A stretch of DNA of 64,000 nucleotides from Chryseobacterium taeanense (lineage in GTDB: Bacteria > Bacteroidota > Bacteroidia > Flavobacteriales > Weeksellaceae): contig NZ_FNDW01000006.1 in assembly GCF_900099685.1 (NCBI RefSeq), positions 62,001 to 126,000 on the forward strand. The letters run 5' to 3'. The notes beneath the pieces are model-generated. The model worked only from the letters and a program-made list of their open reading frames with translations, searched no databases and was not told the DNA's origin. A program made the translations under genes and the position numbers. The stretch's first letter is position 1. The number at the start of each line of letters is the position of its first letter. Below, one piece after another: positions 1-64,000 of the stretch.

Positions 1-288
1 AAGATATGAGTTTCCGAAGCGAATATTTTTCTGAACTTTATCAAAACCGCTTTTAAAACTTTCAAGTGTTTCAGGAAACGATTTCCAGACTATTTTTTCC
101 GGTAATTCGTGTTGTTTTTTTAAGCTTGAAAAGTTTTGAAAATCAATTAATAAACCTGATTTTTCAATTTCTTTTTCTTTAAATATTTCAACATTTTGTG
201 CAAGGAAATCGACCATGAAAAAATAGGGAACTTTCTGAAGTGAAAGTTCGTCCATTTCCATAAATTTTTGATGATTCAATGAAAACAT
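1..288 (-). CDS. pabB: Aminodeoxychorismate synthase component I (PabB-like), 5' part only
   Basis: The reverse strand is open from an ATG at 288 to the window edge, giving the first 96 residues. The end of the fragment reads VQKNIRFGNSYL, which matches the conserved block of the chorismate-binding family that leads into NLT in PabB/TrpE proteins. PabB aminates chorismate to aminodeoxychorismate on the way to p-aminobenzoate and folate. The N-terminus is short, as in the compact PabB forms of Flavobacteria that lack the long TrpE-type N-terminal domain. The catalytic part lies outside the window, so PabB versus another chorismate-utilising enzyme cannot be settled from motifs. Later in-frame ATG codons (for example at 261) are alternative starts. 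Confidence 0.72.
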   Translation of the reverse strand, partial: MFSLNHQKFMEMDELSLQKVPYFFMVDFLAQNVEIFKEKEIEKSGLLIDFQNFSSLKKQHELPEKIVWKSFPETLESFKSGFDKVQKNIRFGNSYL

Positions 289-291
289 TCC

Positions 292-321
292 GCAAAAGTA
301 ATTATTGATGTTTACTTTTGC
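292..321. promoter_or_regulatory. Back-to-back divergent promoters forming a 10-bp inverted repeat
   Basis: GCAAAAGTAA (292-301) and TTACTTTTGC (312-321) are a perfect inverted repeat. Each arm carries a TAnnTTTG box (TACTTTTG): at 313-320 reading right toward the membrane-protein operon, and at 293-300 reading left toward pabB. For the leftward promoter a TTTG lies 22 nt upstream (complement of 323-326), a fitting -33 element. No clear -33 was seen for the rightward one. The two -7 boxes are only 12 nt apart, so two polymerases probably cannot bind at once. Confidence 0.6.
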
Positions 322-335
322 ACAAAATATTTTTC

Positions 336-1058
336 ATGGAAAACAAATATCCACAGAAACCGGGATTGGATTTTATACTGAAGCAGGCATTTTTCTACTG
401 GAATAAGACATTGGTTTTTCAGCTGATGTTCTCGATCATGTATTTTGGAATTATGATGACGGTGTTTTTTTTCTGCGATGCGAAATACGGAATTCTGGAT
501 GGCTATCTGGAAACTGCAAAATATGCTAAAGAAGGAGTTCAGGTATATACAGCAGAGCTACAGAAGCTTTTGGTTACAGAAAACTTTCAGAATTTTTCGC
601 TATGGATAATGGGGACAAATATATTTTTGTACCCTCTGAATCTTGGCTTTTATCAGATTTACAGAAAAATGGATCTTGGAGAAAAAATTGAACTGGGAGA
701 TCTTTTCGTAGGCTACAACGGCTTGAACTTTTTTAGATATATCGGTTATTATATCTTCTGGTATTTTATTTTTGCATACAGCATTCAGACAATTATATTG
801 GGGGTAATCTGGGTTTCGATCACAATGTTTGTGGCGCCGATGATGTTCTTTATGAACAAAAGTATTTTAGAATCACTTTCATTAAATTTCAAAGCACTTC
901 GAATGTATTTTCTGGAAATTTTGGTGTGCATTATGGTAGCTGTTTTCTTTAAATATATCGGCTTTGCATTGCTTTTTATAGGAGGGTTATTTACTTTTCC
1001 ATTCTGGAATGCGATGATTTACTCACTTTATAAAGTTATTTTTTCCGAGAAAAATTAA
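336..1058 (+). CDS. Integral membrane protein, paralogue of the next gene
   Basis: A 240-residue protein with about five to six hydrophobic segments. The ATG at 336 is preferred over an upstream TTG at 318, because the TTG lies inside the -7 promoter box. The N-terminal LDFILKQAFFYWNKT, the central LGDLFVGYNGLNFFRYIGYY and a C-terminal small-residue membrane segment align by eye with the proteins at 1133 (SDLFIGYKQNFVNILIY) and 35868 (AGDIFDFTDFVVYLKLL). Such proteins resemble the loosely defined DUF975/YciC-type membrane families. Function unknown. It probably heads an operon running to 3220. Confidence 0.75.
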   Translation: MENKYPQKPGLDFILKQAFFYWNKTLVFQLMFSIMYFGIMMTVFFFCDAKYGILDGYLETAKYAKEGVQVYTAELQKLLVTENFQNFSLWIMGTNIFLYPLNLGFYQIYRKMDLGEKIELGDLFVGYNGLNFFRYIGYYIFWYFIFAYSIQTIILGVIWVSITMFVAPMMFFMNKSILESLSLNFKALRMYFLEILVCIMVAVFFKYIGFALLFIGGLFTFPFWNAMIYSLYKVIFSEKN

Positions 1059-1132
1059 TTTTAGATTGTTTTTAATGTATTTCTGCCGGAAAAAGTTTAA
1101 TTTGGTAGTAATAACATTAAAAAAATCACATC

Positions 1133-1867
1133 ATGTCAGAATTTAATGAATTTGACCAACAGGGTTCTGTTCCGGAAAAGAGTACAGGGTCCGTTATTTC
1201 TCATGCTTTCGAAATGTATAAAGGGGTTTTCCTTTACGCTGTAGTGGCAATGATTATTTATAGTATTTTAGGTGCAATCATCCAGTCTCTTACGGGAATG
1301 AATTCTGCAGCGATGCTTGAAGAAATGCGCGATTCTGGTGATTATTCAAATTTCTCAGTGTTTAGTACACCCGGAATGCCTTTGTATTTTGGTTTATCGG
1401 GGCTTTTGGGACTTTTGCTTTCTCCGTTGTATGTTGGGTTAATTTACATGACCAATAAATACAATACGAAAAATCCTATTGAATTTTCTGATCTTTTTAT
1501 TGGCTACAAACAGAATTTTGTTAATATTTTGATCTACGCTTTATTAGCCGGGATAATTTCTGCGGTTGCTCTTTCACTTTGTGTGTTGCCGATCATTTTT
1601 GTTTATCCTTTTCTAATGTTGGGATATCCGATTTTGTTATTTGAAAATGTGTCTGCAACGGAAGCTTTAGGAAAATCATTTAATATCGTAAAAGAAAATT
1701 ATGGTGTTTTCCTTGGCGCAACATTTGTAGGGTTCCTTTTATCAATGGCAGGAATTGTACTTTGCTTCATCGGAGTAATTCTGACGGCACCGTTTATCTT
1801 TATAGTGATGTATTCCTTATACTGCGCTTATGTGGGAAAACCAAGACAAATAATGTTTAATAAATAA
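1133..1867 (+). CDS. Integral membrane protein, DUF975/YciC-like
   Basis: 244 residues: a short acidic soluble N-terminus, then about six membrane helices. The core has HAFEMYKGVFLYAVVAMIIY near residue 24, SDLFIGYKQ near residue 121 and EALGKSFNIVKENY near residue 180, the layout shared by the paralogues at 336 and 35868. The stop codon overlaps the next start by one base (TAATG), which implies translational coupling to the AI-2E-type permease. Homologues in this genus often carry an unsupported 'beta-carotene monooxygenase' name; nothing in the sequence supports that. Function unknown. Confidence 0.78.
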   Translation: MSEFNEFDQQGSVPEKSTGSVISHAFEMYKGVFLYAVVAMIIYSILGAIIQSLTGMNSAAMLEEMRDSGDYSNFSVFSTPGMPLYFGLSGLLGLLLSPLYVGLIYMTNKYNTKNPIEFSDLFIGYKQNFVNILIYALLAGIISAVALSLCVLPIIFVYPFLMLGYPILLFENVSATEALGKSFNIVKENYGVFLGATFVGFLLSMAGIVLCFIGVILTAPFIFIVMYSLYCAYVGKPRQIMFNK

Positions 1868-2952
1868 TGAACAAACAAGAACAAATAAGCAGTGTTAAAA
1901 TAAAACAGGTTTCGTTGCTTGCCATAATTTTGGTTTTGGCAGGGCTGATCTGTTTTAATCTTGCCCTTTTTATCCCTTCCGTTTTAGGTGCTATTACCAT
2001 TTATGTGGTTTGCCGGAAGTATAATTTTTATCTTCAGGAAGAAAAAAACTGGAAACCCTGGGCTTCTTCATTGGCTTTAATGTTTGCAAGTCTTGTTGTG
2101 CTTATTCTTCCTGTTTATTTTATCGGAGATTTACTCATTGAAAAACTCGGTAATGCACAGGCTTATATGGATAAGTTTAATGTATTTCTTGAGAAAATTC
2201 ATACTTTTATTTATTCCAAAGTCGGCTTTGATATCTTAAGCAAGGAAAATATGGATAAGCTTAAGAATAATGTGGGACAATTTTCTACCAAAGCTCTTAG
2301 CGGGACGTTCAATACACTGACCGTAATAATGTCAATGTATTTCATTCTTTATTTTATGCTTGAAAGACCACGGTTTTTCGAGAAAATATTATCATCATCA
2401 GCACCATTAAAGCGATCGAACGTTTCTTTAATAGGAGAAAAAATGAGAAAGCTCATTATGGCAAATGCAATCGGAATTCCCGTGGTAGCATTGGGTCAGG
2501 GCATTGTTGCCATGATAGGATATTTCATCTTCGGCGCACCGAGCCCAATTCTTCTTTTTGCTTTAACGGCTGCTACTTCGATGATCCCTGTTGTGGGAGG
2601 TGCGATTATTTACATCCCGATTTGTATTTATATGATTGCGGAAGGAAATACCGGGCCGGGACTTGGATTAGCTGCGTACTGCCTTGTTATTGTAGGACTT
2701 ACGGATAATGTCTTGCGTTTTACATTGTTAAAGAAACTGGAAGATATTCATCCTTTAAATACTGTTTTCGGAATTATTATGGGAATGAACTTATTCGGTT
2801 TTATGGGATTGGTTTTTGGTCCGATTCTTATATCTCTGACATTGTTGCTGATACAGGTGTACAGAAATGAATTTTCTGAAGATGACATCCCCGACCTTAA
2901 GCTCCCTGATAAAGATGATGAAATTGAAGAAAAAATAGATTTATTAGTATAA
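1867..2952 (+). CDS. AI-2E family transporter (PerM/YdiK/TqsA type permease)
   Basis: 361 residues with about eight hydrophobic segments: two at the N-terminus, one at about residues 65-90, then after a soluble stretch with amphipathic helices four to five at the C-terminus. The region PSPILLFALTAATSMIPVVGGAIIY and the following GLTDNVLRF match the conserved family signature (PxxLxxG..PxxG, then DN.lrP). Members export signals or exchange ions across the inner membrane, and substrates differ between proteins, so an AI-2 role should not be assumed. The C-terminus is acidic and probably cytoplasmic. It is coupled to its neighbours: one base overlap upstream, 1 nt to the next start. Confidence 0.85.
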   Translation: MNKQEQISSVKIKQVSLLAIILVLAGLICFNLALFIPSVLGAITIYVVCRKYNFYLQEEKNWKPWASSLALMFASLVVLILPVYFIGDLLIEKLGNAQAYMDKFNVFLEKIHTFIYSKVGFDILSKENMDKLKNNVGQFSTKALSGTFNTLTVIMSMYFILYFMLERPRFFEKILSSSAPLKRSNVSLIGEKMRKLIMANAIGIPVVALGQGIVAMIGYFIFGAPSPILLFALTAATSMIPVVGGAIIYIPICIYMIAEGNTGPGLGLAAYCLVIVGLTDNVLRFTLLKKLEDIHPLNTVFGIIMGMNLFGFMGLVFGPILISLTLLLIQVYRNEFSEDDIPDLKLPDKDDEIEEKIDLLV

Positions 2953-2953
2953 A

Positions 2954-3220
2954 ATGGAATATGGAATAAACCCCGAAATATTAAAAGAAATCTGCGAGGT
3001 TAAAATGCCTTTCGGGAAATATGAAGGAACGATTCTGGCAGATCTGCCAATTAGCTATCTTGAATGGTTTCATCGTAAAGGGATGCCTAAAGGAAAATTG
3101 GGAATGCAGCTGTCAACAATTTATGAAATAAAATTAAACGGCTTGATGGATTTGCTGATTCCCATTCGGGGAGGAGCAACGAATTATGAAAAATATAAGA
3201 ACAAGACTTATAAATTCTAA
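2954..3220 (+). CDS. DUF3820 family protein
   Basis: An 88-residue soluble protein with MPFGKYEGTILADLP near residue 18 and YLEWFHRKGMPKGKLG near residue 35. This is the signature of DUF3820, small proteins sometimes called quorum-sensing-regulated virulence factors although their biochemistry is not established. The start lies 1 nt after the stop of the AI-2E-type permease, so it is the last gene of the operon. A strong hairpin follows at once. Confidence 0.8.
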   Translation: MEYGINPEILKEICEVKMPFGKYEGTILADLPISYLEWFHRKGMPKGKLGMQLSTIYEIKLNGLMDLLIPIRGGATNYEKYKNKTYKF

Positions 3221-3224
3221 ATAT

Positions 3225-3253
3225 TTTCGGCGGCACCTTTGGTGCCGCCGAAA
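3225..3253. terminator. Bidirectional intrinsic terminator between DUF3820 gene and uvrB
   Basis: A perfect 13-bp stem (3225-3237 with 3241-3253, GC-rich core) with a 3-nt loop, flanked by A/T tracts on both sides. It sits between two convergent stop codons. Confidence 0.9.
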
Positions 3254-3259
3254 CTTTTA

Positions 3260-5251
3260 TTATCCCTTTAAAGCTGCAATTTCATCTCTCAATTTCGCGG
3301 CTTTTATAAAGTCCAGATTTTTGGCTGCAGATTCCATTTCTTTCTGTTTTTGGGCAATCACTTTTTCCATATCTTCACTGGTATAAGTTGCTTTTGCCTC
3401 AGCTACCTTCTGAAGGATTTCCTTCTGTGTATATCTTTCATCTGGAAAATCTTTTGTTCTTCCCACTAAACTTTCAGATATTTTCTTATTTAAAGCGACA
3501 GGTACTTTACCATGTTCTTTGTTATACTCCATCTGTTTAGCCCGGCGGTATTCAGTTTCGTCTAATGTGGCCTGCATTGATTTTGTAATCTTATCGGCGT
3601 ACATGATGGCTTTTCCGTTAAGGTTTCTTGCAGCTCGCCCAACCGTCTGGATCATAGATCTTCGGCTTCTCAGCATTCCTTCTTTATCAGCATCCAGAAT
3701 GGCAACCAGTGAAACTTCAGGAAGATCGAGACCTTCTCTTAATAAATTTACTCCAATTAATACATCAAAAAGTCCTACACGCAAGTCCTGCATGATCTGA
3801 ATACGTTCCAGTGTCTCCACATCGGAGTGAATATATCTCGTTCTGATACCGAATTTCGTGAAATATTTGGTTAGTTCTTCCGCCATTTTTTTAGTCAGCG
3901 TTGTTACAAGAACTCTTTCATCAAGATCAGCTCTTTTATGAATTTCTTCCATCAAATCATCGATCTGATTTATCGTCGGTCTTATTTCGATTACCGGATC
4001 CAGAAGCCCTGTTGGACGTATAATTTGTTCAATATAAGCACCTCCGGTCTTTTCCAGCTCATAATCTGCAGGTGTTGCGGAAACATAGATCACCTGATTT
4101 TGTATCGCTTCAAATTCTTCAAATTTCAAAGGCCTGTTATCCATTGCGGCAGGAAGCCGGAATCCGTATTCTACCAGAGATTCTTTTCTGCTTCGGTCTC
4201 CGCCGTACATCGCATGTACCTGTGGAACGGTAACGTGGCTCTCATCAATAACCATTAAATAATCCTTGGGAAAATAATCCAGCAGGCAGAAAGGTCTTGT
4301 GCCGGGCAGCCTGCCGTCAAGGTATCTTGAATAGTTCTCAATTCCGGAACAATAGCCCAGCTCTTTAATCATTTCAAGATCAAGCTCAGTTCTTTCCTGA
4401 AGTCTTTTAGCTTCAAGGGGTTTTTCAATTGAATTGAAGAAATCAACCTGTTTTACCAAATCATCTTGAATATCTCTGATGGCTCCATTCAATGTTTCTT
4501 TTGAGGTTACGAAAAGATTGGCGGGGTAAATTTGAATCTGCTCAAAGCTTGATGTTACATTTCCGGAAACTGGATCAAAGCTTTGTATTTTTTCAATTTC
4601 ATCTCCAAAAAACTGAATTCTCACCGCATTATCTGCATATGCCGGAAAAACATCAATAACGTCGCCTTTTACACGGAATGTACCTCTCTGGAATTCATTT
4701 AAAGTTCTGGAATAAAGCGCATTCACCAAAGAATGTAACAAAGCAGTCCGTGTCACTTTTTCTCCTATAGCAATAGATATCAGAGATTTGTGAAATTCCG
4801 TTGGGTTTCCGATACCGTAAATGCATGATACAGACGCTACGATTAAAACATCCCGTCTTCCTGAAAGCAAACTTGCCGTTGCAGAAAGTCTGAGCTTCTC
4901 AACTTCTTCATTAATGCTGAGATCCTTTTCGATATAAGTTCCTGTTGTGGCAATATAAGCTTCGGGCTGATAATAGTCGTAATAGCTAACGAAATACTCA
5001 ACGGCATTTTCCGGAAAGAACTCTTTAAATTCCATGAAGAGCTGTGCTGCCAAGGTTTTATTGTGAGCCAGAACCAAAGTGGGTTTCTGTACCTGCTGCA
5101 CTACATTGGCTACCGTAAAGGTCTTACCGGATCCTGTAACTCCCAGAAGGGTCTGGTATTTTTCGCCGATTTTTATGCCTTCGGTAAGCTTTTCGATAGC
5201 TTGCGGCTGGTCTCCGGTGGGTTTATATTCTGATTGAAGGTTGAATTGCAT
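3260..5251 (-). CDS. uvrB: UvrABC excinuclease subunit UvrB
   Basis: 663 residues, the usual UvrB length. Walker A GVTGSGKT is at residues 37-44, the damage-probing beta-hairpin region contains YYDYYQPEAY, the DEAH-type box reads DESH, and helicase motif VI is represented by QTVGRAARN. The C-terminal about 40 residues form the UVR domain that contacts UvrC. UvrB verifies damage delivered by UvrA and recruits UvrC for nucleotide excision repair. uvrA and uvrC are not in the window. It appears to be a single-gene unit ending at the shared terminator. Confidence 0.97.
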   Translation of the reverse strand: MQFNLQSEYKPTGDQPQAIEKLTEGIKIGEKYQTLLGVTGSGKTFTVANVVQQVQKPTLVLAHNKTLAAQLFMEFKEFFPENAVEYFVSYYDYYQPEAYIATTGTYIEKDLSINEEVEKLRLSATASLLSGRRDVLIVASVSCIYGIGNPTEFHKSLISIAIGEKVTRTALLHSLVNALYSRTLNEFQRGTFRVKGDVIDVFPAYADNAVRIQFFGDEIEKIQSFDPVSGNVTSSFEQIQIYPANLFVTSKETLNGAIRDIQDDLVKQVDFFNSIEKPLEAKRLQERTELDLEMIKELGYCSGIENYSRYLDGRLPGTRPFCLLDYFPKDYLMVIDESHVTVPQVHAMYGGDRSRKESLVEYGFRLPAAMDNRPLKFEEFEAIQNQVIYVSATPADYELEKTGGAYIEQIIRPTGLLDPVIEIRPTINQIDDLMEEIHKRADLDERVLVTTLTKKMAEELTKYFTKFGIRTRYIHSDVETLERIQIMQDLRVGLFDVLIGVNLLREGLDLPEVSLVAILDADKEGMLRSRRSMIQTVGRAARNLNGKAIMYADKITKSMQATLDETEYRRAKQMEYNKEHGKVPVALNKKISESLVGRTKDFPDERYTQKEILQKVAEAKATYTSEDMEKVIAQKQKEMESAAKNLDFIKAAKLRDEIAALKG

Positions 5252-5394
5252 AGAAAATTGTGATCTTATCTAACAAAAGTACGAAAGAAATATTTGACAT
5301 TGAAAAGTATTAGATACCTCAAAAGAAATTGAATGTATAGAAAAATTCTAAAATATTTGAAATAAAAAAAACACTCGCAATGAGTGTTTAATAA

Positions 5395-6813
5395 TTACTG
5401 AAAAGACATAGCCAATGGGATTTTCATTCGATAACGAACAGGTTTTCCGTCTTTTTCTGCAGGTATCCAGACAACATTTTCATTGGCTTTTTTTAGTGCT
5501 GAAATCGCTTCAGTATTGAAAATTTCATCATTTCCGGTGGCGTCTACATCGATAACATTTCCTGTTTCATCAACGGTATAGGTAAGTTCAGTTCTATTGA
5601 ATTTTTTGGATTTATCGGTATTCAATTTTGATGGGTCAAATAACTTTGAAATCTTGGTTCTCAGTGCATTAAATCCTCCCGGATACTGTGGAAGTGATGT
5701 CACATCGTCTTTAGGTGTTGCTGTTTCTGTGTTCCTTGCTGCTATTTCCTCTTTTAGATTTGTATTTTTACCTTCTTTTGGGCGAACTGTATCCTGAACT
5801 GTTCTGCTACTGTTTGTATTTTCAATTTGTGTTCCTTGTGTTTCAATTTGTTGATTTAAAAATTTATTTTCAGACTCGTCAAATACCTTTCCAGTATCTT
5901 CAGAAAGTGATTTTTTCAGGACTTCTGAAGTTTTATTCTGCGTTTCCTCAATGATTTTTTCAATAGGGTTTGCATATGTTTTCTGCACAAATAGTCCGAA
6001 AGCAAGAAGCAAAACAGGCGCGATGGCTATTTTTTTAAAGTTTGCCAGTTTAGATTTTTTAGCGTTCATCATAATAAATCGTTTTTTAGTGTTATTAAAA
6101 TTGAATGTATGGGTAAGGTTATAGTTTTTTTGTGAAATAATTTCATCAAGAATAAGATGCTGATAATCTTTTACGTTAAATTTTTTATCTAATACAGATT
6201 CATCCGCCAGAAATTCATGATTGATAACGACAGCTTTTTTATACAAATAAAGAGAAGGATTAAACCAAGTGAAAATTTTCAGAACTTCAATAAACAGCAG
6301 ATCAATACTGTGTTTCTGGTCGATATGACTTTTTTCGTGAAGGAAAATCCTTGGATCAATCTTATTGTTGACCAGATAAATTTTTCCAATGTAAATAGTT
6401 TTCCAGAAGCTGAAAGCAGGAATATTTTCATCAGTCAGCACTACTTTTTGATTTTCATACCATATTTCTTTTCCTTTGATTTTTTTGATTTTCACAATGG
6501 AATAAATGGTTTTCATTAACAGAATCACAGTTATTATTCCATACAAGATCCAAATAAAACTGATCCAGTTGAATCGCTCGTAATGTTGTGTAAGATCTAA
6601 AACCTGCGTGGTCGCTTCAAGAGCAGTCTGTACTTTGCCGGTCGGCTTCGGATGTTCCGAGGTAACGGTGATAAAAGGGACGGTATAAGATAAGATAACA
6701 GAAAAAAGTAAGTAAAAACGATTAAACCGGTACATTTTCTCTTTTTCCAGGAAAACAAAATACAGCGCAATAAGCAATGAGGAACACAATATTATTTTTA
6801 AAATGTAAATCAT
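5395..6813 (-). CDS. BlaR1-type M56 metallopeptidase fused to a TonB C-terminal domain
   Basis: 472 residues. Membrane segments are at about 2-21, 34-50 and 84-103. The zinc site is HEKSH at residues 159-163, with a likely third ligand in NHEFLAD (E200). A further membrane helix at about 258-280 is followed by a low-complexity linker rich in T, E and N, and then a TonB-type C-terminal domain starting at YPGGFNALRTKI (about 376) with NVVWIPAEKDGKPV and a final IPLAMSFQ. M56 proteins sense a signal and cleave the partner BlaI repressor. The TonB-like end suggests contact with an outer-membrane receptor. The start overlaps the end of the blaI-like gene by 4 nt, so the two are coupled. The signal and the regulon are unknown. 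Confidence 0.88.
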   Translation of the reverse strand: MIYILKIILCSSLLIALYFVFLEKEKMYRFNRFYLLFSVILSYTVPFITVTSEHPKPTGKVQTALEATTQVLDLTQHYERFNWISFIWILYGIITVILLMKTIYSIVKIKKIKGKEIWYENQKVVLTDENIPAFSFWKTIYIGKIYLVNNKIDPRIFLHEKSHIDQKHSIDLLFIEVLKIFTWFNPSLYLYKKAVVINHEFLADESVLDKKFNVKDYQHLILDEIISQKNYNLTHTFNFNNTKKRFIMMNAKKSKLANFKKIAIAPVLLLAFGLFVQKTYANPIEKIIEETQNKTSEVLKKSLSEDTGKVFDESENKFLNQQIETQGTQIENTNSSRTVQDTVRPKEGKNTNLKEEIAARNTETATPKDDVTSLPQYPGGFNALRTKISKLFDPSKLNTDKSKKFNRTELTYTVDETGNVIDVDATGNDEIFNTEAISALKKANENVVWIPAEKDGKPVRYRMKIPLAMSFQ

Positions 6814-7184
6814 TTTTCTTCAATTTGTTTGTCGATCATTTCCCGGAGTTCTTTCAGTTGTTTTTGCGACAGTTTTGCATTCGAAGTAAAAAATGAAGCA
6901 AACTGGGTCACAGAACTATTGAAAAAACGGTCAATCATAGAAGACATTTCTTCCTTGAAATATTCCCCTTTCGCTATTTTCGGAAAGTATTCACGGGAAT
7001 TTCCATACAATGTGTAGCCAACAAAATCCTTATTCTGCATCCTTTTGAGCAGGGTCGCGACAGTCGTTGTTGCGGGTTTTGGATCAGGAAAAGACTCCAA
7101 AATATCTTTCATAAAGGCCTTTTTCTTTTCCCAGAGTATTTCCATAACATCTTTTTCAGAATCTGTTAGTTTTATTTCTTTCAT
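6810..7184 (-). CDS. BlaI/MecI/CopY family transcriptional repressor
   Basis: 124 residues. The N-terminal winged helix (KLTDSEKDVMEILWEKK, then TTVATLLKRMQNKDFVGY) is the BlaI/MecI signature, and the C-terminal half is the dimerisation helix pair. It is the expected partner and cleavage target of the downstream M56 protein. A perfect BlaI-type palindrome lies in its own promoter, so it probably represses itself and the M56 gene. No beta-lactamase gene is adjacent, so the pair need not concern beta-lactams. Confidence 0.9.
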   Translation of the reverse strand: MKEIKLTDSEKDVMEILWEKKKAFMKDILESFPDPKPATTTVATLLKRMQNKDFVGYTLYGNSREYFPKIAKGEYFKEEMSSMIDRFFNSSVTQFASFFTSNAKLSQKQLKELREMIDKQIEEK

Positions 7185-7206
7185 ATTCTACATTTTAATA
7201 TTATAC

Positions 7207-7241
7207 TCTACAAATGTAGAATAAAAATTTAAAATATCAAA
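7207..7241 (-). promoter_or_regulatory. blaI promoter with embedded BlaI operator
   Basis: TCTACA-AA-TGTAGA at 7207-7220 is a perfect palindrome and contains the family operator core TACAnnTGTA. On the minus strand the -7 box TACATTTG (complement of 7211-7218) lies inside it, with a TTTG -33 element 19 nt upstream (complement of 7238-7241). A half-site (TTCTACATTT) follows at about 7186-7195, next to the start codon. Repressor binding would directly cover the -7 box. Confidence 0.75.
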
Positions 7242-7291
7242 TTTATGGCATTATTTTTCCATTCTAAAGCAAAACCATCTAATATAATAAT

Positions 7292-8512
7292 ATGAAAATC
7301 AATAAATTTTGTGTTTCAGCAATAAGTTTATTTTTAATATTTACATCCTGTAAAGAAAATAAAGTTAATGCACAAAAGATCGGAAGCGATGGAAGCGTAG
7401 AGACGAAGGTTCCCAATTCACCTGAATATAAGCCTGCTTTTGCCGGACAAACCAGAATTAAAGCCGTAAAAACGACAACTCCTTATAAGGTTGAAGTTCT
7501 TAGTAAAGACCTTGGAAAACCTTGGGGAATTATTAATCTGCCTGACGGAAGATTATTGATTACTGATAAAAGAGGTTATATGAATGTATTTTCAACAGAT
7601 GGAAAGCAGATATCAAAAATTGATGGCTTTCCTAAAGTTGATGACAAAGGACAGGGAGGAATGCTTGATGTAGCGCTTGATCCCGAATTCTCAACAAACA
7701 ACATTATTTATTTCAGCTTTTCGGAACCATACGGTAAGGGGAATCATACCGCTGTTGCGAAAGGCAAACTGTCTCAGGATTTAAAAAATATTTCAGATGT
7801 AAAAGTCATTTTCCGGGCAACGCCTACGTACGACGGCGACAAACATTACGGAAGCAGGCTCGCTTTTGATAAAGACGGAAATTTATTTGTTAGCACCGGC
7901 GAAAGATCCGACAAGCAAACAAGAGTCTACGCACAGAAAACCGATAATTATTTAGGTAAAATATTAAAAATAACCAAAGATGGTAAACCGGCATCCGGAA
8001 ATCCGTTTATCGGAAAATCGGGATTTAAACCTGAAATTTATGCCTACGGAATCCGAAATCCACAAGGAATGGCAATTGATCCCAACGGAAATCTCTGGGA
8101 CGTGGAAATGGGTCCTAGAGGTGGAGATGAAATTAATTTAATTAAACCAGGAAAAAATTATGGTTGGGGTGATGTCACCTATGGAATCGAATATTCTGGA
8201 GAAAAAATAAATAATGGAACGACTCAAAAAGCAGGAACAGAACAGCCTGTTTATTATTGGGATCCGGTGATTTCACCGAGCGGCGTAACTTTCTACACCG
8301 GAAATATTGATGAATGGAAAGGAAATCTGATGATCGGTTGCCTTAGCGGTGAACATATCAACAGAATCGTCATGAAAGACAATAAAGTAGTTGGTGAAGA
8401 GCGGCTTTTAGAAGATCAGAATGAAAGATTTCGCGATGTACTGAACGGTAGCGATGGCAATCTGTATGCGGTAACAGACAGTGGAAAATTATATAAAATT
8501 TCTAAAAAATAA
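7292..8512 (+). CDS. PQQ-dependent sugar dehydrogenase family lipoprotein
   Basis: 406 residues. A signal peptide ends in a lipobox (IFTSC, cysteine at about 20). The mature part begins with PYKVEVLSKDLGKPWGI and has LPDGRLLITDKRG, QGGMLDVALDPEF, GSRLAFDKDGNLFVSTGER and YGIRNPQGMAIDPNGNLWDVEMGPRGGDEIN, the hallmarks of the glucose/sorbosone dehydrogenase six-bladed propeller (Asd/YliI type). Such enzymes oxidise aldose sugars with PQQ in the periplasm. No PQQ synthesis gene is present here, so the cofactor would be taken up or made elsewhere. It is transcribed alone. Confidence 0.88.
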   Translation: MKINKFCVSAISLFLIFTSCKENKVNAQKIGSDGSVETKVPNSPEYKPAFAGQTRIKAVKTTTPYKVEVLSKDLGKPWGIINLPDGRLLITDKRGYMNVFSTDGKQISKIDGFPKVDDKGQGGMLDVALDPEFSTNNIIYFSFSEPYGKGNHTAVAKGKLSQDLKNISDVKVIFRATPTYDGDKHYGSRLAFDKDGNLFVSTGERSDKQTRVYAQKTDNYLGKILKITKDGKPASGNPFIGKSGFKPEIYAYGIRNPQGMAIDPNGNLWDVEMGPRGGDEINLIKPGKNYGWGDVTYGIEYSGEKINNGTTQKAGTEQPVYYWDPVISPSGVTFYTGNIDEWKGNLMIGCLSGEHINRIVMKDNKVVGEERLLEDQNERFRDVLNGSDGNLYAVTDSGKLYKISKK

Positions 8513-8534
8513 TCTTACGTAGTCTTTTATATAA

Positions 8535-8569
8535 AGTTCGGGCTCAAAACGAAGTTTTGAGCCCGAACT
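8535..8569. terminator. Bidirectional terminator between the sugar dehydrogenase gene and tnaA
   Basis: A perfect 16-bp stem (8535-8550 with 8554-8569) and a GAA loop, centred between convergent stops. Confidence 0.88.
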
Positions 8570-8578
8570 GATTTACTC

Positions 8579-9955
8579 TTAAGCTTCTTCCAATTGAACT
8601 GTGAAATGTCTCAACAATTCCGGTTCCCATGTAATTTTATAGCCTTTTGCAATTTCATCACGTCTTTCGTAAACGTTTCTGATGGCAGCAGCAATATAAT
8701 CCATATGGTTGTTGGTATAAGTCCTTCTTGGGATCGCCAAACGAACCAATTCCAGTTTTGGATAGCGGTTCTCTCTTGTTTCAGGATCTCTGTCGGCCAG
8801 CAAAGTTCCTATTTCTACCGTTCTGATTCCTGCTTCTTTATAGATCTCAAGTCCCAACGTTTGTGCAGGATATTCTGAGCGATCAACTTTTGGAAGGAAA
8901 TTCAGAGAGTCGATAAACACAGCATGTCCTCCGATAGGCTTCTGAACAGGAATTCCGTATTCAATTAATTTATTTCCAAGATATTCCACCTGAGAAATTC
9001 TGCTTTCTAAATATGCAAATTCGGTCGCTTCATCAAGACCGACTGCTAAAGCTGCCATGTCTCTTCCTGCCATTCCTCCGTAAGTAATGAAGCCTTCGTA
9101 AATAATCGTGAAATTGGAAGCTTTTCTAAAAACTTCTTCATTATTTAATGCTATAAAACCTCCGATATTTACCAGTCCGTCTTTTTTAGAACTCATGGTC
9201 ATACCTTCTCCATAAGAGAAAATTTCTTTGCAGATTTCCTTGATGCTTCTGTTTTCCTGCCCTGCTTCTCTTTTCTTAATGAAATAAGCATTTTCTGCAA
9301 ATCTTGCCGAATCAAAGAATACGGGTACGCCATACTTGTCAGAAAGTTCTTTTACTGCTTTCATATTTTCAAGTGAAACAGGTTGCCCGCCGGAAGAATT
9401 ACACGTAATGGTAATAAGGCAAAATGGGATTTTTTCTGTTGGGTGACTTTTATAAACTTCCTCAAGCTTTTCAAGGTTGATATTTCCTTTAAAAGGATGA
9501 AGATCATTGATATCAAAAGCTTCATCGATCGTACAGTCGACAGCGTGAGCTTTTCTGAATTCGATGTGTCCTTTTGTGGTGTCAAAATGAGAGTTTCCGG
9601 GAATTACGTCTCCTTCTTTCACCAAAACTGAGAAAAGCACATTTTCCGCGGCTCTTCCCTGATGTGTTGGCAAAAGATATTTAAAGCCTGTAATATTCTG
9701 TACGGTCTGGTGAAGTTGCTCAAATGAACGTGAACCGGCATAGCTTTCATCCCCCATCATCAAAGCGCCCCACTGTCTGTCGGACATCGCTCCGGTTCCG
9801 GAATCGGTAAGAAGGTCGATGAAAACCTGTGAAGATTTTAGATTGAATAAATTATAGTTTGCTTCTTTAAGCCATTGCTCTCTTTCTTCTCTTGTTGACT
9901 GACGGATTTCCTCAATCATTTTAATGCGGAAAGGTTCCGCGTACGGTAAATTCAT
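8579..9955 (-). CDS. tnaA: Tryptophanase (tryptophan indole-lyase)
   Basis: 458 residues of the PLP beta-eliminating lyase family. The PLP lysine is in SSKKDG (K258). FIDLLTDSGTGAMSD and PTHQGRAAEN match both tryptophanases and tyrosine phenol-lyases. Features that separate the two point to tryptophanase: FDTTKGH (not FTTTRYH), FDSARFAENAYF (not DATRC), and TVEIGTLL where tyrosine phenol-lyase has the phenol-specific MERG arginine. It cleaves L-tryptophan to indole, pyruvate and ammonia, in line with the indole-positive habit of Chryseobacterium. The 83 nt upstream hold no tnaC-like leader peptide that I can see. Confidence 0.9.
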   Translation of the reverse strand: MNLPYAEPFRIKMIEEIRQSTREEREQWLKEANYNLFNLKSSQVFIDLLTDSGTGAMSDRQWGALMMGDESYAGSRSFEQLHQTVQNITGFKYLLPTHQGRAAENVLFSVLVKEGDVIPGNSHFDTTKGHIEFRKAHAVDCTIDEAFDINDLHPFKGNINLEKLEEVYKSHPTEKIPFCLITITCNSSGGQPVSLENMKAVKELSDKYGVPVFFDSARFAENAYFIKKREAGQENRSIKEICKEIFSYGEGMTMSSKKDGLVNIGGFIALNNEEVFRKASNFTIIYEGFITYGGMAGRDMAALAVGLDEATEFAYLESRISQVEYLGNKLIEYGIPVQKPIGGHAVFIDSLNFLPKVDRSEYPAQTLGLEIYKEAGIRTVEIGTLLADRDPETRENRYPKLELVRLAIPRRTYTNNHMDYIAAAIRNVYERRDEIAKGYKITWEPELLRHFTVQLEEA

Positions 9956-10033
9956 GATAAGTATTTATTAGATTGTTTTGTAAAGAAAATTTTATTTGAA
10001 ATAATTCAAATTCATCAAAAGATATTTAAAAAG

Positions 10034-10047
10034 CCTGACTATTCAGG
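10034..10047 (-). terminator. Short terminator after the DUF502 gene
   Basis: On the minus strand CCTGA-atag-TCAGG is followed by CTTTTTAAAT. The stem is only 5 bp and includes the stop codon region, so read-through into tnaA is possible. Confidence 0.4.
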
Positions 10048-10656
10048 AGCTTTAAAAATATTGTCATCCGAGTGGAATCCTGCAACGCCGCCACTTACCG
10101 CAAATTTCATTGCAGAAGCGGCCGTCATTCCCACTACAGGTTTGATGTTCTTTTCTTCCGTAACAATTACCCATCCTGAAATGGCATACGAATGGGGAAG
10201 ATAAACCGCAACGTAATTATGTTTTTCAACATCGGCCATTTCCTTTTGGGTGAGAAAACCTATTCTCCATATTTCAGGATTTTCGTTGGTTTTTACCCAT
10301 ACGGGATCATTAAATTTTTTCTTATCCCCCACAAATGAAGACATGACATCTTTTGTAGGAGTGTAAATATGTTTTACTCCGGGAGTTTTTTCAAGAAGAC
10401 GATCCATTGCGTCGAAAAAGAACCGCCCAACCACAAATTTGTTTCCTAAATATCCTAAAAGCGCTGTAAACAGAATAGTTGAAAGAAAAACAAGTCCGGG
10501 AATTTGTTTTGCCAACGAAGGAATAATATTGTCAATAGAGGTAACAATATACCAGATCACAAACATTGTCAGTCCGATAGGACCGATAATGACAAGCCCC
10601 TGAAAGAAGTTTTTCAGGAAGAAATTGGCAATATTTTCAAACGTCAGTTTTTTCAA
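10039..10656 (-). CDS. DUF502 family membrane protein
   Basis: 205 residues. Two membrane helices at about 16-36 and 48-68 are followed by a soluble domain. FFQGLVIIGPIGLTMFVIWY at the N-terminus, TPGVKHIYTPTKDVMSSF in the middle and a C-terminal GMTAASAMKFAVSGG match DUF502. Function is not established. It starts 9 nt after the stop of miaE and is probably co-transcribed with it. Confidence 0.85.
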   Translation of the reverse strand: MKKLTFENIANFFLKNFFQGLVIIGPIGLTMFVIWYIVTSIDNIIPSLAKQIPGLVFLSTILFTALLGYLGNKFVVGRFFFDAMDRLLEKTPGVKHIYTPTKDVMSSFVGDKKKFNDPVWVKTNENPEIWRIGFLTQKEMADVEKHNYVAVYLPHSYAISGWVIVTEEKNIKPVVGMTAASAMKFAVSGGVAGFHSDDNIFKAPE

Positions 10657-10665
10657 AATATAGTT

Positions 10666-11247
10666 TTATCCGTGAATGGTTTCTCCTTTTCCGTACGATT
10701 GGATGACTTTAGCTTCATATTCCAGCCATTCTTCCCATCTTGCATTTACTTTCTGCTCGTCTCCCAGTTGCCTCGCAAAACCGATGAAAGTTGTATAATG
10801 GTTAGCTTCTGAAATCATCAATTCTCTGTAGAAGGTTTTAAGTTCTTCATCTTTTATATTCTCCGTAAGCACTTTAAATCGTTCACAACTTCTTGCTTCG
10901 ATCATGGCTGCAAAAAGCATTTTATCTACAATAAGATCATCTCTGTTGCCGCCTTTCTGGATAAAATTTACCAATTCGTTAACATAATCATCTTTTCGGG
11001 TACGTCCGAATGTATATCCTCTCTTTTTGATAATCTCATGCACCTGCTGAAAATGCTCAAGCTCTTCCTGTGCAATGGCAAGAAGTTCGGTTACAATCTC
11101 CGGATATTCAGGAAGCATTGTGATAAGTCCGATGGCATTGGTTGCAGCTTTCTGCTCGCACCACGCGTGATCCGTTAAAATTTCTTCAATGTTTCCTTCT
11201 GCAATATTTGCCCACCTCGGGTCGGTAGGAAGTTTCAACTTAAACAT
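10666..11247 (-). CDS. miaE: tRNA-(ms[2]io[6]A)-hydroxylase MiaE
   Basis: 193 residues. The diiron carboxylate ligands appear in DHAWCEQKAATNA (about 27-39), EELEHFQQVH (about 81), EARSCERF (about 135) and EANHYTTF (about 166). MiaE hydroxylates the isopentenyl side chain of ms2i6A at position 37 of tRNA using O2. miaB, which makes the preceding methylthio modification, lies at 31565, so both late steps are encoded in this window. Confidence 0.92.
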   Translation of the reverse strand: MFKLKLPTDPRWANIAEGNIEEILTDHAWCEQKAATNAIGLITMLPEYPEIVTELLAIAQEELEHFQQVHEIIKKRGYTFGRTRKDDYVNELVNFIQKGGNRDDLIVDKMLFAAMIEARSCERFKVLTENIKDEELKTFYRELMISEANHYTTFIGFARQLGDEQKVNARWEEWLEYEAKVIQSYGKGETIHG

Positions 11248-11405
11248 GTTTTAAATTTTGTGTAAAATTAAAATATTTTGAGATATGATAAACGTTTTAT
11301 TTCTTTTAAAGATTTTTCATATAAATTTATTTTCTTTAAAGAATATGTGAAAATGATGGTATTGTTTTTGTTTATTGTTCAGAAACCAATTAAAAATATA
11401 AACAT

Positions 11406-11639
11406 ATGGAAACAATTACATTTGTTAAAAGTAAGATGAATTCTTTTCTTGCATTGGCTTTTTCTGTACTGATGTCTGTTTTTACATTTGCACAGGATAC
11501 TGCCGGTGGAGTCGTAACCACAGAAAACAAAACGACCACCACTACAGAATGGTATGCTGACCCTATGTATCTTATCGGCGGAGCCATTCTACTCATTATC
11601 ATTATAGCTCTAATTGCAAGAAGCGGAAGAAGAGAATAA
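11406..11639 (+). CDS. Small exported or membrane protein, function unknown
   Basis: 77 residues: an N-terminal signal-like helix (about 14-30, ending TFAQ), a Thr-rich segment, and a C-terminal helix (YLIGGAILLIIIIALIARSGRRE) with a basic end. If the signal is cleaved the mature protein is about 47 residues with a single C-terminal membrane anchor. A stem-loop follows the stop directly. No family recognised. Confidence 0.65.
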   Translation: METITFVKSKMNSFLALAFSVLMSVFTFAQDTAGGVVTTENKTTTTTEWYADPMYLIGGAILLIIIIALIARSGRRE

Positions 11640-11640
11640 T

Positions 11641-11667
11641 AAAAACTGCTATTTAACAGCAGTTTTT
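11641..11667. terminator. Terminator between the small membrane protein gene and the acyltransferase gene
   Basis: AAAAACTGCT pairs with AGCAGTTTTT across a 7-nt loop, followed by more T residues. It overlaps the stop codon of the convergent acyltransferase gene. Confidence 0.82.
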
Positions 11668-12740
11668 TTTCTTAATATTTCCAGAATATTCCACCCAAGA
11701 CCGTCGATTTTCTTTAAAATAGCAGAGATCCCGAAAGCGAGGATCACATTAATAAGGTATATCAATATCATCAGGATCCACCAGGACAGGTATTCTTTTA
11801 AAGGGACAACTAAAAAATAAACAAGAGAAGAGCTAATTCCCTGAGCAAAATAGAAAAAGATCGCATTTTTTCCTATGTAGGTTACAAAGTTTTCTGAAGA
11901 TATCTTCACTCTGTTATACAATGTAAAAAGTGTTACAAGAGAAAAAAATGTCCAGATGATGTAAGGAATTTTCGGAGGAAATTTATTCCTGTTGATTTTG
12001 TAAAAAATTTCATTTCCATAAAACCAAAACATCCAAACTAAAGCAACTGCAACTAACCCATACAGTAAAGGAATTATTTTGGCGGGTATTTTTTTACCTT
12101 TCATTCTGTTACCAATCAGGAATATTGTAAGATAAAAAGCAACGTACCCAACTTGTCCTGTCGGATATATTTCCGGAAAGATATTAAATAGTAAAGTCAG
12201 AATAACGCATAATGCGATGAACCAATTGATATGCTTTGGGAAAAATTTCAGAATCAACACTCCGAAAACCGTCAGAATAAAATAAACTTTCAGATACCAG
12301 AAACTTCCCATCACGACCGGAAAAGTATCTGCATTGGTATATTGATGGAGATACCAATTTCCGAGATTTTCCCATTGCGGAACATTAGAAATATTGGCAA
12401 TTGTATATTTTGATCCAAATGTTGAATAAAATTTCTTTAACCATTCTAAGGAGAAGAAATTCAATCCGAAAACTTTAAAGAAATAATCTAGAAAAAACAA
12501 AAAAGTCACGAAAATCATATACGTGATCTGTAGTTTCAGTAATCTGTAAAAAGTTTTTTCAATATTTGAACCTGAAGTAATTCCGCTTAAAGCATAAAAT
12601 AGAGCGACATCGAATACTAACGAAAAAACTCTCACTTCTGCCGGACTGTAAAACTGTCCGGACCAAAAAGCGGTATGAATGAATATGATAGACAGTGTTG
12701 CCAGTCCTTTAGCAAAATCAATATAGAGATCTCTTTTCAT
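11649..12740 (-). CDS. Acyltransferase family 3 membrane protein
   Basis: 363 residues with about ten hydrophobic segments. RDLYIDFAKGLATLSIIFIH at the N-terminus is the typical acyltransferase-3 (OafA/YrhL-type) opening: a conserved arginine/aspartate pair and then a histidine in the first helix. These proteins move acyl groups, often acetyl, onto surface glycans or other substrates across the inner membrane. Substrate unknown. It stands alone between convergent terminators. Confidence 0.82.
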   Translation of the reverse strand: MKRDLYIDFAKGLATLSIIFIHTAFWSGQFYSPAEVRVFSLVFDVALFYALSGITSGSNIEKTFYRLLKLQITYMIFVTFLFFLDYFFKVFGLNFFSLEWLKKFYSTFGSKYTIANISNVPQWENLGNWYLHQYTNADTFPVVMGSFWYLKVYFILTVFGVLILKFFPKHINWFIALCVILTLLFNIFPEIYPTGQVGYVAFYLTIFLIGNRMKGKKIPAKIIPLLYGLVAVALVWMFWFYGNEIFYKINRNKFPPKIPYIIWTFFSLVTLFTLYNRVKISSENFVTYIGKNAIFFYFAQGISSSLVYFLVVPLKEYLSWWILMILIYLINVILAFGISAILKKIDGLGWNILEILRKKTAVK

Positions 12741-12845
12741 TATTTTACAGATAATGCATCAAAAGTAATAAACTTTATGAATATTTTTAAAAGAAAAAGA
12801 GACAGGAATTGCCCTGCCTCTAAGAAAGATATATCGAAATGAATG

Positions 12846-13733
12846 TTACTTAAGATTTTTAAATTCTTCTGCTGATATTTCTCCGGTCTGAATTTTCTTT
12901 AACTCGTCAAGATATTGGCTCATGTAAGCATCGAGTTCAGGATACTGAGAGTTTTTTGCGGTTTTATAAGTTCCATTTAAAACACCCTGATAGTAATAGA
13001 AGAAGTTATAATCAAACGCAGAAGCCGTAAGATCATATTGTCCCAACAGGAAGCCTAAACGTACAGCAGATCTTCTCTGGGGCGGCGTTCCGTGATGCCC
13101 CGGGCTTGATGTCTGGTAATCTCCGATGCTTTGTGCAAATTCATAAGCAGCAGCAATCTGGTTGAAACTGGTCTGGTTGTAACCATTAGGTCTTCTTAAA
13201 TAATATCCTGCAAATCCGTCTGCTTCGAGCTCGTTGGGTCTTGCTGTAGATTCGCTAACGGAAGGAAGTCCGAAGATATATTGCAGCTGGTGTCCGTACT
13301 CATGAGCTAAAATCATCGCATTAACGATGTTTCCGCCTTTTGACTTAGCATCGTAATAAATGGCATATCCGTAATAAATTTTACCCGTTGAATACGAGAT
13401 TGCATTATAGGTAGAATTGTAATTCGACGGATCATTGACAAATCGAAGTGTTGGTTTGCTTCTTCCCCACATACTTGCAATGTTTGTCATCTGAGAATTC
13501 ATAAAATTGGTATCCGTAGAATTTTGTAGAGAAGTAAGCAGAACCGAAGACGAACTCCAATATTGGTCTACATAATAACATACTTTTTCAAAATCGTTGG
13601 GCTGGTCAATCTTCAGGCTTTGCGCCTGTTGCTCTGGCTGTACAGGAGTTTCCAGTGATTCGTCATTACATGCTGACAGAAAAAGTGCAGCAATGGCTCC
13701 CGCAATGATGCGGAAATTAAAGTTTCTTTTCAT
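12846..13733 (-). CDS. Secreted neutral zinc metallopeptidase lipoprotein
   Basis: 295 residues. The signal peptide ends in a lipobox (LFLSAC, cysteine at about 22), followed by acidic residues (NDESLE) of the kind that direct lipoproteins to the cell surface in Bacteroidota. The zinc motif is HEYGH (about 145), with a downstream ELEADGFAGYY that supplies the third ligand. The combination resembles the YpfJ/neutral zinc metallopeptidase family. Substrate unknown. Confidence 0.82.
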   Translation of the reverse strand: MKRNFNFRIIAGAIAALFLSACNDESLETPVQPEQQAQSLKIDQPNDFEKVCYYVDQYWSSSSVLLTSLQNSTDTNFMNSQMTNIASMWGRSKPTLRFVNDPSNYNSTYNAISYSTGKIYYGYAIYYDAKSKGGNIVNAMILAHEYGHQLQYIFGLPSVSESTARPNELEADGFAGYYLRRPNGYNQTSFNQIAAAYEFAQSIGDYQTSSPGHHGTPPQRRSAVRLGFLLGQYDLTASAFDYNFFYYYQGVLNGTYKTAKNSQYPELDAYMSQYLDELKKIQTGEISAEEFKNLK

Positions 13734-13876
13734 ATATAATATTTTTTGGTAGTAACGAAGTTATTAAATTTAACGGAATTTAACATCACTTTATTGTGAT
13801 AAATTATTCAAAACATAGTTAAAATTTTAATTTAAAAAAGATTACGTTGAATTTTAGTAGATTAGAAAATAATTCT

Positions 13877-13884
13877 TATATTTG
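13877..13884 (+). promoter_or_regulatory. rplU-rpmA promoter (-7 box)
   Basis: TATATTTG followed by CACC, 31 nt before the rplU start. No convincing -33 TTG at 17-23 nt spacing was seen. Confidence 0.6.
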
Positions 13885-13915
13885 CACCTCGAAATAACTA
13901 AAAATCTTATAAACA

Positions 13916-14305
13916 ATGTTTGCAATTGTAGAAATAGCAGGGCTTCAATACAAAGTTGAACAAGACCAGAAGTTGTTTGTAAACCGTTTGTCAGGAGACA
14001 AAGGAGGGAAAGTATCTTTTGATAAAGTGCTTCTTACTGTAAACGGAGCAATCACTGTAGGCGCCCCAGCTGTAAGCGGAATCACTGTAGAAGCAGAGAT
14101 CCTAGACCATGTAAAAGCTGATAAAGTAATCGTTTTCAAAAAGAAAAGAAGAAAAGGTTACAAAGTGAAAAACGGTCACAGACAATCATTAACTCAGATT
14201 CAGATCACTGGTATTACGGGATTTGAAGGAGCTAAAAAAGCAGAGAAACCTGCTAAAAAGACAACAAAAAAGGCAGATGCTGAAGCTGCTGAAAGCGCAG
14301 AATAA
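13916..14305 (+). CDS. rplU: 50S ribosomal protein L21
   Basis: 129 residues. MFAIVEIAGLQYKVEQDQ, the VDRL-like segment and FKKKRRKGYKVKNGHRQ are the L21 signature. The canonical protein of about 103 residues is extended by a Lys/Ala-rich tail (KKAEKPAKKTTKKADAEA). It binds 23S rRNA. It forms an operon with rpmA 28 nt downstream. Confidence 0.97.
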   Translation: MFAIVEIAGLQYKVEQDQKLFVNRLSGDKGGKVSFDKVLLTVNGAITVGAPAVSGITVEAEILDHVKADKVIVFKKKRRKGYKVKNGHRQSLTQIQITGITGFEGAKKAEKPAKKTTKKADAEAAESAE

Positions 14306-14333
14306 TTGTTAAACCAAAAAACCTTAAAATAAA

Positions 14334-14591
14334 ATGGCACATAAGAAAGGAGTTGGTAGTTCCAAAAACGGTAGAGAATCTCACTCTAAAAGATTAGGTG
14401 TAAAGATTTTCGGAGGTCAGGAGGCTATTGCCGGGAATATTATTGTTAGACAAAGAGGTACACAGCACCACCCAGGTGCAAACGTGGGAATCGGTAAAGA
14501 CCACACTTTGTTCGCTCTAGTAGACGGTAAAGTAGTTTTCACTAAGAAAGCAAATAACAGATCTTTCGTATCTGTAGAAGCAAACGCATAA
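14334..14591 (+). CDS. rpmA: 50S ribosomal protein L27
   Basis: 85 residues. The mature-type N-terminus [16 protein letters not shown] is present directly, so there is no cleavable N-terminal extension of the Firmicutes type. [23 protein letters not shown] and [17 protein letters not shown] are conserved. The N-terminal tail reaches the peptidyl-transferase centre. Confidence 0.97.
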
Positions 14592-14611
14592 TTTAAGCGT
14601 TTTATAAAATC

Positions 14612-14639
14612 AAAACCTCGGCAGATTTGCTGAGGTTTT
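14612..14639 (+). terminator. rplU-rpmA terminator
   Basis: A 12-bp stem (14612-14623 with 14628-14639, one G-U pair), a 4-nt loop, and a T-tract continuing to 14642. Confidence 0.9.
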
Positions 14640-14702
14640 TTTGTGCGTGGGTAGAAAAAATTAATTCAACGTATTTTTTTTCATTTAATTGAGAAATATT
14701 TT

Positions 14703-14710
14703 TATATTTG
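14703..14710 (+). promoter_or_regulatory. Promoter of the GG-leader peptide genes (-7 box)
   Basis: TATATTTG, 73 nt before the first peptide start. A -33 element at standard spacing is not evident. Confidence 0.5.
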
Positions 14711-14783
14711 ATAATCACAAAGTTAATAATATTGCAGTAGCCGAAAAGCAGATAGAGTAGGCGACAAATTAAACAAAATCAAT

Positions 14784-14945
14784 ATGAAAAATCTAAGAAA
14801 ACTAACAAAAAAGCAGCTTAAAACAATAGCTGGAGGAGAAGTATGTCCCGGACTTGCAACTTGGTGCTCACAGTGGTGCTCGTGGACCGAATGGCAAAAA
14901 GCAAACTGCCGCAATGCAGTAATCGATGCTCCTTGCTCTTGCTAG
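14784..14945 (+). CDS. GG-leader, six-cysteine bacteriocin-like peptide 1
   Basis: 53 residues, ATG at 14784, TAG at 14943-14945. The first 18 residues (MKNLRKLTKKQLKTIAGG) are a double-glycine leader of the kind cut by peptidase-containing ABC exporters, and are typical of the Chryseobacterium 'bacteriocin-like' leader family. The predicted 35-residue mature part has six cysteines (positions 3, 10, 14, 24, 33 and 35) and four tryptophans, and is weakly acidic. No modification enzyme, exporter or immunity gene is adjacent. The gene is under 180 nt and is easy to miss. Function unknown: toxin, signal or metal ligand are all possible. Confidence 0.8.
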   Translation: MKNLRKLTKKQLKTIAGGEVCPGLATWCSQWCSWTEWQKANCRNAVIDAPCSC

Positions 14946-14995
14946 ATCTTCACTTATAATTTGAAAACGCTTAAATTAATTTAAAATCCATTATC

Positions 14996-15181
14996 ATGAA
15001 AAATTTAAAGAAAGTCAACAGACAGGAGCTAAAAAACGTAATGGGTGGAGCCACCCCTGATCAGGGATGCTTACCGTGTGATGTGTATTGTAGCATTCCG
15101 GAAGGACAAAGACCGCCGTGCAAAATCGTTTATATTGTGGCGCATTGCAACGGCTGCAAAGATTATCCTGCAGAATATTAA
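14996..15181 (+). CDS. GG-leader, six-cysteine bacteriocin-like peptide 2
   Basis: 61 residues. The leader MKNLKKVNRQELKNVMGG is again 18 residues and ends in GG. The predicted mature part of 43 residues has cysteines at 7, 10, 14, 24, 33 and 36; positions 10, 14, 24 and 33 coincide exactly with those of peptide 1, so the two are paralogues although the residues between differ. It lies 50 nt after peptide 1, probably in the same transcript, and is followed by a strong terminator. Confidence 0.82.
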   Translation: MKNLKKVNRQELKNVMGGATPDQGCLPCDVYCSIPEGQRPPCKIVYIVAHCNGCKDYPAEY

Positions 15182-15186
15182 GCAAA

Positions 15187-15213
15187 AAAACTCCTTCGAT
15201 TTGAAGGAGTTTT
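15187..15213. terminator. Terminator between peptide 2 and the DUF5686 gene
   Basis: A perfect 11-bp stem AAAACTCCTTC/GAAGGAGTTTT with a 5-nt loop. It serves both convergent transcripts. Confidence 0.88.
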
Positions 15214-15218
15214 GTATT

Positions 15219-17747
15219 TTAAAAGCCAACCTGAAATCCTGCTTTTATCCCAAATGTCGAAATGTTGGGACGGTCAAGATAATTACCCCGCCAGTTGAAA
15301 TCGACCCTGAAAATTCTCAGGTTTCCAAAACCTATATTTTCAATCCCGAATCCGTATTCGTAATAAATATGATCGCTTGGTGCAGAATATTTAAATCCTT
15401 CCACATTAATTGCTTTTGACGCATCGCTCAGTGTTCCGTAAGCCCCTCTGATAAAAGCAATTTCCCGTAATTTTAATTTCTTGATAAGAGGAATGAATGA
15501 AAGTATTTTTCCATTAAAATGATGTTCAAGATGAAGCGTTGTGTAAGTGTCGGCAACGAATTCATAATAGTTTAACTGGGCAAAAGTATTTTGGGCAAGG
15601 CTGTACGACTGGTTTCCCGGAATAACATTTTGTAAAGCCAAAGGAACGGTATCAAAGTTTTTCCCTGCCTCAAAGCTGACCAACGTTTTTCCCCAGCTCC
15701 CGATTAAAACAGGCTTATAGAATAGGAACTGTAGTTTATTATAATTAAAATCCGAACCGAATAATCCTTCAAAGCCTCTGGTGTATTTTAAGACAATTGT
15801 CGGAGCTAATGTTCCATGCTCATAACGGTCTAGGCCAGTTTGCGAGAATTTTGCGCCGGGTCTTGCGATTAAACTTAATGTAAAGTGTGAATCGTTTGTT
15901 GTTTTTCTCAAACCGCCATCTTTATAATACATCAGGCTAAAACCGTCAGGATTGGCAGATTTGATGCTTTGCATGGTACCATCAAGTCTTATCTGAAAGT
16001 TTTTCCAGGGCTCTATTGAAGTAAAAATATTGGTTTGATTAACCGAACTTAAAGATGCATTTTCTCCTCTTGCAAAAATTGTTGATGAAGCAAATGTTCT
16101 GGCCATAATTCCATCGTCATTCGTCAATTGTACTCCAAGTTGTAAAATATCTCTTCGGGTTCCGGCTCCTACGGTAAATCGGTTTACCCGATTAAACATA
16201 AATCTTGCTTCAGCACCATATTTTACCTGCTCGTCTTTAAAGCCATAAGCGGTATAAAACTGGACTCTCCAAGGGTCATTTCGTGTAAAATAAGTTCTTG
16301 CCCCTAACCTTATTCTGTCTCCTTCTACTTCATTTTTACCGTAAACTGAGAAAATGGGACCAATATCAATCCCTAATTTTTTTACGTTATAATAACCGGA
16401 ACCCAACGTTTCATATAACTTCACAATTCTGTTGAATTTTGGGGTTTGCTGAAGCTTATCCAGCATATCATAAATTCCCTGTTCGGATTTAGATAAAGAA
16501 TCCGGTCTGGCTTTAAGCCAGTAAGCATCATCCTTGTCCGTGAAGCTATCGGAATATTCTTCTTCGGTTCTTTTGAAAATCTTATCTTCCAAAGGTTTAT
16601 TAAATTCATATTCAGAATAATCAACCGACCGTTTGGCAACAATACTTTTTGCGGTTTTCTTTTTCGAAAACGGTGTCATTTCAATTTCCGTGACGAATTT
16701 TCTGGGTAAAAAGGTATTTTCGTCAGGGTTATCGTATTCAAGCTCGGTTGAAATTCCATTAATGAAATTAACATTGATTTTCTGGGTTGATTTTAAAGTA
16801 GCTCCTAAAACCGCATAACTGTCTGTATCAATATACAGATATCCCTGAAATGCCAGAACTTCCGTTCTCTTTGGCAAATAGCGGATTTTAAAAGTATTTT
16901 CGCCGCGTATAGAGATGGTGTCTACCAAATTATAATCATACGTACTGAAGCCCGTTTCTCCTACCGGACTTGGAAAGCCGATGTCGAAATAATTTAACGT
17001 ATTGTCATAAATATTAATATCCCTGTATAGGTTTTTAGCAGTAAGCGTTACAATCTGATTATCCTGGAAACCTGAGGTTTTTTGAGCTACCAACAATCTT
17101 TTTGTCCTTTTGGAAGGTCTGTTTTCACCATAATTTTCGTAAACAGCTTCATTAAGAAATACAGGAAGTCCGATTTTACCGCTAGCAGTAGAATCTTTAT
17201 AATCAAAGATGAATTCCAGCTTATTGAAGATTTTCTTCTTCATGAAAGCGCTATCCAGATTATTGGCGTCGAACTGGATTTTCTCGTATTCCTTGTAAGT
17301 GTAAGTATCGAATTTATCCAGACCGTTATTTCTCTTTCTCGCCCAAACTTTCTGCATGATCGCATAGGCAGGGTTTTCTTTTTTATTTTTGTACTTAGGT
17401 CTTTCGTTATGGATGACCACTTCCTGTATGTTGCTTTCTTTTTCCTGGGAAAGCTTTACAAAAATATTCGTTGCATTTTCAGGAGTTACATCTACACTTT
17501 CTAAGGAATAATTTTTCCTTAAAAATTTCAATTTGTAAATAATACTGTCAGACTGAACGGCAAAGTTCCCAGAAGTTGTCGTCAGTGCAGCCTTATTGCT
17601 TTCATTGATAAAGATATCGACACCGGTGAGTTCTTTATTCGTTTTAGCGTCTACGATTTTTCCGGATGCAGCGTTTTGGGCGCATACAAAATGTGATAAG
17701 AGGATAAAAATAAAAAGAGGATAATATCTCGAGTTGTTAATTAACAT
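15219..17747 (-). CDS. DUF5686 outer-membrane barrel protein with carboxypeptidase-regulatory-like N-domain
   Basis: 842 residues. A signal peptide (residues 1-23, ending CAQ) is followed by a CarboxypepD_reg_2-type beta-sandwich (GKIVDAKTNKELTGVDIFI) and a DUF5686 region (YAIMQKVWARKRNN, then FDTYTYKEYEKI). The C-terminal half is rich in alternating beta-strands and ends in an aromatic strand (GIKAGFQVGF), which indicates an outer-membrane barrel. Such proteins resemble TonB-dependent receptors but lack a plug. Role unknown, possibly envelope stress or substrate uptake. Transcribed alone. Confidence 0.85.
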   Translation of the reverse strand: MLINNSRYYPLFIFILLSHFVCAQNAASGKIVDAKTNKELTGVDIFINESNKAALTTTSGNFAVQSDSIIYKLKFLRKNYSLESVDVTPENATNIFVKLSQEKESNIQEVVIHNERPKYKNKKENPAYAIMQKVWARKRNNGLDKFDTYTYKEYEKIQFDANNLDSAFMKKKIFNKLEFIFDYKDSTASGKIGLPVFLNEAVYENYGENRPSKRTKRLLVAQKTSGFQDNQIVTLTAKNLYRDINIYDNTLNYFDIGFPSPVGETGFSTYDYNLVDTISIRGENTFKIRYLPKRTEVLAFQGYLYIDTDSYAVLGATLKSTQKINVNFINGISTELEYDNPDENTFLPRKFVTEIEMTPFSKKKTAKSIVAKRSVDYSEYEFNKPLEDKIFKRTEEEYSDSFTDKDDAYWLKARPDSLSKSEQGIYDMLDKLQQTPKFNRIVKLYETLGSGYYNVKKLGIDIGPIFSVYGKNEVEGDRIRLGARTYFTRNDPWRVQFYTAYGFKDEQVKYGAEARFMFNRVNRFTVGAGTRRDILQLGVQLTNDDGIMARTFASSTIFARGENASLSSVNQTNIFTSIEPWKNFQIRLDGTMQSIKSANPDGFSLMYYKDGGLRKTTNDSHFTLSLIARPGAKFSQTGLDRYEHGTLAPTIVLKYTRGFEGLFGSDFNYNKLQFLFYKPVLIGSWGKTLVSFEAGKNFDTVPLALQNVIPGNQSYSLAQNTFAQLNYYEFVADTYTTLHLEHHFNGKILSFIPLIKKLKLREIAFIRGAYGTLSDASKAINVEGFKYSAPSDHIYYEYGFGIENIGFGNLRIFRVDFNWRGNYLDRPNISTFGIKAGFQVGF

Positions 17748-17942
17748 TTGTTGTTCTTCAAGCTATTGCATAAACAAAAAGTATGCAGATTTATTGTAAA
17801 AGGATTCAATAATATTTAAATTTTTAAATATCTGAATACAAAACTGCAAATGTAGTGAAATAAGGTGGTTATTCAGAGGGTGTTAATGCTATTATTTATG
17901 AGCCACATAACCAAAAAGATAATAGTGACGTGTAAAACAAAA

Positions 17943-17970
17943 AAAAGACCTACATTTCTGTAAGTCTTTT
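17943..17970 (-). terminator. Terminator of tRNA-Asn copy 1
   Basis: On the minus strand a 12-bp stem AAAAGACTTACA/TGTAGGTCTTTT (one U-G pair) with a GAAA tetraloop, followed by T residues. It starts 1 nt after the tRNA 3' end. The same hairpin occurs at 18224-18251. Confidence 0.85.
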
Positions 17971-17971
17971 G

Positions 17972-18045
17972 CTCCTCCTGCTGGGCTCGAACCAGCGACC
18001 CTCTGATTAACAGTCAGATGCTCTAACCAACTGAGCTAAGGAGGA
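17972..18045 (-). tRNA. tRNA-Asn (GTT), copy 1
   Basis: 74 nt. The acceptor arms TCCTCCT/AGGAGGA pair fully with a G discriminator. D arm GCTC/GAGC, anticodon arm TCTGA-CTGTTAA-TCAGA with anticodon GTT, T arm GCTGG-TTCGAGC-CCAGC. The 3' CCA is not encoded. The sequence is identical to copy 2. Confidence 0.97.
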
Positions 18046-18067
18046 ATTTCCTATTGTTTTAGTGGTG

Positions 18068-18099
18068 CAAATATAATATCATTTTCAATACCAAACAAA
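18068..18099 (-). promoter_or_regulatory. Promoter of tRNA-Asn copy 1
   Basis: Minus-strand TTTG (complement of 18096-18099), then 20 nt, then TATATTTG (complement of 18068-18075), then GCACCACT. Same geometry as copy 2. Confidence 0.75.
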
Positions 18100-18223
18100 T
18101 TTTTATTTTAGAAATAATGAAAAATATCCTTTGATAATAGGCATTGAAGAGCTATTTAATTATTTTTCAGTTAATTAAAAATGAATTTTTTTAAGAGGAT
18201 TTTTTCAACATTTTTAAAATAAA

Positions 18224-18251
18224 AAAAGACCTACATTTCTGTAAGTCTTTT
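18224..18251 (-). terminator. Terminator of tRNA-Asn copy 2
   Basis: Identical 12-bp stem and GAAA loop to the hairpin at 17943-17970, 2 nt after the tRNA 3' end. Confidence 0.85.
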
Positions 18252-18253
18252 TG

Positions 18254-18327
18254 CTCCTCCTGCTGGGCTCGAACCAGCGACCCTCTGATTAACAGTCAGA
18301 TGCTCTAACCAACTGAGCTAAGGAGGA
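18254..18327 (-). tRNA. tRNA-Asn (GTT), copy 2
   Basis: 74 nt and identical to copy 1 over the whole tRNA. Full cloverleaf with anticodon GTT. It lies 282 nt upstream of copy 1 in the direction of transcription and has its own promoter and terminator. Confidence 0.97.
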
Positions 18328-18349
18328 ATGTCCTTTGTTTTAAGTGGTG

Positions 18350-18381
18350 CAAATATAGGACGAATATTTATACCCTGCAAA
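18350..18381 (-). promoter_or_regulatory. Promoter of tRNA-Asn copy 2
   Basis: Minus-strand TTTG (complement of 18378-18381), then 20 nt, then TATATTTG (complement of 18350-18357), then GCACCACTTAAAAC, as in copy 1. Confidence 0.75.
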
Positions 18382-18404
18382 TATTTTTTTAAAATTTTTA
18401 GATA

Positions 18405-19754
18405 TTACAATTTCCCTGCAAATATCTTGAAAATATCACTTCCGAAGATCAAAATCATCAACCCTAAAAGGAAGATTACACCGATCATCTGAGCGTTTTC
18501 AAGAACCTTCTGAGGAACAGGTTTTCCTACAATAATCTCATACAATGTAAAAATTACATGTCCACCATCTAATCCAGGAATCGGAATTAAATTCAGGAAA
18601 GCCAGCCAAACAGAGAACATTGCCGTAAAGCTCCAGAATGCAGCCCAGTTAACAGAAAAATTACCGTTTATATCTTTGTCAACAGGCATGTTTTTAACGA
18701 TAGCGATAGGACCACCAACGTTTTTATATCCCTGGATTTTAGAATTAAACATGATCTTAAACTGCTTTACCTGCATGGTAAGCGCTTCGATTGTTCTTAC
18801 AAAACCTCTCGGAATCGCTTCTCCGAAAGAATATTTTTTATTGGTAACAACATTTAAAAGGGCTTTTTGATCAGTTAAAATCCCTAATTTCCCGTTTTTA
18901 TCAACCGCAACTGAAACCGTTTCAGGTTTACCGTTTCTTAAAACTTCAATAGTTACCTTTTTCCCTTTATTCTGATTTAAAATAGTTCCAACCTCATCAA
19001 AATATTGTGTTGGCTGTCCGTTGATAGCAATTACTTTATCTCCTTTAGCAAGCCCGGAAGCTTTTGCAGATGGCGTTACAAGAGAATCAATCATCATTGG
19101 GAATCTCGGTGTGATGTATAGTTTGGCTTCTTTTTGCTTCAAAACATCTGCAACACCGTCTTTATTAATCGGGAAAGTGGTTTCTTTTCCGTTTCTGAGA
19201 ACCGTTACATGATCTCCCAGTAAAATATTGATGGAAGCGTTTTCCAGTCTTTCGGCAGGCTTTCCGTCAATACTTACGATTTTATCACCATTCTGGAATC
19301 CCATTTTTTTGCCGGCTTCCGTTACTCCTATTCCATTTTCAAATTTTGTAAGATCAGTGTAGATTTCACCATTAAAAAGAGAAAGACAAGTATATATAAG
19401 CCATGCCAAGAAGAAATTTACCGTAACTCCACCCAACATGATGATTAGTCTCTGCCATGCCGGTTTTGCCCTGAACTCCCAAGGTTGAGCGGGCTGTTTT
19501 AACTGCTCGGTATCCATGCTTTCATCCACCATTCCGGCAATTTTTACGTAACCTCCGAAAGGAAGCCATCCAATTCCATATTCGGTTTCACCAATTTTTT
19601 TCTTCACTAAAGAAAACCACGGATCGAAAAACAGATAGAATTTTTCAACTTTAGTCTTAAACCATTTTGCGGGTAAGAAATGCCCAAGTTCGTGTAGAAT
19701 AACCAGGATAGAAATGCTCAATATAAATTGAAACAGTTTGATTGCTATTTCCAT
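18405..19754 (-). CDS. rseP: Site-2 metalloprotease RseP
   Basis: 449 residues. The zinc motif HELGH is at residues 21-25 in the first helix. The conserved GIGWLPFGGYVKIAG segment follows, then two PDZ-like domains (GDKIVSIDGKPAE and GDKVIAINGQPT), and the second zinc-site motif NLIPIPGLDGGHV near residue 390. It performs intramembrane cleavage, in other bacteria of anti-sigma factors and signal-peptide remnants. Dxr, which is often adjacent in other phyla, is not here. Confidence 0.94.
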   Translation of the reverse strand: MEIAIKLFQFILSISILVILHELGHFLPAKWFKTKVEKFYLFFDPWFSLVKKKIGETEYGIGWLPFGGYVKIAGMVDESMDTEQLKQPAQPWEFRAKPAWQRLIIMLGGVTVNFFLAWLIYTCLSLFNGEIYTDLTKFENGIGVTEAGKKMGFQNGDKIVSIDGKPAERLENASINILLGDHVTVLRNGKETTFPINKDGVADVLKQKEAKLYITPRFPMMIDSLVTPSAKASGLAKGDKVIAINGQPTQYFDEVGTILNQNKGKKVTIEVLRNGKPETVSVAVDKNGKLGILTDQKALLNVVTNKKYSFGEAIPRGFVRTIEALTMQVKQFKIMFNSKIQGYKNVGGPIAIVKNMPVDKDINGNFSVNWAAFWSFTAMFSVWLAFLNLIPIPGLDGGHVIFTLYEIIVGKPVPQKVLENAQMIGVIFLLGLMILIFGSDIFKIFAGKL

Positions 19755-19812
19755 TAATGCTTTTGTATGTTAATTTGCAAAGGTAACAATTCTCAAAACT
19801 ATGCCAAATAAA

Positions 19813-19837
19813 AAAGCCTCCCGAAACGAGAAGCTTT
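19813..19837 (-). terminator. Terminator of the small barrel protein gene
   Basis: Minus strand AAAGCTTCTC/GGGAGGCTTT, 10 bp with two G-U pairs, a 5-nt loop, then TTTTTATTT. Confidence 0.75.
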
Positions 19838-19858
19838 GTCATATAATGCAATGATTTA

Positions 19859-20299
19859 TTATAAATTAATAGATACTCCGAGACTGCCATTGTTGCCGAC
19901 TTCTGCAAAAACTCCGATTCTCTCGGTAAAAAAGTATCTTGCGCCAATATGAGCGCCAAGACCAAAATCTTTTCCCACAACTCCTACGTCCATACCCGGA
20001 TAGATATCCAGTTTTTCCGGCAGCTGCAAAACGTCTTTTAAATGAAAATTCAATCTTCCAAAAACAAAAACACGGTTATCGTTGTCATTATCCTTATAAT
20101 TACTGAAATAGACATTCAGTCCGGCACCTACGGAGATAAGCCCATTGAGTCCATAGTCATATGTTCCTGTGATTCCTGTTCCGTATCCCCATGCACTTAA
20201 ACCGGCATTGATTTTCTGGTCTCCTTTTCCTGTCCAGGCCTGCGCGCTGGCTGTTGCTCCTGCAAAAATCAGCATCAGCATAAAAATCAATTTCTTCAT
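19859..20299 (-). CDS. Small outer-membrane beta-barrel protein
   Basis: 146 residues. The signal peptide ends TASAQA (about 20). The remainder alternates short glycine/aromatic strands (INAGLSAWGYGTGITGTYDYGL, VFVFGRLNFHL, GLGAHIGARYFF) and ends in LGVSINL, as expected for an eight-stranded barrel. It resembles the flavobacterial DUF6646-type proteins, but that name is a recollection and not a computed match. Role unknown. Confidence 0.7.
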   Translation of the reverse strand: MKKLIFMLMLIFAGATASAQAWTGKGDQKINAGLSAWGYGTGITGTYDYGLNGLISVGAGLNVYFSNYKDNDNDNRVFVFGRLNFHLKDVLQLPEKLDIYPGMDVGVVGKDFGLGAHIGARYFFTERIGVFAEVGNNGSLGVSINL

Positions 20300-20401
20300 A
20301 AAGTATTCTTTTATGTTATTGTTTAAAAAATTATTTGCAACAAAGATAGAACCGAAATCATCTTAAAATCGTATTTTTAGTGAAGTTTTTTAACATAGTT
20401 T

Positions 20402-21154
20402 ATGAAAATCACAGGACTGAATTTAGATATTAGCTGGAAGAACAAAGAGCAGAATTTCAAACATATTGAAAAAGAGCTGCAACATCAGGAAGCAGATCTT
20501 TTCCTTCTGCCCGAAATGTTTTCGACAGGTTTTTGTATGGATGCTGCGGAAGTTGCAGACACACATCAGGAATCTCTTGATTTTCTAAAGAAAATGGCAA
20601 GAGAGAAAAATGCAGCGTTTTGCGGAAGTGCTCCGGTAGAAGAAAACGGTAAATTTTATAACAGAATGTATTTTGTTCATCCCGATAAAAAAGTTGATTT
20701 CTACGATAAACGGCATTTATTTTCTTTTTCCGGTGAGGATAAAGTGTACACGCCCGGAAATGAAAGAGTTATCGTAAATTATAAGGATTTCAGGATTTTG
20801 CTGCAGGTTTGCTACGATCTTAGGTTTCCTGTTTTTGCGAGAAATAATAATGATTATGATGCGATTTTATACGTTGCCAACTGGCCCGAGAAAAGAGTTG
20901 CGGCTTGGGAACATCTTTTGAAAGCAAGAGCAATTGAAAACTTATCTTTTGTTTTCGGACTCAACAGAATCGGAACGGATGGAAATGGCCTTTTTTATCA
21001 GGAAAGTTCACACTGTTTCTTTGCGGATGGAAAAGAAATTTCTCAAAAAGAAGGAAATCTTGTAACTGCGGAATTAAATTTAGAGGAATTAAAAGATTTC
21101 AGAAATCATTTTCAGTTTCTGAATGACCGAGATTCTTTTTCAATTGAATTATAA
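20402..21154 (+). CDS. Nitrilase-family omega-amidase (YafV-like)
   Basis: 250 residues. The catalytic triad is visible: E38 in LLPEMF, K103 in YDKRHLFSF and C137 in QVCYDLRFP. The sequence DLRFPVFARN with the short length fits the YafV/omega-amidase branch, which hydrolyses alpha-ketoglutaramate and related omega-amides. No signal peptide, so cytoplasmic. Single gene. Confidence 0.85.
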   Translation: MKITGLNLDISWKNKEQNFKHIEKELQHQEADLFLLPEMFSTGFCMDAAEVADTHQESLDFLKKMAREKNAAFCGSAPVEENGKFYNRMYFVHPDKKVDFYDKRHLFSFSGEDKVYTPGNERVIVNYKDFRILLQVCYDLRFPVFARNNNDYDAILYVANWPEKRVAAWEHLLKARAIENLSFVFGLNRIGTDGNGLFYQESSHCFFADGKEISQKEGNLVTAELNLEELKDFRNHFQFLNDRDSFSIEL

Positions 21155-21159
21155 AATTG

Positions 21160-21203
21160 AGGCTAAGGTTGAGGTTCAGACTTAGAATCCTCAACCTTAG
21201 CCT
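21160..21203. terminator. Terminator between omega-amidase and thioredoxin genes
   Basis: A perfect 15-bp stem (21160-21174 with 21189-21203) with a 14-nt loop and a T-rich flank, between convergent genes. Confidence 0.82.
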
Positions 21204-21208
21204 TTCTT

Positions 21209-21508
21209 TTAAGTGTATTGTTGTAAAAGTTGTGTAAGCGTATTAACATCATGCACGCCGCTTTCTTTCCACAATAATTCTCCTTGTTTGAAAATGGCTA
21301 ATGTAGGAACGCCACGCACGCCGTACTGAGAAGCTATTGCCGGATATTGGTCTACATCTACTTTAACGATTCTTGCACCTTCGCCTATGTTTTCTTTTAC
21401 GGTGTTGAGAACCGAAGACTGTACTTTGCAGGGCTGACACCATGTTGCAAAAAAATCAATCAATACAGGTCTTTCGGATTCTATTATTTCCTGGAATTTT
21501 TGTGACAT
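21209..21508 (-). CDS. Thioredoxin
   Basis: 99 residues with the active site WCQPC (C24, C27) after LIDFFAT, and the cis-proline segment RGVPTLAIF. The canonical Trx active site is WCGPC; the Q variant will change redox potential or partners. It starts 10 nt after the stop of the MBL/rhodanese gene, so the two likely form a sulfur-handling operon. Confidence 0.9.
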   Translation of the reverse strand: MSQKFQEIIESERPVLIDFFATWCQPCKVQSSVLNTVKENIGEGARIVKVDVDQYPAIASQYGVRGVPTLAIFKQGELLWKESGVHDVNTLTQLLQQYT

Positions 21509-21518
21509 AATTTTATTT

Positions 21519-22928
21519 TTACAGTGTTTTAGACTGGCAAACGAAATCGGAAGTCGGAAGTTTTCCTGTTTTTTTAATTCCGTTAAAGCCTCCTTCTATT
21601 TCTGTGAAATTCCTGATTCCATGAGAATTAAGAATACTTGCTGCAATCATGCTTCTGTATCCGCCTGCGCAGTGAAGGAAAAAATGTTCGGAATCATCGA
21701 TGGTATTTACCCAGTCGCTGATATTATCCAAAGGCCGATTGTAAGCATTATCAATATGCTCTGCAGAATATTCCGAGATTTTACGTACATCGATCACTTT
21801 TGAATCTTCGGTGAATTGCCCTGCAAATTCTTCAGGTGATATCCTTTTAATTTCATCGGTTTCTTTTCCGCTGCTTTTCCAGGCTTCAAAACCACCTTCC
21901 AAATATCCCAAAACATTGTCAAATCCAACTCTGCTAAGCCTTGTAATTACTTCTTCTTCAGTTCCTCCTTCAGCAATCAGCAACAATGGGTGTTTTACAT
22001 CAACGACCAAGGCTCCAACCCATGGCGCGAAATCACCTTTGAGTCCGATATTTACAGAATTTGGAACAAATCCTTTATAGAATTCTCCAGCGCTTCTTGT
22101 ATCTAAAATTAATGCGCCGGTTTCCTCTGCGTAAGCTTCAAAATCTTTCACAGGAATTGGAGTCAGTCCTTTATTCATTACGGTATCTAGACTTTCATAA
22201 CCGCCTTTGTTCATGGCGACATTCATTCCGAAATATTTTGGAGGAGCAGTTAGCCCATCAAGAACTTCTCTTACAAAAGATTCTTTATCCGGCTGATTGA
22301 GTGCGTAATTTGTTCTTTTTTGATTTCCTAAGATATCCACCGTTTCTTTCTGCATGTTTTTTCCGCATGCAGAACCTGCTCCGTGAGCCGGATATACCGT
22401 AATGCTATCATCAAGAGGCATAATTTTATTATGCAGGCTATCGTATAAAATTCCGGCAAGATCTTCCTGACTCAGATTGGTAGCCTTCTGTGCAAGATCA
22501 GGTCTTCCCACATCTCCTAAGAATAATGTATCCCCGGTAAAAATGGCATTTTCCACACCGTTTTCGTCAATTAGAAGATAAGTTGTGCTTTCCATTGTGT
22601 GACCTGGCGTATGCAGAACTTTTATTTTTACTTTCCCCAACTCAAAAATCTGGTTATCCTTTGAAATAACAGCTTCAAATTCAGGTTGTGCAGTGGGTCC
22701 GTAAACGATTGGCGCTCCTGTTTTCTTACTTAAATCCAAATGTCCCGAAACAAAATCTGCATGAAAATGCGTTTCAAAAATATACTTTAACGTTACATTA
22801 TCTTTTTCCAGGCGATCCAGATAAGGTTTTACCTCTCTCAAGGGATCAATGATTGCTGCTTCATTTTCTGATACGATATAATAAGCACCCTGAGCAAGAC
22901 ATCCTGTATATATTTGTTCGATTTTCAT
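21519..22928 (-). CDS. MBL-fold hydrolase with two rhodanese domains (persulfide dioxygenase-like)
   Basis: 469 residues. The metallo-beta-lactamase-fold half carries THFHADFVSGH (H54, H56, D58), HTPGHT and GDTLFLGDVGRPD, the ETHE1/persulfide dioxygenase pattern with one metal site. Two rhodanese domains follow. The first (ILDTRSAGEFYKG) has no cysteine at its active-site loop and is probably structural. The second has HCAGGYRS with the persulfide cysteine. This order resembles CstB-type enzymes that oxidise thiol persulfides. It is paired with a thioredoxin downstream. Confidence 0.88.
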   Translation of the reverse strand: MKIEQIYTGCLAQGAYYIVSENEAAIIDPLREVKPYLDRLEKDNVTLKYIFETHFHADFVSGHLDLSKKTGAPIVYGPTAQPEFEAVISKDNQIFELGKVKIKVLHTPGHTMESTTYLLIDENGVENAIFTGDTLFLGDVGRPDLAQKATNLSQEDLAGILYDSLHNKIMPLDDSITVYPAHGAGSACGKNMQKETVDILGNQKRTNYALNQPDKESFVREVLDGLTAPPKYFGMNVAMNKGGYESLDTVMNKGLTPIPVKDFEAYAEETGALILDTRSAGEFYKGFVPNSVNIGLKGDFAPWVGALVVDVKHPLLLIAEGGTEEEVITRLSRVGFDNVLGYLEGGFEAWKSSGKETDEIKRISPEEFAGQFTEDSKVIDVRKISEYSAEHIDNAYNRPLDNISDWVNTIDDSEHFFLHCAGGYRSMIAASILNSHGIRNFTEIEGGFNGIKKTGKLPTSDFVCQSKTL

Positions 22929-23096
22929 TATGCGGTTGTGACTATTTTAATGTTTAAGATACAAAAATCGTGTTTATTTTTTTAAAAAAAGCAAAATAAA
23001 AAAATCTGTATTGATAGAATAAATCTATAAAGCTCAGATATTCTCATTATCCATTTATAATACAAATAGTTCGGAATTTCGTGATACTAAGGTAAG

Positions 23097-23104
23097 TATA
23101 TTTG
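23097..23104 (+). promoter_or_regulatory. Promoter of the HerA-like ATPase gene (-7 box)
   Basis: TATATTTG, 83 nt before the start codon in the divergent region 22929-23187. No good -33 element was found. Confidence 0.45.
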
Positions 23105-23187
23105 TTAAAACTTGTAGTTCAAAATAAATTATGAAAAAAACTACTGACTCTATATTCTAAAAAATTTATATTTATGTAAAAAATGAA

Positions 23188-24714
23188 ATGACAAATAAGA
23201 CACAATTCATTGAAGAATTAAACAAAAAATATACGCCGAAAGGAGATCATATCATATTAGGAAAAGGAATGTTGGATGGAGAAGTCGTTCCCGAAGTAAA
23301 CGTCACAATTCCTTTAAAAACCATTAACCGTCACGGACTTATCGCAGGTGCAACAGGTACGGGAAAAACGAAAACACTTCAGGTATTTGCAGAACAGCTT
23401 TCTCATGCCGGAATTCCTTCTTTGGTTTTGGATATCAAAGGTGATTTTTCAGGAATTGCCGAAGCAGGAAAAGAAAATCCCGCCATTCAGGAACGATATG
23501 CAAAAACGCTGCTTCCTTATAGCCCACAACCTTTTCCGGTAGAATTAATGACCATTTCCGGAGAAAGAGGAGTGAAATTAAGAGCCACAGTAACTGAATT
23601 CGGACCGGTTTTATTAAGTAAAATTTTACAGCTGAATGATACACAGCAAAGTATCATGGCGATTGTTTTCAAATATTGTGATGACAAAGGATTACCTTTG
23701 ATTGATTTAAATGATCTTAAAAAAGTTCTTCAGTACGTTACGGAAAATCCCCAAGGAAAAGTAGAGCTTGCGGCAGATTACGGATCGATTACTTCTTCTT
23801 CATTAGGTGCGATTCTGAGATCAATCGTTGCGTTGGAGCAACAGGGGGCTTCAACATTTTTCGGAGAATTAAGCTTTGATGTGAATGACCTGCTACAAAC
23901 AAGAGACGGAAAAGGAGTTATCAATATTTTAAGAGTTGCTGATATTCAAAGTAAGCCACAGTTGTTTTCTACTTTTATGCTTTCCCTTTTTGCTGAAATT
24001 TATATGACTTTTCCTGAAGAAGGCGATACCGGTAAACCGAAACTGGTTCTGTTTATTGATGAAGCACATCTGATTTTTGATGAGTCTTCCAAAGCATTGG
24101 TTTCTCAGATCGAAACAATGGTAAAACTGATCCGTTCAAAAGGAGTTGGTATTTATTTTATTACCCAGATACCGGGAGATGTTCCCGAAGCTATTCTTTC
24201 ACAATTGGGTCTGAAAATTCAGCATGCACTGAGAGGCTTCACAGCAAAAGACAAAAAAGAAATTTCCAAGGCAGTCGAAAATTATCCCACAACAGAATTT
24301 TATGATGCTCCGACACTGATTCAGAATTTGGGAATCGGCGAAGCTTTTGTAACTGCTCTGGATGAAAAAGGAATTCCCACACCGCTGGTTCATACATTTT
24401 TAATTTCACCGGAGTCCAGAATGGATATTCTCAACGATGCGGAGATTTCGGAATTAACAGATAACTCGGCTTTAGTTGCGAAATACAAAAAAGTGATTGA
24501 CAACGAATCAGCGTACGAAATTTTAGTACGAAGAATGGAGAAGGCCGCGGCTGAAGCACCTTCAAATCAAAAAACAAAACCTGTAAAAGAAGAACCCGGA
24601 ATGTTCGAAAAAGTCTTGCAGAGCAAAGCGGGACGAACGTTTACAAGCACTTTAATGCGCGAAGGTGCGAAAGCAATCTTAGGAATGCTGGGCATTGGTG
24701 GCAGGAAAAGGTGA
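23188..24714 (+). CDS. HerA-like ATPase, DUF853 family (YjgR-like)
   Basis: 508 residues. The N-terminal HAS-barrel-like part is short. Walker A GATGTGKT is at residues 54-61 and Walker B VLFIDEAHLIFDE near residue 290. PFPVELMT, then TFMLSLFAEIYMTFPE, and a C-terminal basic tail (GIGGRKR) are typical of DUF853. These are FtsK/HerA-superfamily motor ATPases of unsettled role. No NurA partner is adjacent. Transcribed alone. Confidence 0.88.
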   Translation: MTNKTQFIEELNKKYTPKGDHIILGKGMLDGEVVPEVNVTIPLKTINRHGLIAGATGTGKTKTLQVFAEQLSHAGIPSLVLDIKGDFSGIAEAGKENPAIQERYAKTLLPYSPQPFPVELMTISGERGVKLRATVTEFGPVLLSKILQLNDTQQSIMAIVFKYCDDKGLPLIDLNDLKKVLQYVTENPQGKVELAADYGSITSSSLGAILRSIVALEQQGASTFFGELSFDVNDLLQTRDGKGVINILRVADIQSKPQLFSTFMLSLFAEIYMTFPEEGDTGKPKLVLFIDEAHLIFDESSKALVSQIETMVKLIRSKGVGIYFITQIPGDVPEAILSQLGLKIQHALRGFTAKDKKEISKAVENYPTTEFYDAPTLIQNLGIGEAFVTALDEKGIPTPLVHTFLISPESRMDILNDAEISELTDNSALVAKYKKVIDNESAYEILVRRMEKAAAEAPSNQKTKPVKEEPGMFEKVLQSKAGRTFTSTLMREGAKAILGMLGIGGRKR

Positions 24715-25020
24715 TTCGAGATTATTAATTTGTAAAGCATAACATATTGTAGACAGTTTGAAACTGAATTTGTTAAAATTGACATAATTTTTCCTAATTT
24801 AGCAGGATTGTCTTAGGCGAAATTTCATGCTTTATGGCATAGGTTATGTTACGTTTAAAAGTAAAGTACAGCGTCTTTTAAAAGTTATGTTTTTCATCAT
24901 TAAAAAATTAAGGTATATTCTTTAAACTCTAAGTTTGTGGTTTGAAATTCATATCGGAATTAAATATAAAAGCCTGTACATATAGTAAAATCAATTTAAA
25001 AGAAAGTTGTATAAAATTTA
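24715..25020. other. Intergenic region with a probable promoter
   Basis: 306 nt without a credible gene. TAAGTTTG at 24930-24937 fits the -7 consensus and would give a leader of about 75 nt for the exonuclease fusion gene. A small hairpin (ATGC-CTTTAT-type, about 24826-24840) is not convincing. Nothing else seen. Confidence 0.45.
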
Positions 25021-26244
25021 ATGTATTCAATTATTGATATAGAAAGCAATGGTGCAGGTTACAGAAAAGAATGCATTATAGATATTGCTATTTACAGGTA
25101 TGATGGTCAGAAGATCACAGACCAGTTTATTTCGCTTGTAAATCCTGAAAGCGATATTACACCTTTTGTTCAGAAACTCACCAACATTACGCCAAAAATG
25201 GTGAAAACGGCTCCTAAATTTCATGAAATTGCGCGCAGAATTGTAGAAATTACAAACAATACAACTTTAGTAGGACACAATATCGATTTCGACTACAGGA
25301 TGCTTCGCCAGTCTTTTCAAAGGCTAGGATATGATTTCAAAATCAATACATTAGACACGATTCCTATTGCTAAAAAACTGATTCCTGATGAGGTAAGCTA
25401 CTCGCTCGGAAAACTTGTAAAGTCTCTGGGAATTCCTCTTACCCATCATCACAGAGCGGATGGAGATGCCCGTGCCACGTTGGAATTATTTAAACTTTTA
25501 ATTTCAAAGGATACTGAAAACGAAATTATTCAGAAGCAACATGAAGAAGCCAACGCGAAGACCTATATTAATAAAATTAAAGAACTGACGCAGGATCTTC
25601 CGAATGAAAAAGGCTTTGTTTATTTTCAGAATGAGGAAGGAAAGATTATTTTTTCCGATTACGTGCAAGACATCAATAAGTTTTCTAAAAAAGTTTTCAA
25701 TTCTAAATCTAAAAGATGGGAAAGCATTCAACAGGCTGTCACACAGATCAATTATGAACTTACCGGAACAGATATTATTGCCAAACTCATCCTTAATTCA
25801 AAAGGAATCAGAAAAAAAGAAACGTTGCCTTTCGGTCTTTATCACAGACACAACAAATATATTGTAGAAAAAAATAAGCTGAATAAAACCGAAAAACCCA
25901 TCCTGAAGTTCAGATCATTTACACAAGGGGTAAAAGCCGTTGAGTTTATCGGGAAAATAGATGAATATTCTGATATTGAGTTTTTTAAAAAGAAAATTGA
26001 TTTCAAAAAACGAAATGAACTCTGGCTTGGACAGGGAAGAAAACTTGGCGAAAAACTATTTATCGTCATTGAAAACGGAAAGGTAATTTCTTATGGATTT
26101 TACGAGCTTTTCACTCAGATTCAGACACTGAGCAAAATTTCTAAACTGAAAATTGACCTGCAGTATCAGTCTGGAGATCTCATCAACGAATTGCAATTAG
26201 CTTTGCTTCGAAGTGATTTTGAGACATTACCGCTTCCAAAGTAA
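25021..26244 (+). CDS. DEDDh exonuclease (DnaQ-like) fused to a degenerate GIY-YIG-like domain
   Basis: 407 residues. Residues 1-160 form a DnaQ-type 3'-5' exonuclease: DIE (6-8), HNIDFD (86-91) and HRADGDA (144-150) supply the DEDDh metal ligands. Residues 197-262 have the size and hydrophobic pattern of a UvrC-type GIY-YIG domain (KGFVYFQNEEGKIIFSDYV in place of GVYLFxDxxGxxxYVGKA, and YELTGTDIIAKLILNS like the TGSExEALLLE helix), but the GIY-YIG tyrosines are changed. The remaining 140 residues match no family I know. The exonuclease-UvrC/Cho fusion type is known in other phyla; here the nuclease half two is probably inactive. Confidence 0.8.
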   Translation: MYSIIDIESNGAGYRKECIIDIAIYRYDGQKITDQFISLVNPESDITPFVQKLTNITPKMVKTAPKFHEIARRIVEITNNTTLVGHNIDFDYRMLRQSFQRLGYDFKINTLDTIPIAKKLIPDEVSYSLGKLVKSLGIPLTHHHRADGDARATLELFKLLISKDTENEIIQKQHEEANAKTYINKIKELTQDLPNEKGFVYFQNEEGKIIFSDYVQDINKFSKKVFNSKSKRWESIQQAVTQINYELTGTDIIAKLILNSKGIRKKETLPFGLYHRHNKYIVEKNKLNKTEKPILKFRSFTQGVKAVEFIGKIDEYSDIEFFKKKIDFKKRNELWLGQGRKLGEKLFIVIENGKVISYGFYELFTQIQTLSKISKLKIDLQYQSGDLINELQLALLRSDFETLPLPK

Positions 26245-26272
26245 TTTCATCCATTAATACTCAAATAGAATA

Positions 26273-26467
26273 ATGAAAAATCGTGATCAAAATTCGTTTT
26301 GGAAACTTGGTATATTCTATTATAATAAAAAAGATAAACGTTTGTTTCCGCCTAAAAGAACAGGTTTAGGCTGGACGGTTAATTTTGCGAATCCTTTTTC
26401 TGTAACCCTATTTATATTGATTTTAATAGCGATTATTCTCATAACAAAGCGTTTCAGCACTAAGTAA
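26273..26467 (+). CDS. DUF5808-like small membrane protein
   Basis: 64 residues. FWKLGIFYYNKKDKRLFPPK and GWTVNFANPFS match the DUF5808 motif, followed by one membrane helix (about 41-58) and a basic tail. It starts 28 nt after the exonuclease gene. Function unknown. Confidence 0.75.
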   Translation: MKNRDQNSFWKLGIFYYNKKDKRLFPPKRTGLGWTVNFANPFSVTLFILILIAIILITKRFSTK

Positions 26468-26570
26468 AAAAACTTTTTTCATGCTTTTTTGAAGTTTTTT
26501 ATTCTTTAAAATTAAAAATAAAAGAATAATGTTCTATCTATTTGATTTTAAATGGTAAAGAATTTCTTAT

Positions 26571-26578
26571 TACCTTTG
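26571..26578 (+). promoter_or_regulatory. lysA promoter (-7 box)
   Basis: TACCTTTG followed by TAC, 43 nt before the lysA start. The nearest TTTG upstream is 26 nt away, longer than the usual spacing. Confidence 0.5.
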
Positions 26579-26621
26579 TACTTTCTTTATCAATACAAAA
26601 GAAATTTTTACTTAATTAATT

Positions 26622-27821
26622 ATGAATCCAAAAGAATTACTAAAGATTGCCAATGAATTTGGTACACCGGTGTATGTTTACGATGCTGAATCGATCAAAA
26701 CTCAATACGAAAAACTTACATCTTCTTTTCTTAAACACACTAAGTTCTTCTATGCTGCAAAGGCGTTGACCAACATCAACATCCTGAAGTATGTCAAGAA
26801 CCTGGGTGCTTCTTTGGATTGTGTATCGATTAATGAAGTTAAACTTGGACTGAAAGCGGGATTTCCGAAAGAAAAAATATTGTTCACCCCGAATTGTGTC
26901 GATCTTGCAGAGATTGAAGAGGCGATGACCTTCGGAGTACATATTAATATTGATAACATTTCCATCCTGGAGCAGTTTGGGAATAAGTACGGAAACACTT
27001 ATCCTATTTTGGTAAGAATCAACCCGCATATTTTTGCAGGAGGAAACTATAAAATTTCTACAGGCCATATCGACAGTAAGTTCGGGATTTCCATTCATCA
27101 GGTTCGCCATATCGAAAGAGTGATGAAATCTACCAACCTAAATGTTGAAGGACTTCATATGCATACAGGAAGTGAAATTAAAGACCCGGACGTGTTCCTT
27201 CAGGCGCTGGATATTATGCTGGAACTTTCTGAGCATTTCCCAAATTTAAAATATTTAGACATGGGAAGTGGTTTCAAAATTCCTTATCAGGATACCGAAG
27301 AAGAAACGGATGTAAAAACTTTAGGGCAAAAAGTAGAGAAAGTAATTTCTGAGTTTTCAAAATCTACCGGGAAAAAGTTTGAATTATGGTTTGAACCCGG
27401 GAAATTCCTTGTCGGAAAAAGCGGATATTTATTAGTGAAAGCCAATGTCATCAAGCAGACAACAGCAACGGTTTTTGTTGGGATAAATTCAGGATTCAAT
27501 CATTTAATCCGACCGATGTTCTACGATTCTTACCACGTTATCGAAAATCTGTCCAACCCGAAAGGAGCGGAAAGAATTTACACGGTAGTCGGAAACATCT
27601 GTGAAACAGATACTTTCGCCTGGGACAGAAAACTGAACGAAGTGAGAGAGGGTGATATTTTGGCATTCCGTAATGCGGGAGCGTATGGTTTTGAAATGAG
27701 TTCTAATTTTAATTCCAGATTAAAACCCGCTGAAGTTCTTTTCCTTAACGGAAAAGCCCATCTTATAAGAAAAAGAGATGAATTTGAAGATCTTCTGAGA
27801 AATCAGATCGAAGTAATTTAA
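26622..27821 (+). CDS. lysA: Diaminopimelate decarboxylase
   Basis: 399 residues of the fold-III PLP decarboxylase family. The PLP lysine is K47 in FYAAKALTN. HMHTGSEIKDPD, LDMGSGFKIPY, EPGKFLVGKSG and GNICETDTFAW are conserved, with the cysteine of CETD supplied by the partner subunit's site. It converts meso-diaminopimelate to L-lysine. Chryseobacterium-type orthologues often open with this short N-terminus. Single gene with its own terminator. Confidence 0.93.
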   Translation: MNPKELLKIANEFGTPVYVYDAESIKTQYEKLTSSFLKHTKFFYAAKALTNINILKYVKNLGASLDCVSINEVKLGLKAGFPKEKILFTPNCVDLAEIEEAMTFGVHINIDNISILEQFGNKYGNTYPILVRINPHIFAGGNYKISTGHIDSKFGISIHQVRHIERVMKSTNLNVEGLHMHTGSEIKDPDVFLQALDIMLELSEHFPNLKYLDMGSGFKIPYQDTEEETDVKTLGQKVEKVISEFSKSTGKKFELWFEPGKFLVGKSGYLLVKANVIKQTTATVFVGINSGFNHLIRPMFYDSYHVIENLSNPKGAERIYTVVGNICETDTFAWDRKLNEVREGDILAFRNAGAYGFEMSSNFNSRLKPAEVLFLNGKAHLIRKRDEFEDLLRNQIEVI

Positions 27822-27831
27822 CAATACAAGG

Positions 27832-27850
27832 CTCCGCATCATTTGCGGAG
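27832..27850 (+). terminator. lysA terminator
   Basis: CTCCGCA/TGCGGAG, 7 bp with a 5-nt loop, followed by TTTTTTTA. Confidence 0.85.
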
Positions 27851-27990
27851 TTTTTTTATTAAATGAAGAAACTTTCCATTCAAATTCTTGTTATTCTTAG
27901 ATTTTATTAATGGCATAATCTTTTCAGATAAAACTGTTGATCCTTTCCGGATTTCAAATTCACAAAAATAACATCAAAAAAATATTAATT

Positions 27991-29724
27991 ATGGCTAAAA
28001 ATATAGCAGAGCAAATTGTAGAAATGCTTGAAAATGCAAATGTAAAAAGAATTTATGCTGTTACCGGTGACAGTCTTAATCATTTGAATACAGCCGTTAA
28101 AAAAAGCAGCATCGAATGGATTCATGTGAGACACGAAGAAGCGGGAGCTTACGCCGCCGCCGCAGAAGCTGAACTTGACGGATTTGCAGTTTGCGCCGGA
28201 AGTTGCGGCCCTGGCCACGTACACCTCATCAACGGGGTTTACGAAGCTCATCGTTCTCACCTTCCTATGCTCGTAATTGCATCTACTATCCAAAGTGATG
28301 AAATGGGTATGGATTATTTTCAGGAAACCAATACGATAAAACTTTTTGACGATTGCAGCCATTATAATCAAATGATTACCCGTCCGGAGCAGGTTCAGCG
28401 AACAGTTCAGACGGCGATTCAGCATGCGATCTCGAAAAAAGGAGTCGCGGTAATCGGCCTTCCCGGTGATGTTTCAGAACTAGACGCAGAAGAAGCAACG
28501 ACATCCAATAAAACTTTTAAAACCAATGCTATTTTACGTCCATCAGATGAAGAACTGCGCCAATTGGCAGACTTAATCAATGAAAGTAAAAAAGTGACAA
28601 TCTACTGCGGTATAGGCGCTCAGCACGCCAATGCAGAAGTGGTAGAGCTTTCAAAATATTTAAAAGCACCGGTAGGATATTCTTTTCGTGGTAAAATGGC
28701 CATCCAGCCGAATAACCCTAATGAAGTCGGACTTACCGGCCTTTTGGGACTCCCTTCTGCATATCACGCGATGCATGAAGCCGATTTATTAATTCTCTTA
28801 GGAACAGATTTCCCTTATCAGAAATTCATGCCTGTTAAAAACAAAATTGTGCAGGTTGATGAAAGCCCGGAACGATTGGGAAGAAGAGCGAAGCTGGAAA
28901 TGGGACTCGCAGGTGACGTAAAAGAAACCATTAAAGCATTATTGCCTTTACTAAATGAAAAAACCGATATTGATTTTCTTAAACAACAATTGGAATTTTA
29001 TGAGAAGGTGAAGGAAAATCAGTTGACTTATGTAAAAGATCCGGGAACAGAAAATGCTATTCAGCCTGAATTTGTAACTTATACTTTGGACAAGCTGGCA
29101 AAAAAAGATTCCATTTTTACTGTAGATACAGGAATGTGCTGTGTTTGGGGCGCGAGATATATCACCGGAACAGACGAAAGGAAAATGCTGGGTTCATTCA
29201 ATCACGGTTCTATGGCAAATGCGATGCCGATGGCCATTGGCGCATCCTTGGCCCATCCCGGAAGACAGGTAATTGCAATGTGCGGCGATGGCGGCCTGTC
29301 CATGCTTTTGGGAGATCTGGCGACTATATTTCAGTATAAGCTTCCTGTAAAAATCATTGTTTTCAACAACAGATCTTTAGGAATGGTAAAACTTGAAATG
29401 GAAGTTGGGGGTATGCCGGATAATGAAACCGATATGGTAAATCCCGATTTTGCAATGATTGCTCATGCCATGGGATACCCTGGCAAAAATGTTCATAAAC
29501 CTGAAGAAGTAGAATCTGCGATCACAGAGTGTCTTGACTATAACGGTCCTTACCTGTTGAATATTTTTACGAATCCAAATGCACTGGCTTTACCACCTAA
29601 AATTGAACTCAATCAGGTAATGGGAATGACGAAATCAATGGCGCAGCTCATGCTCGGCGGGAAAATGGAAGAAGCATTAGATACTGTAAAAAGCAATTTT
29701 AAACACATTAAAGATATTTTGTAA
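27991..29724 (+). CDS. poxB: Pyruvate oxidase / pyruvate:quinone dehydrogenase (PoxB-like)
   Basis: 577 residues, close to the 572 of E. coli PoxB. The ATG at 27991 is chosen over an in-frame TTG at 27937, which would add 18 residues that do not fit the family. The TPP-activating glutamate is E50 (RHEEAGAYAA), and the ThDP-Mg motif begins GDGGLSMLLGD and runs to about VFNN. The middle domain binds FAD. In E. coli the enzyme oxidises pyruvate to acetate and CO2 with ubiquinone as acceptor and binds membranes by its C-terminus. The C-terminal end here (KMEEALDTVKSNFKHIKDIL) is amphipathic, which fits that. Acetolactate-synthase-like alternatives are less likely. Confidence 0.85.
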   Translation: MAKNIAEQIVEMLENANVKRIYAVTGDSLNHLNTAVKKSSIEWIHVRHEEAGAYAAAAEAELDGFAVCAGSCGPGHVHLINGVYEAHRSHLPMLVIASTIQSDEMGMDYFQETNTIKLFDDCSHYNQMITRPEQVQRTVQTAIQHAISKKGVAVIGLPGDVSELDAEEATTSNKTFKTNAILRPSDEELRQLADLINESKKVTIYCGIGAQHANAEVVELSKYLKAPVGYSFRGKMAIQPNNPNEVGLTGLLGLPSAYHAMHEADLLILLGTDFPYQKFMPVKNKIVQVDESPERLGRRAKLEMGLAGDVKETIKALLPLLNEKTDIDFLKQQLEFYEKVKENQLTYVKDPGTENAIQPEFVTYTLDKLAKKDSIFTVDTGMCCVWGARYITGTDERKMLGSFNHGSMANAMPMAIGASLAHPGRQVIAMCGDGGLSMLLGDLATIFQYKLPVKIIVFNNRSLGMVKLEMEVGGMPDNETDMVNPDFAMIAHAMGYPGKNVHKPEEVESAITECLDYNGPYLLNIFTNPNALALPPKIELNQVMGMTKSMAQLMLGGKMEEALDTVKSNFKHIKDIL

Positions 29725-29774
29725 AATAGGACTTCATATTTTACAGGAAGCTATTCTTTAAACGGGATAAATAT

Positions 29775-29782
29775 TACCTTTG
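29775..29782 (+). promoter_or_regulatory. Promoter of the three-gene exported-protein cluster (-7 box)
   Basis: TACCTTTG, 28 nt before the start of the first gene. Confidence 0.5.
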
Positions 29783-29810
29783 TTATAATAAATTTAACAT
29801 TAAAAATTCT

Positions 29811-30296
29811 ATGAAGGCTTTTGTATTTTTATCAATGCTTCTGGTCTCAAATTTTGTATTTGCTCAGTCTGATGTAGAGGACAGAGACGATAATTTTATT
29901 GCCGAAAACAATAAGAGTATTCTAAAGATAGATATTAAGGAACCTTTACTACAGGTTGCTGTTAAAAACTGTGACAATTTCAAAGCAGCTTCTTTTGAAG
30001 GCGGAGTTTCCGTTTATAAAGAAACTCTGAGAAAATATATGTATGTGTATCTCAATACTGATTTCTATGTGTTAAACGGCGATTTCACGTTTACCCTAAC
30101 AATTGACCAAAACGGAAAGGTTATCAATATTGAAGGATCTCCTAAAGTTGCAAACAGTCAGATATTTTTCGACGACATGAAATACATTGTAAGGAGAATT
30201 AAAAAAAACTGGCTCCCTGCAACCTGTAACGGAAAACCTGTAATTTCCCAGATTAAAATAAAAATGAATTTATCTACCATCGCTACAGATATCTAG
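29811..30296 (+). CDS. Exported protein with a TonB C-terminal-like domain (1 of 3)
   Basis: 161 residues. Signal peptide at 1-18 (FVFAQ). The C-terminal 90 residues follow the TonB C-terminal pattern: FTFTLTIDQNGKVINIEGSP, then the helix ending IKKNWLPATCNGKPVISQIKIKMNL, equivalent to the W-x-PA-x-x-x-G-K-P-V block of TonB. There is no membrane anchor or proline-rich linker, so it is a free periplasmic or lipid-free exported protein and not a transducer. First of three tandem relatives. Function unknown. Confidence 0.7.
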   Translation: MKAFVFLSMLLVSNFVFAQSDVEDRDDNFIAENNKSILKIDIKEPLLQVAVKNCDNFKAASFEGGVSVYKETLRKYMYVYLNTDFYVLNGDFTFTLTIDQNGKVINIEGSPKVANSQIFFDDMKYIVRRIKKNWLPATCNGKPVISQIKIKMNLSTIATDI

Positions 30297-30310
30297 CAAC
30301 TCTTTTAACC

Positions 30311-30727
30311 ATGAAAAAATACATTGTAATGATGCCTTTATTAATGTTAAGTTATAAAGGCTTTTCTCAGACAACAACAGTTGTTGTTCAACAGAATACG
30401 GAGAACTATCAAAAAGCAGAATTTCCGGGTGGCGATGAGGCCTTTCAAAAAGAATTCATGAATATGGTACACGCCTATATCGATATTGCCTTATATGCAA
30501 TTCAGGGACAGGTAACGTTCATTTTAAATATTGACACCAAAGGAAAAATCAATCAGATAGAGGTGCTTCCGAAATTTAAAGATAATGAAATGTTCATTGA
30601 TGACATGAAATATGCTGCGAAGAAAGTAAAAGGCAAATGGAAGCCTGCTACCCGAAACGGAATTCCGGTAGATTCCAAATTTGTAATGAAGGTGAATTTT
30701 AGTAATAATGCGTACGATCATGATTAG
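30311..30727 (+). CDS. Exported protein with a TonB C-terminal-like domain (2 of 3)
   Basis: 138 residues. Signal peptide ends GFSQ (about 20). AEFPGGDEAFQKEF corresponds to the YPGG entry of TonB domains, then VTFILNIDTKGKINQIEVLP and VKGKWKPATRNGIPVDSKFVMKVNF. About 45% similar by eye to the preceding gene over the domain. It lies 14 nt after gene 1 and overlaps gene 3. Confidence 0.72.
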   Translation: MKKYIVMMPLLMLSYKGFSQTTTVVVQQNTENYQKAEFPGGDEAFQKEFMNMVHAYIDIALYAIQGQVTFILNIDTKGKINQIEVLPKFKDNEMFIDDMKYAAKKVKGKWKPATRNGIPVDSKFVMKVNFSNNAYDHD

Positions 30728-31448
30728 AAAGTTTATAATTTGTCTATTTACAATTGTTTTCTCCTTTTTTCAATCACAGGTTTTAGATGAATATCCGGAA
30801 AAACAAGATTTTTATGAAGGAGGTTTGGTAAATTTTTACCGGGAAAGTCATGATTATTTAACGAAAAATAAAGTTAAAGACTGTGATTCAAAAGAAATTT
30901 ATCAACCCCGATTTATCGTAACCAAAGAAGGCGGTATTAAATTGGTAAAAGATTCAGATACGGCAAATATTTCAAAAAACAAGTGTGCTTACGAAATCTC
31001 TATAAGCCTTTTAAAAAACCTGAAAAACTGGAAACCTGCGGAAGTAAAAGGACTAAAAATTGGTGCACTTACAGAATTCATTCTTTACCCAAAGGATGTA
31101 ATGGGTAATTACAAGGAAGGATATAATGCCATGGAATTCATAATACCAGCCCAATATCCGGGAGGCTATGATAAGCTCGGAAAAGATTTCCATGATGAAT
31201 TCATGACCTTATTTATGGATTATCATATTAACGGAAATATTAATCTGGAATTTTATGTTGATAAAGAGGGACATATTTCCAATCCCAGAATATACCCTGA
31301 AATACGTGACCGAAGTTTTAATATTGAATTTTTAAGAACGCTTTCAAGGCTTCATAAAGTATGGAAACCAGCTTTATATTCTAATATACCGATAAAACAA
31401 AGGGTGAATTATCCGATGCGTTTCTCAACGACTTTTTACGAAAGATAA
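30720..31448 (+). CDS. Exported protein with two TonB C-terminal-like domains (3 of 3)
   Basis: 242 residues from the ATG at 30720, which overlaps the upstream stop by 8 nt; an in-frame ATG at 30708 is the alternative. Signal peptide ends SFFQSQ. Both halves carry the pattern: LKNLKNWKPAEVKGLKIGALTEFILYP in the first, and AQYPGGYDKLGKDF ... FYVDKEGHISNPRIYPE ... VWKPALYSNIPIKQRVNYP in the second. The domain therefore appears four times in this cluster. Confidence 0.7.
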   Translation: MIRKFIICLFTIVFSFFQSQVLDEYPEKQDFYEGGLVNFYRESHDYLTKNKVKDCDSKEIYQPRFIVTKEGGIKLVKDSDTANISKNKCAYEISISLLKNLKNWKPAEVKGLKIGALTEFILYPKDVMGNYKEGYNAMEFIIPAQYPGGYDKLGKDFHDEFMTLFMDYHINGNINLEFYVDKEGHISNPRIYPEIRDRSFNIEFLRTLSRLHKVWKPALYSNIPIKQRVNYPMRFSTTFYER

Positions 31449-31474
31449 TCCTGCCATTCTGTCACAAGATTTTG

Positions 31475-31482
31475 TATCTTTG
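31475..31482 (+). promoter_or_regulatory. miaB promoter (-7 box)
   Basis: TATCTTTG followed by CAAATTAATT, about 80 nt before the miaB start. No standard-spaced -33 TTG. Confidence 0.5.
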
Positions 31483-31564
31483 CAAATTAATTCAGATTTT
31501 TAAAGTTTAAAAACTCAATGTCAAAAACGTTGAACTTTAATTATTGAACCTTAAACAGATCATT

Positions 31565-33004
31565 GTGCAGGAAAAATATATAGACGAAACAAAACAAGGT
31601 GAAGCTTTTGCAATTGCCGAAAAGGACGGAAATTCTAAGAAATTATTTTTAGAAAGCTATGGCTGTCAGATGAATTTCTCTGACTCTGAAATTGTTGCAT
31701 CCATTCTTAATGAACAAGGATACAATACCACTCTTAAAGCCGAAGAAGCTGATCTTATCCTTTTAAACACATGCTCTATCCGTGAAAAAGCTGAGCAGAC
31801 CGTAAGAATGCGCCTTTCCCAATTTAAAAATCTTAAAAAAGAAAGACCGAACATGACGGTTGGAGTTCTCGGCTGTATGGCTGAAAGGCTGAAAACCAAA
31901 TTCCTTGAAGAAGAGCAATTGGTTGATCTGGTTGTAGGACCTGATGCCTACAGAGATTTACCAAATCTTTTAAAAGAAACGGAAGACGGAAGAGATGCCA
32001 TTAACGTTATTCTTTCAAAGGAAGAGACGTATGCAGACATCAATCCTGTTCGTTTAGGAGGAAACGGCGTTACTGCTTTCGTTACCATTACCAGAGGATG
32101 CGACAATATGTGTACATTCTGCGTCGTTCCTTTTACAAGAGGAAGAGAAAGAAGCCGCGATCCGCATTCTATTCTGCAAGAATGTAAAGATCTTTGGAAC
32201 AGTGGTTATAAAGAAATTACGTTATTGGGACAGAACGTAGACTCTTACCTTTGGTACGGAGGCGGTCCCAAAAAAGATTTTGCCAAAGCATCCGAAATGC
32301 AGAAAGCAACCGCTGTAAATTTTGCACAATTACTTGATTTAGTGGCTAAGGCTGTTCCGGAAATGAGAATCCGTTTCTCAACTTCCAATCCTCAGGATAT
32401 GAGTCTTGATGTATTTACAATGATGGCAAAGCACGATAATATCTGCAAATATGTTCACTTACCGGTGCAAAGCGGAAGCAACAATATGCTAGAAGCCATG
32501 AACAGACAACATACCCGTGAAGAGTATTTAGATTTAATTAAAAAAGCAAAAGAAATTGTTCCTGAAGTAGCATTTTCCCAAGATATGATTGTAGGTTTCT
32601 GTAACGAAACGGAAGAAGATCACCAAGATACTTTAAGCCTGATGAAAGAAGTGGAATATGACTATGGATATATGTTCGCCTATTCAGAAAGACCTGGAAC
32701 TCCGGCTCATAAAAAAATGGAGGATAATATTCCGGCTGATGTGAAACAGAGACGTTTAGCGGAAGTAATTGCTTTACAGGGCGAATTGTCCAGAAAAAGA
32801 ATGAAATCTTACGTTGGAAGAGTTCACCAGATTTTAATCGAAGGAACTTCCAAAAAGAACGAAAACCAATGGAAAGGAAGAAATTCGCAGAATGCCGTTT
32901 GTGTTTTTGATAAATTGGAAGGACAGAAAATTGGTGACATTGTGAACGTTTTTGTGTTTGACAACACACAGGGCACACTTTTAGGGGAAACTGTTTCAAA
33001 ATAA
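31565..33004 (+). CDS. miaB: tRNA-2-methylthio-N6-dimethylallyladenosine synthase MiaB
   Basis: 479 residues from the GTG at 31565; a TTG at 31544 would add 7 residues. The GTG start gives an N-terminus of the same length as other flavobacterial MiaB proteins ([12 protein letters not shown]). The first iron-sulfur cluster is bound by cysteines in [15 protein letters not shown] and GCMAERL. The radical-SAM CxxxCxxC is in [12 protein letters not shown]-terminal TRAM domain follows. It adds the 2-methylthio group to i6A37 in tRNA. It partners functionally with miaE at 10666. Confidence 0.95.
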
Positions 33005-33013
33005 ACGATATCG

Positions 33014-34060
33014 GTGGATTTAACGAATGAACAACTTGTAAAAAATATTTCTGCATTGCTTGAAAATGCCAGGAATAAAGTTGTTGTTGCCGTTAATCAA
33101 ACCATCGTTCTTACCTATTTTGAAATTGGAAGAATGATTGTGGAAGATGAACAGAATGGAGAAAACCGTGCAGAATATGGCAAGGCTGTTCTTAAAGATT
33201 TATCTTTACATCTTTCTGCTAGATTTGGGAAAGGTTTCTCAGTTGAAAACCTGGACAGAATGAGATTTTTTTACAAAACTTATTCAGAAGAAATTTCGTC
33301 AACAGTGTTGACGAATTCTCAAAACCAAATTTCGCACACACCATCTGCAAAATTCAATCTTTCCTGGTCGCATTATCTTAAATTGATGAGAATCAAAGAT
33401 AATAATGAAAGAAAATTCTACGAAATAGAAAGCTATAAAAATAACTGGAGCTTACGCGAACTTCAACGGCAATATGATTCTGCTTTATATATAAGGCTGT
33501 CTTTAAGTAAAAATAAAGAAGAAATTCTTCAGCTTGCAGAAAAAGGTCAGATTATAGAAAAACCGAAAGATCTCATTAAAGATCCTTACGTGCTGGAATT
33601 TTTAGGATTGTCTGAAAAACCACATTATTCCGAAGGTGATCTCGAATCTGAATTAATCGATAAATTAGAGCATTTCCTTTTAGAATTGAGTAATGGCTTC
33701 ACCTTTGTAGGAAGACAGCAAAGAATTTCTTTTGAAGAAAAACACTTTTATATTGATCTTGTTTTTTATAACAGGATTCTGAGATGTTCTGTTTTAATAG
33801 ATTTAAAAATAGGTGAACTTAAACATCAGGATATCGGACAGATGCAGATGTACGTGAATTATTTCGACAGAGAAAAGCGTCTTGAAGGAGAAAATAAGAC
33901 AATCGGAATTATTCTCTGTCAGGACAAAAGTGAAGCACTTGTGCAATATACTTTACCCGAGGATAATGATCAGATATTTGCAAGTAAATATTTTACGGTG
34001 TTGCCAAGCAAAGAAGATTTTATTAACATTTTAAACTCAGACAATGGAAAAACTTCATAA
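33014..34060 (+). CDS. YhcG/DUF1016-type PDDEXK nuclease family protein
   Basis: 348 residues, GTG start 9 nt after the miaB stop; the nearby ATG is in another frame. The N-terminal DUF1016_N half has VVVAVNQTIVLTYFEIGRMIVEDEQ and SWSHYLKLMRIKD. The C-terminal nuclease half has FTFVGRQQRISFEEKHFYIDLVFYNR and LIDLKIGELKHQDIGQMQMYVNYF, the D-x(n)-D-L-K core of the family. Such proteins occur in accessory DNA and have been linked to defence or toxin roles, but biochemistry is limited. It may be an accessory insertion between miaB and the sigma-54 activator. Confidence 0.88.
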   Translation: MDLTNEQLVKNISALLENARNKVVVAVNQTIVLTYFEIGRMIVEDEQNGENRAEYGKAVLKDLSLHLSARFGKGFSVENLDRMRFFYKTYSEEISSTVLTNSQNQISHTPSAKFNLSWSHYLKLMRIKDNNERKFYEIESYKNNWSLRELQRQYDSALYIRLSLSKNKEEILQLAEKGQIIEKPKDLIKDPYVLEFLGLSEKPHYSEGDLESELIDKLEHFLLELSNGFTFVGRQQRISFEEKHFYIDLVFYNRILRCSVLIDLKIGELKHQDIGQMQMYVNYFDREKRLEGENKTIGIILCQDKSEALVQYTLPEDNDQIFASKYFTVLPSKEDFINILNSDNGKTS

Positions 34061-34472
34061 ATATTGCCTAAGTGTATTGTTGGTAATAATCTGCAGTAAT
34101 ATCTCGGCGCAGGTAAACAGCGGAATTCTTGAAAACGAAGATTATAAACAATTATACGAGCTTTACAGCAAGATATTAAACCGCGATTGCAAAGCTTCCC
34201 AGGAATTCTGCAAAAATGAAAGCCCAAAACATCATTTTGCGATTCATGATAAGCGAAATGCAAATGACATTATTGGGAAAAATTTCCCTGAAAAACAGCA
34301 TTCCCGTTTTTTCAACAATAAAAAAGGATCAAGCTTTTCTGAAAATGAGAAGTATTGTAAGCTTCTATTGAATTTTGAAAAAAACAGTAAAGAAAATCTC
34401 TTTGCCAAACTCTTATATTTTAAAGCTAAAGTTTCAAAAATCAGAAACAAAGATTATTTAAGTGTGATTTGA
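34044..34472 (+). CDS. Exported protein of unknown function
   Basis: 142 residues. Signal peptide at about 1-22 (NISAQ). The remainder is charged and Lys/Asn-rich (two short helices likely) with three cysteines. The start overlaps the end of the YhcG-type gene by 17 nt, so the two are probably translated from one mRNA. No family recognised. Confidence 0.6.
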   Translation: MEKLHKYCLSVLLVIICSNISAQVNSGILENEDYKQLYELYSKILNRDCKASQEFCKNESPKHHFAIHDKRNANDIIGKNFPEKQHSRFFNNKKGSSFSENEKYCKLLLNFEKNSKENLFAKLLYFKAKVSKIRNKDYLSVI

Positions 34473-34564
34473 TTATTAAAGAAGAAAATTCAGAAATTAA
34501 TTTAATCATTCATTTAAACTTTTTACAGTAAAACGAAACTGTAGATAAAATAATCTAATACTTT

Positions 34565-35857
34565 ATGAGTAACGAACTTCAAAATATAAAAAACCGTTTC
34601 GGAATTATCGGAAATTTTCCGGCTTTAAACCGTGCTTTGGAAAAAGCCATTCAGGTTGCACCGACAGACATCTCAGTCCTTGTAATCGGCGAGAGCGGTG
34701 TGGGAAAAGAATTTATCCCCAAAATTATCCATTCAGAATCCAAAAGAAAACATCAGCCTTATATTGTGGTAAACTGCGGAGCTATTCCGGAAGGAACCAT
34801 AGATTCAGAATTGTTCGGGCATGAAAAGGGTGCATTTACAGGCGCTACTGCAACCCGAAAAGGATACTTCGAGGTGGCAGACGGAGGAACAATTTTCCTT
34901 GATGAGGTCGGAGAATTACCTTTGCAGACCCAGGTTCGCCTATTAAGAGTACTCGAAAGCGGCGAATTCATGAAAGTAGGTTCTTCACAGGTTCAGAAAA
35001 CAAACGTGAGGATTGTCGCGGCCACCAATGTTAATATGATGAAGGCCATTCAGGACGGAAGATTCCGGGAAGACCTTTTTTATCGTTTAAATACTGTACA
35101 GATCGATATGCCGCCCCTGAGAGAAAGAAAAGGCGACATCCATCTGCTTTTCAGAAAGTTTGCTATTGATTTTGCCGAAAAATACAGGATGCCCGAACTG
35201 GAACTGGAGCCGGGAGCCGTACATTATATAGAAAACTATACTTTCCCGGGAAACGTGCGCCAGCTGAGAAATCTCGTTGAGCAAATGACTGTAGTGGAAA
35301 GACACAGAAAAGTTACGGTAGAAAAATTAGCAGAATATATTCCTATGGAGTCGCACCTTCCGATGGTGGTGAATGCTCCTAATAATCAGAAGCAAAACGA
35401 TTTCGGCAGCGAAAGAGAAATTATGTACAAAATTCTCTTCGATATGAGAAACGATATTAATGATTTAAAATCCTTAACTTCGGAGTTGATTAAAAACCGT
35501 GAAAACACAGACCTCAGCAGCCATGAAAAAAATCTGATTAACAGAATTTACACCTCTGAAAATCAACAAAATGTGACTCCAAATTCTTTGCTGTTTTTCG
35601 AGAATAAAAATAATGATGTTCCGGTTGTCCAGAATCCTACCATTATTTCGGGACATGAAGACAGCTACGAAGATGTTGAAGATATTGAGATAGAAGAAAA
35701 CAAACCTGAATCTTTATCTCTTCAAAATAACGAAAAAGACCTAATAATCAAAGCATTGGAAAAACACAAAGGAAGAAGGAACAGAGCAGCTGACGAATTG
35801 GGAATTTCACAGAGAACACTGTACAGAAAAATAAAACAATATAATTTAGAAGAATAA
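34565..35857 (+). CDS. Sigma-54-dependent transcriptional activator
   Basis: 430 residues. There is no receiver domain; the AAA+ domain starts almost at once, with Walker A GESGVGKE at 42-49, GAFTGA (sigma-54 contact) at 89-94 and Walker B GTIFLDEV near 112. A linker of about 150 residues, partly charged, leads to a Fis-type helix-turn-helix (HKGRRNRAADELGISQRTLYRKI) at the end. Without an N-terminal sensor its activity is probably set by expression or by the linker. The gene order with lptE next is common in Flavobacteria. Confidence 0.92.
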   Translation: MSNELQNIKNRFGIIGNFPALNRALEKAIQVAPTDISVLVIGESGVGKEFIPKIIHSESKRKHQPYIVVNCGAIPEGTIDSELFGHEKGAFTGATATRKGYFEVADGGTIFLDEVGELPLQTQVRLLRVLESGEFMKVGSSQVQKTNVRIVAATNVNMMKAIQDGRFREDLFYRLNTVQIDMPPLRERKGDIHLLFRKFAIDFAEKYRMPELELEPGAVHYIENYTFPGNVRQLRNLVEQMTVVERHRKVTVEKLAEYIPMESHLPMVVNAPNNQKQNDFGSEREIMYKILFDMRNDINDLKSLTSELIKNRENTDLSSHEKNLINRIYTSENQQNVTPNSLLFFENKNNDVPVVQNPTIISGHEDSYEDVEDIEIEENKPESLSLQNNEKDLIIKALEKHKGRRNRAADELGISQRTLYRKIKQYNLEE

Positions 35858-35867
35858 ACTATTAACA

Positions 35868-36563
35868 ATGAATTTTGATCTAATCACCAGCAAAGGCTAT
35901 AATTTTAATATTGGAAAATACATTTCAGAAGGATTTGAAATTTTTAAAAAGGATATCGGAGGTTTCATTTTAGCAACACTATTGTCTATTGTAATGAGTA
36001 TCATCCCATTTTGCGGAATACTCGCCATTGGAAACTTTTATAAAATCTGTAAAAAAGTAGATCGTGGAGAAAAAGTGCAGGCAGGAGATATATTTGATTT
36101 TACCGATTTTGTGGTATATTTAAAACTATTGGTACTTGTCTTCATCATTATTATGATTTTGATGATCCCAATACAAATAACATTAATTCCTATTTTTATT
36201 GCGGCATCACAGGATAATGAGCATATTGACGCTGCAACGTTGTTTGGAGGTATGGGAATCTGGTTTTTCCTGTATATTTTATTTTTAACAGCATTCTCGG
36301 TATCTCTTTTCTTTGTTCAGCCTCTTATTTCTCTATATAGAGTTCAGAGCGTGAGACAAGCTTATTCGCTTTCTTGGAAGATTGCCAAAAAGAATTTCTT
36401 GTTAATTTTCCTATTTACTATTATCGTGAGTATTATCTCACAATTAGGAATTATAGCGTGTGGTATCGGATTATTTTTCACCATTCCTTTGGGAATATGC
36501 ATAAGATATGCAGCATATAAAGATGTCCTTGAGACACAAAATCAAAAAATTAGTTATGAATAA
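35868..36563 (+). CDS. Integral membrane protein, third DUF975/YciC-like paralogue
   Basis: 231 residues with about five membrane helices. ISEGFEIFKKDIGGFILATLL near residue 20 and the C-terminal ICIRYAAYKDV resemble the proteins at 336 and 1133. It lies 10 nt after the sigma-54 activator and overlaps lptE by 8 nt. Function unknown. Confidence 0.72.
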   Translation: MNFDLITSKGYNFNIGKYISEGFEIFKKDIGGFILATLLSIVMSIIPFCGILAIGNFYKICKKVDRGEKVQAGDIFDFTDFVVYLKLLVLVFIIIMILMIPIQITLIPIFIAASQDNEHIDAATLFGGMGIWFFLYILFLTAFSVSLFFVQPLISLYRVQSVRQAYSLSWKIAKKNFLLIFLFTIIVSIISQLGIIACGIGLFFTIPLGICIRYAAYKDVLETQNQKISYE

Positions 36564-37077
36564 GATAAAAATTATCTTCGGATTCATCATTCTTTCATTG
36601 TTTCAGCAATGCTACAGCTTCACGGGATCATCTCTGAAGGATGAAAAAACCATTCAGATCAATGAATTCCCGAATAATGCAGCTTTGGTGAATCCTACAT
36701 TATCGCAGCAGTTTTCAACCGACATTCAGAACAGGTTTTTACAGAGAACAACTTTAAAAGGAACAAAGCAAAATCCGGATATATTGGTAGAAGGTGAAAT
36801 TACAGATTACTCGATTACACCAACAACCATAAGCTCTACAACCGTATCTACAAACACGGGAGGAACGGTGCAGGAATCTCAGAATAAATTAACAATCACC
36901 GTAAAAGTGCATTATGAAAATAAGCTCCATCCTGAACTAAGTTTCGACAGAACATATTCCGATGAAGCCGTTTTCAACAGTAATTTGTCGCAGTCTGAAA
37001 TCGAAAGTTCTCAGGTTAAAATTGCGACCGATAGAATTATTAACAAGATATTTAACGATATTGTAGCGAATTGGTAA
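36556..37077 (+). CDS. lptE: LptE family LPS-assembly lipoprotein
   Basis: 173 residues from the ATG at 36556. The signal peptide ends in a lipobox (LFQQC). CYSFTGSSL and the beta-rich domain (IQINEFPNNAALVNPTLSQQF ... DILVEGEITDYSITP) match the Bacteroidota LptE family. LptE plugs the LptD barrel that delivers LPS to the outer leaflet. The start overlaps the preceding stop by 8 nt and the next gene begins 1 nt after its stop. Confidence 0.85.
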   Translation: MNKIKIIFGFIILSLFQQCYSFTGSSLKDEKTIQINEFPNNAALVNPTLSQQFSTDIQNRFLQRTTLKGTKQNPDILVEGEITDYSITPTTISSTTVSTNTGGTVQESQNKLTITVKVHYENKLHPELSFDRTYSDEAVFNSNLSQSEIESSQVKIATDRIINKIFNDIVANW

Positions 37078-37078
37078 G

Positions 37079-39121
37079 ATGAATCATAGAGTTTTAGAAT
37101 TATTAAAGACCCCAAAAAGCATTCAGTCAGAGGATCTCAATCTTCTGAAAGAGGAAATTAATTCTTTTCCCTATATTCAGAATATCAGAGCATTATATTT
37201 GTATGGAGTGCATCTGTATGATAAAGATAATTATCAGAAAGTACTTTCAACCACGGCTGCTTATACCACAGATAAGAAAATTCTTTATCAGCTAATAAAC
37301 GGTAAAATAGAACAGAAACCTAAACCAGAACAACAAACCGGAGTTCTAAAGGAAAAGGTAATTCCTGCAGAAAATCCGCTTCAGCTTTTACTGAAATCAA
37401 AAAGTTCGGCTTTTCCTTTGAAAAGAGAAGATACATTCGTTAAAGAAAAGGAATATGAACCCGTTCAGCCACAGCAAGCAAATATAGAGGAAAGTTTTGG
37501 AGTGCCCCCTACACCAAAGCCTGAGTTTAAAAACGTTTTTGTTAAAGGAGAACGCAACAGAATTTTATTTGAAGGAGAAGAAAATTTTCTGGATGATAAA
37601 AATGCAGAAACCATCGATCTGGAATCAACCTTGGAATCCGGTTCTATCATTACTCAGAAAGCTGAAAAAAGTGAACAGCCTGTTTTTATTGAAAAAAATG
37701 ATATTCAGCAAGTTGAATCAACAGAAATTCAGGAAGAAAGCTTTACCCCTGAAACAATTATAGAGGAACAAAAAATAGTTTCTGAAACCGAAAAAGATGA
37801 TATTCTTGAAAAATCTGAACTAAGTTTCCATGAAACAGAACCTTTTCTTCCGAATGTTCAGATTTCAGCAGATGAAGTTGAGAATAAGGATTATTCTTTA
37901 AATGAGGCAGAAGAAACGGCAGATTTTACTCCGGAAACCATCATTAACGAAGATGAAATTTCATCAGCAACGGAAGAAGAATCTGTTAGCGATGATTCCG
38001 AATTGAGTTTTCACGGCATGGAATCTTTCCTGCCTGAAGTAAAAATAAAGGCTAATAATTCCGAAGAAAAAGCACCGGAAATTCCTCAGTCAAACTTCAG
38101 TAAGCATGAAGATGAAATGCGCCGTCTTATTGAAGAAGTTGAGAGAAAGATGAAAGAAAAAGCGGCTTCAGAAAAAAATAAAAAACAAGATGAGCCGGAA
38201 GATATTGGTCATGATATAAGTTTTGCAGAAACCCAAAGTTTTGAAGTGAAACCTGCAGAATTAAATGCTGAAGATGAAACTAAAGAAATAAATCAGAAAA
38301 TTGACCAACCGGAAATAAAGCTCAAAGATGAAGCGCCAGAAATTACTCCGGTACCCGAGCCTGAAGTAAATTCTACATGGAAGCCTATGTCATTTGAGAC
38401 GAACCTTCCTGATGCTTTGCTCACTAAACCTGAAGAAATGACTCAACCTGAAATTGAGATGCCTTTAGTTGAAACAGTTCAGGAACAAGCTCAAGAAACT
38501 CATTCCGAAGCAAATACTTCTGATCCATTGCAGGAGAAAAATTCTGAAAATATAGAAACAGCAGAGAAAGGGCAGGAAGAAAACACAAATTCGGAAAAAT
38601 CAGAAGAATCTAAAGAAGAAGTTCCTGTCATGAATGTTTCTTTCTTTGGTTCCGGGTGGTCAATTTCTCAATCTGAAAAAAAGGAAGAAATAAAGCAGGA
38701 AAATGAAGAAGAAAAATCTACCGAAACGATTGTAGTGAATACTGCTGAAAATAAAACATCAAGCTCTCTTGACAGTAATGTTCCGGGATTCATCAATACA
38801 TGGCAGAGCTGGCTGAAAATTGACCGCTCAGAAGATGTTAAGAAGGAGAAAATAGAAGTCAAAAATAAGGTTATTGAAAGTTTTATTGAAAACAATCCTA
38901 AGATCAGCCAACTCAAGGAAGAAAGCAATTTCGTTGTAAAGGAAAAAGGGGACGATATTTCACACTTGATGACGGAAACCTTGGCTAATTTGTATTTTGA
39001 GCAAAAACTTTATACGAAAGCCATTAAAGCATTTGAAATTCTGATCAAAAAAACACCTGAGAAAAAAGAATACTTCGAGAACAGAATTCAGGAAATCAAA
39101 GATTTTAGAACGAAAGGATAA
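37079..39121 (+). CDS. Long acidic protein with terminal TPR-like helices
   Basis: 680 residues. The first 80 residues are helical (LYLYGVHLYDKDNYQKVLS). The middle about 480 residues are strongly acidic (E, S, T, P, K rich) and probably unstructured. Within it a 61-residue repeat is exact in spacing: FTPETII at 222 and 283, ELSFH at 247 and 308. The last 60 residues form a TPR-like pair (LANLYFEQKLYTKAIKAFEILIKK). No signal peptide or membrane segment. A flavobacterial protein with this layout often follows LptE; its function is not known. Confidence 0.75.
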   Translation: MNHRVLELLKTPKSIQSEDLNLLKEEINSFPYIQNIRALYLYGVHLYDKDNYQKVLSTTAAYTTDKKILYQLINGKIEQKPKPEQQTGVLKEKVIPAENPLQLLLKSKSSAFPLKREDTFVKEKEYEPVQPQQANIEESFGVPPTPKPEFKNVFVKGERNRILFEGEENFLDDKNAETIDLESTLESGSIITQKAEKSEQPVFIEKNDIQQVESTEIQEESFTPETIIEEQKIVSETEKDDILEKSELSFHETEPFLPNVQISADEVENKDYSLNEAEETADFTPETIINEDEISSATEEESVSDDSELSFHGMESFLPEVKIKANNSEEKAPEIPQSNFSKHEDEMRRLIEEVERKMKEKAASEKNKKQDEPEDIGHDISFAETQSFEVKPAELNAEDETKEINQKIDQPEIKLKDEAPEITPVPEPEVNSTWKPMSFETNLPDALLTKPEEMTQPEIEMPLVETVQEQAQETHSEANTSDPLQEKNSENIETAEKGQEENTNSEKSEESKEEVPVMNVSFFGSGWSISQSEKKEEIKQENEEEKSTETIVVNTAENKTSSSLDSNVPGFINTWQSWLKIDRSEDVKKEKIEVKNKVIESFIENNPKISQLKEESNFVVKEKGDDISHLMTETLANLYFEQKLYTKAIKAFEILIKKTPEKKEYFENRIQEIKDFRTKG

Positions 39122-39127
39122 ACCATT

Positions 39128-39313
39128 ATGAACGTATTATCAATTACACCAATTCATATCATATCTTCAGGTTTGGCAATAATCGCATTGTATATTACAG
39201 CCTTTGCCATCTTATTTAAAAACAAATCGGGCATACTTCCTTATTTGGCGGTACTTATGATCCCTGTCATAGGTGTTTTGGGAATTATTGCAGGAAACTA
39301 TACAAAGAAATAA
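39128..39313 (+). CDS. Small two-helix membrane protein
   Basis: 61 residues with helices at about 8-28 and 36-56 and a basic end (NYTKK). It starts 6 nt after the acidic protein and is the last gene before a terminator. It is too short and lacks the sequence for SecG. Function unknown. Confidence 0.6.
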   Translation: MNVLSITPIHIISSGLAIIALYITAFAILFKNKSGILPYLAVLMIPVIGVLGIIAGNYTKK

Positions 39314-39347
39314 AAAACGAGCGGAAAATAACTTCTGCTCGTTTTTT
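39312..39347. terminator. Terminator between the small membrane protein gene and rnpA
   Basis: An 11-bp perfect stem AAAAAACGAGC/GCTCGTTTTTT with a 14-nt loop and T-rich flanks, used by both convergent genes. Confidence 0.85.
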
Positions 39348-39355
39348 ATTTCTTT

Positions 39356-39730
39356 TCAGGTTTTCTTCTGAGCCTGGCAAAGCCTTACAAACTGCTCTTC
39401 AACATCCTGATATTTTTGCGGCATTTCTGAAGATGCCCAGAAGAGCATTGTAAGTGTCTGATCTCCGAAAGCTTCTTTGAAAAGATCTTTATTCAGGCGG
39501 TAACACTCGCGCAAAAGTCTTTTCACTCGATTTCTGTGAACCGCTTTTTTAAAATATTTTTTAGATACTGAAACCGCAAATTTTGTTACTTCAACAGGTG
39601 TTGCCGGTTTATTTTTCAGGACAATAATTCGCAAATTCCCGATCGTTCTCCACTTACCTTTTTCAAAAAGTAAAGAGATCTCTGTATTTTTCTTGAGTTT
39701 TTCGGCTCTGGGATATTTGAAGTTTGTCAT
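39356..39730 (-). CDS. rnpA: Ribonuclease P protein component
   Basis: 124 residues. The RNR signature is HRNRVKRLLRECYR near residue 80, preceded by KFAVSVSKKYFKKAVHRNR. The protein aids RNase P RNA in 5' processing of tRNA. rpmH, its usual neighbour, is not seen in the 93 nt upstream. Confidence 0.94.
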   Translation of the reverse strand: MTNFKYPRAEKLKKNTEISLLFEKGKWRTIGNLRIIVLKNKPATPVEVTKFAVSVSKKYFKKAVHRNRVKRLLRECYRLNKDLFKEAFGDQTLTMLFWASSEMPQKYQDVEEQFVRLCQAQKKT

Positions 39731-39823
39731 TTACAGTCTATAAATATAGTTTATTTTTTTGCCTAAGCACATTTCTTTTTGCACATGAAATAGCAATCAG
39801 CTTCGGAAATCTGTGGGAAAAAT

Positions 39824-40549
39824 TTAATCCTGATTCAATAAATAATTGATAACCTCTGAAGCGGCATACAATCCGAAAATTGCAGGCATATAGCTTATCG
39901 TACCGTAAAAAGATCTTTTATAATTTGTACCATCGGTCATTTTCAGACTGTCTTCATCCTGAATATCATTAGCAAACACACAACGCACTCCTTTGTCTAT
40001 TTTTTCTTTTTTAAGCCTTTTTCTTACCTGTCTTGCGAGATGGCAGTGTTCAGTTTTGCTGATATCGCGTACCATCACTTTACTCGGATCCGTCTTTCCG
40101 CCAGCTCCCATAGAGCTCACGATTTTTATTCTTCGTTTTTTCGCCGCAATAATGAGACATAGCTTCGGAGTAACACTGTCGATACAATCCAAAACATAAT
40201 CGAATTTTGCAGAATTAAGCACTTCATCCATTCTTTCAGGATTGAGGAATTCATTGATTTTTATCAAATTAAGATCAGGATTAATATCCAGAAGTCTTTC
40301 TCCTACGACTTCTACTTTATGCTTTCCTACAGTTGAACGTAATGCAGGTAACTGCCTGTTGATATTCGTGATATCCACTGTGTCTCCATCCACGATTGTC
40401 ATACTTCCGACTCCCGCTCTGGCAAGAAATTCTGCTGCAAAAGAACCGACACCTCCCAGTCCAACAACCAGAACTGTCGCTTTATTAAGCTTTTCCACTC
40501 CTTCTTCCTTGATGAGAAGTTCCGTTCTCTCCAACCATTTTTTATCCAT
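39824..40549 (-). CDS. tcdA: tRNA threonylcarbamoyladenosine dehydratase (TcdA/CsdL)
   Basis: 241 residues of the ThiF/E1-like family. The nucleotide-binding loop GLGGVGSFAAEFLARAG is at about 31, the substrate aspartate region is VDGDTVDITNINRQ, and the catalytic cysteine position lies near VRCVFAND. It cyclises t6A37 in tRNA to ct6A. It overlaps the tatD-like gene by 8 nt and is co-transcribed with it. Confidence 0.9.
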   Translation of the reverse strand: MDKKWLERTELLIKEEGVEKLNKATVLVVGLGGVGSFAAEFLARAGVGSMTIVDGDTVDITNINRQLPALRSTVGKHKVEVVGERLLDINPDLNLIKINEFLNPERMDEVLNSAKFDYVLDCIDSVTPKLCLIIAAKKRRIKIVSSMGAGGKTDPSKVMVRDISKTEHCHLARQVRKRLKKEKIDKGVRCVFANDIQDEDSLKMTDGTNYKRSFYGTISYMPAIFGLYAASEVINYLLNQD

Positions 40550-41168
40550 TTTGTATTGTCTCTAAATTTTCAGCAATTTGTTTATTTAAAATTTCAAGTG
40601 AAATACCTTTCAGCTCAGCAACTTTTGTGTACAGTTCTTCGATATTAAAATCGTCGTTGTCTGTTTCCAGAAAAATTTTATCTAAAGGAACTATTTTCAA
40701 CGTATTTTGCAAAAATACATTATACAAAACGGCTTTTCCAAAACTCAGGTAAAAATTATTTTTAAGTAAATCTTCAGCAATACGTTCTTTTTTATTAAAA
40801 CCATGAATAATCATCGGCTGTTCCGCATATTTCTTACATGAAATCACTTCATAAAATTTTCTCACACAATGAATAATGATGGGCTTTTTGATTTCATTAG
40901 CGAGTTTTATCTGTCTTAAAAAGACTTCTTCCTGAATTTTCGGATCAATATCCACAAAAGAATCTAAGCCACATTCACCGACTGCAAAACAGTTTTTAAA
41001 GATCATGCTTTGTATCCATGAAAATTGCTTATCAATAGCATTTACATCAATATCTTTCGGATGAATTCCTATTGAGTATGGTGAATCCGGCGGAATCTGT
41101 TCAATATCCAAATTGTAAATTCCGTTTCTTACATACTTCTTATGATGATGAAAATCAAAAAAATCCAT
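40542..41168 (-). CDS. TatD family metal-dependent hydrolase
   Basis: 208 residues from the ATG at 41168; an in-frame TTG two codons upstream is the alternative. The metal motif FHHH (normally THCH) starts the protein, followed by SIGIHPKD, VGECGLD, PIIIHCV and ETDND. The family is metal-dependent DNases or hydrolases. The protein is shorter than the usual 255-265 residues and the opening histidine motif is altered, so activity may differ. Confidence 0.85.
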   Translation of the reverse strand: MDFFDFHHHKKYVRNGIYNLDIEQIPPDSPYSIGIHPKDIDVNAIDKQFSWIQSMIFKNCFAVGECGLDSFVDIDPKIQEEVFLRQIKLANEIKKPIIIHCVRKFYEVISCKKYAEQPMIIHGFNKKERIAEDLLKNNFYLSFGKAVLYNVFLQNTLKIVPLDKIFLETDNDDFNIEELYTKVAELKGISLEILNKQIAENLETIQNG

Positions 41169-41265
41169 AGTCAAAAATACTATAAATTTAGATCTAATCT
41201 AAAATTCTTAAACGAACGTTTATAAATGTGTTAAAAATTCCCTAACTTTACTTAAAGTGCAGTTC

Positions 41266-41895
41266 ATGAGAAAAAAATTTACAGAAAAACAGATACACAT
41301 TTTAGATATTGCCGAAGAGTTAATTGCCAAAAAGGGTTATGAAGGAACGTCAGTGAGAGATATCTGCTCGAAAGCAAATATTAATGTCGCCATGATTTCT
41401 TATTATTTCGGTTCTAAAGAAAAAATGATGTCGTATCTCTATCAGTATCGCGTCCTGAAAACCAGAGAAAACTTTTCTGAATTTGCCGATACCATTAAAG
41501 ATGGCAAACCGGAAATGCAGATGAAAGAAATTATTAAATATATTGTTTCTCAATTATTTAAATACAATTATTTTCACGGATTTGTCACCCAGGAACTTCG
41601 GCATACAGAAAATCTAAAGGATGAACTGATGGATTTTTACCAGCTTTTTGTTAAAAAACTTGACGAAGTCATCAAAAAAGGAGTGGCTTCGGGAGTATTT
41701 ACCTTTACACCAAAACCAGAAGATATCCTTACGACCATTATCGGATCAACGCTTTTCGTAATACGCAACAGAAATTTCTATGAATTGTATGTTCCCAATA
41801 AAAATGAAGAAACATACGCCAAAGAAGCAGAAAAAAAAGTAAAAATGAATCTTTTAATGAGCGTTTTTGCAATTTTGGGATACGCTGCTGACTAA
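41266..41895 (+). CDS. TetR/AcrR family regulator
   Basis: 209 residues from the ATG at 41266; an in-frame GTG at 41257 is the alternative. The N-terminal helix-turn-helix is ILDIAEELIAKKGYEGTSVRDICSKANINVAMISYYFGSKE. The C-terminal ligand-binding domain matches the flavobacterial branch. No divergent efflux gene is adjacent, so its targets cannot be inferred. Confidence 0.92.
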   Translation: MRKKFTEKQIHILDIAEELIAKKGYEGTSVRDICSKANINVAMISYYFGSKEKMMSYLYQYRVLKTRENFSEFADTIKDGKPEMQMKEIIKYIVSQLFKYNYFHGFVTQELRHTENLKDELMDFYQLFVKKLDEVIKKGVASGVFTFTPKPEDILTTIIGSTLFVIRNRNFYELYVPNKNEETYAKEAEKKVKMNLLMSVFAILGYAAD

Positions 41896-41942
41896 ATTTA
41901 CGTTAAATAATCATAAAAAAAAATCTATTGATAAAAAAGTTA

Positions 41943-41950
41943 TATTTTTG
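41943..41950 (+). promoter_or_regulatory. bamD promoter (-7 box)
   Basis: TATTTTTG followed by CAAATTAG, 49 nt before the start. Confidence 0.55.
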
Positions 41951-41998
41951 CAAATTAGTAAATCGGCTGTATCATCCGAAAACTGTTGAATTTTTTAT

Positions 41999-42994
41999 AT
42001 GAAAAAATATATTTTAGGACTTTTTGCTGTAGCTGTTGTAGCATCATGCGTAAGCAAACAGGAAAGAGCAATGAAAAGTGCGGATAAAGACCTCATTTTA
42101 AAAACTGCCAATGAAAATTTTGCTAAAAAGAAGTGGAAAAATGCACTGGCACTTTATGACAGACTTACCAACTTGGTAGCAGGAACAGATGACGTTCCCA
42201 CTGTAGGCTTTAATACAGCTTATGCTAACTATTATGATAAGAATTTCAGGCTGGCAGGAAATCAGTTCAAAAGTTTTGCGATAAACTTTCCAAAAGATCC
42301 CAGAGCAGAAGAAGCGGCTTATATGTCTGCTTTATGCTACTATGAAGGGTCTATGGATTATAACCTCGATCAGTCTACCACACAGTCGGCCATTAATGAG
42401 CTTCAGGACTTCCTGAATAACTATCCCACTTCTGAAAGATCCAAAAACATCAATACCCTGATTGATGAATTGTCTTACAAGCTTGAATTCAAAGCTTACG
42501 AAAATGCAAGACAATATTACAAAATGGCAGAATATAAAGCAGCTAACGTTGCTTTTGAAAATGTATTGGAAGATTTCCCAAGCACAAAACTCCGTCCGCA
42601 GATTTATGATTACATCGTGAAATCAAGATATGAGCTGGCAAACAAATCGGTTTATGATCTTAAAGACGAACGTATCGAAAGTGCATTATCTTTTACAAGA
42701 CAGATTGAAAAAGAAATGCCAAATACCGATGTGGCGAAAACAGCAATGGATATCAGAGAAAAGCTTGAAAAAGAGAAAAAGGATTTTGCCGTTGTTAAAA
42801 AGCAGACTGAAGAGAGAATTGCCGTATTAACAGAAAGACAGAAAAAACTGGAGGCACAAAATGCAGAAAAGGCAAAAACCGAGCAGCAGATGAAAGATCA
42901 GGTGGATGCAGAGAAAAAAGCAACCCAGATTCGTAGAGATAGTGCCGCGATTAATACCCCTCCGCCGGCAGCGACTTTCAAAATTAAAAGATAA
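41999..42994 (+). CDS. bamD: Outer-membrane assembly factor BamD
   Basis: 331 residues. Lipoprotein signal (VVASC, cysteine at 17). TPR-type helices follow: NENFAKKKWKNALALYDRL, then AEEAAYMSALCYYEGSM and AYENARQYYKMAEYKAANVAFENVLEDFPSTKLRPQIYDYIVKSRYELA. The last 70 residues form a charged helical extension. BamD links the BAM barrel to its accessory proteins. It heads the bamD-rpoZ-coaBC-DUF4835-recN series. Confidence 0.88.
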   Translation: MKKYILGLFAVAVVASCVSKQERAMKSADKDLILKTANENFAKKKWKNALALYDRLTNLVAGTDDVPTVGFNTAYANYYDKNFRLAGNQFKSFAINFPKDPRAEEAAYMSALCYYEGSMDYNLDQSTTQSAINELQDFLNNYPTSERSKNINTLIDELSYKLEFKAYENARQYYKMAEYKAANVAFENVLEDFPSTKLRPQIYDYIVKSRYELANKSVYDLKDERIESALSFTRQIEKEMPNTDVAKTAMDIREKLEKEKKDFAVVKKQTEERIAVLTERQKKLEAQNAEKAKTEQQMKDQVDAEKKATQIRRDSAAINTPPPAATFKIKR

Positions 42995-42998
42995 TTCG

Positions 42999-43006
42999 TA
43001 AATTTG
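42999..43006 (+). promoter_or_regulatory. rpoZ promoter (-7 box)
   Basis: TAAATTTG, 5 nt after the bamD stop and 29 nt before the rpoZ start. It gives rpoZ an additional promoter inside the series. Confidence 0.5.
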
Positions 43007-43035
43007 CGAACTAAATTAAAATTAATATTCTCAAA

Positions 43036-43359
43036 ATGAGTGTAAAAGATACAAAAGCAGAAGTAAATACCATTACTTACGATAAGGATAAGATTGAAGA
43101 CAAAGTAGGCTCAATCTACGAAGCGATTGTTATCATGGGAAAAAGAGCAGAACAGATCAACGCTGAAATCCGTACGGAACTTCACAATAAGCTTGACGAG
43201 TTTGCGGTTCACAATTCCACATTAGAAGAAGTTTTCGAAAACAGAGAGCAGATCGAAATCTCAAAACACTACGAAAAACTTCCGAAACCAACTTCTATTG
43301 CTATTGAAGAATGGCTGAACGGAGATGTGTACTTCAGAAAAACTGAAGAGAGAAAATAA
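43036..43359 (+). CDS. rpoZ: RNA polymerase omega subunit, Bacteroidota form
   Basis: 107 residues. VGSIYEAIVIMGKRAEQINAE matches the RpoZ/Rpb6 core helix, and HYEKLPKPTSIAIEEWLNGDV is the extension seen in the phylum. It binds the beta-prime subunit and helps RNA polymerase assemble. A stem-loop follows the stop. Confidence 0.88.
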   Translation: MSVKDTKAEVNTITYDKDKIEDKVGSIYEAIVIMGKRAEQINAEIRTELHNKLDEFAVHNSTLEEVFENREQIEISKHYEKLPKPTSIAIEEWLNGDVYFRKTEERK

Positions 43360-43382
43360 AAATCAATGTGTTTTTTATATAT

Positions 43383-43419
43383 AAAGGTCATAAAGGAAAA
43401 TCTTTTCTTTATGACCTTT
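43383..43419 (+). terminator. Stem-loop after rpoZ
   Basis: A perfect 13-bp stem AAAGGTCATAAAG/CTTTATGACCTTT with an 11-nt loop. The T-tract is weak, so read-through into coaBC is likely. Confidence 0.6.
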
Positions 43420-43479
43420 GTTGTTGAACAGGTTTGTAAGAAAAAATAAGTAATTTAGTATTCTTAAAATTAAAATTGA

Positions 43480-44682
43480 ATGAATCTTTCCGGCAAAAAA
43501 ATTCTCATCGCGATTTCCGGAGGAATTGCAGCATACAAAATTCACTTTCTAATCAGAGATTTTATTAAAAAAGGTGCTGAAGTACAAGCGATCATGACTC
43601 CTGATGCGGAAAATTTTGTAACCAAACTCAGTATTTCCACATTGTCTAAAAAGCCTGTTTATTCAGATTTTTACAGTGACAACGGAACGTGGAACAGTCA
43701 TGTAGAAATGGCCTTATGGGCAGATGTAATGATTATTGCCCCGTGTACTGCAGGCACTTTATCGAAAATGGTTCATGGCATGTGTGATAATTTGGTCATC
43801 GCAACCTATATGTCTGCGAAATGTCCTGTTTTTATAGCTCCGGCAATGGATCTGGATATGTACGCACACCCTTCCACAAAACGAAACCTTGAGCTGGCAG
43901 AAAGTTTCGGACACATCATTATTCCCGCGGAAAATGGCGAACTCGCCAGTGGACTTGTGGGACAGGGAAGAATGTCTGAACCGGAAACAATTGCCAAAAC
44001 CATTGAAGATTTTTTTAATTCAACTACTAAAAAAACACTGGAGGGAAAAACGGTTTTAATTACGGCCGGGCCAACGTATGAAGCCATCGACCCTGTGAGA
44101 TTTATAGGAAATCATTCTTCAGGAAAAATGGGCTTTTCACTGGCAGAAGAAGCGTCAGAAAGAGGAGCGAAAGTGATTTTAATTTCGGGTCCTACTTCTC
44201 AAAAACTTCAAAATAAAAATATTGAACTTCATAAAGTAACTTCCGCAAAAGAAATGCTGCATAAGGTTTTTGAATTTTACGACATGGCAGACATAGGAAT
44301 TGCCAGTGCCGCCGTTGCAGATTATGCGCCTAAGGAAGTCGCAACAGAAAAGATCAAAAAAAATGATGATAACTTAACGATTGAATTAGTTAAAAATCCG
44401 GATATTCTTAAAACGATGGGTGATAAGAAAACCCATCAGTTCCTAGTAGGTTTCGCACTGGAAACTCAGAATGAAGAAGAAAATGCCAAGGGAAAATTAG
44501 AAAAGAAAAATCTGGATATGATTGTCCTGAATTCTCTTCGCGACGAAGGTGCCGGTTTTAAAAATGACACCAATAAAATAAAAATATTTACCCAAACGGA
44601 AAAGAAAGAGTTTGAGCTGAAATCCAAGGATGATGTTGCTAAAGATATTCTGGATTTCGTTGAATCTCAACTTTTAAAATAA
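43480..44682 (+). CDS. coaBC: Bifunctional phosphopantothenoylcysteine decarboxylase / phosphopantothenate-cysteine ligase
   Basis: 400 residues. The CoaC half has the flavin fold and active-site His in NSHVEMALWADVMIIAPC (H74), and PAMDLDMYAH in place of the usual PAMNxxMW. The CoaB half begins near residue 190 with TVLITAGPTYEAIDPVRFIGNHSSGKMG. Together they convert phosphopantothenate to phosphopantetheine in CoA synthesis. Bacteroidota commonly place it next to DUF4835 and recN. Confidence 0.95.
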   Translation: MNLSGKKILIAISGGIAAYKIHFLIRDFIKKGAEVQAIMTPDAENFVTKLSISTLSKKPVYSDFYSDNGTWNSHVEMALWADVMIIAPCTAGTLSKMVHGMCDNLVIATYMSAKCPVFIAPAMDLDMYAHPSTKRNLELAESFGHIIIPAENGELASGLVGQGRMSEPETIAKTIEDFFNSTTKKTLEGKTVLITAGPTYEAIDPVRFIGNHSSGKMGFSLAEEASERGAKVILISGPTSQKLQNKNIELHKVTSAKEMLHKVFEFYDMADIGIASAAVADYAPKEVATEKIKKNDDNLTIELVKNPDILKTMGDKKTHQFLVGFALETQNEEENAKGKLEKKNLDMIVLNSLRDEGAGFKNDTNKIKIFTQTEKKEFELKSKDDVAKDILDFVESQLLK

Positions 44683-44718
44683 TTTTAATAAATTTCCGTT
44701 CTCAATCTTTACTAGAAA

Positions 44719-45624
44719 ATGAAAAAATTAATAAGCATATTTTTACTTCTGTTTTTGTGTAATCTCAGTTTTTCGCAGGAGCTGCTGGCAACAGTGCAGG
44801 TGAATTCCCAACAGTTGGGAGGAAGTAACCAGTCTGCGTACAAAGCTTTGGAGAAAAGCCTGAGAGATTTCATCAATAATACCAGCTGGACAGGTAAGAG
44901 GCTCCAGAATTTTGAAAAGATAAAATCAAATTTTGCGATTGTTATCAGCGAAAGAGATGGAAATCGTTTCAGGGGGAGTATTGTTGTGCAGGCTGTTCGT
45001 CCTGTTTTTAACACAACCTATGAATCTCCTCTGATAAATCTTCAGGATCAGCGGTTTTCTTTTGATTATGTAGAAAATGAAAACCTTATCTTCAACGAAA
45101 GACAGTTCTCAGGAAAAAATTTAATTGATGTTATCAGTTTCTATGTATATCTTATTCTAGGTGTTGATGCCGACAGTTTCCAATCGATGGCAGGCACGCA
45201 ATGGTTTCAGAAAGCCCAGCAGATCGCCCAAAACGGAGAATCGCAGAATACATATGATGGCTGGAAACAGATCAATGAGCCCAGAAGCCGCTCTATTTTA
45301 ATCAAAGAAATCTTGAGCCCGAACTGGAGTCAACTACGCGCAACAAGCTATTCTTATCACAGAGCTGGACTGGATAACCTCTTTAATCAGGATCAGACCG
45401 CAGCTAAGAAAGTGATTTTTGATGCTCTCATGCAGCTCAAACAATACGAGAACAGTTTTCAGCAAGCCTACTATTTCAACCTCTTTATGGATACGAAAGC
45501 CGATGAGATATTCAATATTTTCAATTCCGGGAATAACGGAGGTATTGTTTTGGGAGATTTAAAAAATCTGATGACCATCATTTCTCCTAAAAGTACAGAA
45601 TCACGATGGAACAAATGGAAATAG
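44719..45624 (+). CDS. DUF4835 family protein (PorD-like, type IX secretion-associated)
   Basis: 301 residues with a signal peptide (ending FSQ, about 20). ELLATVQVNSQQLGGSNQSAYKALEKSLRDFINNTSWTGK and ESPLINLQDQRFSFDYVENENLIFNERQFSGKNLIDVISFYVYLILGVDADSF are the DUF4835 hallmarks. In recent databases the family is named type IX secretion system protein PorD; I recall the name and the local order coaBC-DUF4835-recN, but the molecular role is not shown by the sequence. It starts 36 nt after coaBC. Confidence 0.82.
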   Translation: MKKLISIFLLLFLCNLSFSQELLATVQVNSQQLGGSNQSAYKALEKSLRDFINNTSWTGKRLQNFEKIKSNFAIVISERDGNRFRGSIVVQAVRPVFNTTYESPLINLQDQRFSFDYVENENLIFNERQFSGKNLIDVISFYVYLILGVDADSFQSMAGTQWFQKAQQIAQNGESQNTYDGWKQINEPRSRSILIKEILSPNWSQLRATSYSYHRAGLDNLFNQDQTAAKKVIFDALMQLKQYENSFQQAYYFNLFMDTKADEIFNIFNSGNNGGIVLGDLKNLMTIISPKSTESRWNKWK

Positions 45625-45634
45625 AAGTCTCCAC

Positions 45635-45665
45635 TTGAATTCTGAAATCTAAAGTTCTATATTTG
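45635..45665 (+). promoter_or_regulatory. recN promoter
   Basis: TTG (45635-45637), then 20 nt, then TATATTTG (45658-45665), 27 nt before the start. This matches the full Bacteroidota consensus. Confidence 0.65.
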
Positions 45666-45692
45666 CAATAGCTAAAATAATCGCTATTATCA

Positions 45693-47342
45693 ATGCTTTC
45701 GAGAATTTATATTAAAAATTTCGCCCTGATCGATACGCTTGAAGTATCTCTTCACAACGGTTTGCAGGTAATCACCGGGGAAACGGGTGCCGGAAAGTCT
45801 ATTATTCTGGGTGCCTTGCGGCTGATTCTTGGAGAAAGAGCAGATGCAAAATCCATCTCAAAAGCAGAAGAAAAAAGCATCGTTGAAACAGAATTTTCGC
45901 TCAATAATCAGTTTAAAAAATTCTTTATTGAAAACGATCTTGATTATGAACATCAGACAATCATCCGGAGAGAAATTTTACCTTCCGGAAAGTCAAGGGC
46001 ATTTATTAATGATGTTCCGGTCACATTGGATATTCTAAAAGAATTGTCTTCCCAACTGATAGACATTCATTCTCAGTTTGAAACTTCCAATCTGTTTACT
46101 TCGGAATATCAGTTTAAAATCATCGACGGGCTTTCTGATAACAAACAGATCATCAACGATTATCAACACGAATTTTCTGATTTCCAAAGTTTAAAGATTC
46201 AACTTAAAAAACTACAGACACAGCTTTCGGAAGCTAATAAAGAAAGTGATTATAAAACTTTTTTATTAAATGAACTTGAAGAACTTTATCTTGATAATGT
46301 CGATTATGAAGAACTTCAGAACCAACTTTCTATTCAGGAAAACGCTGAAATGATTTCCGATAATCTTGCTCAGGTATTATCCAGATTTCATCAGGAAGAA
46401 GTCGGGATCTTATCTTTTTTTAATGAAGCCAAAAATAAACTCTCCAAAATTGCGGAAGTCTCCGGCAGTTTTTCTGAACTCAATGAAAGACTGGAAACTT
46501 CTTTTGTTGAATTAAAAGACATTATTTCCGAACTTGAAGATGAAGCCGAGAAAATAGAGATCAATCCGGAAAACTTAGCATTGCTTGCTGAATTGAATAA
46601 CAGAATCAATTCTCTCTTCGTAAAACATAATGTTTCCGATATAGCTGAATTAAGGCAGATCAGGGATCAACTGGCTGGCGAACAAAAAGGTGCTTCTGAT
46701 TTAGAAGCACAAATTGCTGATATCACGGAGAACATTTCCGGAAAAGAAAAAACGTTGCAGAACCTTGCCGATAAACTTTCAAAAAACAGAAAGAAAAACG
46801 TTCCTGTATTTATAAAAAAAGCAGAAGAATTATTGAAAAAACTTGGTCTTGAAAAAGCCAGGGTTGATATTGAATTGCAAAACTCAACTGAATTCAATCA
46901 GTTTGGAAAAGAGAACATCCAACTATTGTTTCAGGCGAATTCCGGATTTCCTTTAAAACCAATTCAGACAGCCATTTCAGGGGGTGAAAGATCCAGGGTT
47001 ATGTTGGCTGTAAAGAAGATTATTGCCGAAAGTGATGAACTTCCAACATTGATTTTAGACGAAATCGATACCGGAGTTTCCGGAAAAGTGGCCGAAGAAA
47101 TCGGAAACCTGATGCGCGAAATGTCTGCCGATATGCAATTGATCGTCATTTCTCATCTCGCACAGGTAGCGGCAAAAGGTAATAACAATTATAAAGTCGT
47201 GAAACAGGATGTTGCCGGAAGAACGCAATCTACCATTGTTCCACTTAATGATAAAGAGAAACTCAACGAAATTGCCCAGCTTCTTTCGGGAAGCAAAATT
47301 ACAGAAGCAGCTTTGGCGCAGGCTAAAGAATTGATAGGGTAG
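45693..47342 (+). CDS. recN: DNA repair protein RecN
   Basis: 549 residues of the SMC-like ABC ATPase family. Walker A GETGAGKS is at 29-36, a coiled-coil region fills about 155-350, and the C-terminal half has the signature ISGGERSRVMLAVK and Walker B LPTLILDEIDTGVSG. RecN acts in double-strand break repair. An independent promoter precedes it and a clear terminator follows. Confidence 0.95.
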   Translation: MLSRIYIKNFALIDTLEVSLHNGLQVITGETGAGKSIILGALRLILGERADAKSISKAEEKSIVETEFSLNNQFKKFFIENDLDYEHQTIIRREILPSGKSRAFINDVPVTLDILKELSSQLIDIHSQFETSNLFTSEYQFKIIDGLSDNKQIINDYQHEFSDFQSLKIQLKKLQTQLSEANKESDYKTFLLNELEELYLDNVDYEELQNQLSIQENAEMISDNLAQVLSRFHQEEVGILSFFNEAKNKLSKIAEVSGSFSELNERLETSFVELKDIISELEDEAEKIEINPENLALLAELNNRINSLFVKHNVSDIAELRQIRDQLAGEQKGASDLEAQIADITENISGKEKTLQNLADKLSKNRKKNVPVFIKKAEELLKKLGLEKARVDIELQNSTEFNQFGKENIQLLFQANSGFPLKPIQTAISGGERSRVMLAVKKIIAESDELPTLILDEIDTGVSGKVAEEIGNLMREMSADMQLIVISHLAQVAAKGNNNYKVVKQDVAGRTQSTIVPLNDKEKLNEIAQLLSGSKITEAALAQAKELIG

Positions 47343-47365
47343 GTTTTAACGAAATAAACGATAAC

Positions 47366-47389
47366 AGACTTCTGGATTTTCAGAGGTCT
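47366..47389 (+). terminator. recN terminator
   Basis: AGACTTCTG/CAGAGGTCT, 9 bp with one G-U pair and a 6-nt loop, then TTTTTTATTT. Confidence 0.88.
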
Positions 47390-47450
47390 TTTTTATTTGG
47401 GTATCTATTTAACATAAAAATAAAGCTATTTTTCATTTCAAAAAAATGAT

Positions 47451-47458
47451 TACTTTTG
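47451..47458 (+). promoter_or_regulatory. Promoter of the candidate structured RNA (-7 box)
   Basis: TACTTTTG, which would place transcription start near 47465. No -33 TTG at ordinary spacing was seen. Confidence 0.5.
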
Positions 47459-47464
47459 ATTTAT

Positions 47465-47640
47465 AATTTTAACGAAACAAGCGTAAGCTATCAATTTGGA
47501 ACAAAGAAAACTGCGAATCTTCTTAAAAGACCAAATTTTGATAGACTTACGCCCGTGTACTATAACTGGCACGGGCGAAGTCTTTCTTGGTCTTTGGGTT
47601 CTTCGCAGTACCTCTTTGTCAGATCGGCTTTTGCTCCGTG
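47465..47640 (+). ncRNA. Candidate structured non-coding RNA, possibly the flavobacterial 6S RNA
   Basis: The region 47501-47619 folds into one long interrupted hairpin: ACAAAG/CTTTGT, ACTGCGAA/TTCGCAGT, AAAGACCA/TGGTCTTT, then AGACTT-(A)-CGCCCGTG with CACGGGCG-AAGTCT around a 12-nt loop, about 36 pairs, with unequal internal loops in the middle. This long hairpin with a central bubble is the general 6S RNA plan (6S-Flavo in Rfam), but I cannot align it. A competing fold pairs 47481-47499 with 47531-47552. GC content is higher than in the flanks. The frame that is open across it has no ribosome-binding site or family resemblance. The ends are uncertain; no clean terminator was found after 47619. 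Confidence 0.55.
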
Positions 47641-47901
47641 CCTTTTGCATTCATTCTATATCCCAATAAATTTTTGTCTAAGGCTTTTTATTAAAATTAA
47701 TACGACAGTTTTGTCGCACTGCAAATTTATTTTTGTAAATAAGAAAAAATATTTAATTAAAAAAAATCTAAAAGCGATGAAAATATTGAATAGGTCGGGA
47801 TAAAATAATCCGTAAGAAAAAAAATAAAAATATAGGATTTTCCCTATCTTGAAATATCAAAAAAAATTATAATTTAACACTCGAAAAAAAATTAATAACA
47901 A

Positions 47902-49464
47902 ATGAAAAAAAGTTATTTTATAATGCTTATGGGATTAATCTTATTTATGTTCAGCTGCCGAACAGAAGATGCCTCATCCGACAGTTTTTCTTCTGAAAAT
48001 CAAAAAGAAAAAGCGAAGGTTTACCTCATGAAGGACGTTCCTGCTTTTAAAAATTTTCTAGAAACGAAAATAAACTCGTCCAATTACTTTTCAAAATCCA
48101 ATTCTTACGCTGCATTGCTTTTTGATAATCAACCGGTAGATGTTGTAAAGAAAGGCAACAAAACATCTTACAGTACTTTTACTAAAAAAGATGATATTGT
48201 TTATGAGATACTGGTGTACACTACAGGAGAAAAGGAATCATTCTTTATAGCACAGTATATTTCTAGCACACCAATTCCTTATCTGGATCTTACAACCTTT
48301 TCTGGTGTTGTACATTATAAGTCTTACGACGGAGAACTTATATCTAGTCTTTCTTTCGAGAACGGGATTGCAAAAACAGCCGCTAAGAATGCTGCTAAGA
48401 CAGCAATTGGCTGTTATACAGTAATTACTACACCAGTCTCCTGTATAGAAGGTTTGCATTTTCCGGGAAAACCCTGTGCTTATGCAGGAACAATTAATGC
48501 TGCTTATTACGATACACAAATTATTAACAGTTGTTTTCAGGATGAATTTTATAATGAAATAGGAAATGGTGGAAGCTACGGACCGGATGGAGGTGCAGGA
48601 AGCAATCCTGCTTATAGTCTTCCCGCACCCAGTGCTATTAATTATATGCTTACACAGATCGGTATGCAGAGCTTAAATACACAGCAGTTTTCTTATCTGC
48701 AAAATCATTTGATGGAAGCAGACAATTTAAGAGCTTATTTCTTGACGAACCAAAATGTGGATACTGCTAATTTTATGTATTGGGGAATTAATTTTTTTAT
48801 TCAAAATCCTTCAACAACTTGGGAGCAGTTTGAATATCTCATGTATAATAAAACAATATATGAAACTTCATTAGGAGATGATGACAATAACACTACGGGA
48901 GGGTATGATACTGCGGTTTATGATAATTTTGACCCATTACAACAAAATTGGCCTACAATTCCTAGTATAATACCTATTGGTAGTTTCATTGGATGGGGAT
49001 ATCCCGGAATCAAAAGAAATTGTATGGATTATGCGAAGGCACAAATTGCAATAAAAGGATTTCAAATATCTAACTATGGTGCACCAGGACAAACGTACCA
49101 AATTTATAGAGAACAAACTGGAGTTAATCAATCTAATTTAATTGCAGGACTAAGTTATCTAAAATATGCTTTGTCAAATAATATCCCTGTTATTGTTGGT
49201 GTACATGATGCTCCCGGACACCCTGGTAATGCTGATCAAACTACTGATCATTTTATAGTTATAGTAGGTATGGGATCCGATAATTCTGGTAAATACTTTA
49301 CATTTTATGATAACGCATCAGGAAGTGCAAGTTTAGGAGCCAATCCAAATAATAAACTTTATTATAATCAAGCTACAGGTATAATCTCAGGAACTTCCGC
49401 GACTCCATATGCAAACGGATTAATTTATATCTTAACACAAATTAGAAAAAGCAAATTGAAATGA
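47902..49464 (+). CDS. Lipoprotein with a C-terminal papain-like (C39-type) peptidase domain
   Basis: 520 residues. Lipobox FMFSC (C19), followed by acidic residues (RTED) that may send it to the cell surface. The N-terminal 220 residues are a beta-rich region with several cysteines (171, 181, 192, 211). The C-terminal 150 residues have the layout of a papain-like peptidase: RNCMDYAKAQ (C374), DHFIVIVGMG (H450) and FYDNASG (D470/N471), the order Cys-His-Asp/Asn. Substrate unknown. The 3' half is unusually AT-rich. It overlaps the following lipoprotein gene by 4 nt. Confidence 0.7.
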   Translation: MKKSYFIMLMGLILFMFSCRTEDASSDSFSSENQKEKAKVYLMKDVPAFKNFLETKINSSNYFSKSNSYAALLFDNQPVDVVKKGNKTSYSTFTKKDDIVYEILVYTTGEKESFFIAQYISSTPIPYLDLTTFSGVVHYKSYDGELISSLSFENGIAKTAAKNAAKTAIGCYTVITTPVSCIEGLHFPGKPCAYAGTINAAYYDTQIINSCFQDEFYNEIGNGGSYGPDGGAGSNPAYSLPAPSAINYMLTQIGMQSLNTQQFSYLQNHLMEADNLRAYFLTNQNVDTANFMYWGINFFIQNPSTTWEQFEYLMYNKTIYETSLGDDDNNTTGGYDTAVYDNFDPLQQNWPTIPSIIPIGSFIGWGYPGIKRNCMDYAKAQIAIKGFQISNYGAPGQTYQIYREQTGVNQSNLIAGLSYLKYALSNNIPVIVGVHDAPGHPGNADQTTDHFIVIVGMGSDNSGKYFTFYDNASGSASLGANPNNKLYYNQATGIISGTSATPYANGLIYILTQIRKSKLK

Positions 49465-49829
49465 GAAAGTGTTTAATTAAAATATTGGTAATTAGTGGCA
49501 TCATATTGCTCCAAGGCTGTAAAGTTCAGTATTCAGATTTAAGTGTTTTGCAATTAAAAGTACAAGATATAGGTAAAGTATGCTTAAATAGTGATGAAAA
49601 ATCCAATTTAAGTAAAATATCAAATATCAAAAGAAAATATTTTACTTCTGCAATTTACACTACAGTTGATGGTAAAAACATATGCTTTCCAATTAATGAT
49701 AAGACTTTTGACTATAATTATTATAAGCTAAATGAAGACAACATACATACAAAAGAGATAAAAATATTTTATAAAATATTCAATGTAAATAATAAAGAAA
49801 TAAAAGTTGTTTACAAAATTAATGAATGA
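49461..49829 (+). CDS. Small lipoprotein of unknown function, coupled to the peptidase-like lipoprotein
   Basis: 122 residues, ATG overlapping the upstream stop by 4 nt. Lipobox LLQGC (C20). The rest is Lys/Asn-rich with a probable beta-sandwich (YFTSAIYTTVDGKNICFPIND). The tight coupling and small size suggest a partner or inhibitor of the peptidase-like lipoprotein, but that is inference. Base composition is lower in GC than the core genes. Confidence 0.65.
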   Translation: MRKCLIKILVISGIILLQGCKVQYSDLSVLQLKVQDIGKVCLNSDEKSNLSKISNIKRKYFTSAIYTTVDGKNICFPINDKTFDYNYYKLNEDNIHTKEIKIFYKIFNVNNKEIKVVYKINE

Positions 49830-50132
49830 TAGTAGTATATCTTATTAAAGCCAAGTACAATAATGTCAATGGAAATACAATTAGTATTTCTTGGGCTGAA
49901 GAATAAAAAATGATTTATATATAATACTTATAGAAACAAATGAAATAAGTCCTTGAATTGGATTAATTAAATGACAAATAATTATAATAAATATATTTTT
50001 TGTATAAGATTTTTAAGAAAAAAAGTAAAAACTCAGACCGCAGAAATCTCTGCGGTTTTGTTTTTCTATCCATATAAATTCAATTTCTGTAACATTTTTA
50101 TCCTTATATTGACTAATGTAAAAAAGATAACT
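49830..50132. other. Intergenic stretch with a possible coupled mini-ORF and a terminator
   Basis: 303 nt. A 26-codon frame (49826-49906) begins at an ATG that overlaps the preceding TGA by 4 nt and encodes MIVVYLIKAKYNNVNGNTIS followed by ISWAEE. It is either a tiny coupled peptide, the displaced end of a frameshifted gene, or chance. Very AT-rich DNA follows up to the hairpin at 50037. Confidence 0.35.
50037..50056 (+). terminator. Terminator of the lipoprotein pair
   Basis: ACCGCAGA-aatc-TCTGCGGT, a perfect 8-bp stem followed by TTTGTTTTT. Confidence 0.82.
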
Positions 50133-51599
50133 ATGTTTTTAAAATTTCTAAGGTTAGAAATCAAAAGTTTTTTTCGAGGCAGTTCATTAGGAATCAATCT
50201 GGCGATGAAGATTCTTCGCTTTATTGGAATTCTTTACTTTATGGTGTGTCTTGTGGGTGGTGCGTTCGGTGCTTTTTTCTACATCCAGGAAGAAATACAT
50301 CAGGATCCGCTGAAAGTTGTTTCCAGGTTTTTAATTGTGGCTTGGGTAGTTGATCTGATCTTTAAATACATCTGGCAGGAAATGCCCACTCAGAATATAA
50401 AACCCTTTCTGACACTTAATATTTCTAAGAAGACATTGGTCAACTACATGTTTGTCAAGACTTTCTTATCAGCTTTCAGTTGGCTGAATTCCCTATTTTT
50501 TGTTACTTTTTCCATTATTGCGATTTTTAACGGATATGATGCCATCGGTGTTATCGCCTGGTTCTTCGGAATTTCCTTATTATTTTACCTGAATAATTTT
50601 ATCAATATTCTTTTTAACGATAAAGAAACGGTAGCTATTGTTGTAGGAAGTGTTATTGCAGTGATTGCAGGCCTTACTTATTATAACGTTATTCCTGCGC
50701 TGGAATATTCTGAAAAAATCTTCTATAGTTTTTATGACAGTCCTTATTTTGCGATTATTCCGGCTATCCTTTTCCTCGGCTTATGGAAAATTTGTTATCA
50801 CCATATCCGGAACGTATTCTATCTGGATGAAGGACTTGAAGCAAAGAAAACCGTTGGAAAAACCGAAAATATCGCTTTCCTTAATAAATACGGTGCCATC
50901 GGAACATTCATTAACAATGATATTAAAATGTTGAAGAGAAATAAGGTTACCAAAGGAATTCTCTGGGGAAGCCTTTTATTTCTTTTCTATGGAATGCTGA
51001 TGTTTACTTCATCTATCTATAAAACGCCCGCTATGATGATGTTTATGGGACTTTTTGTAACGGGAGGATTTCAGTTTCTGTTCGGGCAAAGAGTGCCTGC
51101 GTTCGACAGCTCATATTATCCGTTGATGATGACGCTGAATGTACCCTATAAAGAATATCTGAAGGCAAAATGGTGGCTCATGAATATTGTAACCGCTGCT
51201 TCAATGATACTTGCAATCTGCTATGCTTATTTCGGCTGGGAAATGTACCTTACTTTTTTTGCGGCAGGAATTTATAATATTGGGGTGAATTCACAGTTTA
51301 CCCTTTGGTCGGGAGCGTTTAATAAAATGCAGATCGACCTTAATTCTAAAGAGAAAAGATTCGGACAAAAAAACAGCTTCAATCTGAAATCCATGCTTTT
51401 ATTGATTCCTAAAATGTTTTTGCCAATGGCTGTTTTTGGAATTGTACAGCATTTCTATGGAATTGAAGCAGGCGTTGTAAGTGTAGCCATTTTAGGCCTC
51501 TTGGGATTTTTCATGAGGGAGAAAATATTCAATATCATCGTAAAACATTATAAAGTAGAAAAATACAGTACACTGGAAGCATTCAAAAACAAAGACTAA
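50133..51599 (+). CDS. DUF5687 family ABC exporter permease
   Basis: 488 residues from the ATG at 50133, which sits just before MFLKFLRLEIKSFFRGSSLG; the upstream in-frame extension crosses a terminator and is not real. About ten to twelve membrane helices. LNISKKTLVNYMFVKTF, the cytoplasmic NNDIKMLKRNK and QRVPAFDSSYYPLMMTLNVPYKEYLKAKWW are DUF5687 landmarks. It is followed by its ATP-binding partner 1 nt downstream. Substrate unknown; the architecture is that of a Bacteroidota multi-TM ABC exporter. Confidence 0.88.
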   Translation: MFLKFLRLEIKSFFRGSSLGINLAMKILRFIGILYFMVCLVGGAFGAFFYIQEEIHQDPLKVVSRFLIVAWVVDLIFKYIWQEMPTQNIKPFLTLNISKKTLVNYMFVKTFLSAFSWLNSLFFVTFSIIAIFNGYDAIGVIAWFFGISLLFYLNNFINILFNDKETVAIVVGSVIAVIAGLTYYNVIPALEYSEKIFYSFYDSPYFAIIPAILFLGLWKICYHHIRNVFYLDEGLEAKKTVGKTENIAFLNKYGAIGTFINNDIKMLKRNKVTKGILWGSLLFLFYGMLMFTSSIYKTPAMMMFMGLFVTGGFQFLFGQRVPAFDSSYYPLMMTLNVPYKEYLKAKWWLMNIVTAASMILAICYAYFGWEMYLTFFAAGIYNIGVNSQFTLWSGAFNKMQIDLNSKEKRFGQKNSFNLKSMLLLIPKMFLPMAVFGIVQHFYGIEAGVVSVAILGLLGFFMREKIFNIIVKHYKVEKYSTLEAFKNKD

Positions 51600-51600
51600 T

Positions 51601-52323
51601 ATGATTACAATACATAACTTATCAAAGACCTACGGAAAAGCAACCGTTTTAAACATAGAAAACCTTGAAATTCCCAATGGCGAAACCTTCGGGTTGGTAG
51701 GAAACAATGGAGCAGGAAAAACCACCTTATTCAGCCTGATGCTGGATCTTATTCAGGCCACAACAGGATATGTAAGCATCGACGGAATCAAAGTAAACGA
51801 ATCTGAAGCCTGGAAAAACAAAGTTTCTGCTTTTGTAGACGACTCTTTCCTTATCGGCTATTTGACTCCTGAAGAATATTTCTACTTTATTGGCGAACTG
51901 AGAGGGCAGAATAAAGCTTCTGTAGACGAGTTTTTAAAGCAATTTCATGATCTTTTTAATGGGGAAATATTAAATTCCGGAAAATATGTACGCGACCTCT
52001 CGAAAGGAAATCAGAAAAAAGTAGGAATAGTAGGAGCAATTTTAGGCAATCCCGAGATTATCATTCTGGATGAACCTTTTGCCAACCTGGATCCATCAAC
52101 GCAAATTAAACTGAAAAATCTTATTAAAGAACTTTCAAAACAGGACGGTGTGACATTCCTGATCTCAAGCCATGATCTTTCGCATACAACAGAAGTATGC
52201 AACCGGATTGTTGTTGTGAATAAGGGACAACTCGTGAAAGATATCCAGACCAACCCTGAGACACTGAGAGAATTGGAGCAGTATTTTGCAGATCAGATTT
52301 CGAAGCCTGTGGAAAATATTTAA
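51601..52323 (+). CDS. ABC transporter ATP-binding protein
   Basis: 240 residues. Walker A GNNGAGKT is at 34-41, the signature LSKGNQKKVGIVGA near 138, Walker B EIIILDEPF near 155, and the H-loop SSHDLSH near 192. It is the ATPase partner of the DUF5687 permease. Confidence 0.92.
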   Translation: MITIHNLSKTYGKATVLNIENLEIPNGETFGLVGNNGAGKTTLFSLMLDLIQATTGYVSIDGIKVNESEAWKNKVSAFVDDSFLIGYLTPEEYFYFIGELRGQNKASVDEFLKQFHDLFNGEILNSGKYVRDLSKGNQKKVGIVGAILGNPEIIILDEPFANLDPSTQIKLKNLIKELSKQDGVTFLISSHDLSHTTEVCNRIVVVNKGQLVKDIQTNPETLRELEQYFADQISKPVENI

Positions 52324-52345
52324 TATATCATAAAGATATTAATAA

Positions 52346-52378
52346 AAAGTCCTCTTTCACTGGCTGAAAGAGGACTTT
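52346..52378. terminator. Terminator between the ABC ATPase gene and hemE
   Basis: A perfect 14-bp stem AAAGTCCTCTTTCA/TGAAAGAGGACTTT with a 5-nt loop, used by both convergent transcripts. Confidence 0.88.
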
Positions 52379-52399
52379 ATTATTTAAAGTAAAATATAA

Positions 52400-53437
52400 T
52401 TAAAACTCAATATTCGGTTTCCAATCGACCGCCGCTCTGATGAATGCTTCTGCATTTTCAACAGGAATATTCGGTAAAATTCCGTGGCCAAGATTGGCAA
52501 TATATCGGTCTTTCCCGAAACGGTTAATCATTTCAGTCACCATTTTTTTGATCGTTTCAGGTGTTGAATGCAATCTTGCAGGATCAAAATTTCCCTGAAG
52601 AGTCATCGTATGGTTAGTAAGCGTTCTTGCAAACTCCGGAGTGATCGTCCAGTCCACACCTAATGCCGAAACAGGAGATTGCGCCATGTCTTCCAAAGCA
52701 AACCAGCATCCTTTTCCAAAAACCACAACGTGAGTTAAAGGACTTAATGCTTCAACAATCTGGTTAATATATTTCCAAGAAAATTCCTGATAATCTGCAG
52801 GAGAAAGCATTCCGCCCCACGAATCGAAAACCTGAACAGCAGAAACGCCTTTTTCAACTTTTCTTTTTAAATAAGCAATCGTCGTATCCGTGATCTTCTG
52901 AAGAAGAAGATGTGCTGCTTCCGGCTGTTGGAAACAGAAAGATTTAGCAATATCAAAAGCCTTACTTCCTTTTCCTTCCACACAATAGCAAAGGATCGTC
53001 CATGGAGAACCGGCAAAACCGATCAGTGGAATTTCATTGTTTAATTTCTGTAAGGTAAGCTCAATTGCATCAAAAACGTATCCTAAAGTATCATTTACAT
53101 CCGGAACCACAACTTGCTGAACCTGTTCCATCGTTCTGATAGGAGTATCTAGCCACGGCCCTACGGATTCTTTCATTTTAAAATCAATTCCCATTGCCTG
53201 CGGAACCACAAGAATGTCTGAAAAAAGAATAGCTGCATCCAGCGGAAATCTTCTGATTGGCTGCACAGTAATCTCAGAAGCAAGCTCAGGAGTCTGACAC
53301 CTTGTGAAGAAATCGTATTTGTCGCGAAGGGCAATAAATTCCGGCAGATATCTTCCGGCCTGTCTCATCATCCACACCGGAGGTCTTTCTACGGTTTCCC
53401 CGCGAAGCGCTTTTAAATATAGGTCGTTTTTAATCAT
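52400..53437 (-). CDS. hemE: Uroporphyrinogen decarboxylase
   Basis: 345 residues from the ATG at 53437; an in-frame TTG at 53443 is the alternative. [17 protein letters not shown] at the N-terminus, [18 protein letters not shown] and [12 protein letters not shown] are signatures. It converts uroporphyrinogen III to coproporphyrinogen III. Last gene of the hemA-hemC-hemD-hemE run. Confidence 0.95.
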
Positions 53438-53477
53438 AATCAATTAAATATCATTGTCGCCAATGAACAATTATATA

Positions 53478-54161
53478 TCAGTCTTTGTTTAAAACTTCTT
53501 TTCGAATCAGTTTAAGAACGGATAGAAGATTGTTTTCTTCCGAGGTTAAAACTTTTTCTGAAGTGTATTTTCTAAGTTCCCGGGAAGTTGTTTCGCCAAT
53601 GGATATCAAAGTCAAGCCTTCCAGAGAATTATGCTTTGCAAAACTACGAACTCCGCTCGGACTAAAAAAAACGGCAGCATGATATTTTTCATTTATCTGC
53701 GGATTAATTTCTTCAGTATGGTAGACGGTAACTTTTTTGTATTTAATATTTTGCAGCGGAAGGTCGTTGTCGAGAATATTTATAGCAAGGTTTCCGCAAA
53801 AGTGCAGAAAGCTTTCATGCTGGCATTTTCCGGTGATAAATTTTGCGAGTGTGTCTGCATTTTTAAGCACTTTGAAAGTTCCGAACCCATTTTTGCGTAC
53901 TTCTTTTTTTGTTTTTTCGCCGACACAGTAGATTTTGTTATAATTTTTTTCTGTGAAATCTTCATTGGGACTGAATCCGTTTTGAAAAAATGAATTCACA
54001 CCATTAATACTGGTAAAAATCAATGATTTATCTTTTAGATCAAAAGGTTTTAGCTTTACTGTTTTTGTTCTGATTACCTCAACACAATCAACCGGAATAT
54101 CGTATCCCAATTCTCTGGATATAATAGTACGGTCTATATTTTTGGTAAATAAGATTTTCAT
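53478..54161 (-). CDS. hemD: Uroporphyrinogen-III synthase (HemD-like)
   Basis: 227 residues. The family is weakly conserved; ILFTKNIDRTIISRELGYDIP, KSLIFTSINGVNSFF, KIYCVGEKTKKEVRKNG and AVFFSPSGVRSF fit, and the position between hemC and hemE makes the call firm. It closes hydroxymethylbilane to uroporphyrinogen III. Confidence 0.86.
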   Translation of the reverse strand: MKILFTKNIDRTIISRELGYDIPVDCVEVIRTKTVKLKPFDLKDKSLIFTSINGVNSFFQNGFSPNEDFTEKNYNKIYCVGEKTKKEVRKNGFGTFKVLKNADTLAKFITGKCQHESFLHFCGNLAINILDNDLPLQNIKYKKVTVYHTEEINPQINEKYHAAVFFSPSGVRSFAKHNSLEGLTLISIGETTSRELRKYTSEKVLTSEENNLLSVLKLIRKEVLNKD

Positions 54162-54200
54162 TTATTGTGGGTTTTTAGGCCGTAAGCCTGGTGAGAAAGT

Positions 54201-55109
54201 TTAGAAATGATCTTTAATCTCTGCCATCAGCTCTTTTCCTCCATTCTCAAGAACTGCTTTCGCAAATTTTTCTCCGAAGTTTTCTTCTTCGTTGTAGATA
54301 AAATTTTCATCTGTAGCAATACAGTTTTTACCATCCAGAGAGCAAAGAGCAGCTTTAAAACGGATCTGATCCTCAAAAACTTCAGCAAAGGCACCGATTG
54401 GTGCGGTACAACCTCCTTCCAGTGTATTCAGAAAGTTTCTTTCCATTTCTACACAGATCTGAGTACGCTCATGGTTGATTGAACTGAGGATTTCGTTAAT
54501 TTCTTTTTTCTCAGAATGGCCTGCTACTGCAATAACACCTTGTGACGGTGCTGGAATCATGAAAGGAATCATCTCATAATCGATATCCATTTTCATTCTT
54601 TTGAGTCCGGCTAAAGACAGAATGGTTGCATCAAAATCCCCTTCTTCCAGTTTCTTTAATCTTGTCTGAATATTTCCACGAATATCTGAAAACTCGGCAT
54701 CAGGAAAATTTTTAAGCCAGAAAGCCCTTCTCCTCAAACTGCTTGTGGCAAGTTTAAGCTCATGAAATTCTTTATGTTTTGCAGATTCTTTTCTTATTAA
54801 AACGTCCTGAGGATAATCTCTTTCCAGATAAGCTACGATCTCAAGGTTTTCCGGAAGATTGGTTGGTACGTCTTTCAGAGAGTGTACAGCAATATCAATT
54901 TCGTCATTTAATAATGCAATATCAAGATCTCGTGTAAAAACGCCTGTAATTCCTAATGAATAAAGTGGCTGTGTAAGATTTTTATCGCCGGAAGATACAA
55001 TAGGAACAATTTCCGTTAAATAATTGTTGTTTTGAAGATGCCTCGCAACTTCTCTCGCCTGCCAAAGTGCAAGTGCGGAATTTCTGGTTCCGATTCTAAT
55101 GCTTTTCAT
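54201..55109 (-). CDS. hemC: Hydroxymethylbilane synthase
   Basis: 302 residues from the ATG at 55109, which overlaps the end of hemA by 14 nt and lines up with IRIGTRNSALALWQA, the standard start of the family. ATSSLRRRAFWLKNFPDAEFSDIRGN is conserved, and C234 in EGGCTAPIGAFA binds the dipyrromethane cofactor. It joins four porphobilinogens. Confidence 0.95.
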   Translation of the reverse strand: MKSIRIGTRNSALALWQAREVARHLQNNNYLTEIVPIVSSGDKNLTQPLYSLGITGVFTRDLDIALLNDEIDIAVHSLKDVPTNLPENLEIVAYLERDYPQDVLIRKESAKHKEFHELKLATSSLRRRAFWLKNFPDAEFSDIRGNIQTRLKKLEEGDFDATILSLAGLKRMKMDIDYEMIPFMIPAPSQGVIAVAGHSEKKEINEILSSINHERTQICVEMERNFLNTLEGGCTAPIGAFAEVFEDQIRFKAALCSLDGKNCIATDENFIYNEEENFGEKFAKAVLENGGKELMAEIKDHF

Positions 55110-56370
55110 TAAATTCGTTGTTTGGTTGTTCAACTAATATTTCGTGCATTAATTTACTAATTTCTTCGGCTTTTAACGGATTATCGATGATATATTTTGC
55201 AAAACGATTGGTAATTTTCTGAATCATCTTGTCAGAAAGTTCCATATCCGTGATGTTTATATATTTATTTTTTTTGTAAAAATTATGCATTTCATTGCGC
55301 TCCATATTCTTTAAAACCGCTTTGAAATGATGAATATTTGGTGCCAGCTTTCTCTTTTTCTCCCATTCCAGAAAGTCTTTCATCAGTTCCTTAATGATCT
55401 GTTCAGCTTTTGGAATTTCTTTCTCTCTTTGCTGAATGGTTTCCTGAATCTGTTTTGAAAGTTCATCAACATCAATTAAAGTTACATTTTTATTCTCTGT
55501 AACATCTTTATCAACATTGTTCGGAATCGAAAGGTCGATCACCAGCGTTTCTTTTCCGTTCGGAAAATGAGATTTGTTAACGATAGGATGTCTGGCTCCC
55601 GTGGCTACAATCAGAATATCAGTCTGTTTCAGTTCATAATCGAATTCAGCATAATCGATATGAGGAATCTGATATTTTTCAGAAATTTTTTCGGCAGTTT
55701 CCTGTGTTCTGTTGGCGATTTTAATTTTTGGCTGATAGACGTGTTTTACAAGGTTCTCCACTGTATTTTGTCCTATTTCGCCCACCCCGAGAAGAAGAAT
55801 ATTCTTTTCCGTAAGTCTTTTCTGATTGTTTAAAATATAATGAACCGCCGCATAAGAAACCGAAGCCGCACCGTTGGATATTCCTGTTTCATTTTTGATT
55901 CTCTTAGAAATCTGAATGGCTGCATTAATGGCTCTTTCCAGATAAGGATTAGAATTCTGTCTTTCTTTTCTGAACCTGCTGTATGCTTTTTTAATCTGTC
56001 CGATAATTTCAAAATCCCCGATAATCTGGCTTTCCAGTCCCGCCGCTACCCTGAAAAGATGAATTAAAGCTTCTTCTTTGGTAAGGATATTGGCAAATTG
56101 AAGAAAATCCATCAGATTTACCCCGATTGTTTTGCAGTATTCTTCTGCAACCAAAAGGTAGTTGGGAGAAGTGGTATAAATCTCGGTCCTGTTACAGGTA
56201 GAAACAACAAATGCATCCCCTAAATCTTCATTATGAATCCGGGTGACAAAATTTTTGATATTTTCATCAAAAAATGCAAATTTCCCCCTCGTTTCTACAT
56301 CGGCTTTCTCAAAACTGATGGAAAGTACAGCAAAATTAGATGTCTGATGTATGTTTGAATACTGTAACAT
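55096..56370 (-). CDS. hemA: Glutamyl-tRNA reductase
   Basis: 424 residues. The catalytic cysteine is C59 in VVSTCNRTEIY, the NADPH domain has LLGVGEIGQNTVENL, and the C-terminal dimerisation helices are present. It makes glutamate-1-semialdehyde, the committed step of the C5 pathway. hemL and hemB are not in the window. Confidence 0.96.
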   Translation of the reverse strand: MLQYSNIHQTSNFAVLSISFEKADVETRGKFAFFDENIKNFVTRIHNEDLGDAFVVSTCNRTEIYTTSPNYLLVAEEYCKTIGVNLMDFLQFANILTKEEALIHLFRVAAGLESQIIGDFEIIGQIKKAYSRFRKERQNSNPYLERAINAAIQISKRIKNETGISNGAASVSYAAVHYILNNQKRLTEKNILLLGVGEIGQNTVENLVKHVYQPKIKIANRTQETAEKISEKYQIPHIDYAEFDYELKQTDILIVATGARHPIVNKSHFPNGKETLVIDLSIPNNVDKDVTENKNVTLIDVDELSKQIQETIQQREKEIPKAEQIIKELMKDFLEWEKKRKLAPNIHHFKAVLKNMERNEMHNFYKKNKYINITDMELSDKMIQKITNRFAKYIIDNPLKAEEISKLMHEILVEQPNNEFNEKH

Positions 56371-56777
56371 AAGCGGGGCAAATTTACGTTTTTTTTGATA
56401 AATCGTTTTCTGAAAATGTATATGATAATTATCGTAAAAAACTATTTTGGGTTTATTCTAAATAATAAATTTATTCATTAAAAAAACATGGTTGAAATCT
56501 TATCATTCAAACTATTTAATGTTAAAAAATTAGGATTTATTTTTTAATTTTAAATCTTTCACAGCCCTGTTTGGAAGAAACATTCATTGATAATCCTTTT
56601 GTGGTCAGTATGCATCTTAAATCTGGTTGAAATCGGGGTCTGTAAATACTTAAACTGAAAGTTAATAGGTGATTACAAATTTTAATAAAATTTTAACCAA
56701 ATTATCTTCACACGAAATTTCTTTGCACGTCTTAAATTTATATCTTTGTAACTCTTTAAAAAATCAGAAGTAAAAGT
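56371..56777. promoter_or_regulatory. Divergent hemA-mreB intergenic region with two promoters
   Basis: 407 nt without a gene. Toward hemA the minus-strand box TAAATTTG (complement of 56379-56386) ends only 8 nt before the hemA ATG, so the mRNA would be almost leaderless. Toward mreB, TATCTTTG at 56741-56748 lies 29 nt before the start, with a TTTG 15 nt upstream. The middle is AT-rich and I see nothing else. Confidence 0.6.
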
Positions 56778-57803
56778 ATGAGTTTATTCGATATGTTTAC
56801 GCAAGAGATTGCGATAGACCTTGGTACCGCCAATACCCTTATCATCCATAATAATAAAATTGTTATAGATCAGCCTTCGATTGTTGCGATAGAACGTTCT
56901 ACAGGCAGACCGATTGCCGTGGGTGAACAGGCAAAACATATGCAGGGTAAAACTCACGAGGATATCAAAACAATCCGCCCTTTGAAAGATGGGGTGATTG
57001 CCGATTTCCATGCTTCTGAACACATGATTAAGGAATTTATCAAAAAAATTCCGGGAATTAAAGGTAAATTCATTCAGCCGGCATTGAGAATCGTGATCTG
57101 TATTCCTTCCGGAATCACAGAGGTTGAAAAAAGAGCGGTAAGAGATTCGGCTCAAAAAGTAAACGCCAAAGAAGTACGTTTGATTTACGAACCAATGGCT
57201 GCCGCTATAGGGGTTGGAATTGATGTACAGAAGCCTGAAGGTAATATGATTATCGATATAGGTGGTGGTACAACTGAAATTGCAGTGGTTGCTTTAGGTG
57301 GTATTGTTTGTGATAAATCTGTGAAAATTGCAGGTGATGTATTTACCAACGATATTGCTTATTACTTAAGAACACATCACAACCTTTATATCGGAGAAAG
57401 AACTGCGGAAAGAATCAAAATTGAAGTGGGTTCAGCTGTTGAAGATCTTGATGTTGATATCGAAGATATTCCTGTACAAGGTAGAGACCTTATTACTGGT
57501 AAGCCTAAAGAAATTATGGTTGGCTACAAAGAAATAGCCAGAGCATTGGATAAATCCATCATCAGAATCGAGGATGCGGTAATGGAAACGCTTTCACTTA
57601 CGCCTCCTGAATTGGCTGCTGATATTTACAAAACAGGAATTTATTTAGCCGGAGGAGGTGCTTTACTGAGAGGTTTAGCGGACAGATTGCATAAAAAAAC
57701 TGGTCTTCCTGTATTCGTTGCAGAAGATCCGTTGAGAGCTGTTGTTCGCGGAACGGGTATCGCTCTTAAGAATATGGATAAATTCAATTTCTTAATTAAA
57801 TAA
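56778..57803 (+). CDS. mreB: Rod shape-determining protein MreB
   Basis: 341 residues of the actin superfamily. AIDLGTANTLI (phosphate 1), IDIGGGTTEIAVV (phosphate 2) and GIYLAGGGALLRGL (adenosine) are present, with an N-terminal amphipathic start MSLFDMFTQE. It forms membrane filaments that direct lateral wall growth. First gene of mreBCD-mrdA-rodA. Confidence 0.97.
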   Translation: MSLFDMFTQEIAIDLGTANTLIIHNNKIVIDQPSIVAIERSTGRPIAVGEQAKHMQGKTHEDIKTIRPLKDGVIADFHASEHMIKEFIKKIPGIKGKFIQPALRIVICIPSGITEVEKRAVRDSAQKVNAKEVRLIYEPMAAAIGVGIDVQKPEGNMIIDIGGGTTEIAVVALGGIVCDKSVKIAGDVFTNDIAYYLRTHHNLYIGERTAERIKIEVGSAVEDLDVDIEDIPVQGRDLITGKPKEIMVGYKEIARALDKSIIRIEDAVMETLSLTPPELAADIYKTGIYLAGGGALLRGLADRLHKKTGLPVFVAEDPLRAVVRGTGIALKNMDKFNFLIK

Positions 57804-57830
57804 TTCTAACTTTTTACGACACATATCTGA

Positions 57831-58685
57831 ATGGGATTTTTGCTGAGATTATTTTCCAAGAATGCACTTTTTGTCTTCTTTATATTTCTGCAAATTATTG
57901 CTTTGATTCTGATATTCTCTAAAAATGCCATGCAGAGATCTTGGATCGCAGGACAGTCCGCGGCCTTGAATTCGTGGGTTTCCGGATATATTGATGAAGG
58001 AGTTTCATATCTTAAGCTAAAGCAAACTAATGAAGATCTCGTAGCTCAAAATAAGGCTTTGATGCTGGAACTGTACGGAAAACAAGGAGCAACAAACCCT
58101 CAGTTCAGAAAAGTACACGATACATTAGGTGGTGGACAGATTTACACCTTTGTAGACGGAGAAATTGTTTTCAACAGCATCAACAGAAGAAATAATTATT
58201 TTACAGTCAACCGCGGAAGACGTGACGGCGTATTTCCGCAGATGGGGGTTATGGCTCCTAAAGGAATTGCGGGAATTGTAATCAATTCTACTGACAGCTA
58301 CGCTTTGGTGCAGTCGGTGTTGAGTGTAAATAAAATCAGAATTAATGCTGCTCTGAAGAATTCGGGGTATTTCGGGACACTGACTTGGAATGGAGACAAC
58401 TCACGAGTGATGCATCTTGCAGACATACCAAAATATGTTGCTTTGAAAGTTGGGGATACTGTCGTAACAGACGGAAAATCTGCAATTTTTCCTAAAGGTT
58501 TAATGATCGGCACCATCGCCGGTTATTCCGTAGATAATAAGACCGGATTTTGGGACATTTCAGTGGAACTGAGCGAGAAAATGGGAGCTCTGAACAAAGT
58601 ATATATCGTTAAAAATCTTAAAAAAGCGGAAGTACAAAAGATTCAGGATACCATGCAATCTGTAATAAAAAAGGAAGATGATTAG
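57831..58685 (+). CDS. mreC: Rod shape-determining protein MreC
   Basis: 284 residues: one N-terminal membrane helix, a coiled-coil stretch (YLKLKQTNEDLVAQNKALMLEL) and a beta-rich C-terminus with VNRGRRDGVFPQMGVMAPKGIAGIV. Bridges MreB to PBP2 and RodA. Ends 8 nt inside mreD. Confidence 0.93.
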   Translation: MGFLLRLFSKNALFVFFIFLQIIALILIFSKNAMQRSWIAGQSAALNSWVSGYIDEGVSYLKLKQTNEDLVAQNKALMLELYGKQGATNPQFRKVHDTLGGGQIYTFVDGEIVFNSINRRNNYFTVNRGRRDGVFPQMGVMAPKGIAGIVINSTDSYALVQSVLSVNKIRINAALKNSGYFGTLTWNGDNSRVMHLADIPKYVALKVGDTVVTDGKSAIFPKGLMIGTIAGYSVDNKTGFWDISVELSEKMGALNKVYIVKNLKKAEVQKIQDTMQSVIKKEDD

Positions 58686-59184
58686 CAGGACTTTATTTAC
58701 GGACATATTAATCATGATTTTTCTGGTTGCATTACAAATTTTTGTATTGAACCGAATCACCTTTTTCGGAAAGTACACCCCGGTACTTTATCCGGTATTT
58801 GTTATGTTCTATCCTTTTTTCAGAAATAAATTTCAGTTTTTGGCTTTAAGCTTTCTGATCGGTTTGTCGGTTGATGCATTTCTTTTTTCCTGGGGAATTA
58901 ATGCTTTTGCAACAACCTTAATTGCCTATTTCAGAACCTTGATATTCAGGACTTCTACCGATACTTCTACCGATTTTTTCTCTTTTCAGTCCCTGCAATG
59001 GGCGCAGTTTTTGCTGTTTTTATTTACAAGTATCTTTTTACATCAGCTTTTTGTACAGTATATCGAGTTCTTTAAGCTGAGTAGATTTTTTGAAATATTA
59101 TTTAATGTAGTGGTAACCAGTATAATTTCGTTTATATTTATAGTTATTTACGCATTAATATTTAAAATCAAACAAAAAGTTTGA
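58678..59184 (+). CDS. mreD: Rod shape-determining protein MreD
   Basis: 168 residues with about five to six membrane helices (VFVMFYPFFRNK ... FLIGLSVDAFLFSWGINAFATTLIAYFR). Short and poorly conserved, called mainly from topology and from its place between mreC and mrdA. It overlaps mreC by 8 nt and mrdA by 4 nt. Confidence 0.88.
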   Translation: MISRTLFTDILIMIFLVALQIFVLNRITFFGKYTPVLYPVFVMFYPFFRNKFQFLALSFLIGLSVDAFLFSWGINAFATTLIAYFRTLIFRTSTDTSTDFFSFQSLQWAQFLLFLFTSIFLHQLFVQYIEFFKLSRFFEILFNVVVTSIISFIFIVIYALIFKIKQKV

Positions 59185-61220
59185 ACACACGTTATTTAAA
59201 AATTTTTTCCGTTCTCATCGTCATCGCTTCAATTTTTGTGGCGAGGCTTGCTTATTTACAATTATTTACAGATAGATACGCACTGAATGCAGCCAATACC
59301 TCCATTAAAATTGAATACGTTATTCCTCAACGCGGTGTAATTTTCGACAGAAACGGTAAAATCATGGTGGGAAATCAGCCTGCTTATGAAATATCTTTCA
59401 CTCAGGCACTGATGAGACCTGATTTTGATACAATCGCATTCTGTAGTCTGATGAAAATTTCAAAAAATGATTTCATCAAAACAATTGACAATATCAAAAA
59501 AGAAAAATATTACTCCAAGCTCACCCCGATGACCTTCATGAAAAGCCTCAGCAGAGAAGATATTGCAAGAGTTCAGGAAATTATATTCAAATATCCCGCC
59601 TTCAGTATCGTTTCAAGACCACAGCGGCAGTATGAAGTATCAACTTCCGGAAACCTTTTAGGTTATACCAGTGAGGTGAATGAGAGAGAAATTAAAAAAG
59701 ATTCTGCTTATTATCTTCCGGGAGATTTCATCGGTAAAACGGGAATCGAAAAGGCTTATGAAAAGGAGCTTCGCGGAATAAAAGGAATGAAATACATTCA
59801 GAAAGATATTAAATTACGGAATGTAGGTCCTTATAAAAACGGTTCCTTAGACAAAGATGTGGTTACCGGAAAGGATATCACTCTTACTATTGACTATGAT
59901 TTGCAGAGAATTGCAGAGGAAATGATGGTCAACAAACACGGTGCAATTGTAGCGATTGATCCGAATAATGGTGAAGTCTTGGTTGCCGCAACCGGTCCGG
60001 ATATTGACCCCAACCGTTTTACCGGTCCGAATAAATCAAAGAATTTATATGCTCTTTCAAAAGACACTATTTACGAAAATAAACCGACTTTCGACAGATC
60101 TCTTCAGGCAGCTTATCCGCCAGGATCTACATTTAAATTGTTAACAGCTCTTGCTGCCATGCAGATGGGCGTAATGGATGAAAATACCATCTTTCCTTGT
60201 GGTGGCGGGTTTTATTATAAAGGAAAAAGAATTAAAGGCCACGGAGGAGCAGATCCTCTGATTCCTTCGATTCAGGTTTCCAGCAACTGTTTTTTTACGT
60301 ATGCTTTTATTGCTATTATTAAAAAGTACCCTGGAAATCCGTCAAGAGGTGTTGATGAATGGAAGAAGATCATGAGCAGCTTTGGGGTTGGTGAGTTTTT
60401 AAATAATGATTTTGCGGTAGGGGCAAGAGGTCGAATTCCTTCAGGGGATTTTTATGAAAATAGATTCAAGGCTATCATGAAAGCCAGTGGTTCAAAAAGA
60501 ACAGATTTCAAAAACTGGGACGAAATGTCTACCGGAGCCATCTACAACGGCATGGGTCAGGGAGATGTTCTGGTAACACCACTTCAGCTTGCCAATTATG
60601 TTTCTGCGATTGCCAATAAAGGATGGTATTACACGCCTCATATCGTAAAAGCAATTGATGGAAAGCCAAATCCTGATCCTAGATTTAAAAAGAAACATCA
60701 GACATTAGTCGATAAAAAGTATTTTGACCCCGTTTTGAAAGGAATGGAAGCGGTTGTTTTAAATGGTACCGCACGCGGTCTAAAGTCAAGCGATTTCACA
60801 CAACTTGCAAAAACAGGCACAGCACAGGTTCCTCAGGGAAAGGATAATTCGATTTTCGTATTGATTGCTCCTGCAGATAAGCCTAAGATCGTTGTAGCTG
60901 CAGTGATGGAACATGCGGGATTTGGGGCAACATGGGCAGGACCGGCAGCGACAATTATTGCTGAAAAGTATATTACGGGAGACATCAAACGTGAACATCT
61001 CTATAAGAAGATGGTGACCTCAAGTTTTATGCCTGAATACAAAAGACAGTGGATTGCCGATCTCAAACGTAAAGGTCTTTACAAGCCAAATGAAGATTCT
61101 ATCAGACAGAAGAGAATTCAGGACAGTTTAAAACTGGTGAATGAACAGAAAAAGAAGATGCAGAAAAAGATAGAAGACGAAAAAAAGAATCTAAAAAATA
61201 CAAAACCGGTTAAGCAATGA
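59181..61220 (+). CDS. mrdA: Penicillin-binding protein 2 (transpeptidase)
   Basis: 679 residues. The start is a TTG that overlaps the mreD stop by 4 nt; no ATG lies near it and the N-terminal membrane helix needs this start. After the helix comes a PBP dimer domain, then the transpeptidase with SxxK at S316-K319 (STFK), SSN at 367-369 and KTG at 544-546. The 45-residue lysine-rich tail after the catalytic domain is an extension. Partner of RodA in lateral wall synthesis. Confidence 0.94.
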   Translation: MNTRYLKIFSVLIVIASIFVARLAYLQLFTDRYALNAANTSIKIEYVIPQRGVIFDRNGKIMVGNQPAYEISFTQALMRPDFDTIAFCSLMKISKNDFIKTIDNIKKEKYYSKLTPMTFMKSLSREDIARVQEIIFKYPAFSIVSRPQRQYEVSTSGNLLGYTSEVNEREIKKDSAYYLPGDFIGKTGIEKAYEKELRGIKGMKYIQKDIKLRNVGPYKNGSLDKDVVTGKDITLTIDYDLQRIAEEMMVNKHGAIVAIDPNNGEVLVAATGPDIDPNRFTGPNKSKNLYALSKDTIYENKPTFDRSLQAAYPPGSTFKLLTALAAMQMGVMDENTIFPCGGGFYYKGKRIKGHGGADPLIPSIQVSSNCFFTYAFIAIIKKYPGNPSRGVDEWKKIMSSFGVGEFLNNDFAVGARGRIPSGDFYENRFKAIMKASGSKRTDFKNWDEMSTGAIYNGMGQGDVLVTPLQLANYVSAIANKGWYYTPHIVKAIDGKPNPDPRFKKKHQTLVDKKYFDPVLKGMEAVVLNGTARGLKSSDFTQLAKTGTAQVPQGKDNSIFVLIAPADKPKIVVAAVMEHAGFGATWAGPAATIIAEKYITGDIKREHLYKKMVTSSFMPEYKRQWIADLKRKGLYKPNEDSIRQKRIQDSLKLVNEQKKKMQKKIEDEKKNLKNTKPVKQ

Positions 61221-62446
61221 AATGGGCAGAAGGAATAGATAAATTAGGTCTTGGCCTGTATTTTCTGCTTTGCATTTTTGCCATTGCAAATATCTACAGT
61301 GTCGATCAGAAATTAGGAGAAAAACAGTTGGTCTTCTTTTGTATTTCCTTGTTTGTAGGTCTTGTTATTTTTGTTGGAAGAAGTAAGTTTTTCGAGAATA
61401 TGTCCGGGATCATCTATATAGGTGGCGTACTGCTTCTCGTTGGTCTTTTCCCTTTTGGTAAAGAAATTCTAGGACAGAAAAACTGGTACAAATTCGGAAG
61501 TTTTACCATGCAGCCTGTAGAATTTGCTAAAATAGGAACTGCCCTGATGCTTTCCAATTATGTTTCCGGACCTGAGTTTAATTTAAAAAACAGAAAATCC
61601 TTACTGACGACGCTGGCTATCGTAGGGATTCCCGCTGTGGTTGTTCTGGCAATTCCGGATGTGGGGTCGATGCTGGTTTTTATTGCCTTTTTTATCGCCT
61701 TATATCGTGAAGGGATGAGCGGATTATTATTTGGCATTGGTTTTCTTTTTGCCGGCGTTTTCCTGATTTCACTAGCCGTAAATCCTATCTGGGTTGCCAT
61801 CTCCATTGTTCTCATCGTAGCAGGTTGGATTGCCATGAATTATTACAAAATGTCCTGGAACATCATTTCGATCTCAGGAATTGTAGGCTCTGTGGTACTT
61901 CTTTGCGGGCTGGCATTTGGCTCACCTTATATTTTAGAAAAATTGCCTAAGCATCAGAGAGAAAGAATAGAAGTTTTATACAAAGGCGAAAAAGCTTTCA
62001 GAGATACATCGGGTTACAATTTATTATATTCAAAAACAGCTATTGGATCCGGCGGGCTTTGGGGGAAAGGTTATCGTGAAGGATCCGTTACCCAGGGAAA
62101 ATTCGTTCCAGAACAGGAGACCGATTATATTTTCTGTACCGTAGGGGAAGAATGGGGCTTTGCAGGAAGCGCCGTGCTGATTCTTTGTTATATGATCTTC
62201 ATCGGAAGGATATACTATCTTGCAGAACAGCAAAAATCGGGTTTCAATCGGGTTTTCGGGTATTGCTTTGCCTCAATCCTTCTTATGCACTTTACGATCA
62301 ATTTAGGGATGGTTATGGGACTTTTTCCTACCGTTGGGATTCCGTTGCCCTATTTCAGTTACGGAGGAAGCTCACTGCTTGCTTTCTCGATCATGACTTT
62401 CATTTTCTTTAAACTAAATTATTCAGATAAGAATAGTTTGGTGTAA
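61217..62446 (+). CDS. rodA: Peptidoglycan glycosyltransferase RodA
   Basis: 409 residues, about ten membrane helices, SEDS family. Conserved: FGSFTMQPVEFAKIG, SGYNLLYSKTAIGSGGLWGKG and the C-terminal PTVGIPLPYFSYGGSSL. Overlaps mrdA by 4 nt. The 183 nt after it hold no gene and no convincing terminator, only a short hairpin CTGGAA-aaac-TTCCAG at 62551-62566. Confidence 0.95.
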   Translation: MKWAEGIDKLGLGLYFLLCIFAIANIYSVDQKLGEKQLVFFCISLFVGLVIFVGRSKFFENMSGIIYIGGVLLLVGLFPFGKEILGQKNWYKFGSFTMQPVEFAKIGTALMLSNYVSGPEFNLKNRKSLLTTLAIVGIPAVVVLAIPDVGSMLVFIAFFIALYREGMSGLLFGIGFLFAGVFLISLAVNPIWVAISIVLIVAGWIAMNYYKMSWNIISISGIVGSVVLLCGLAFGSPYILEKLPKHQRERIEVLYKGEKAFRDTSGYNLLYSKTAIGSGGLWGKGYREGSVTQGKFVPEQETDYIFCTVGEEWGFAGSAVLILCYMIFIGRIYYLAEQQKSGFNRVFGYCFASILLMHFTINLGMVMGLFPTVGIPLPYFSYGGSSLLAFSIMTFIFFKLNYSDKNSLV

Positions 62447-62629
62447 AGGTTGGAAGCAGAATGATGGAAACTTGAAGTTTACAATCCGGAATCTAGTGTG
62501 TAAAGGGTTCAATTTTATCGTAATCTGAGGATGCCTGATTATAATATTAACTGGAAAAACTTCCAGCCTCCGGCTTCCCTCATCCAAACGATTAATACTT
62601 CGAGTTAAAATTAATTTATTCCTAAAATA

Positions 62630-63214
62630 ATGATGACAGGCAACTATTTCACAGAAGAGCATTTCGAAAATACGGATTTTACACAGAAACCTTTACAAAA
62701 GGCAGAGTACGAAAACTGTACATTTAGAAACTGCAACTTTGAATATGCAGATCTTTCAGGATTCAATTTTAATGACTGTGAATTTATCGGATGTAATCTG
62801 AGCATGATAAAGTTGCATTCCACAGCCTTTCGGGACGTTGCTTTTAACGAATGTAAAATGATCGGGCTTCACTTTAGCGATTGCAATGAGTTTGGAATGT
62901 CATTCCGTTTTAGCGGATGCATATTAAGTAATTCCATCTTTTATAAAACAACTCTCAGGAAAACATTTTTTGATAAGTGTACCCTTACAGAAGCAGATTT
63001 TTCAGAGTGTGATCTATCGGGAGCTGTATTTAAAGAATGTAATTTCTCGGGAGCCGTTTTCGATCATACAAACCTTGAAAAAGCAGATTTCAGAACCTCC
63101 ATAGCATATTCTATAGATCCTTCTCAAAACAGACTTAAAAAGGCGAAATTTTCCCTTTCTGAAATCTATGGTCTCTTATATAAATTCGATATTGAAATTG
63201 ATAGGAACAGCTAG
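62630..63214 (+). CDS. Pentapeptide-repeat protein
   Basis: 194 residues. From about residue 9 to 160 the sequence follows the A(D/N)LXX-type repeat in the F-rich form (FENTDF, YENCTF, RNCNF, FNDCEF, FSECDLSGAVFKECNFSGAVFDHTNLEKADF). The predicted fold is a right-handed quadrilateral beta-helix like Qnr and MfpA, which mimic DNA and protect gyrase. Similarity to Qnr is only at fold level; resistance cannot be concluded. Transcribed alone. Confidence 0.9.
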   Translation: MMTGNYFTEEHFENTDFTQKPLQKAEYENCTFRNCNFEYADLSGFNFNDCEFIGCNLSMIKLHSTAFRDVAFNECKMIGLHFSDCNEFGMSFRFSGCILSNSIFYKTTLRKTFFDKCTLTEADFSECDLSGAVFKECNFSGAVFDHTNLEKADFRTSIAYSIDPSQNRLKKAKFSLSEIYGLLYKFDIEIDRNS

Positions 63215-63348
63215 CTGCTGAGATTCGAAAGAAATGCAACCATTTCATTTGCTTGCAGGGGACTTGATGAAGGGCTGGCTATGTGCAAAATTATCCGCAA
63301 TCATTGTGAAAATCTTCAGCAGATCCTGAGTAAATTTTGTCTAATAAG
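63215..63348. other. Spacer after the pentapeptide gene
   Basis: 134 nt. Short stretches (for example GTCTAATAAG and the Cys/Lys-rich translation in one frame) could be gene debris, but no frame holds up. Nothing supportable. Confidence 0.3.
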
Positions 63349-63375
63349 AAAAGTAGTCTTGGTTGGACTACTTTT
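63349..63375. repeat. Left inverted repeat (27 bp), also a terminator-like hairpin
   Basis: AAAAGTAGTC-TTGGTTG-GACTACTTTT: a 10-bp stem with a 7-nt asymmetric loop, identical as an inverted copy to 63537-63563. A further T follows. It is 134 nt after the pentapeptide stop and can terminate that transcript. Confidence 0.9.
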
Positions 63376-63536
63376 TCAGCTACAAATGTAAACAAAATAT
63401 TTTCACCGCCAAATACTAACCTCTTATTTTCTAATTTCTTACATATTGACAACAAAAACCACAAGACTTCACAAACTTACACTGCGGTTTTCTTGATTTA
63501 TTTTATATATTTGTGATCTATTGTTCATTACCAAGG
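63376..63536. other. Candidate invertible promoter segment
   Basis: 161 nt between the inverted repeats. Near its left edge a full-consensus leftward promoter reads TTTG (complement of 63411-63414), 20 nt, TACATTTG (complement of 63383-63390). Near its right edge a rightward -7 box TATATTTG is at 63506-63513, without a good -33 element. Inversion would place the better promoter 7 nt from the right repeat, facing the exported-protein gene with a leader of about 41 nt. No recombinase gene is in the window. Confidence 0.45.
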
Positions 63537-63563
63537 AAAAGTAGTCCAACCAAGACTACTTTT
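63537..63563. repeat. Right inverted repeat (27 bp)
   Basis: AAAAGTAGTC-CAACCAA-GACTACTTTT, the exact reverse complement of 63349-63375. It lies 13 nt before the start codon of the next gene. Confidence 0.9.
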
Positions 63564-63576
63564 TACTATAGCACGT

Positions 63577-64000
63577 ATGAACACAATGATGAAATGTTAT
63601 GAACCCTTTCCGTTACTACGTTTTTGCGTAGTTTGGTTGTATATTTTCATCCCTTCAAAAGCATATTCTGGTTCGTTTGTACCGGCAGATTCCATTATTT
63701 TCGTAGCTGAAGACTCATATGTTTATTCAGAAACATCTGTTTTTATTGCAGGTTCTGAACAGAATAAAGATTTTACATCAGCTAAAAAGTCTGGAGGTTT
63801 TCTCACAAGATCATCCTTACCATTTTCTACTCAAAAATCAGTCAATATTGCAGCCCATAAGGTCTGCTATACAGGAAGTCTGTGGAACCGTAATGACCCC
63901 GGACGCATTTCTCGTACCTCAATGTTGGGGATTATGGGAGGCTCTTCAGTAAAGCTTCATGACAAAATAATAAAATCTTTATTTCTCGCATTTGTAGTAA
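63577..64000 (+). CDS. Exported protein, 3' end outside the window
   Basis: Open from the ATG at 63577 to the window edge (141 codons, no stop), with other in-frame ATG codons at 63586 and 63589. An N-terminal hydrophobic run RFCVVWLYIFIPSKAYSG reads as a signal peptide. The following part (SIIFVAEDSYVYSETSVFIAG ... KSLFLAFVV) is not like any family I know. The right inverted repeat is 13 nt upstream. It may be a longer surface protein. Confidence 0.5.
   Translation, partial: MNTMMKCYEPFPLLRFCVVWLYIFIPSKAYSGSFVPADSIIFVAEDSYVYSETSVFIAGSEQNKDFTSAKKSGGFLTRSSLPFSTQKSVNIAAHKVCYTGSLWNRNDPGRISRTSMLGIMGGSSVKLHDKIIKSLFLAFVV

Follow-up and report, generated by a model that had tools for sequence, protein, structure and literature searches.

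The window analysed here, a 64,000-nucleotide stretch of the Chryseobacterium taeanense genome, ends within the first gene (gene A) of an operon encoding an exported protein, and a promoter-bearing segment bounded by two inverted repeats lies immediately upstream of that gene (Table 1). The first-pass annotation had described the repeats as perfect over 27 bp and as enclosing 161 nt. Indeed, the two arms are exact reverse complements at 27/27 positions. It had further placed a full promoter facing left, with the gene at 63577 behind it; the promoter and its direction stand, as evidenced by motif reading of the minus strand (-7 box at 63390-63383, -33 TTTG at 63413-63410), but the two boxes are separated by N19 and not by N20. 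Toward gene A there is, as proposed, only a weak -7 box. This box is invariant in the nine closely similar copies of the module described below and is possibly a weak second promoter, in which case the state inferred to be OFF may allow some expression and would better be called low. When the segment is reversed computationally, the end of the strong -7 box falls 47 nt before the ATG at 63577, giving a leader of ~40 nt, in line with the ~41 nt originally estimated. The suggestion that each repeat can also form a hairpin is likewise borne out by folding of each 27-bp arm, which gives stems of 10-11 bp at -11 to -12 kcal/mol followed by U residues; a terminator scan, however, listed neither of the window arms.

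On the other side of the segment, the strong promoter as sequenced would read across 62630-63383 toward the 3' end of a pentapeptide-like gene (62630-63214), and antisense RNA to that gene would be expected if the left site fails to terminate transcription.

Table 1. Features at the right-hand end of the window and just beyond it
Feature	Position	Strand	Description	Basis or remark
Left recombination site	63349..63375	+	Core TAGTC-TTGGTTG-GACTA at 63354-63370; 7-bp spacer at 63359-63365	Exact inverted partner of the right site
Right recombination site	63537..63563	+	Core TAGTC-CAACCAA-GACTA at 63542-63558; 7-bp spacer at 63547-63553	
Proposed invertible segment	63376..63536		161 bp, promoter-bearing	
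Strong Bacteroidota promoter	63383..63413	-	TTTG-N19-TACATTTG	Points left, away from the operon (inferred OFF)
Right-facing -7 box	63506..63513	+	TATATTTG	Without a good -33
Gene A	63577..64000, continues past window end	+	First gene of the switched operon; exported, 189 aa	ORF; paralogues at nine further loci
Gene B, then gene C	Downstream, outside the window		Adhesin-like (B); HU-like (C)	Pfam

Ten site pairs and one recombinase gene

When the window assembly was searched with 63300-63600, nine module copies of 91-100% identity and a tenth, divergent one were recovered. Genome-wide, AGTAGTC-N5..9-GACTACT is found at 20 places, compared with one for a reversed control, and all 20 sites fall into ten pairs, each of which precedes one of ten paralogous exported-protein operons. 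Repeats arising by chance are thereby ruled out. Even the divergent copy retains the sites and the promoter boxes, as do the other nine, whereas the central part of the segment is variable, and in ten of ten the promoter is aimed away from the operon. Nine of the switches, which are recent duplicates, share the spacer TTGGTTG; these near-identical copies were counted once in the spacer statistics below. A spacer common to nine dispersed loci should permit recombination between loci, with large inversions or deletions as the outcome.

The other copies are homologous to the window copy from the left repeat onward, and downstream the operons are mosaic. Gene A copies encode exported proteins of about 184-189 aa with a dN/dS of ~0.42 among eight copies; the sequence is short and fast-evolving, and a family search found no known family for it. 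The gene B proteins share an N-terminus like QVGINNTSPKATLDI and have variable C-termini, which in Pfam variously match Fibrinogen_C/GGGWT, Lectin_C (sub-threshold) or DUF5907 repeats. A strict text pattern for these proteins retrieves 20/68 loci, which is an undercount. Gene C, present in most copies, combines HU-DNA_bdg and DUF4469 domains (Pfam). Two repeated elements accompany the operons. A direct repeat of ~258 bp, of which each operon has one or several copies, lies between genes A and B (L009:3148-3664, past the window end, and also L010-L018) and could function as a unit of recombination or regulation. A stretch starting ACAAATCTTTGCGT, immediately to the left of the left site, is common to five of nine copies (L010, L011, L012, L014 and L017) and is possibly a dispersed repeat that marks the route of operon copying.

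The earlier proposal had called for a search for a nearby tyrosine recombinase. One is found beside one of the ten pairs, on the same contig and outside the window: a 412-aa tyrosine recombinase, referred to here as INT, adjoins the divergent tenth pair (L018), on the side away from its operon, at ~33.2 kb, ~92 kb from the window switch at 125.3 kb. The gene is intact, and the C. taeanense genome has no second member of its subfamily. Across 20 INT relatives, the motif positions assigned as catalytic by analogy with the wider family are invariant, namely R (TGQR), K (QxKT stretch), H-x-x-R (SHIGRR), H (TGHS) and Y (KYIN). No solved structure was related to INT in a sequence search. A distance of 46 nt separates the INT start codon from the site core of the tenth pair, whose left-facing promoter reads INT.

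Matched spacers at INT loci

We next consider the site itself across 49 Chryseobacterium and 37 other-genus INT loci. Pairs of TAGTC-N7-GACTA were picked by the ten arm bases only, which avoids the circularity of scores that include spacer similarity. A site pair is present at 47/49 Chryseobacterium loci and at 34/37 loci from other genera, compared with 13/430 shuffled controls; in these 81 of 86 cases, drawn from Chryseobacterium and other Bacteroidota, the pair sits just upstream of the INT relative. The arms are TAGTC/GACTA at all loci with few exceptions. At L155, L188 and L253 a single good site remains at the usual distance, the second having been lost or moved, and at L241 there is none. 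As negative controls we took related integrases that fall outside the subfamily (L264-L270, E about 1e-90 to 1e-100); these have no such site pair. Within the genus, INT is found in only about 34 of 173 genomes (about a fifth), and all 12 Chryseobacterium genomes with the strict motif hold it. A small gene of ~140-150 aa with an IHIGxxIxxRV motif, which may be a regulator, is found repeatedly close to the switches, on the side of the operon (L200, L201, L205, L208, L211, L222, L223, L230, L237, L256, L259, L260 and others).

The spacer differs between loci, and within a pair it is identical in inverted form at 46/47 Chryseobacterium and 34/34 other-genus loci (80/81 together). When only distinct pairs are counted, the spacers match in 29/30 and 17/17 cases, respectively, and when the spacers are re-dealt between loci, these 30 and 17 pairs give ~1 match on average and never more than 6. 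The lone mismatched pair (L177) adjoins an INT gene broken by a frameshift. The bases flanking the arms, by comparison, mismatch about as often as random pairing predicts. A similar pattern is seen away from the recombinase gene in C. taichungense, where the seven copies without INT have six different spacers among them and match within the pair in 7/7 cases.

As tyrosine recombinases cut one strand at one end of the spacer and the second strand at the other end, a product spacer contains one strand from each parent, with the left-parent strands on one chromosomal strand and the right-parent strands on the other, so that a single round of replication renders both spacers identical while the arms and flanks remain unchanged. 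The combination of matched spacers and unmatched flanks is therefore the footprint of completed inversions by staggered strand exchange, and it is not expected of a terminator or a protein-binding site.

Orientation and competing explanations

At 46 of 47 Chryseobacterium INT loci the promoter points toward INT and away from the operon. The exception is L146 (C. luteum DSM 18605), whose best alignments to relatives are reverse complement in 41/46 comparisons; no other Chryseobacterium locus aligned to its relatives in this manner. In other genera, 28/34 face INT, two look flipped and four are ambiguous. Both promoter and alignment place the segments of the two, Mesonia hippocampi L190 and Siphonobacter L209, in the flipped state, and these are probably flipped. 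The opposite orientation that the first-pass annotation had proposed to look for in related genomes thus exists in C. luteum and probably in two more. All eight C. taichungense copies are oriented alike, with the seven INT-less ones facing away from the operon, as do the nine INT-less copies of the window genome. Both orientations occur in nature, then, between species and not within one strain; assemblies show only the majority orientation. The near uniformity (10/10 in C. taeanense, 8/8 in C. taichungense, 46/47 at INT loci) suggests that the segments seldom flip, that flipping is strongly biased, or that culture selects against it. Although real, the bias has no explanation as yet; selection for OFF in culture, directional recombination and low INT activity are all possible.

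It could be argued from these data that a once-active switch is now frozen in C. taeanense, with the copies fixed one way and the sites still present merely because the operon was duplicated recently. The single spacer of nine recently duplicated copies and the common direction of all ten would fit such a scenario. However, INT is intact with its catalytic residues complete, and the sites and promoter boxes have been kept in ten copies, the divergent one among them, while the middle of the segment varies, so we consider a frozen switch unlikely. Less likely still is a role of the sites in transferring or swapping entire operons from one locus to another, as the ends of a cassette or transposon, with local inversion as a by-product. 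The start of homology at the left repeat and the downstream mosaicism of the operons can be read in this way, and the one spacer in nine copies would allow such exchange. Paired sites that are inverted and ~190-210 bp apart would, however, produce inversion and not excision, in C. taichungense the private spacers would keep most loci from exchanging, and the C. taeanense genome has no second site pair at the far end of the operon.

The least tenable alternative is the one that the first-pass annotation had put forward as its main competitor, namely that the repeats are bidirectional (Rho-independent) terminators or RNA hairpins around an ordinary promoter region that never inverts; this has in its favor the hairpin and U residues in each repeat and the almost uniform orientation, but we regard it as highly improbable because loops ~190 bp apart need no match and are nonetheless locked to each other across loci in sequences that vary from one locus to the next, the positions immediately flanking the arms are unmatched, the sites track one recombinase subfamily, flipped copies exist, and neither arm was listed by the terminator scan.

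We favor a site-specific promoter switch operated by INT-driven inversion, to which we assign a probability of roughly 0.86 on the basis of sequence, without reads or transcripts. INT would bind the TAGTC/GACTA arms of both sites, and strand exchange across the 7-bp spacer would invert the 161-bp segment. As sequenced, the strong promoter points away from the operon, which would be OFF or low; after inversion it would face gene A and the exported-protein operon would be transcribed (ON). The original proposal of promoter inversion with the sequenced state OFF is supported by the ten pairs, INT, the matched spacers and the flipped relatives. The sites, their architecture, the linkage to a recombinase, the spacer matches and the inverted segments in relatives are demonstrated here, while the action of INT at the window site, the dependence of transcription on orientation and present-day switching in the C. 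taeanense strain are inferred, the last of these not having been shown.

Known systems and implications

The locus has several of the features that define the tyrosine-recombinase invertible promoters of Bacteroidota: a promoter segment between inverted repeats upstream of a surface operon, a cognate tyrosine recombinase beside a switch (here the tenth and not that of the window), and palindromic arms enclosing a spacer of 6-8 bp with the same sequence in both partners (80/81). In B. fragilis, one tyrosine recombinase inverts both an adjacent and a distant promoter, and the IVp-I promoter is ON in about 1% in culture, a strong OFF bias (PMC4747536). As in that system, the recombinase here lies beside one invertible promoter, the -7 box is of the TAnnTTTG type, the operons are surface-related and an OFF bias is seen. 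The present case differs in the number of promoters assigned to one recombinase, which is ten, in its host, Chryseobacterium (Weeksellaceae), in its TAGTC-N7-GACTA core, and in that the recombinase gene is read by the invertible promoter when the switch is OFF. Mpi of B. fragilis likewise serves many dispersed invertible promoters of surface loci (PMC4747536), but it is a serine recombinase, whereas INT is a tyrosine recombinase.

The invertible promoters of Bacteroidales capsule operons have GTTAC-GTAAC palindromic repeats and neighboring integrases (PMC12118408). They resemble the family described here in their 5-bp palindromic arms and 7-bp spacer (GTTAC-TTCTTAG-GTAAC, GCTAC-N7-GTAGC), in the adjacent integrase and in the phase-variable surface operons under control. 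Membership in the GTTAC-N7-GTAAC subclass can be dismissed as the arms here are TAGTC/GACTA; in addition, the segment is about 160-190 bp in place of about 280-345 bp, and the products are adhesin-like exported proteins and not capsules. A read-based survey reports inversion signatures in one Flavobacteriia sample (PMC5903667). Our literature search for promoter inversion in Chryseobacterium or Flavobacterium returned nothing relevant, and it found no report of the TAGTC-N7-GACTA site or the INT family; since the search left out most subscription papers, this is weak evidence for novelty. Promoter inversion by tyrosine recombinases is already known in Bacteroides, and what appears to be new is the motif, the lineage and a recombinase that disconnects itself.

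Promoter inversion in Bacteroidota has been studied almost solely in gut Bacteroidales. The family described here is large, lies outside that group and combines a defined site with a recombinase of its own; it extends through Chryseobacterium, Empedobacter, Elizabethkingia, Sphingobacterium, Mucilaginibacter and others, which include environmental and opportunistic bacteria. Private matched spacers offer a means to spot real switches in assembled genomes with no need for reads, and with the orientations tallied, the cause of the OFF bias can be put to the test.

For C. taeanense, ten operons with different adhesin-like proteins under the same switch and one recombinase would constitute a phase-variable surface repertoire. 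The INT locus may have a special place within it. Its promoter would read INT in the OFF state, and a flip to ON would disconnect INT from that promoter; as the INT start is only ~46 nt from the site, there is little space for a promoter outside the invertible segment, and we infer from the sequence that the ON flip should silence INT. The INT gene may thus be an output of its own switch, the ON flip removing its sole evident promoter and locking the other nine, so that the locus would act as a master memory switch for the ten-operon repertoire. We put this forward tentatively, as a possibility that is on balance somewhat doubtful. If it is true, a flip of the INT locus to ON would freeze the nine other promoters in whatever state they held.
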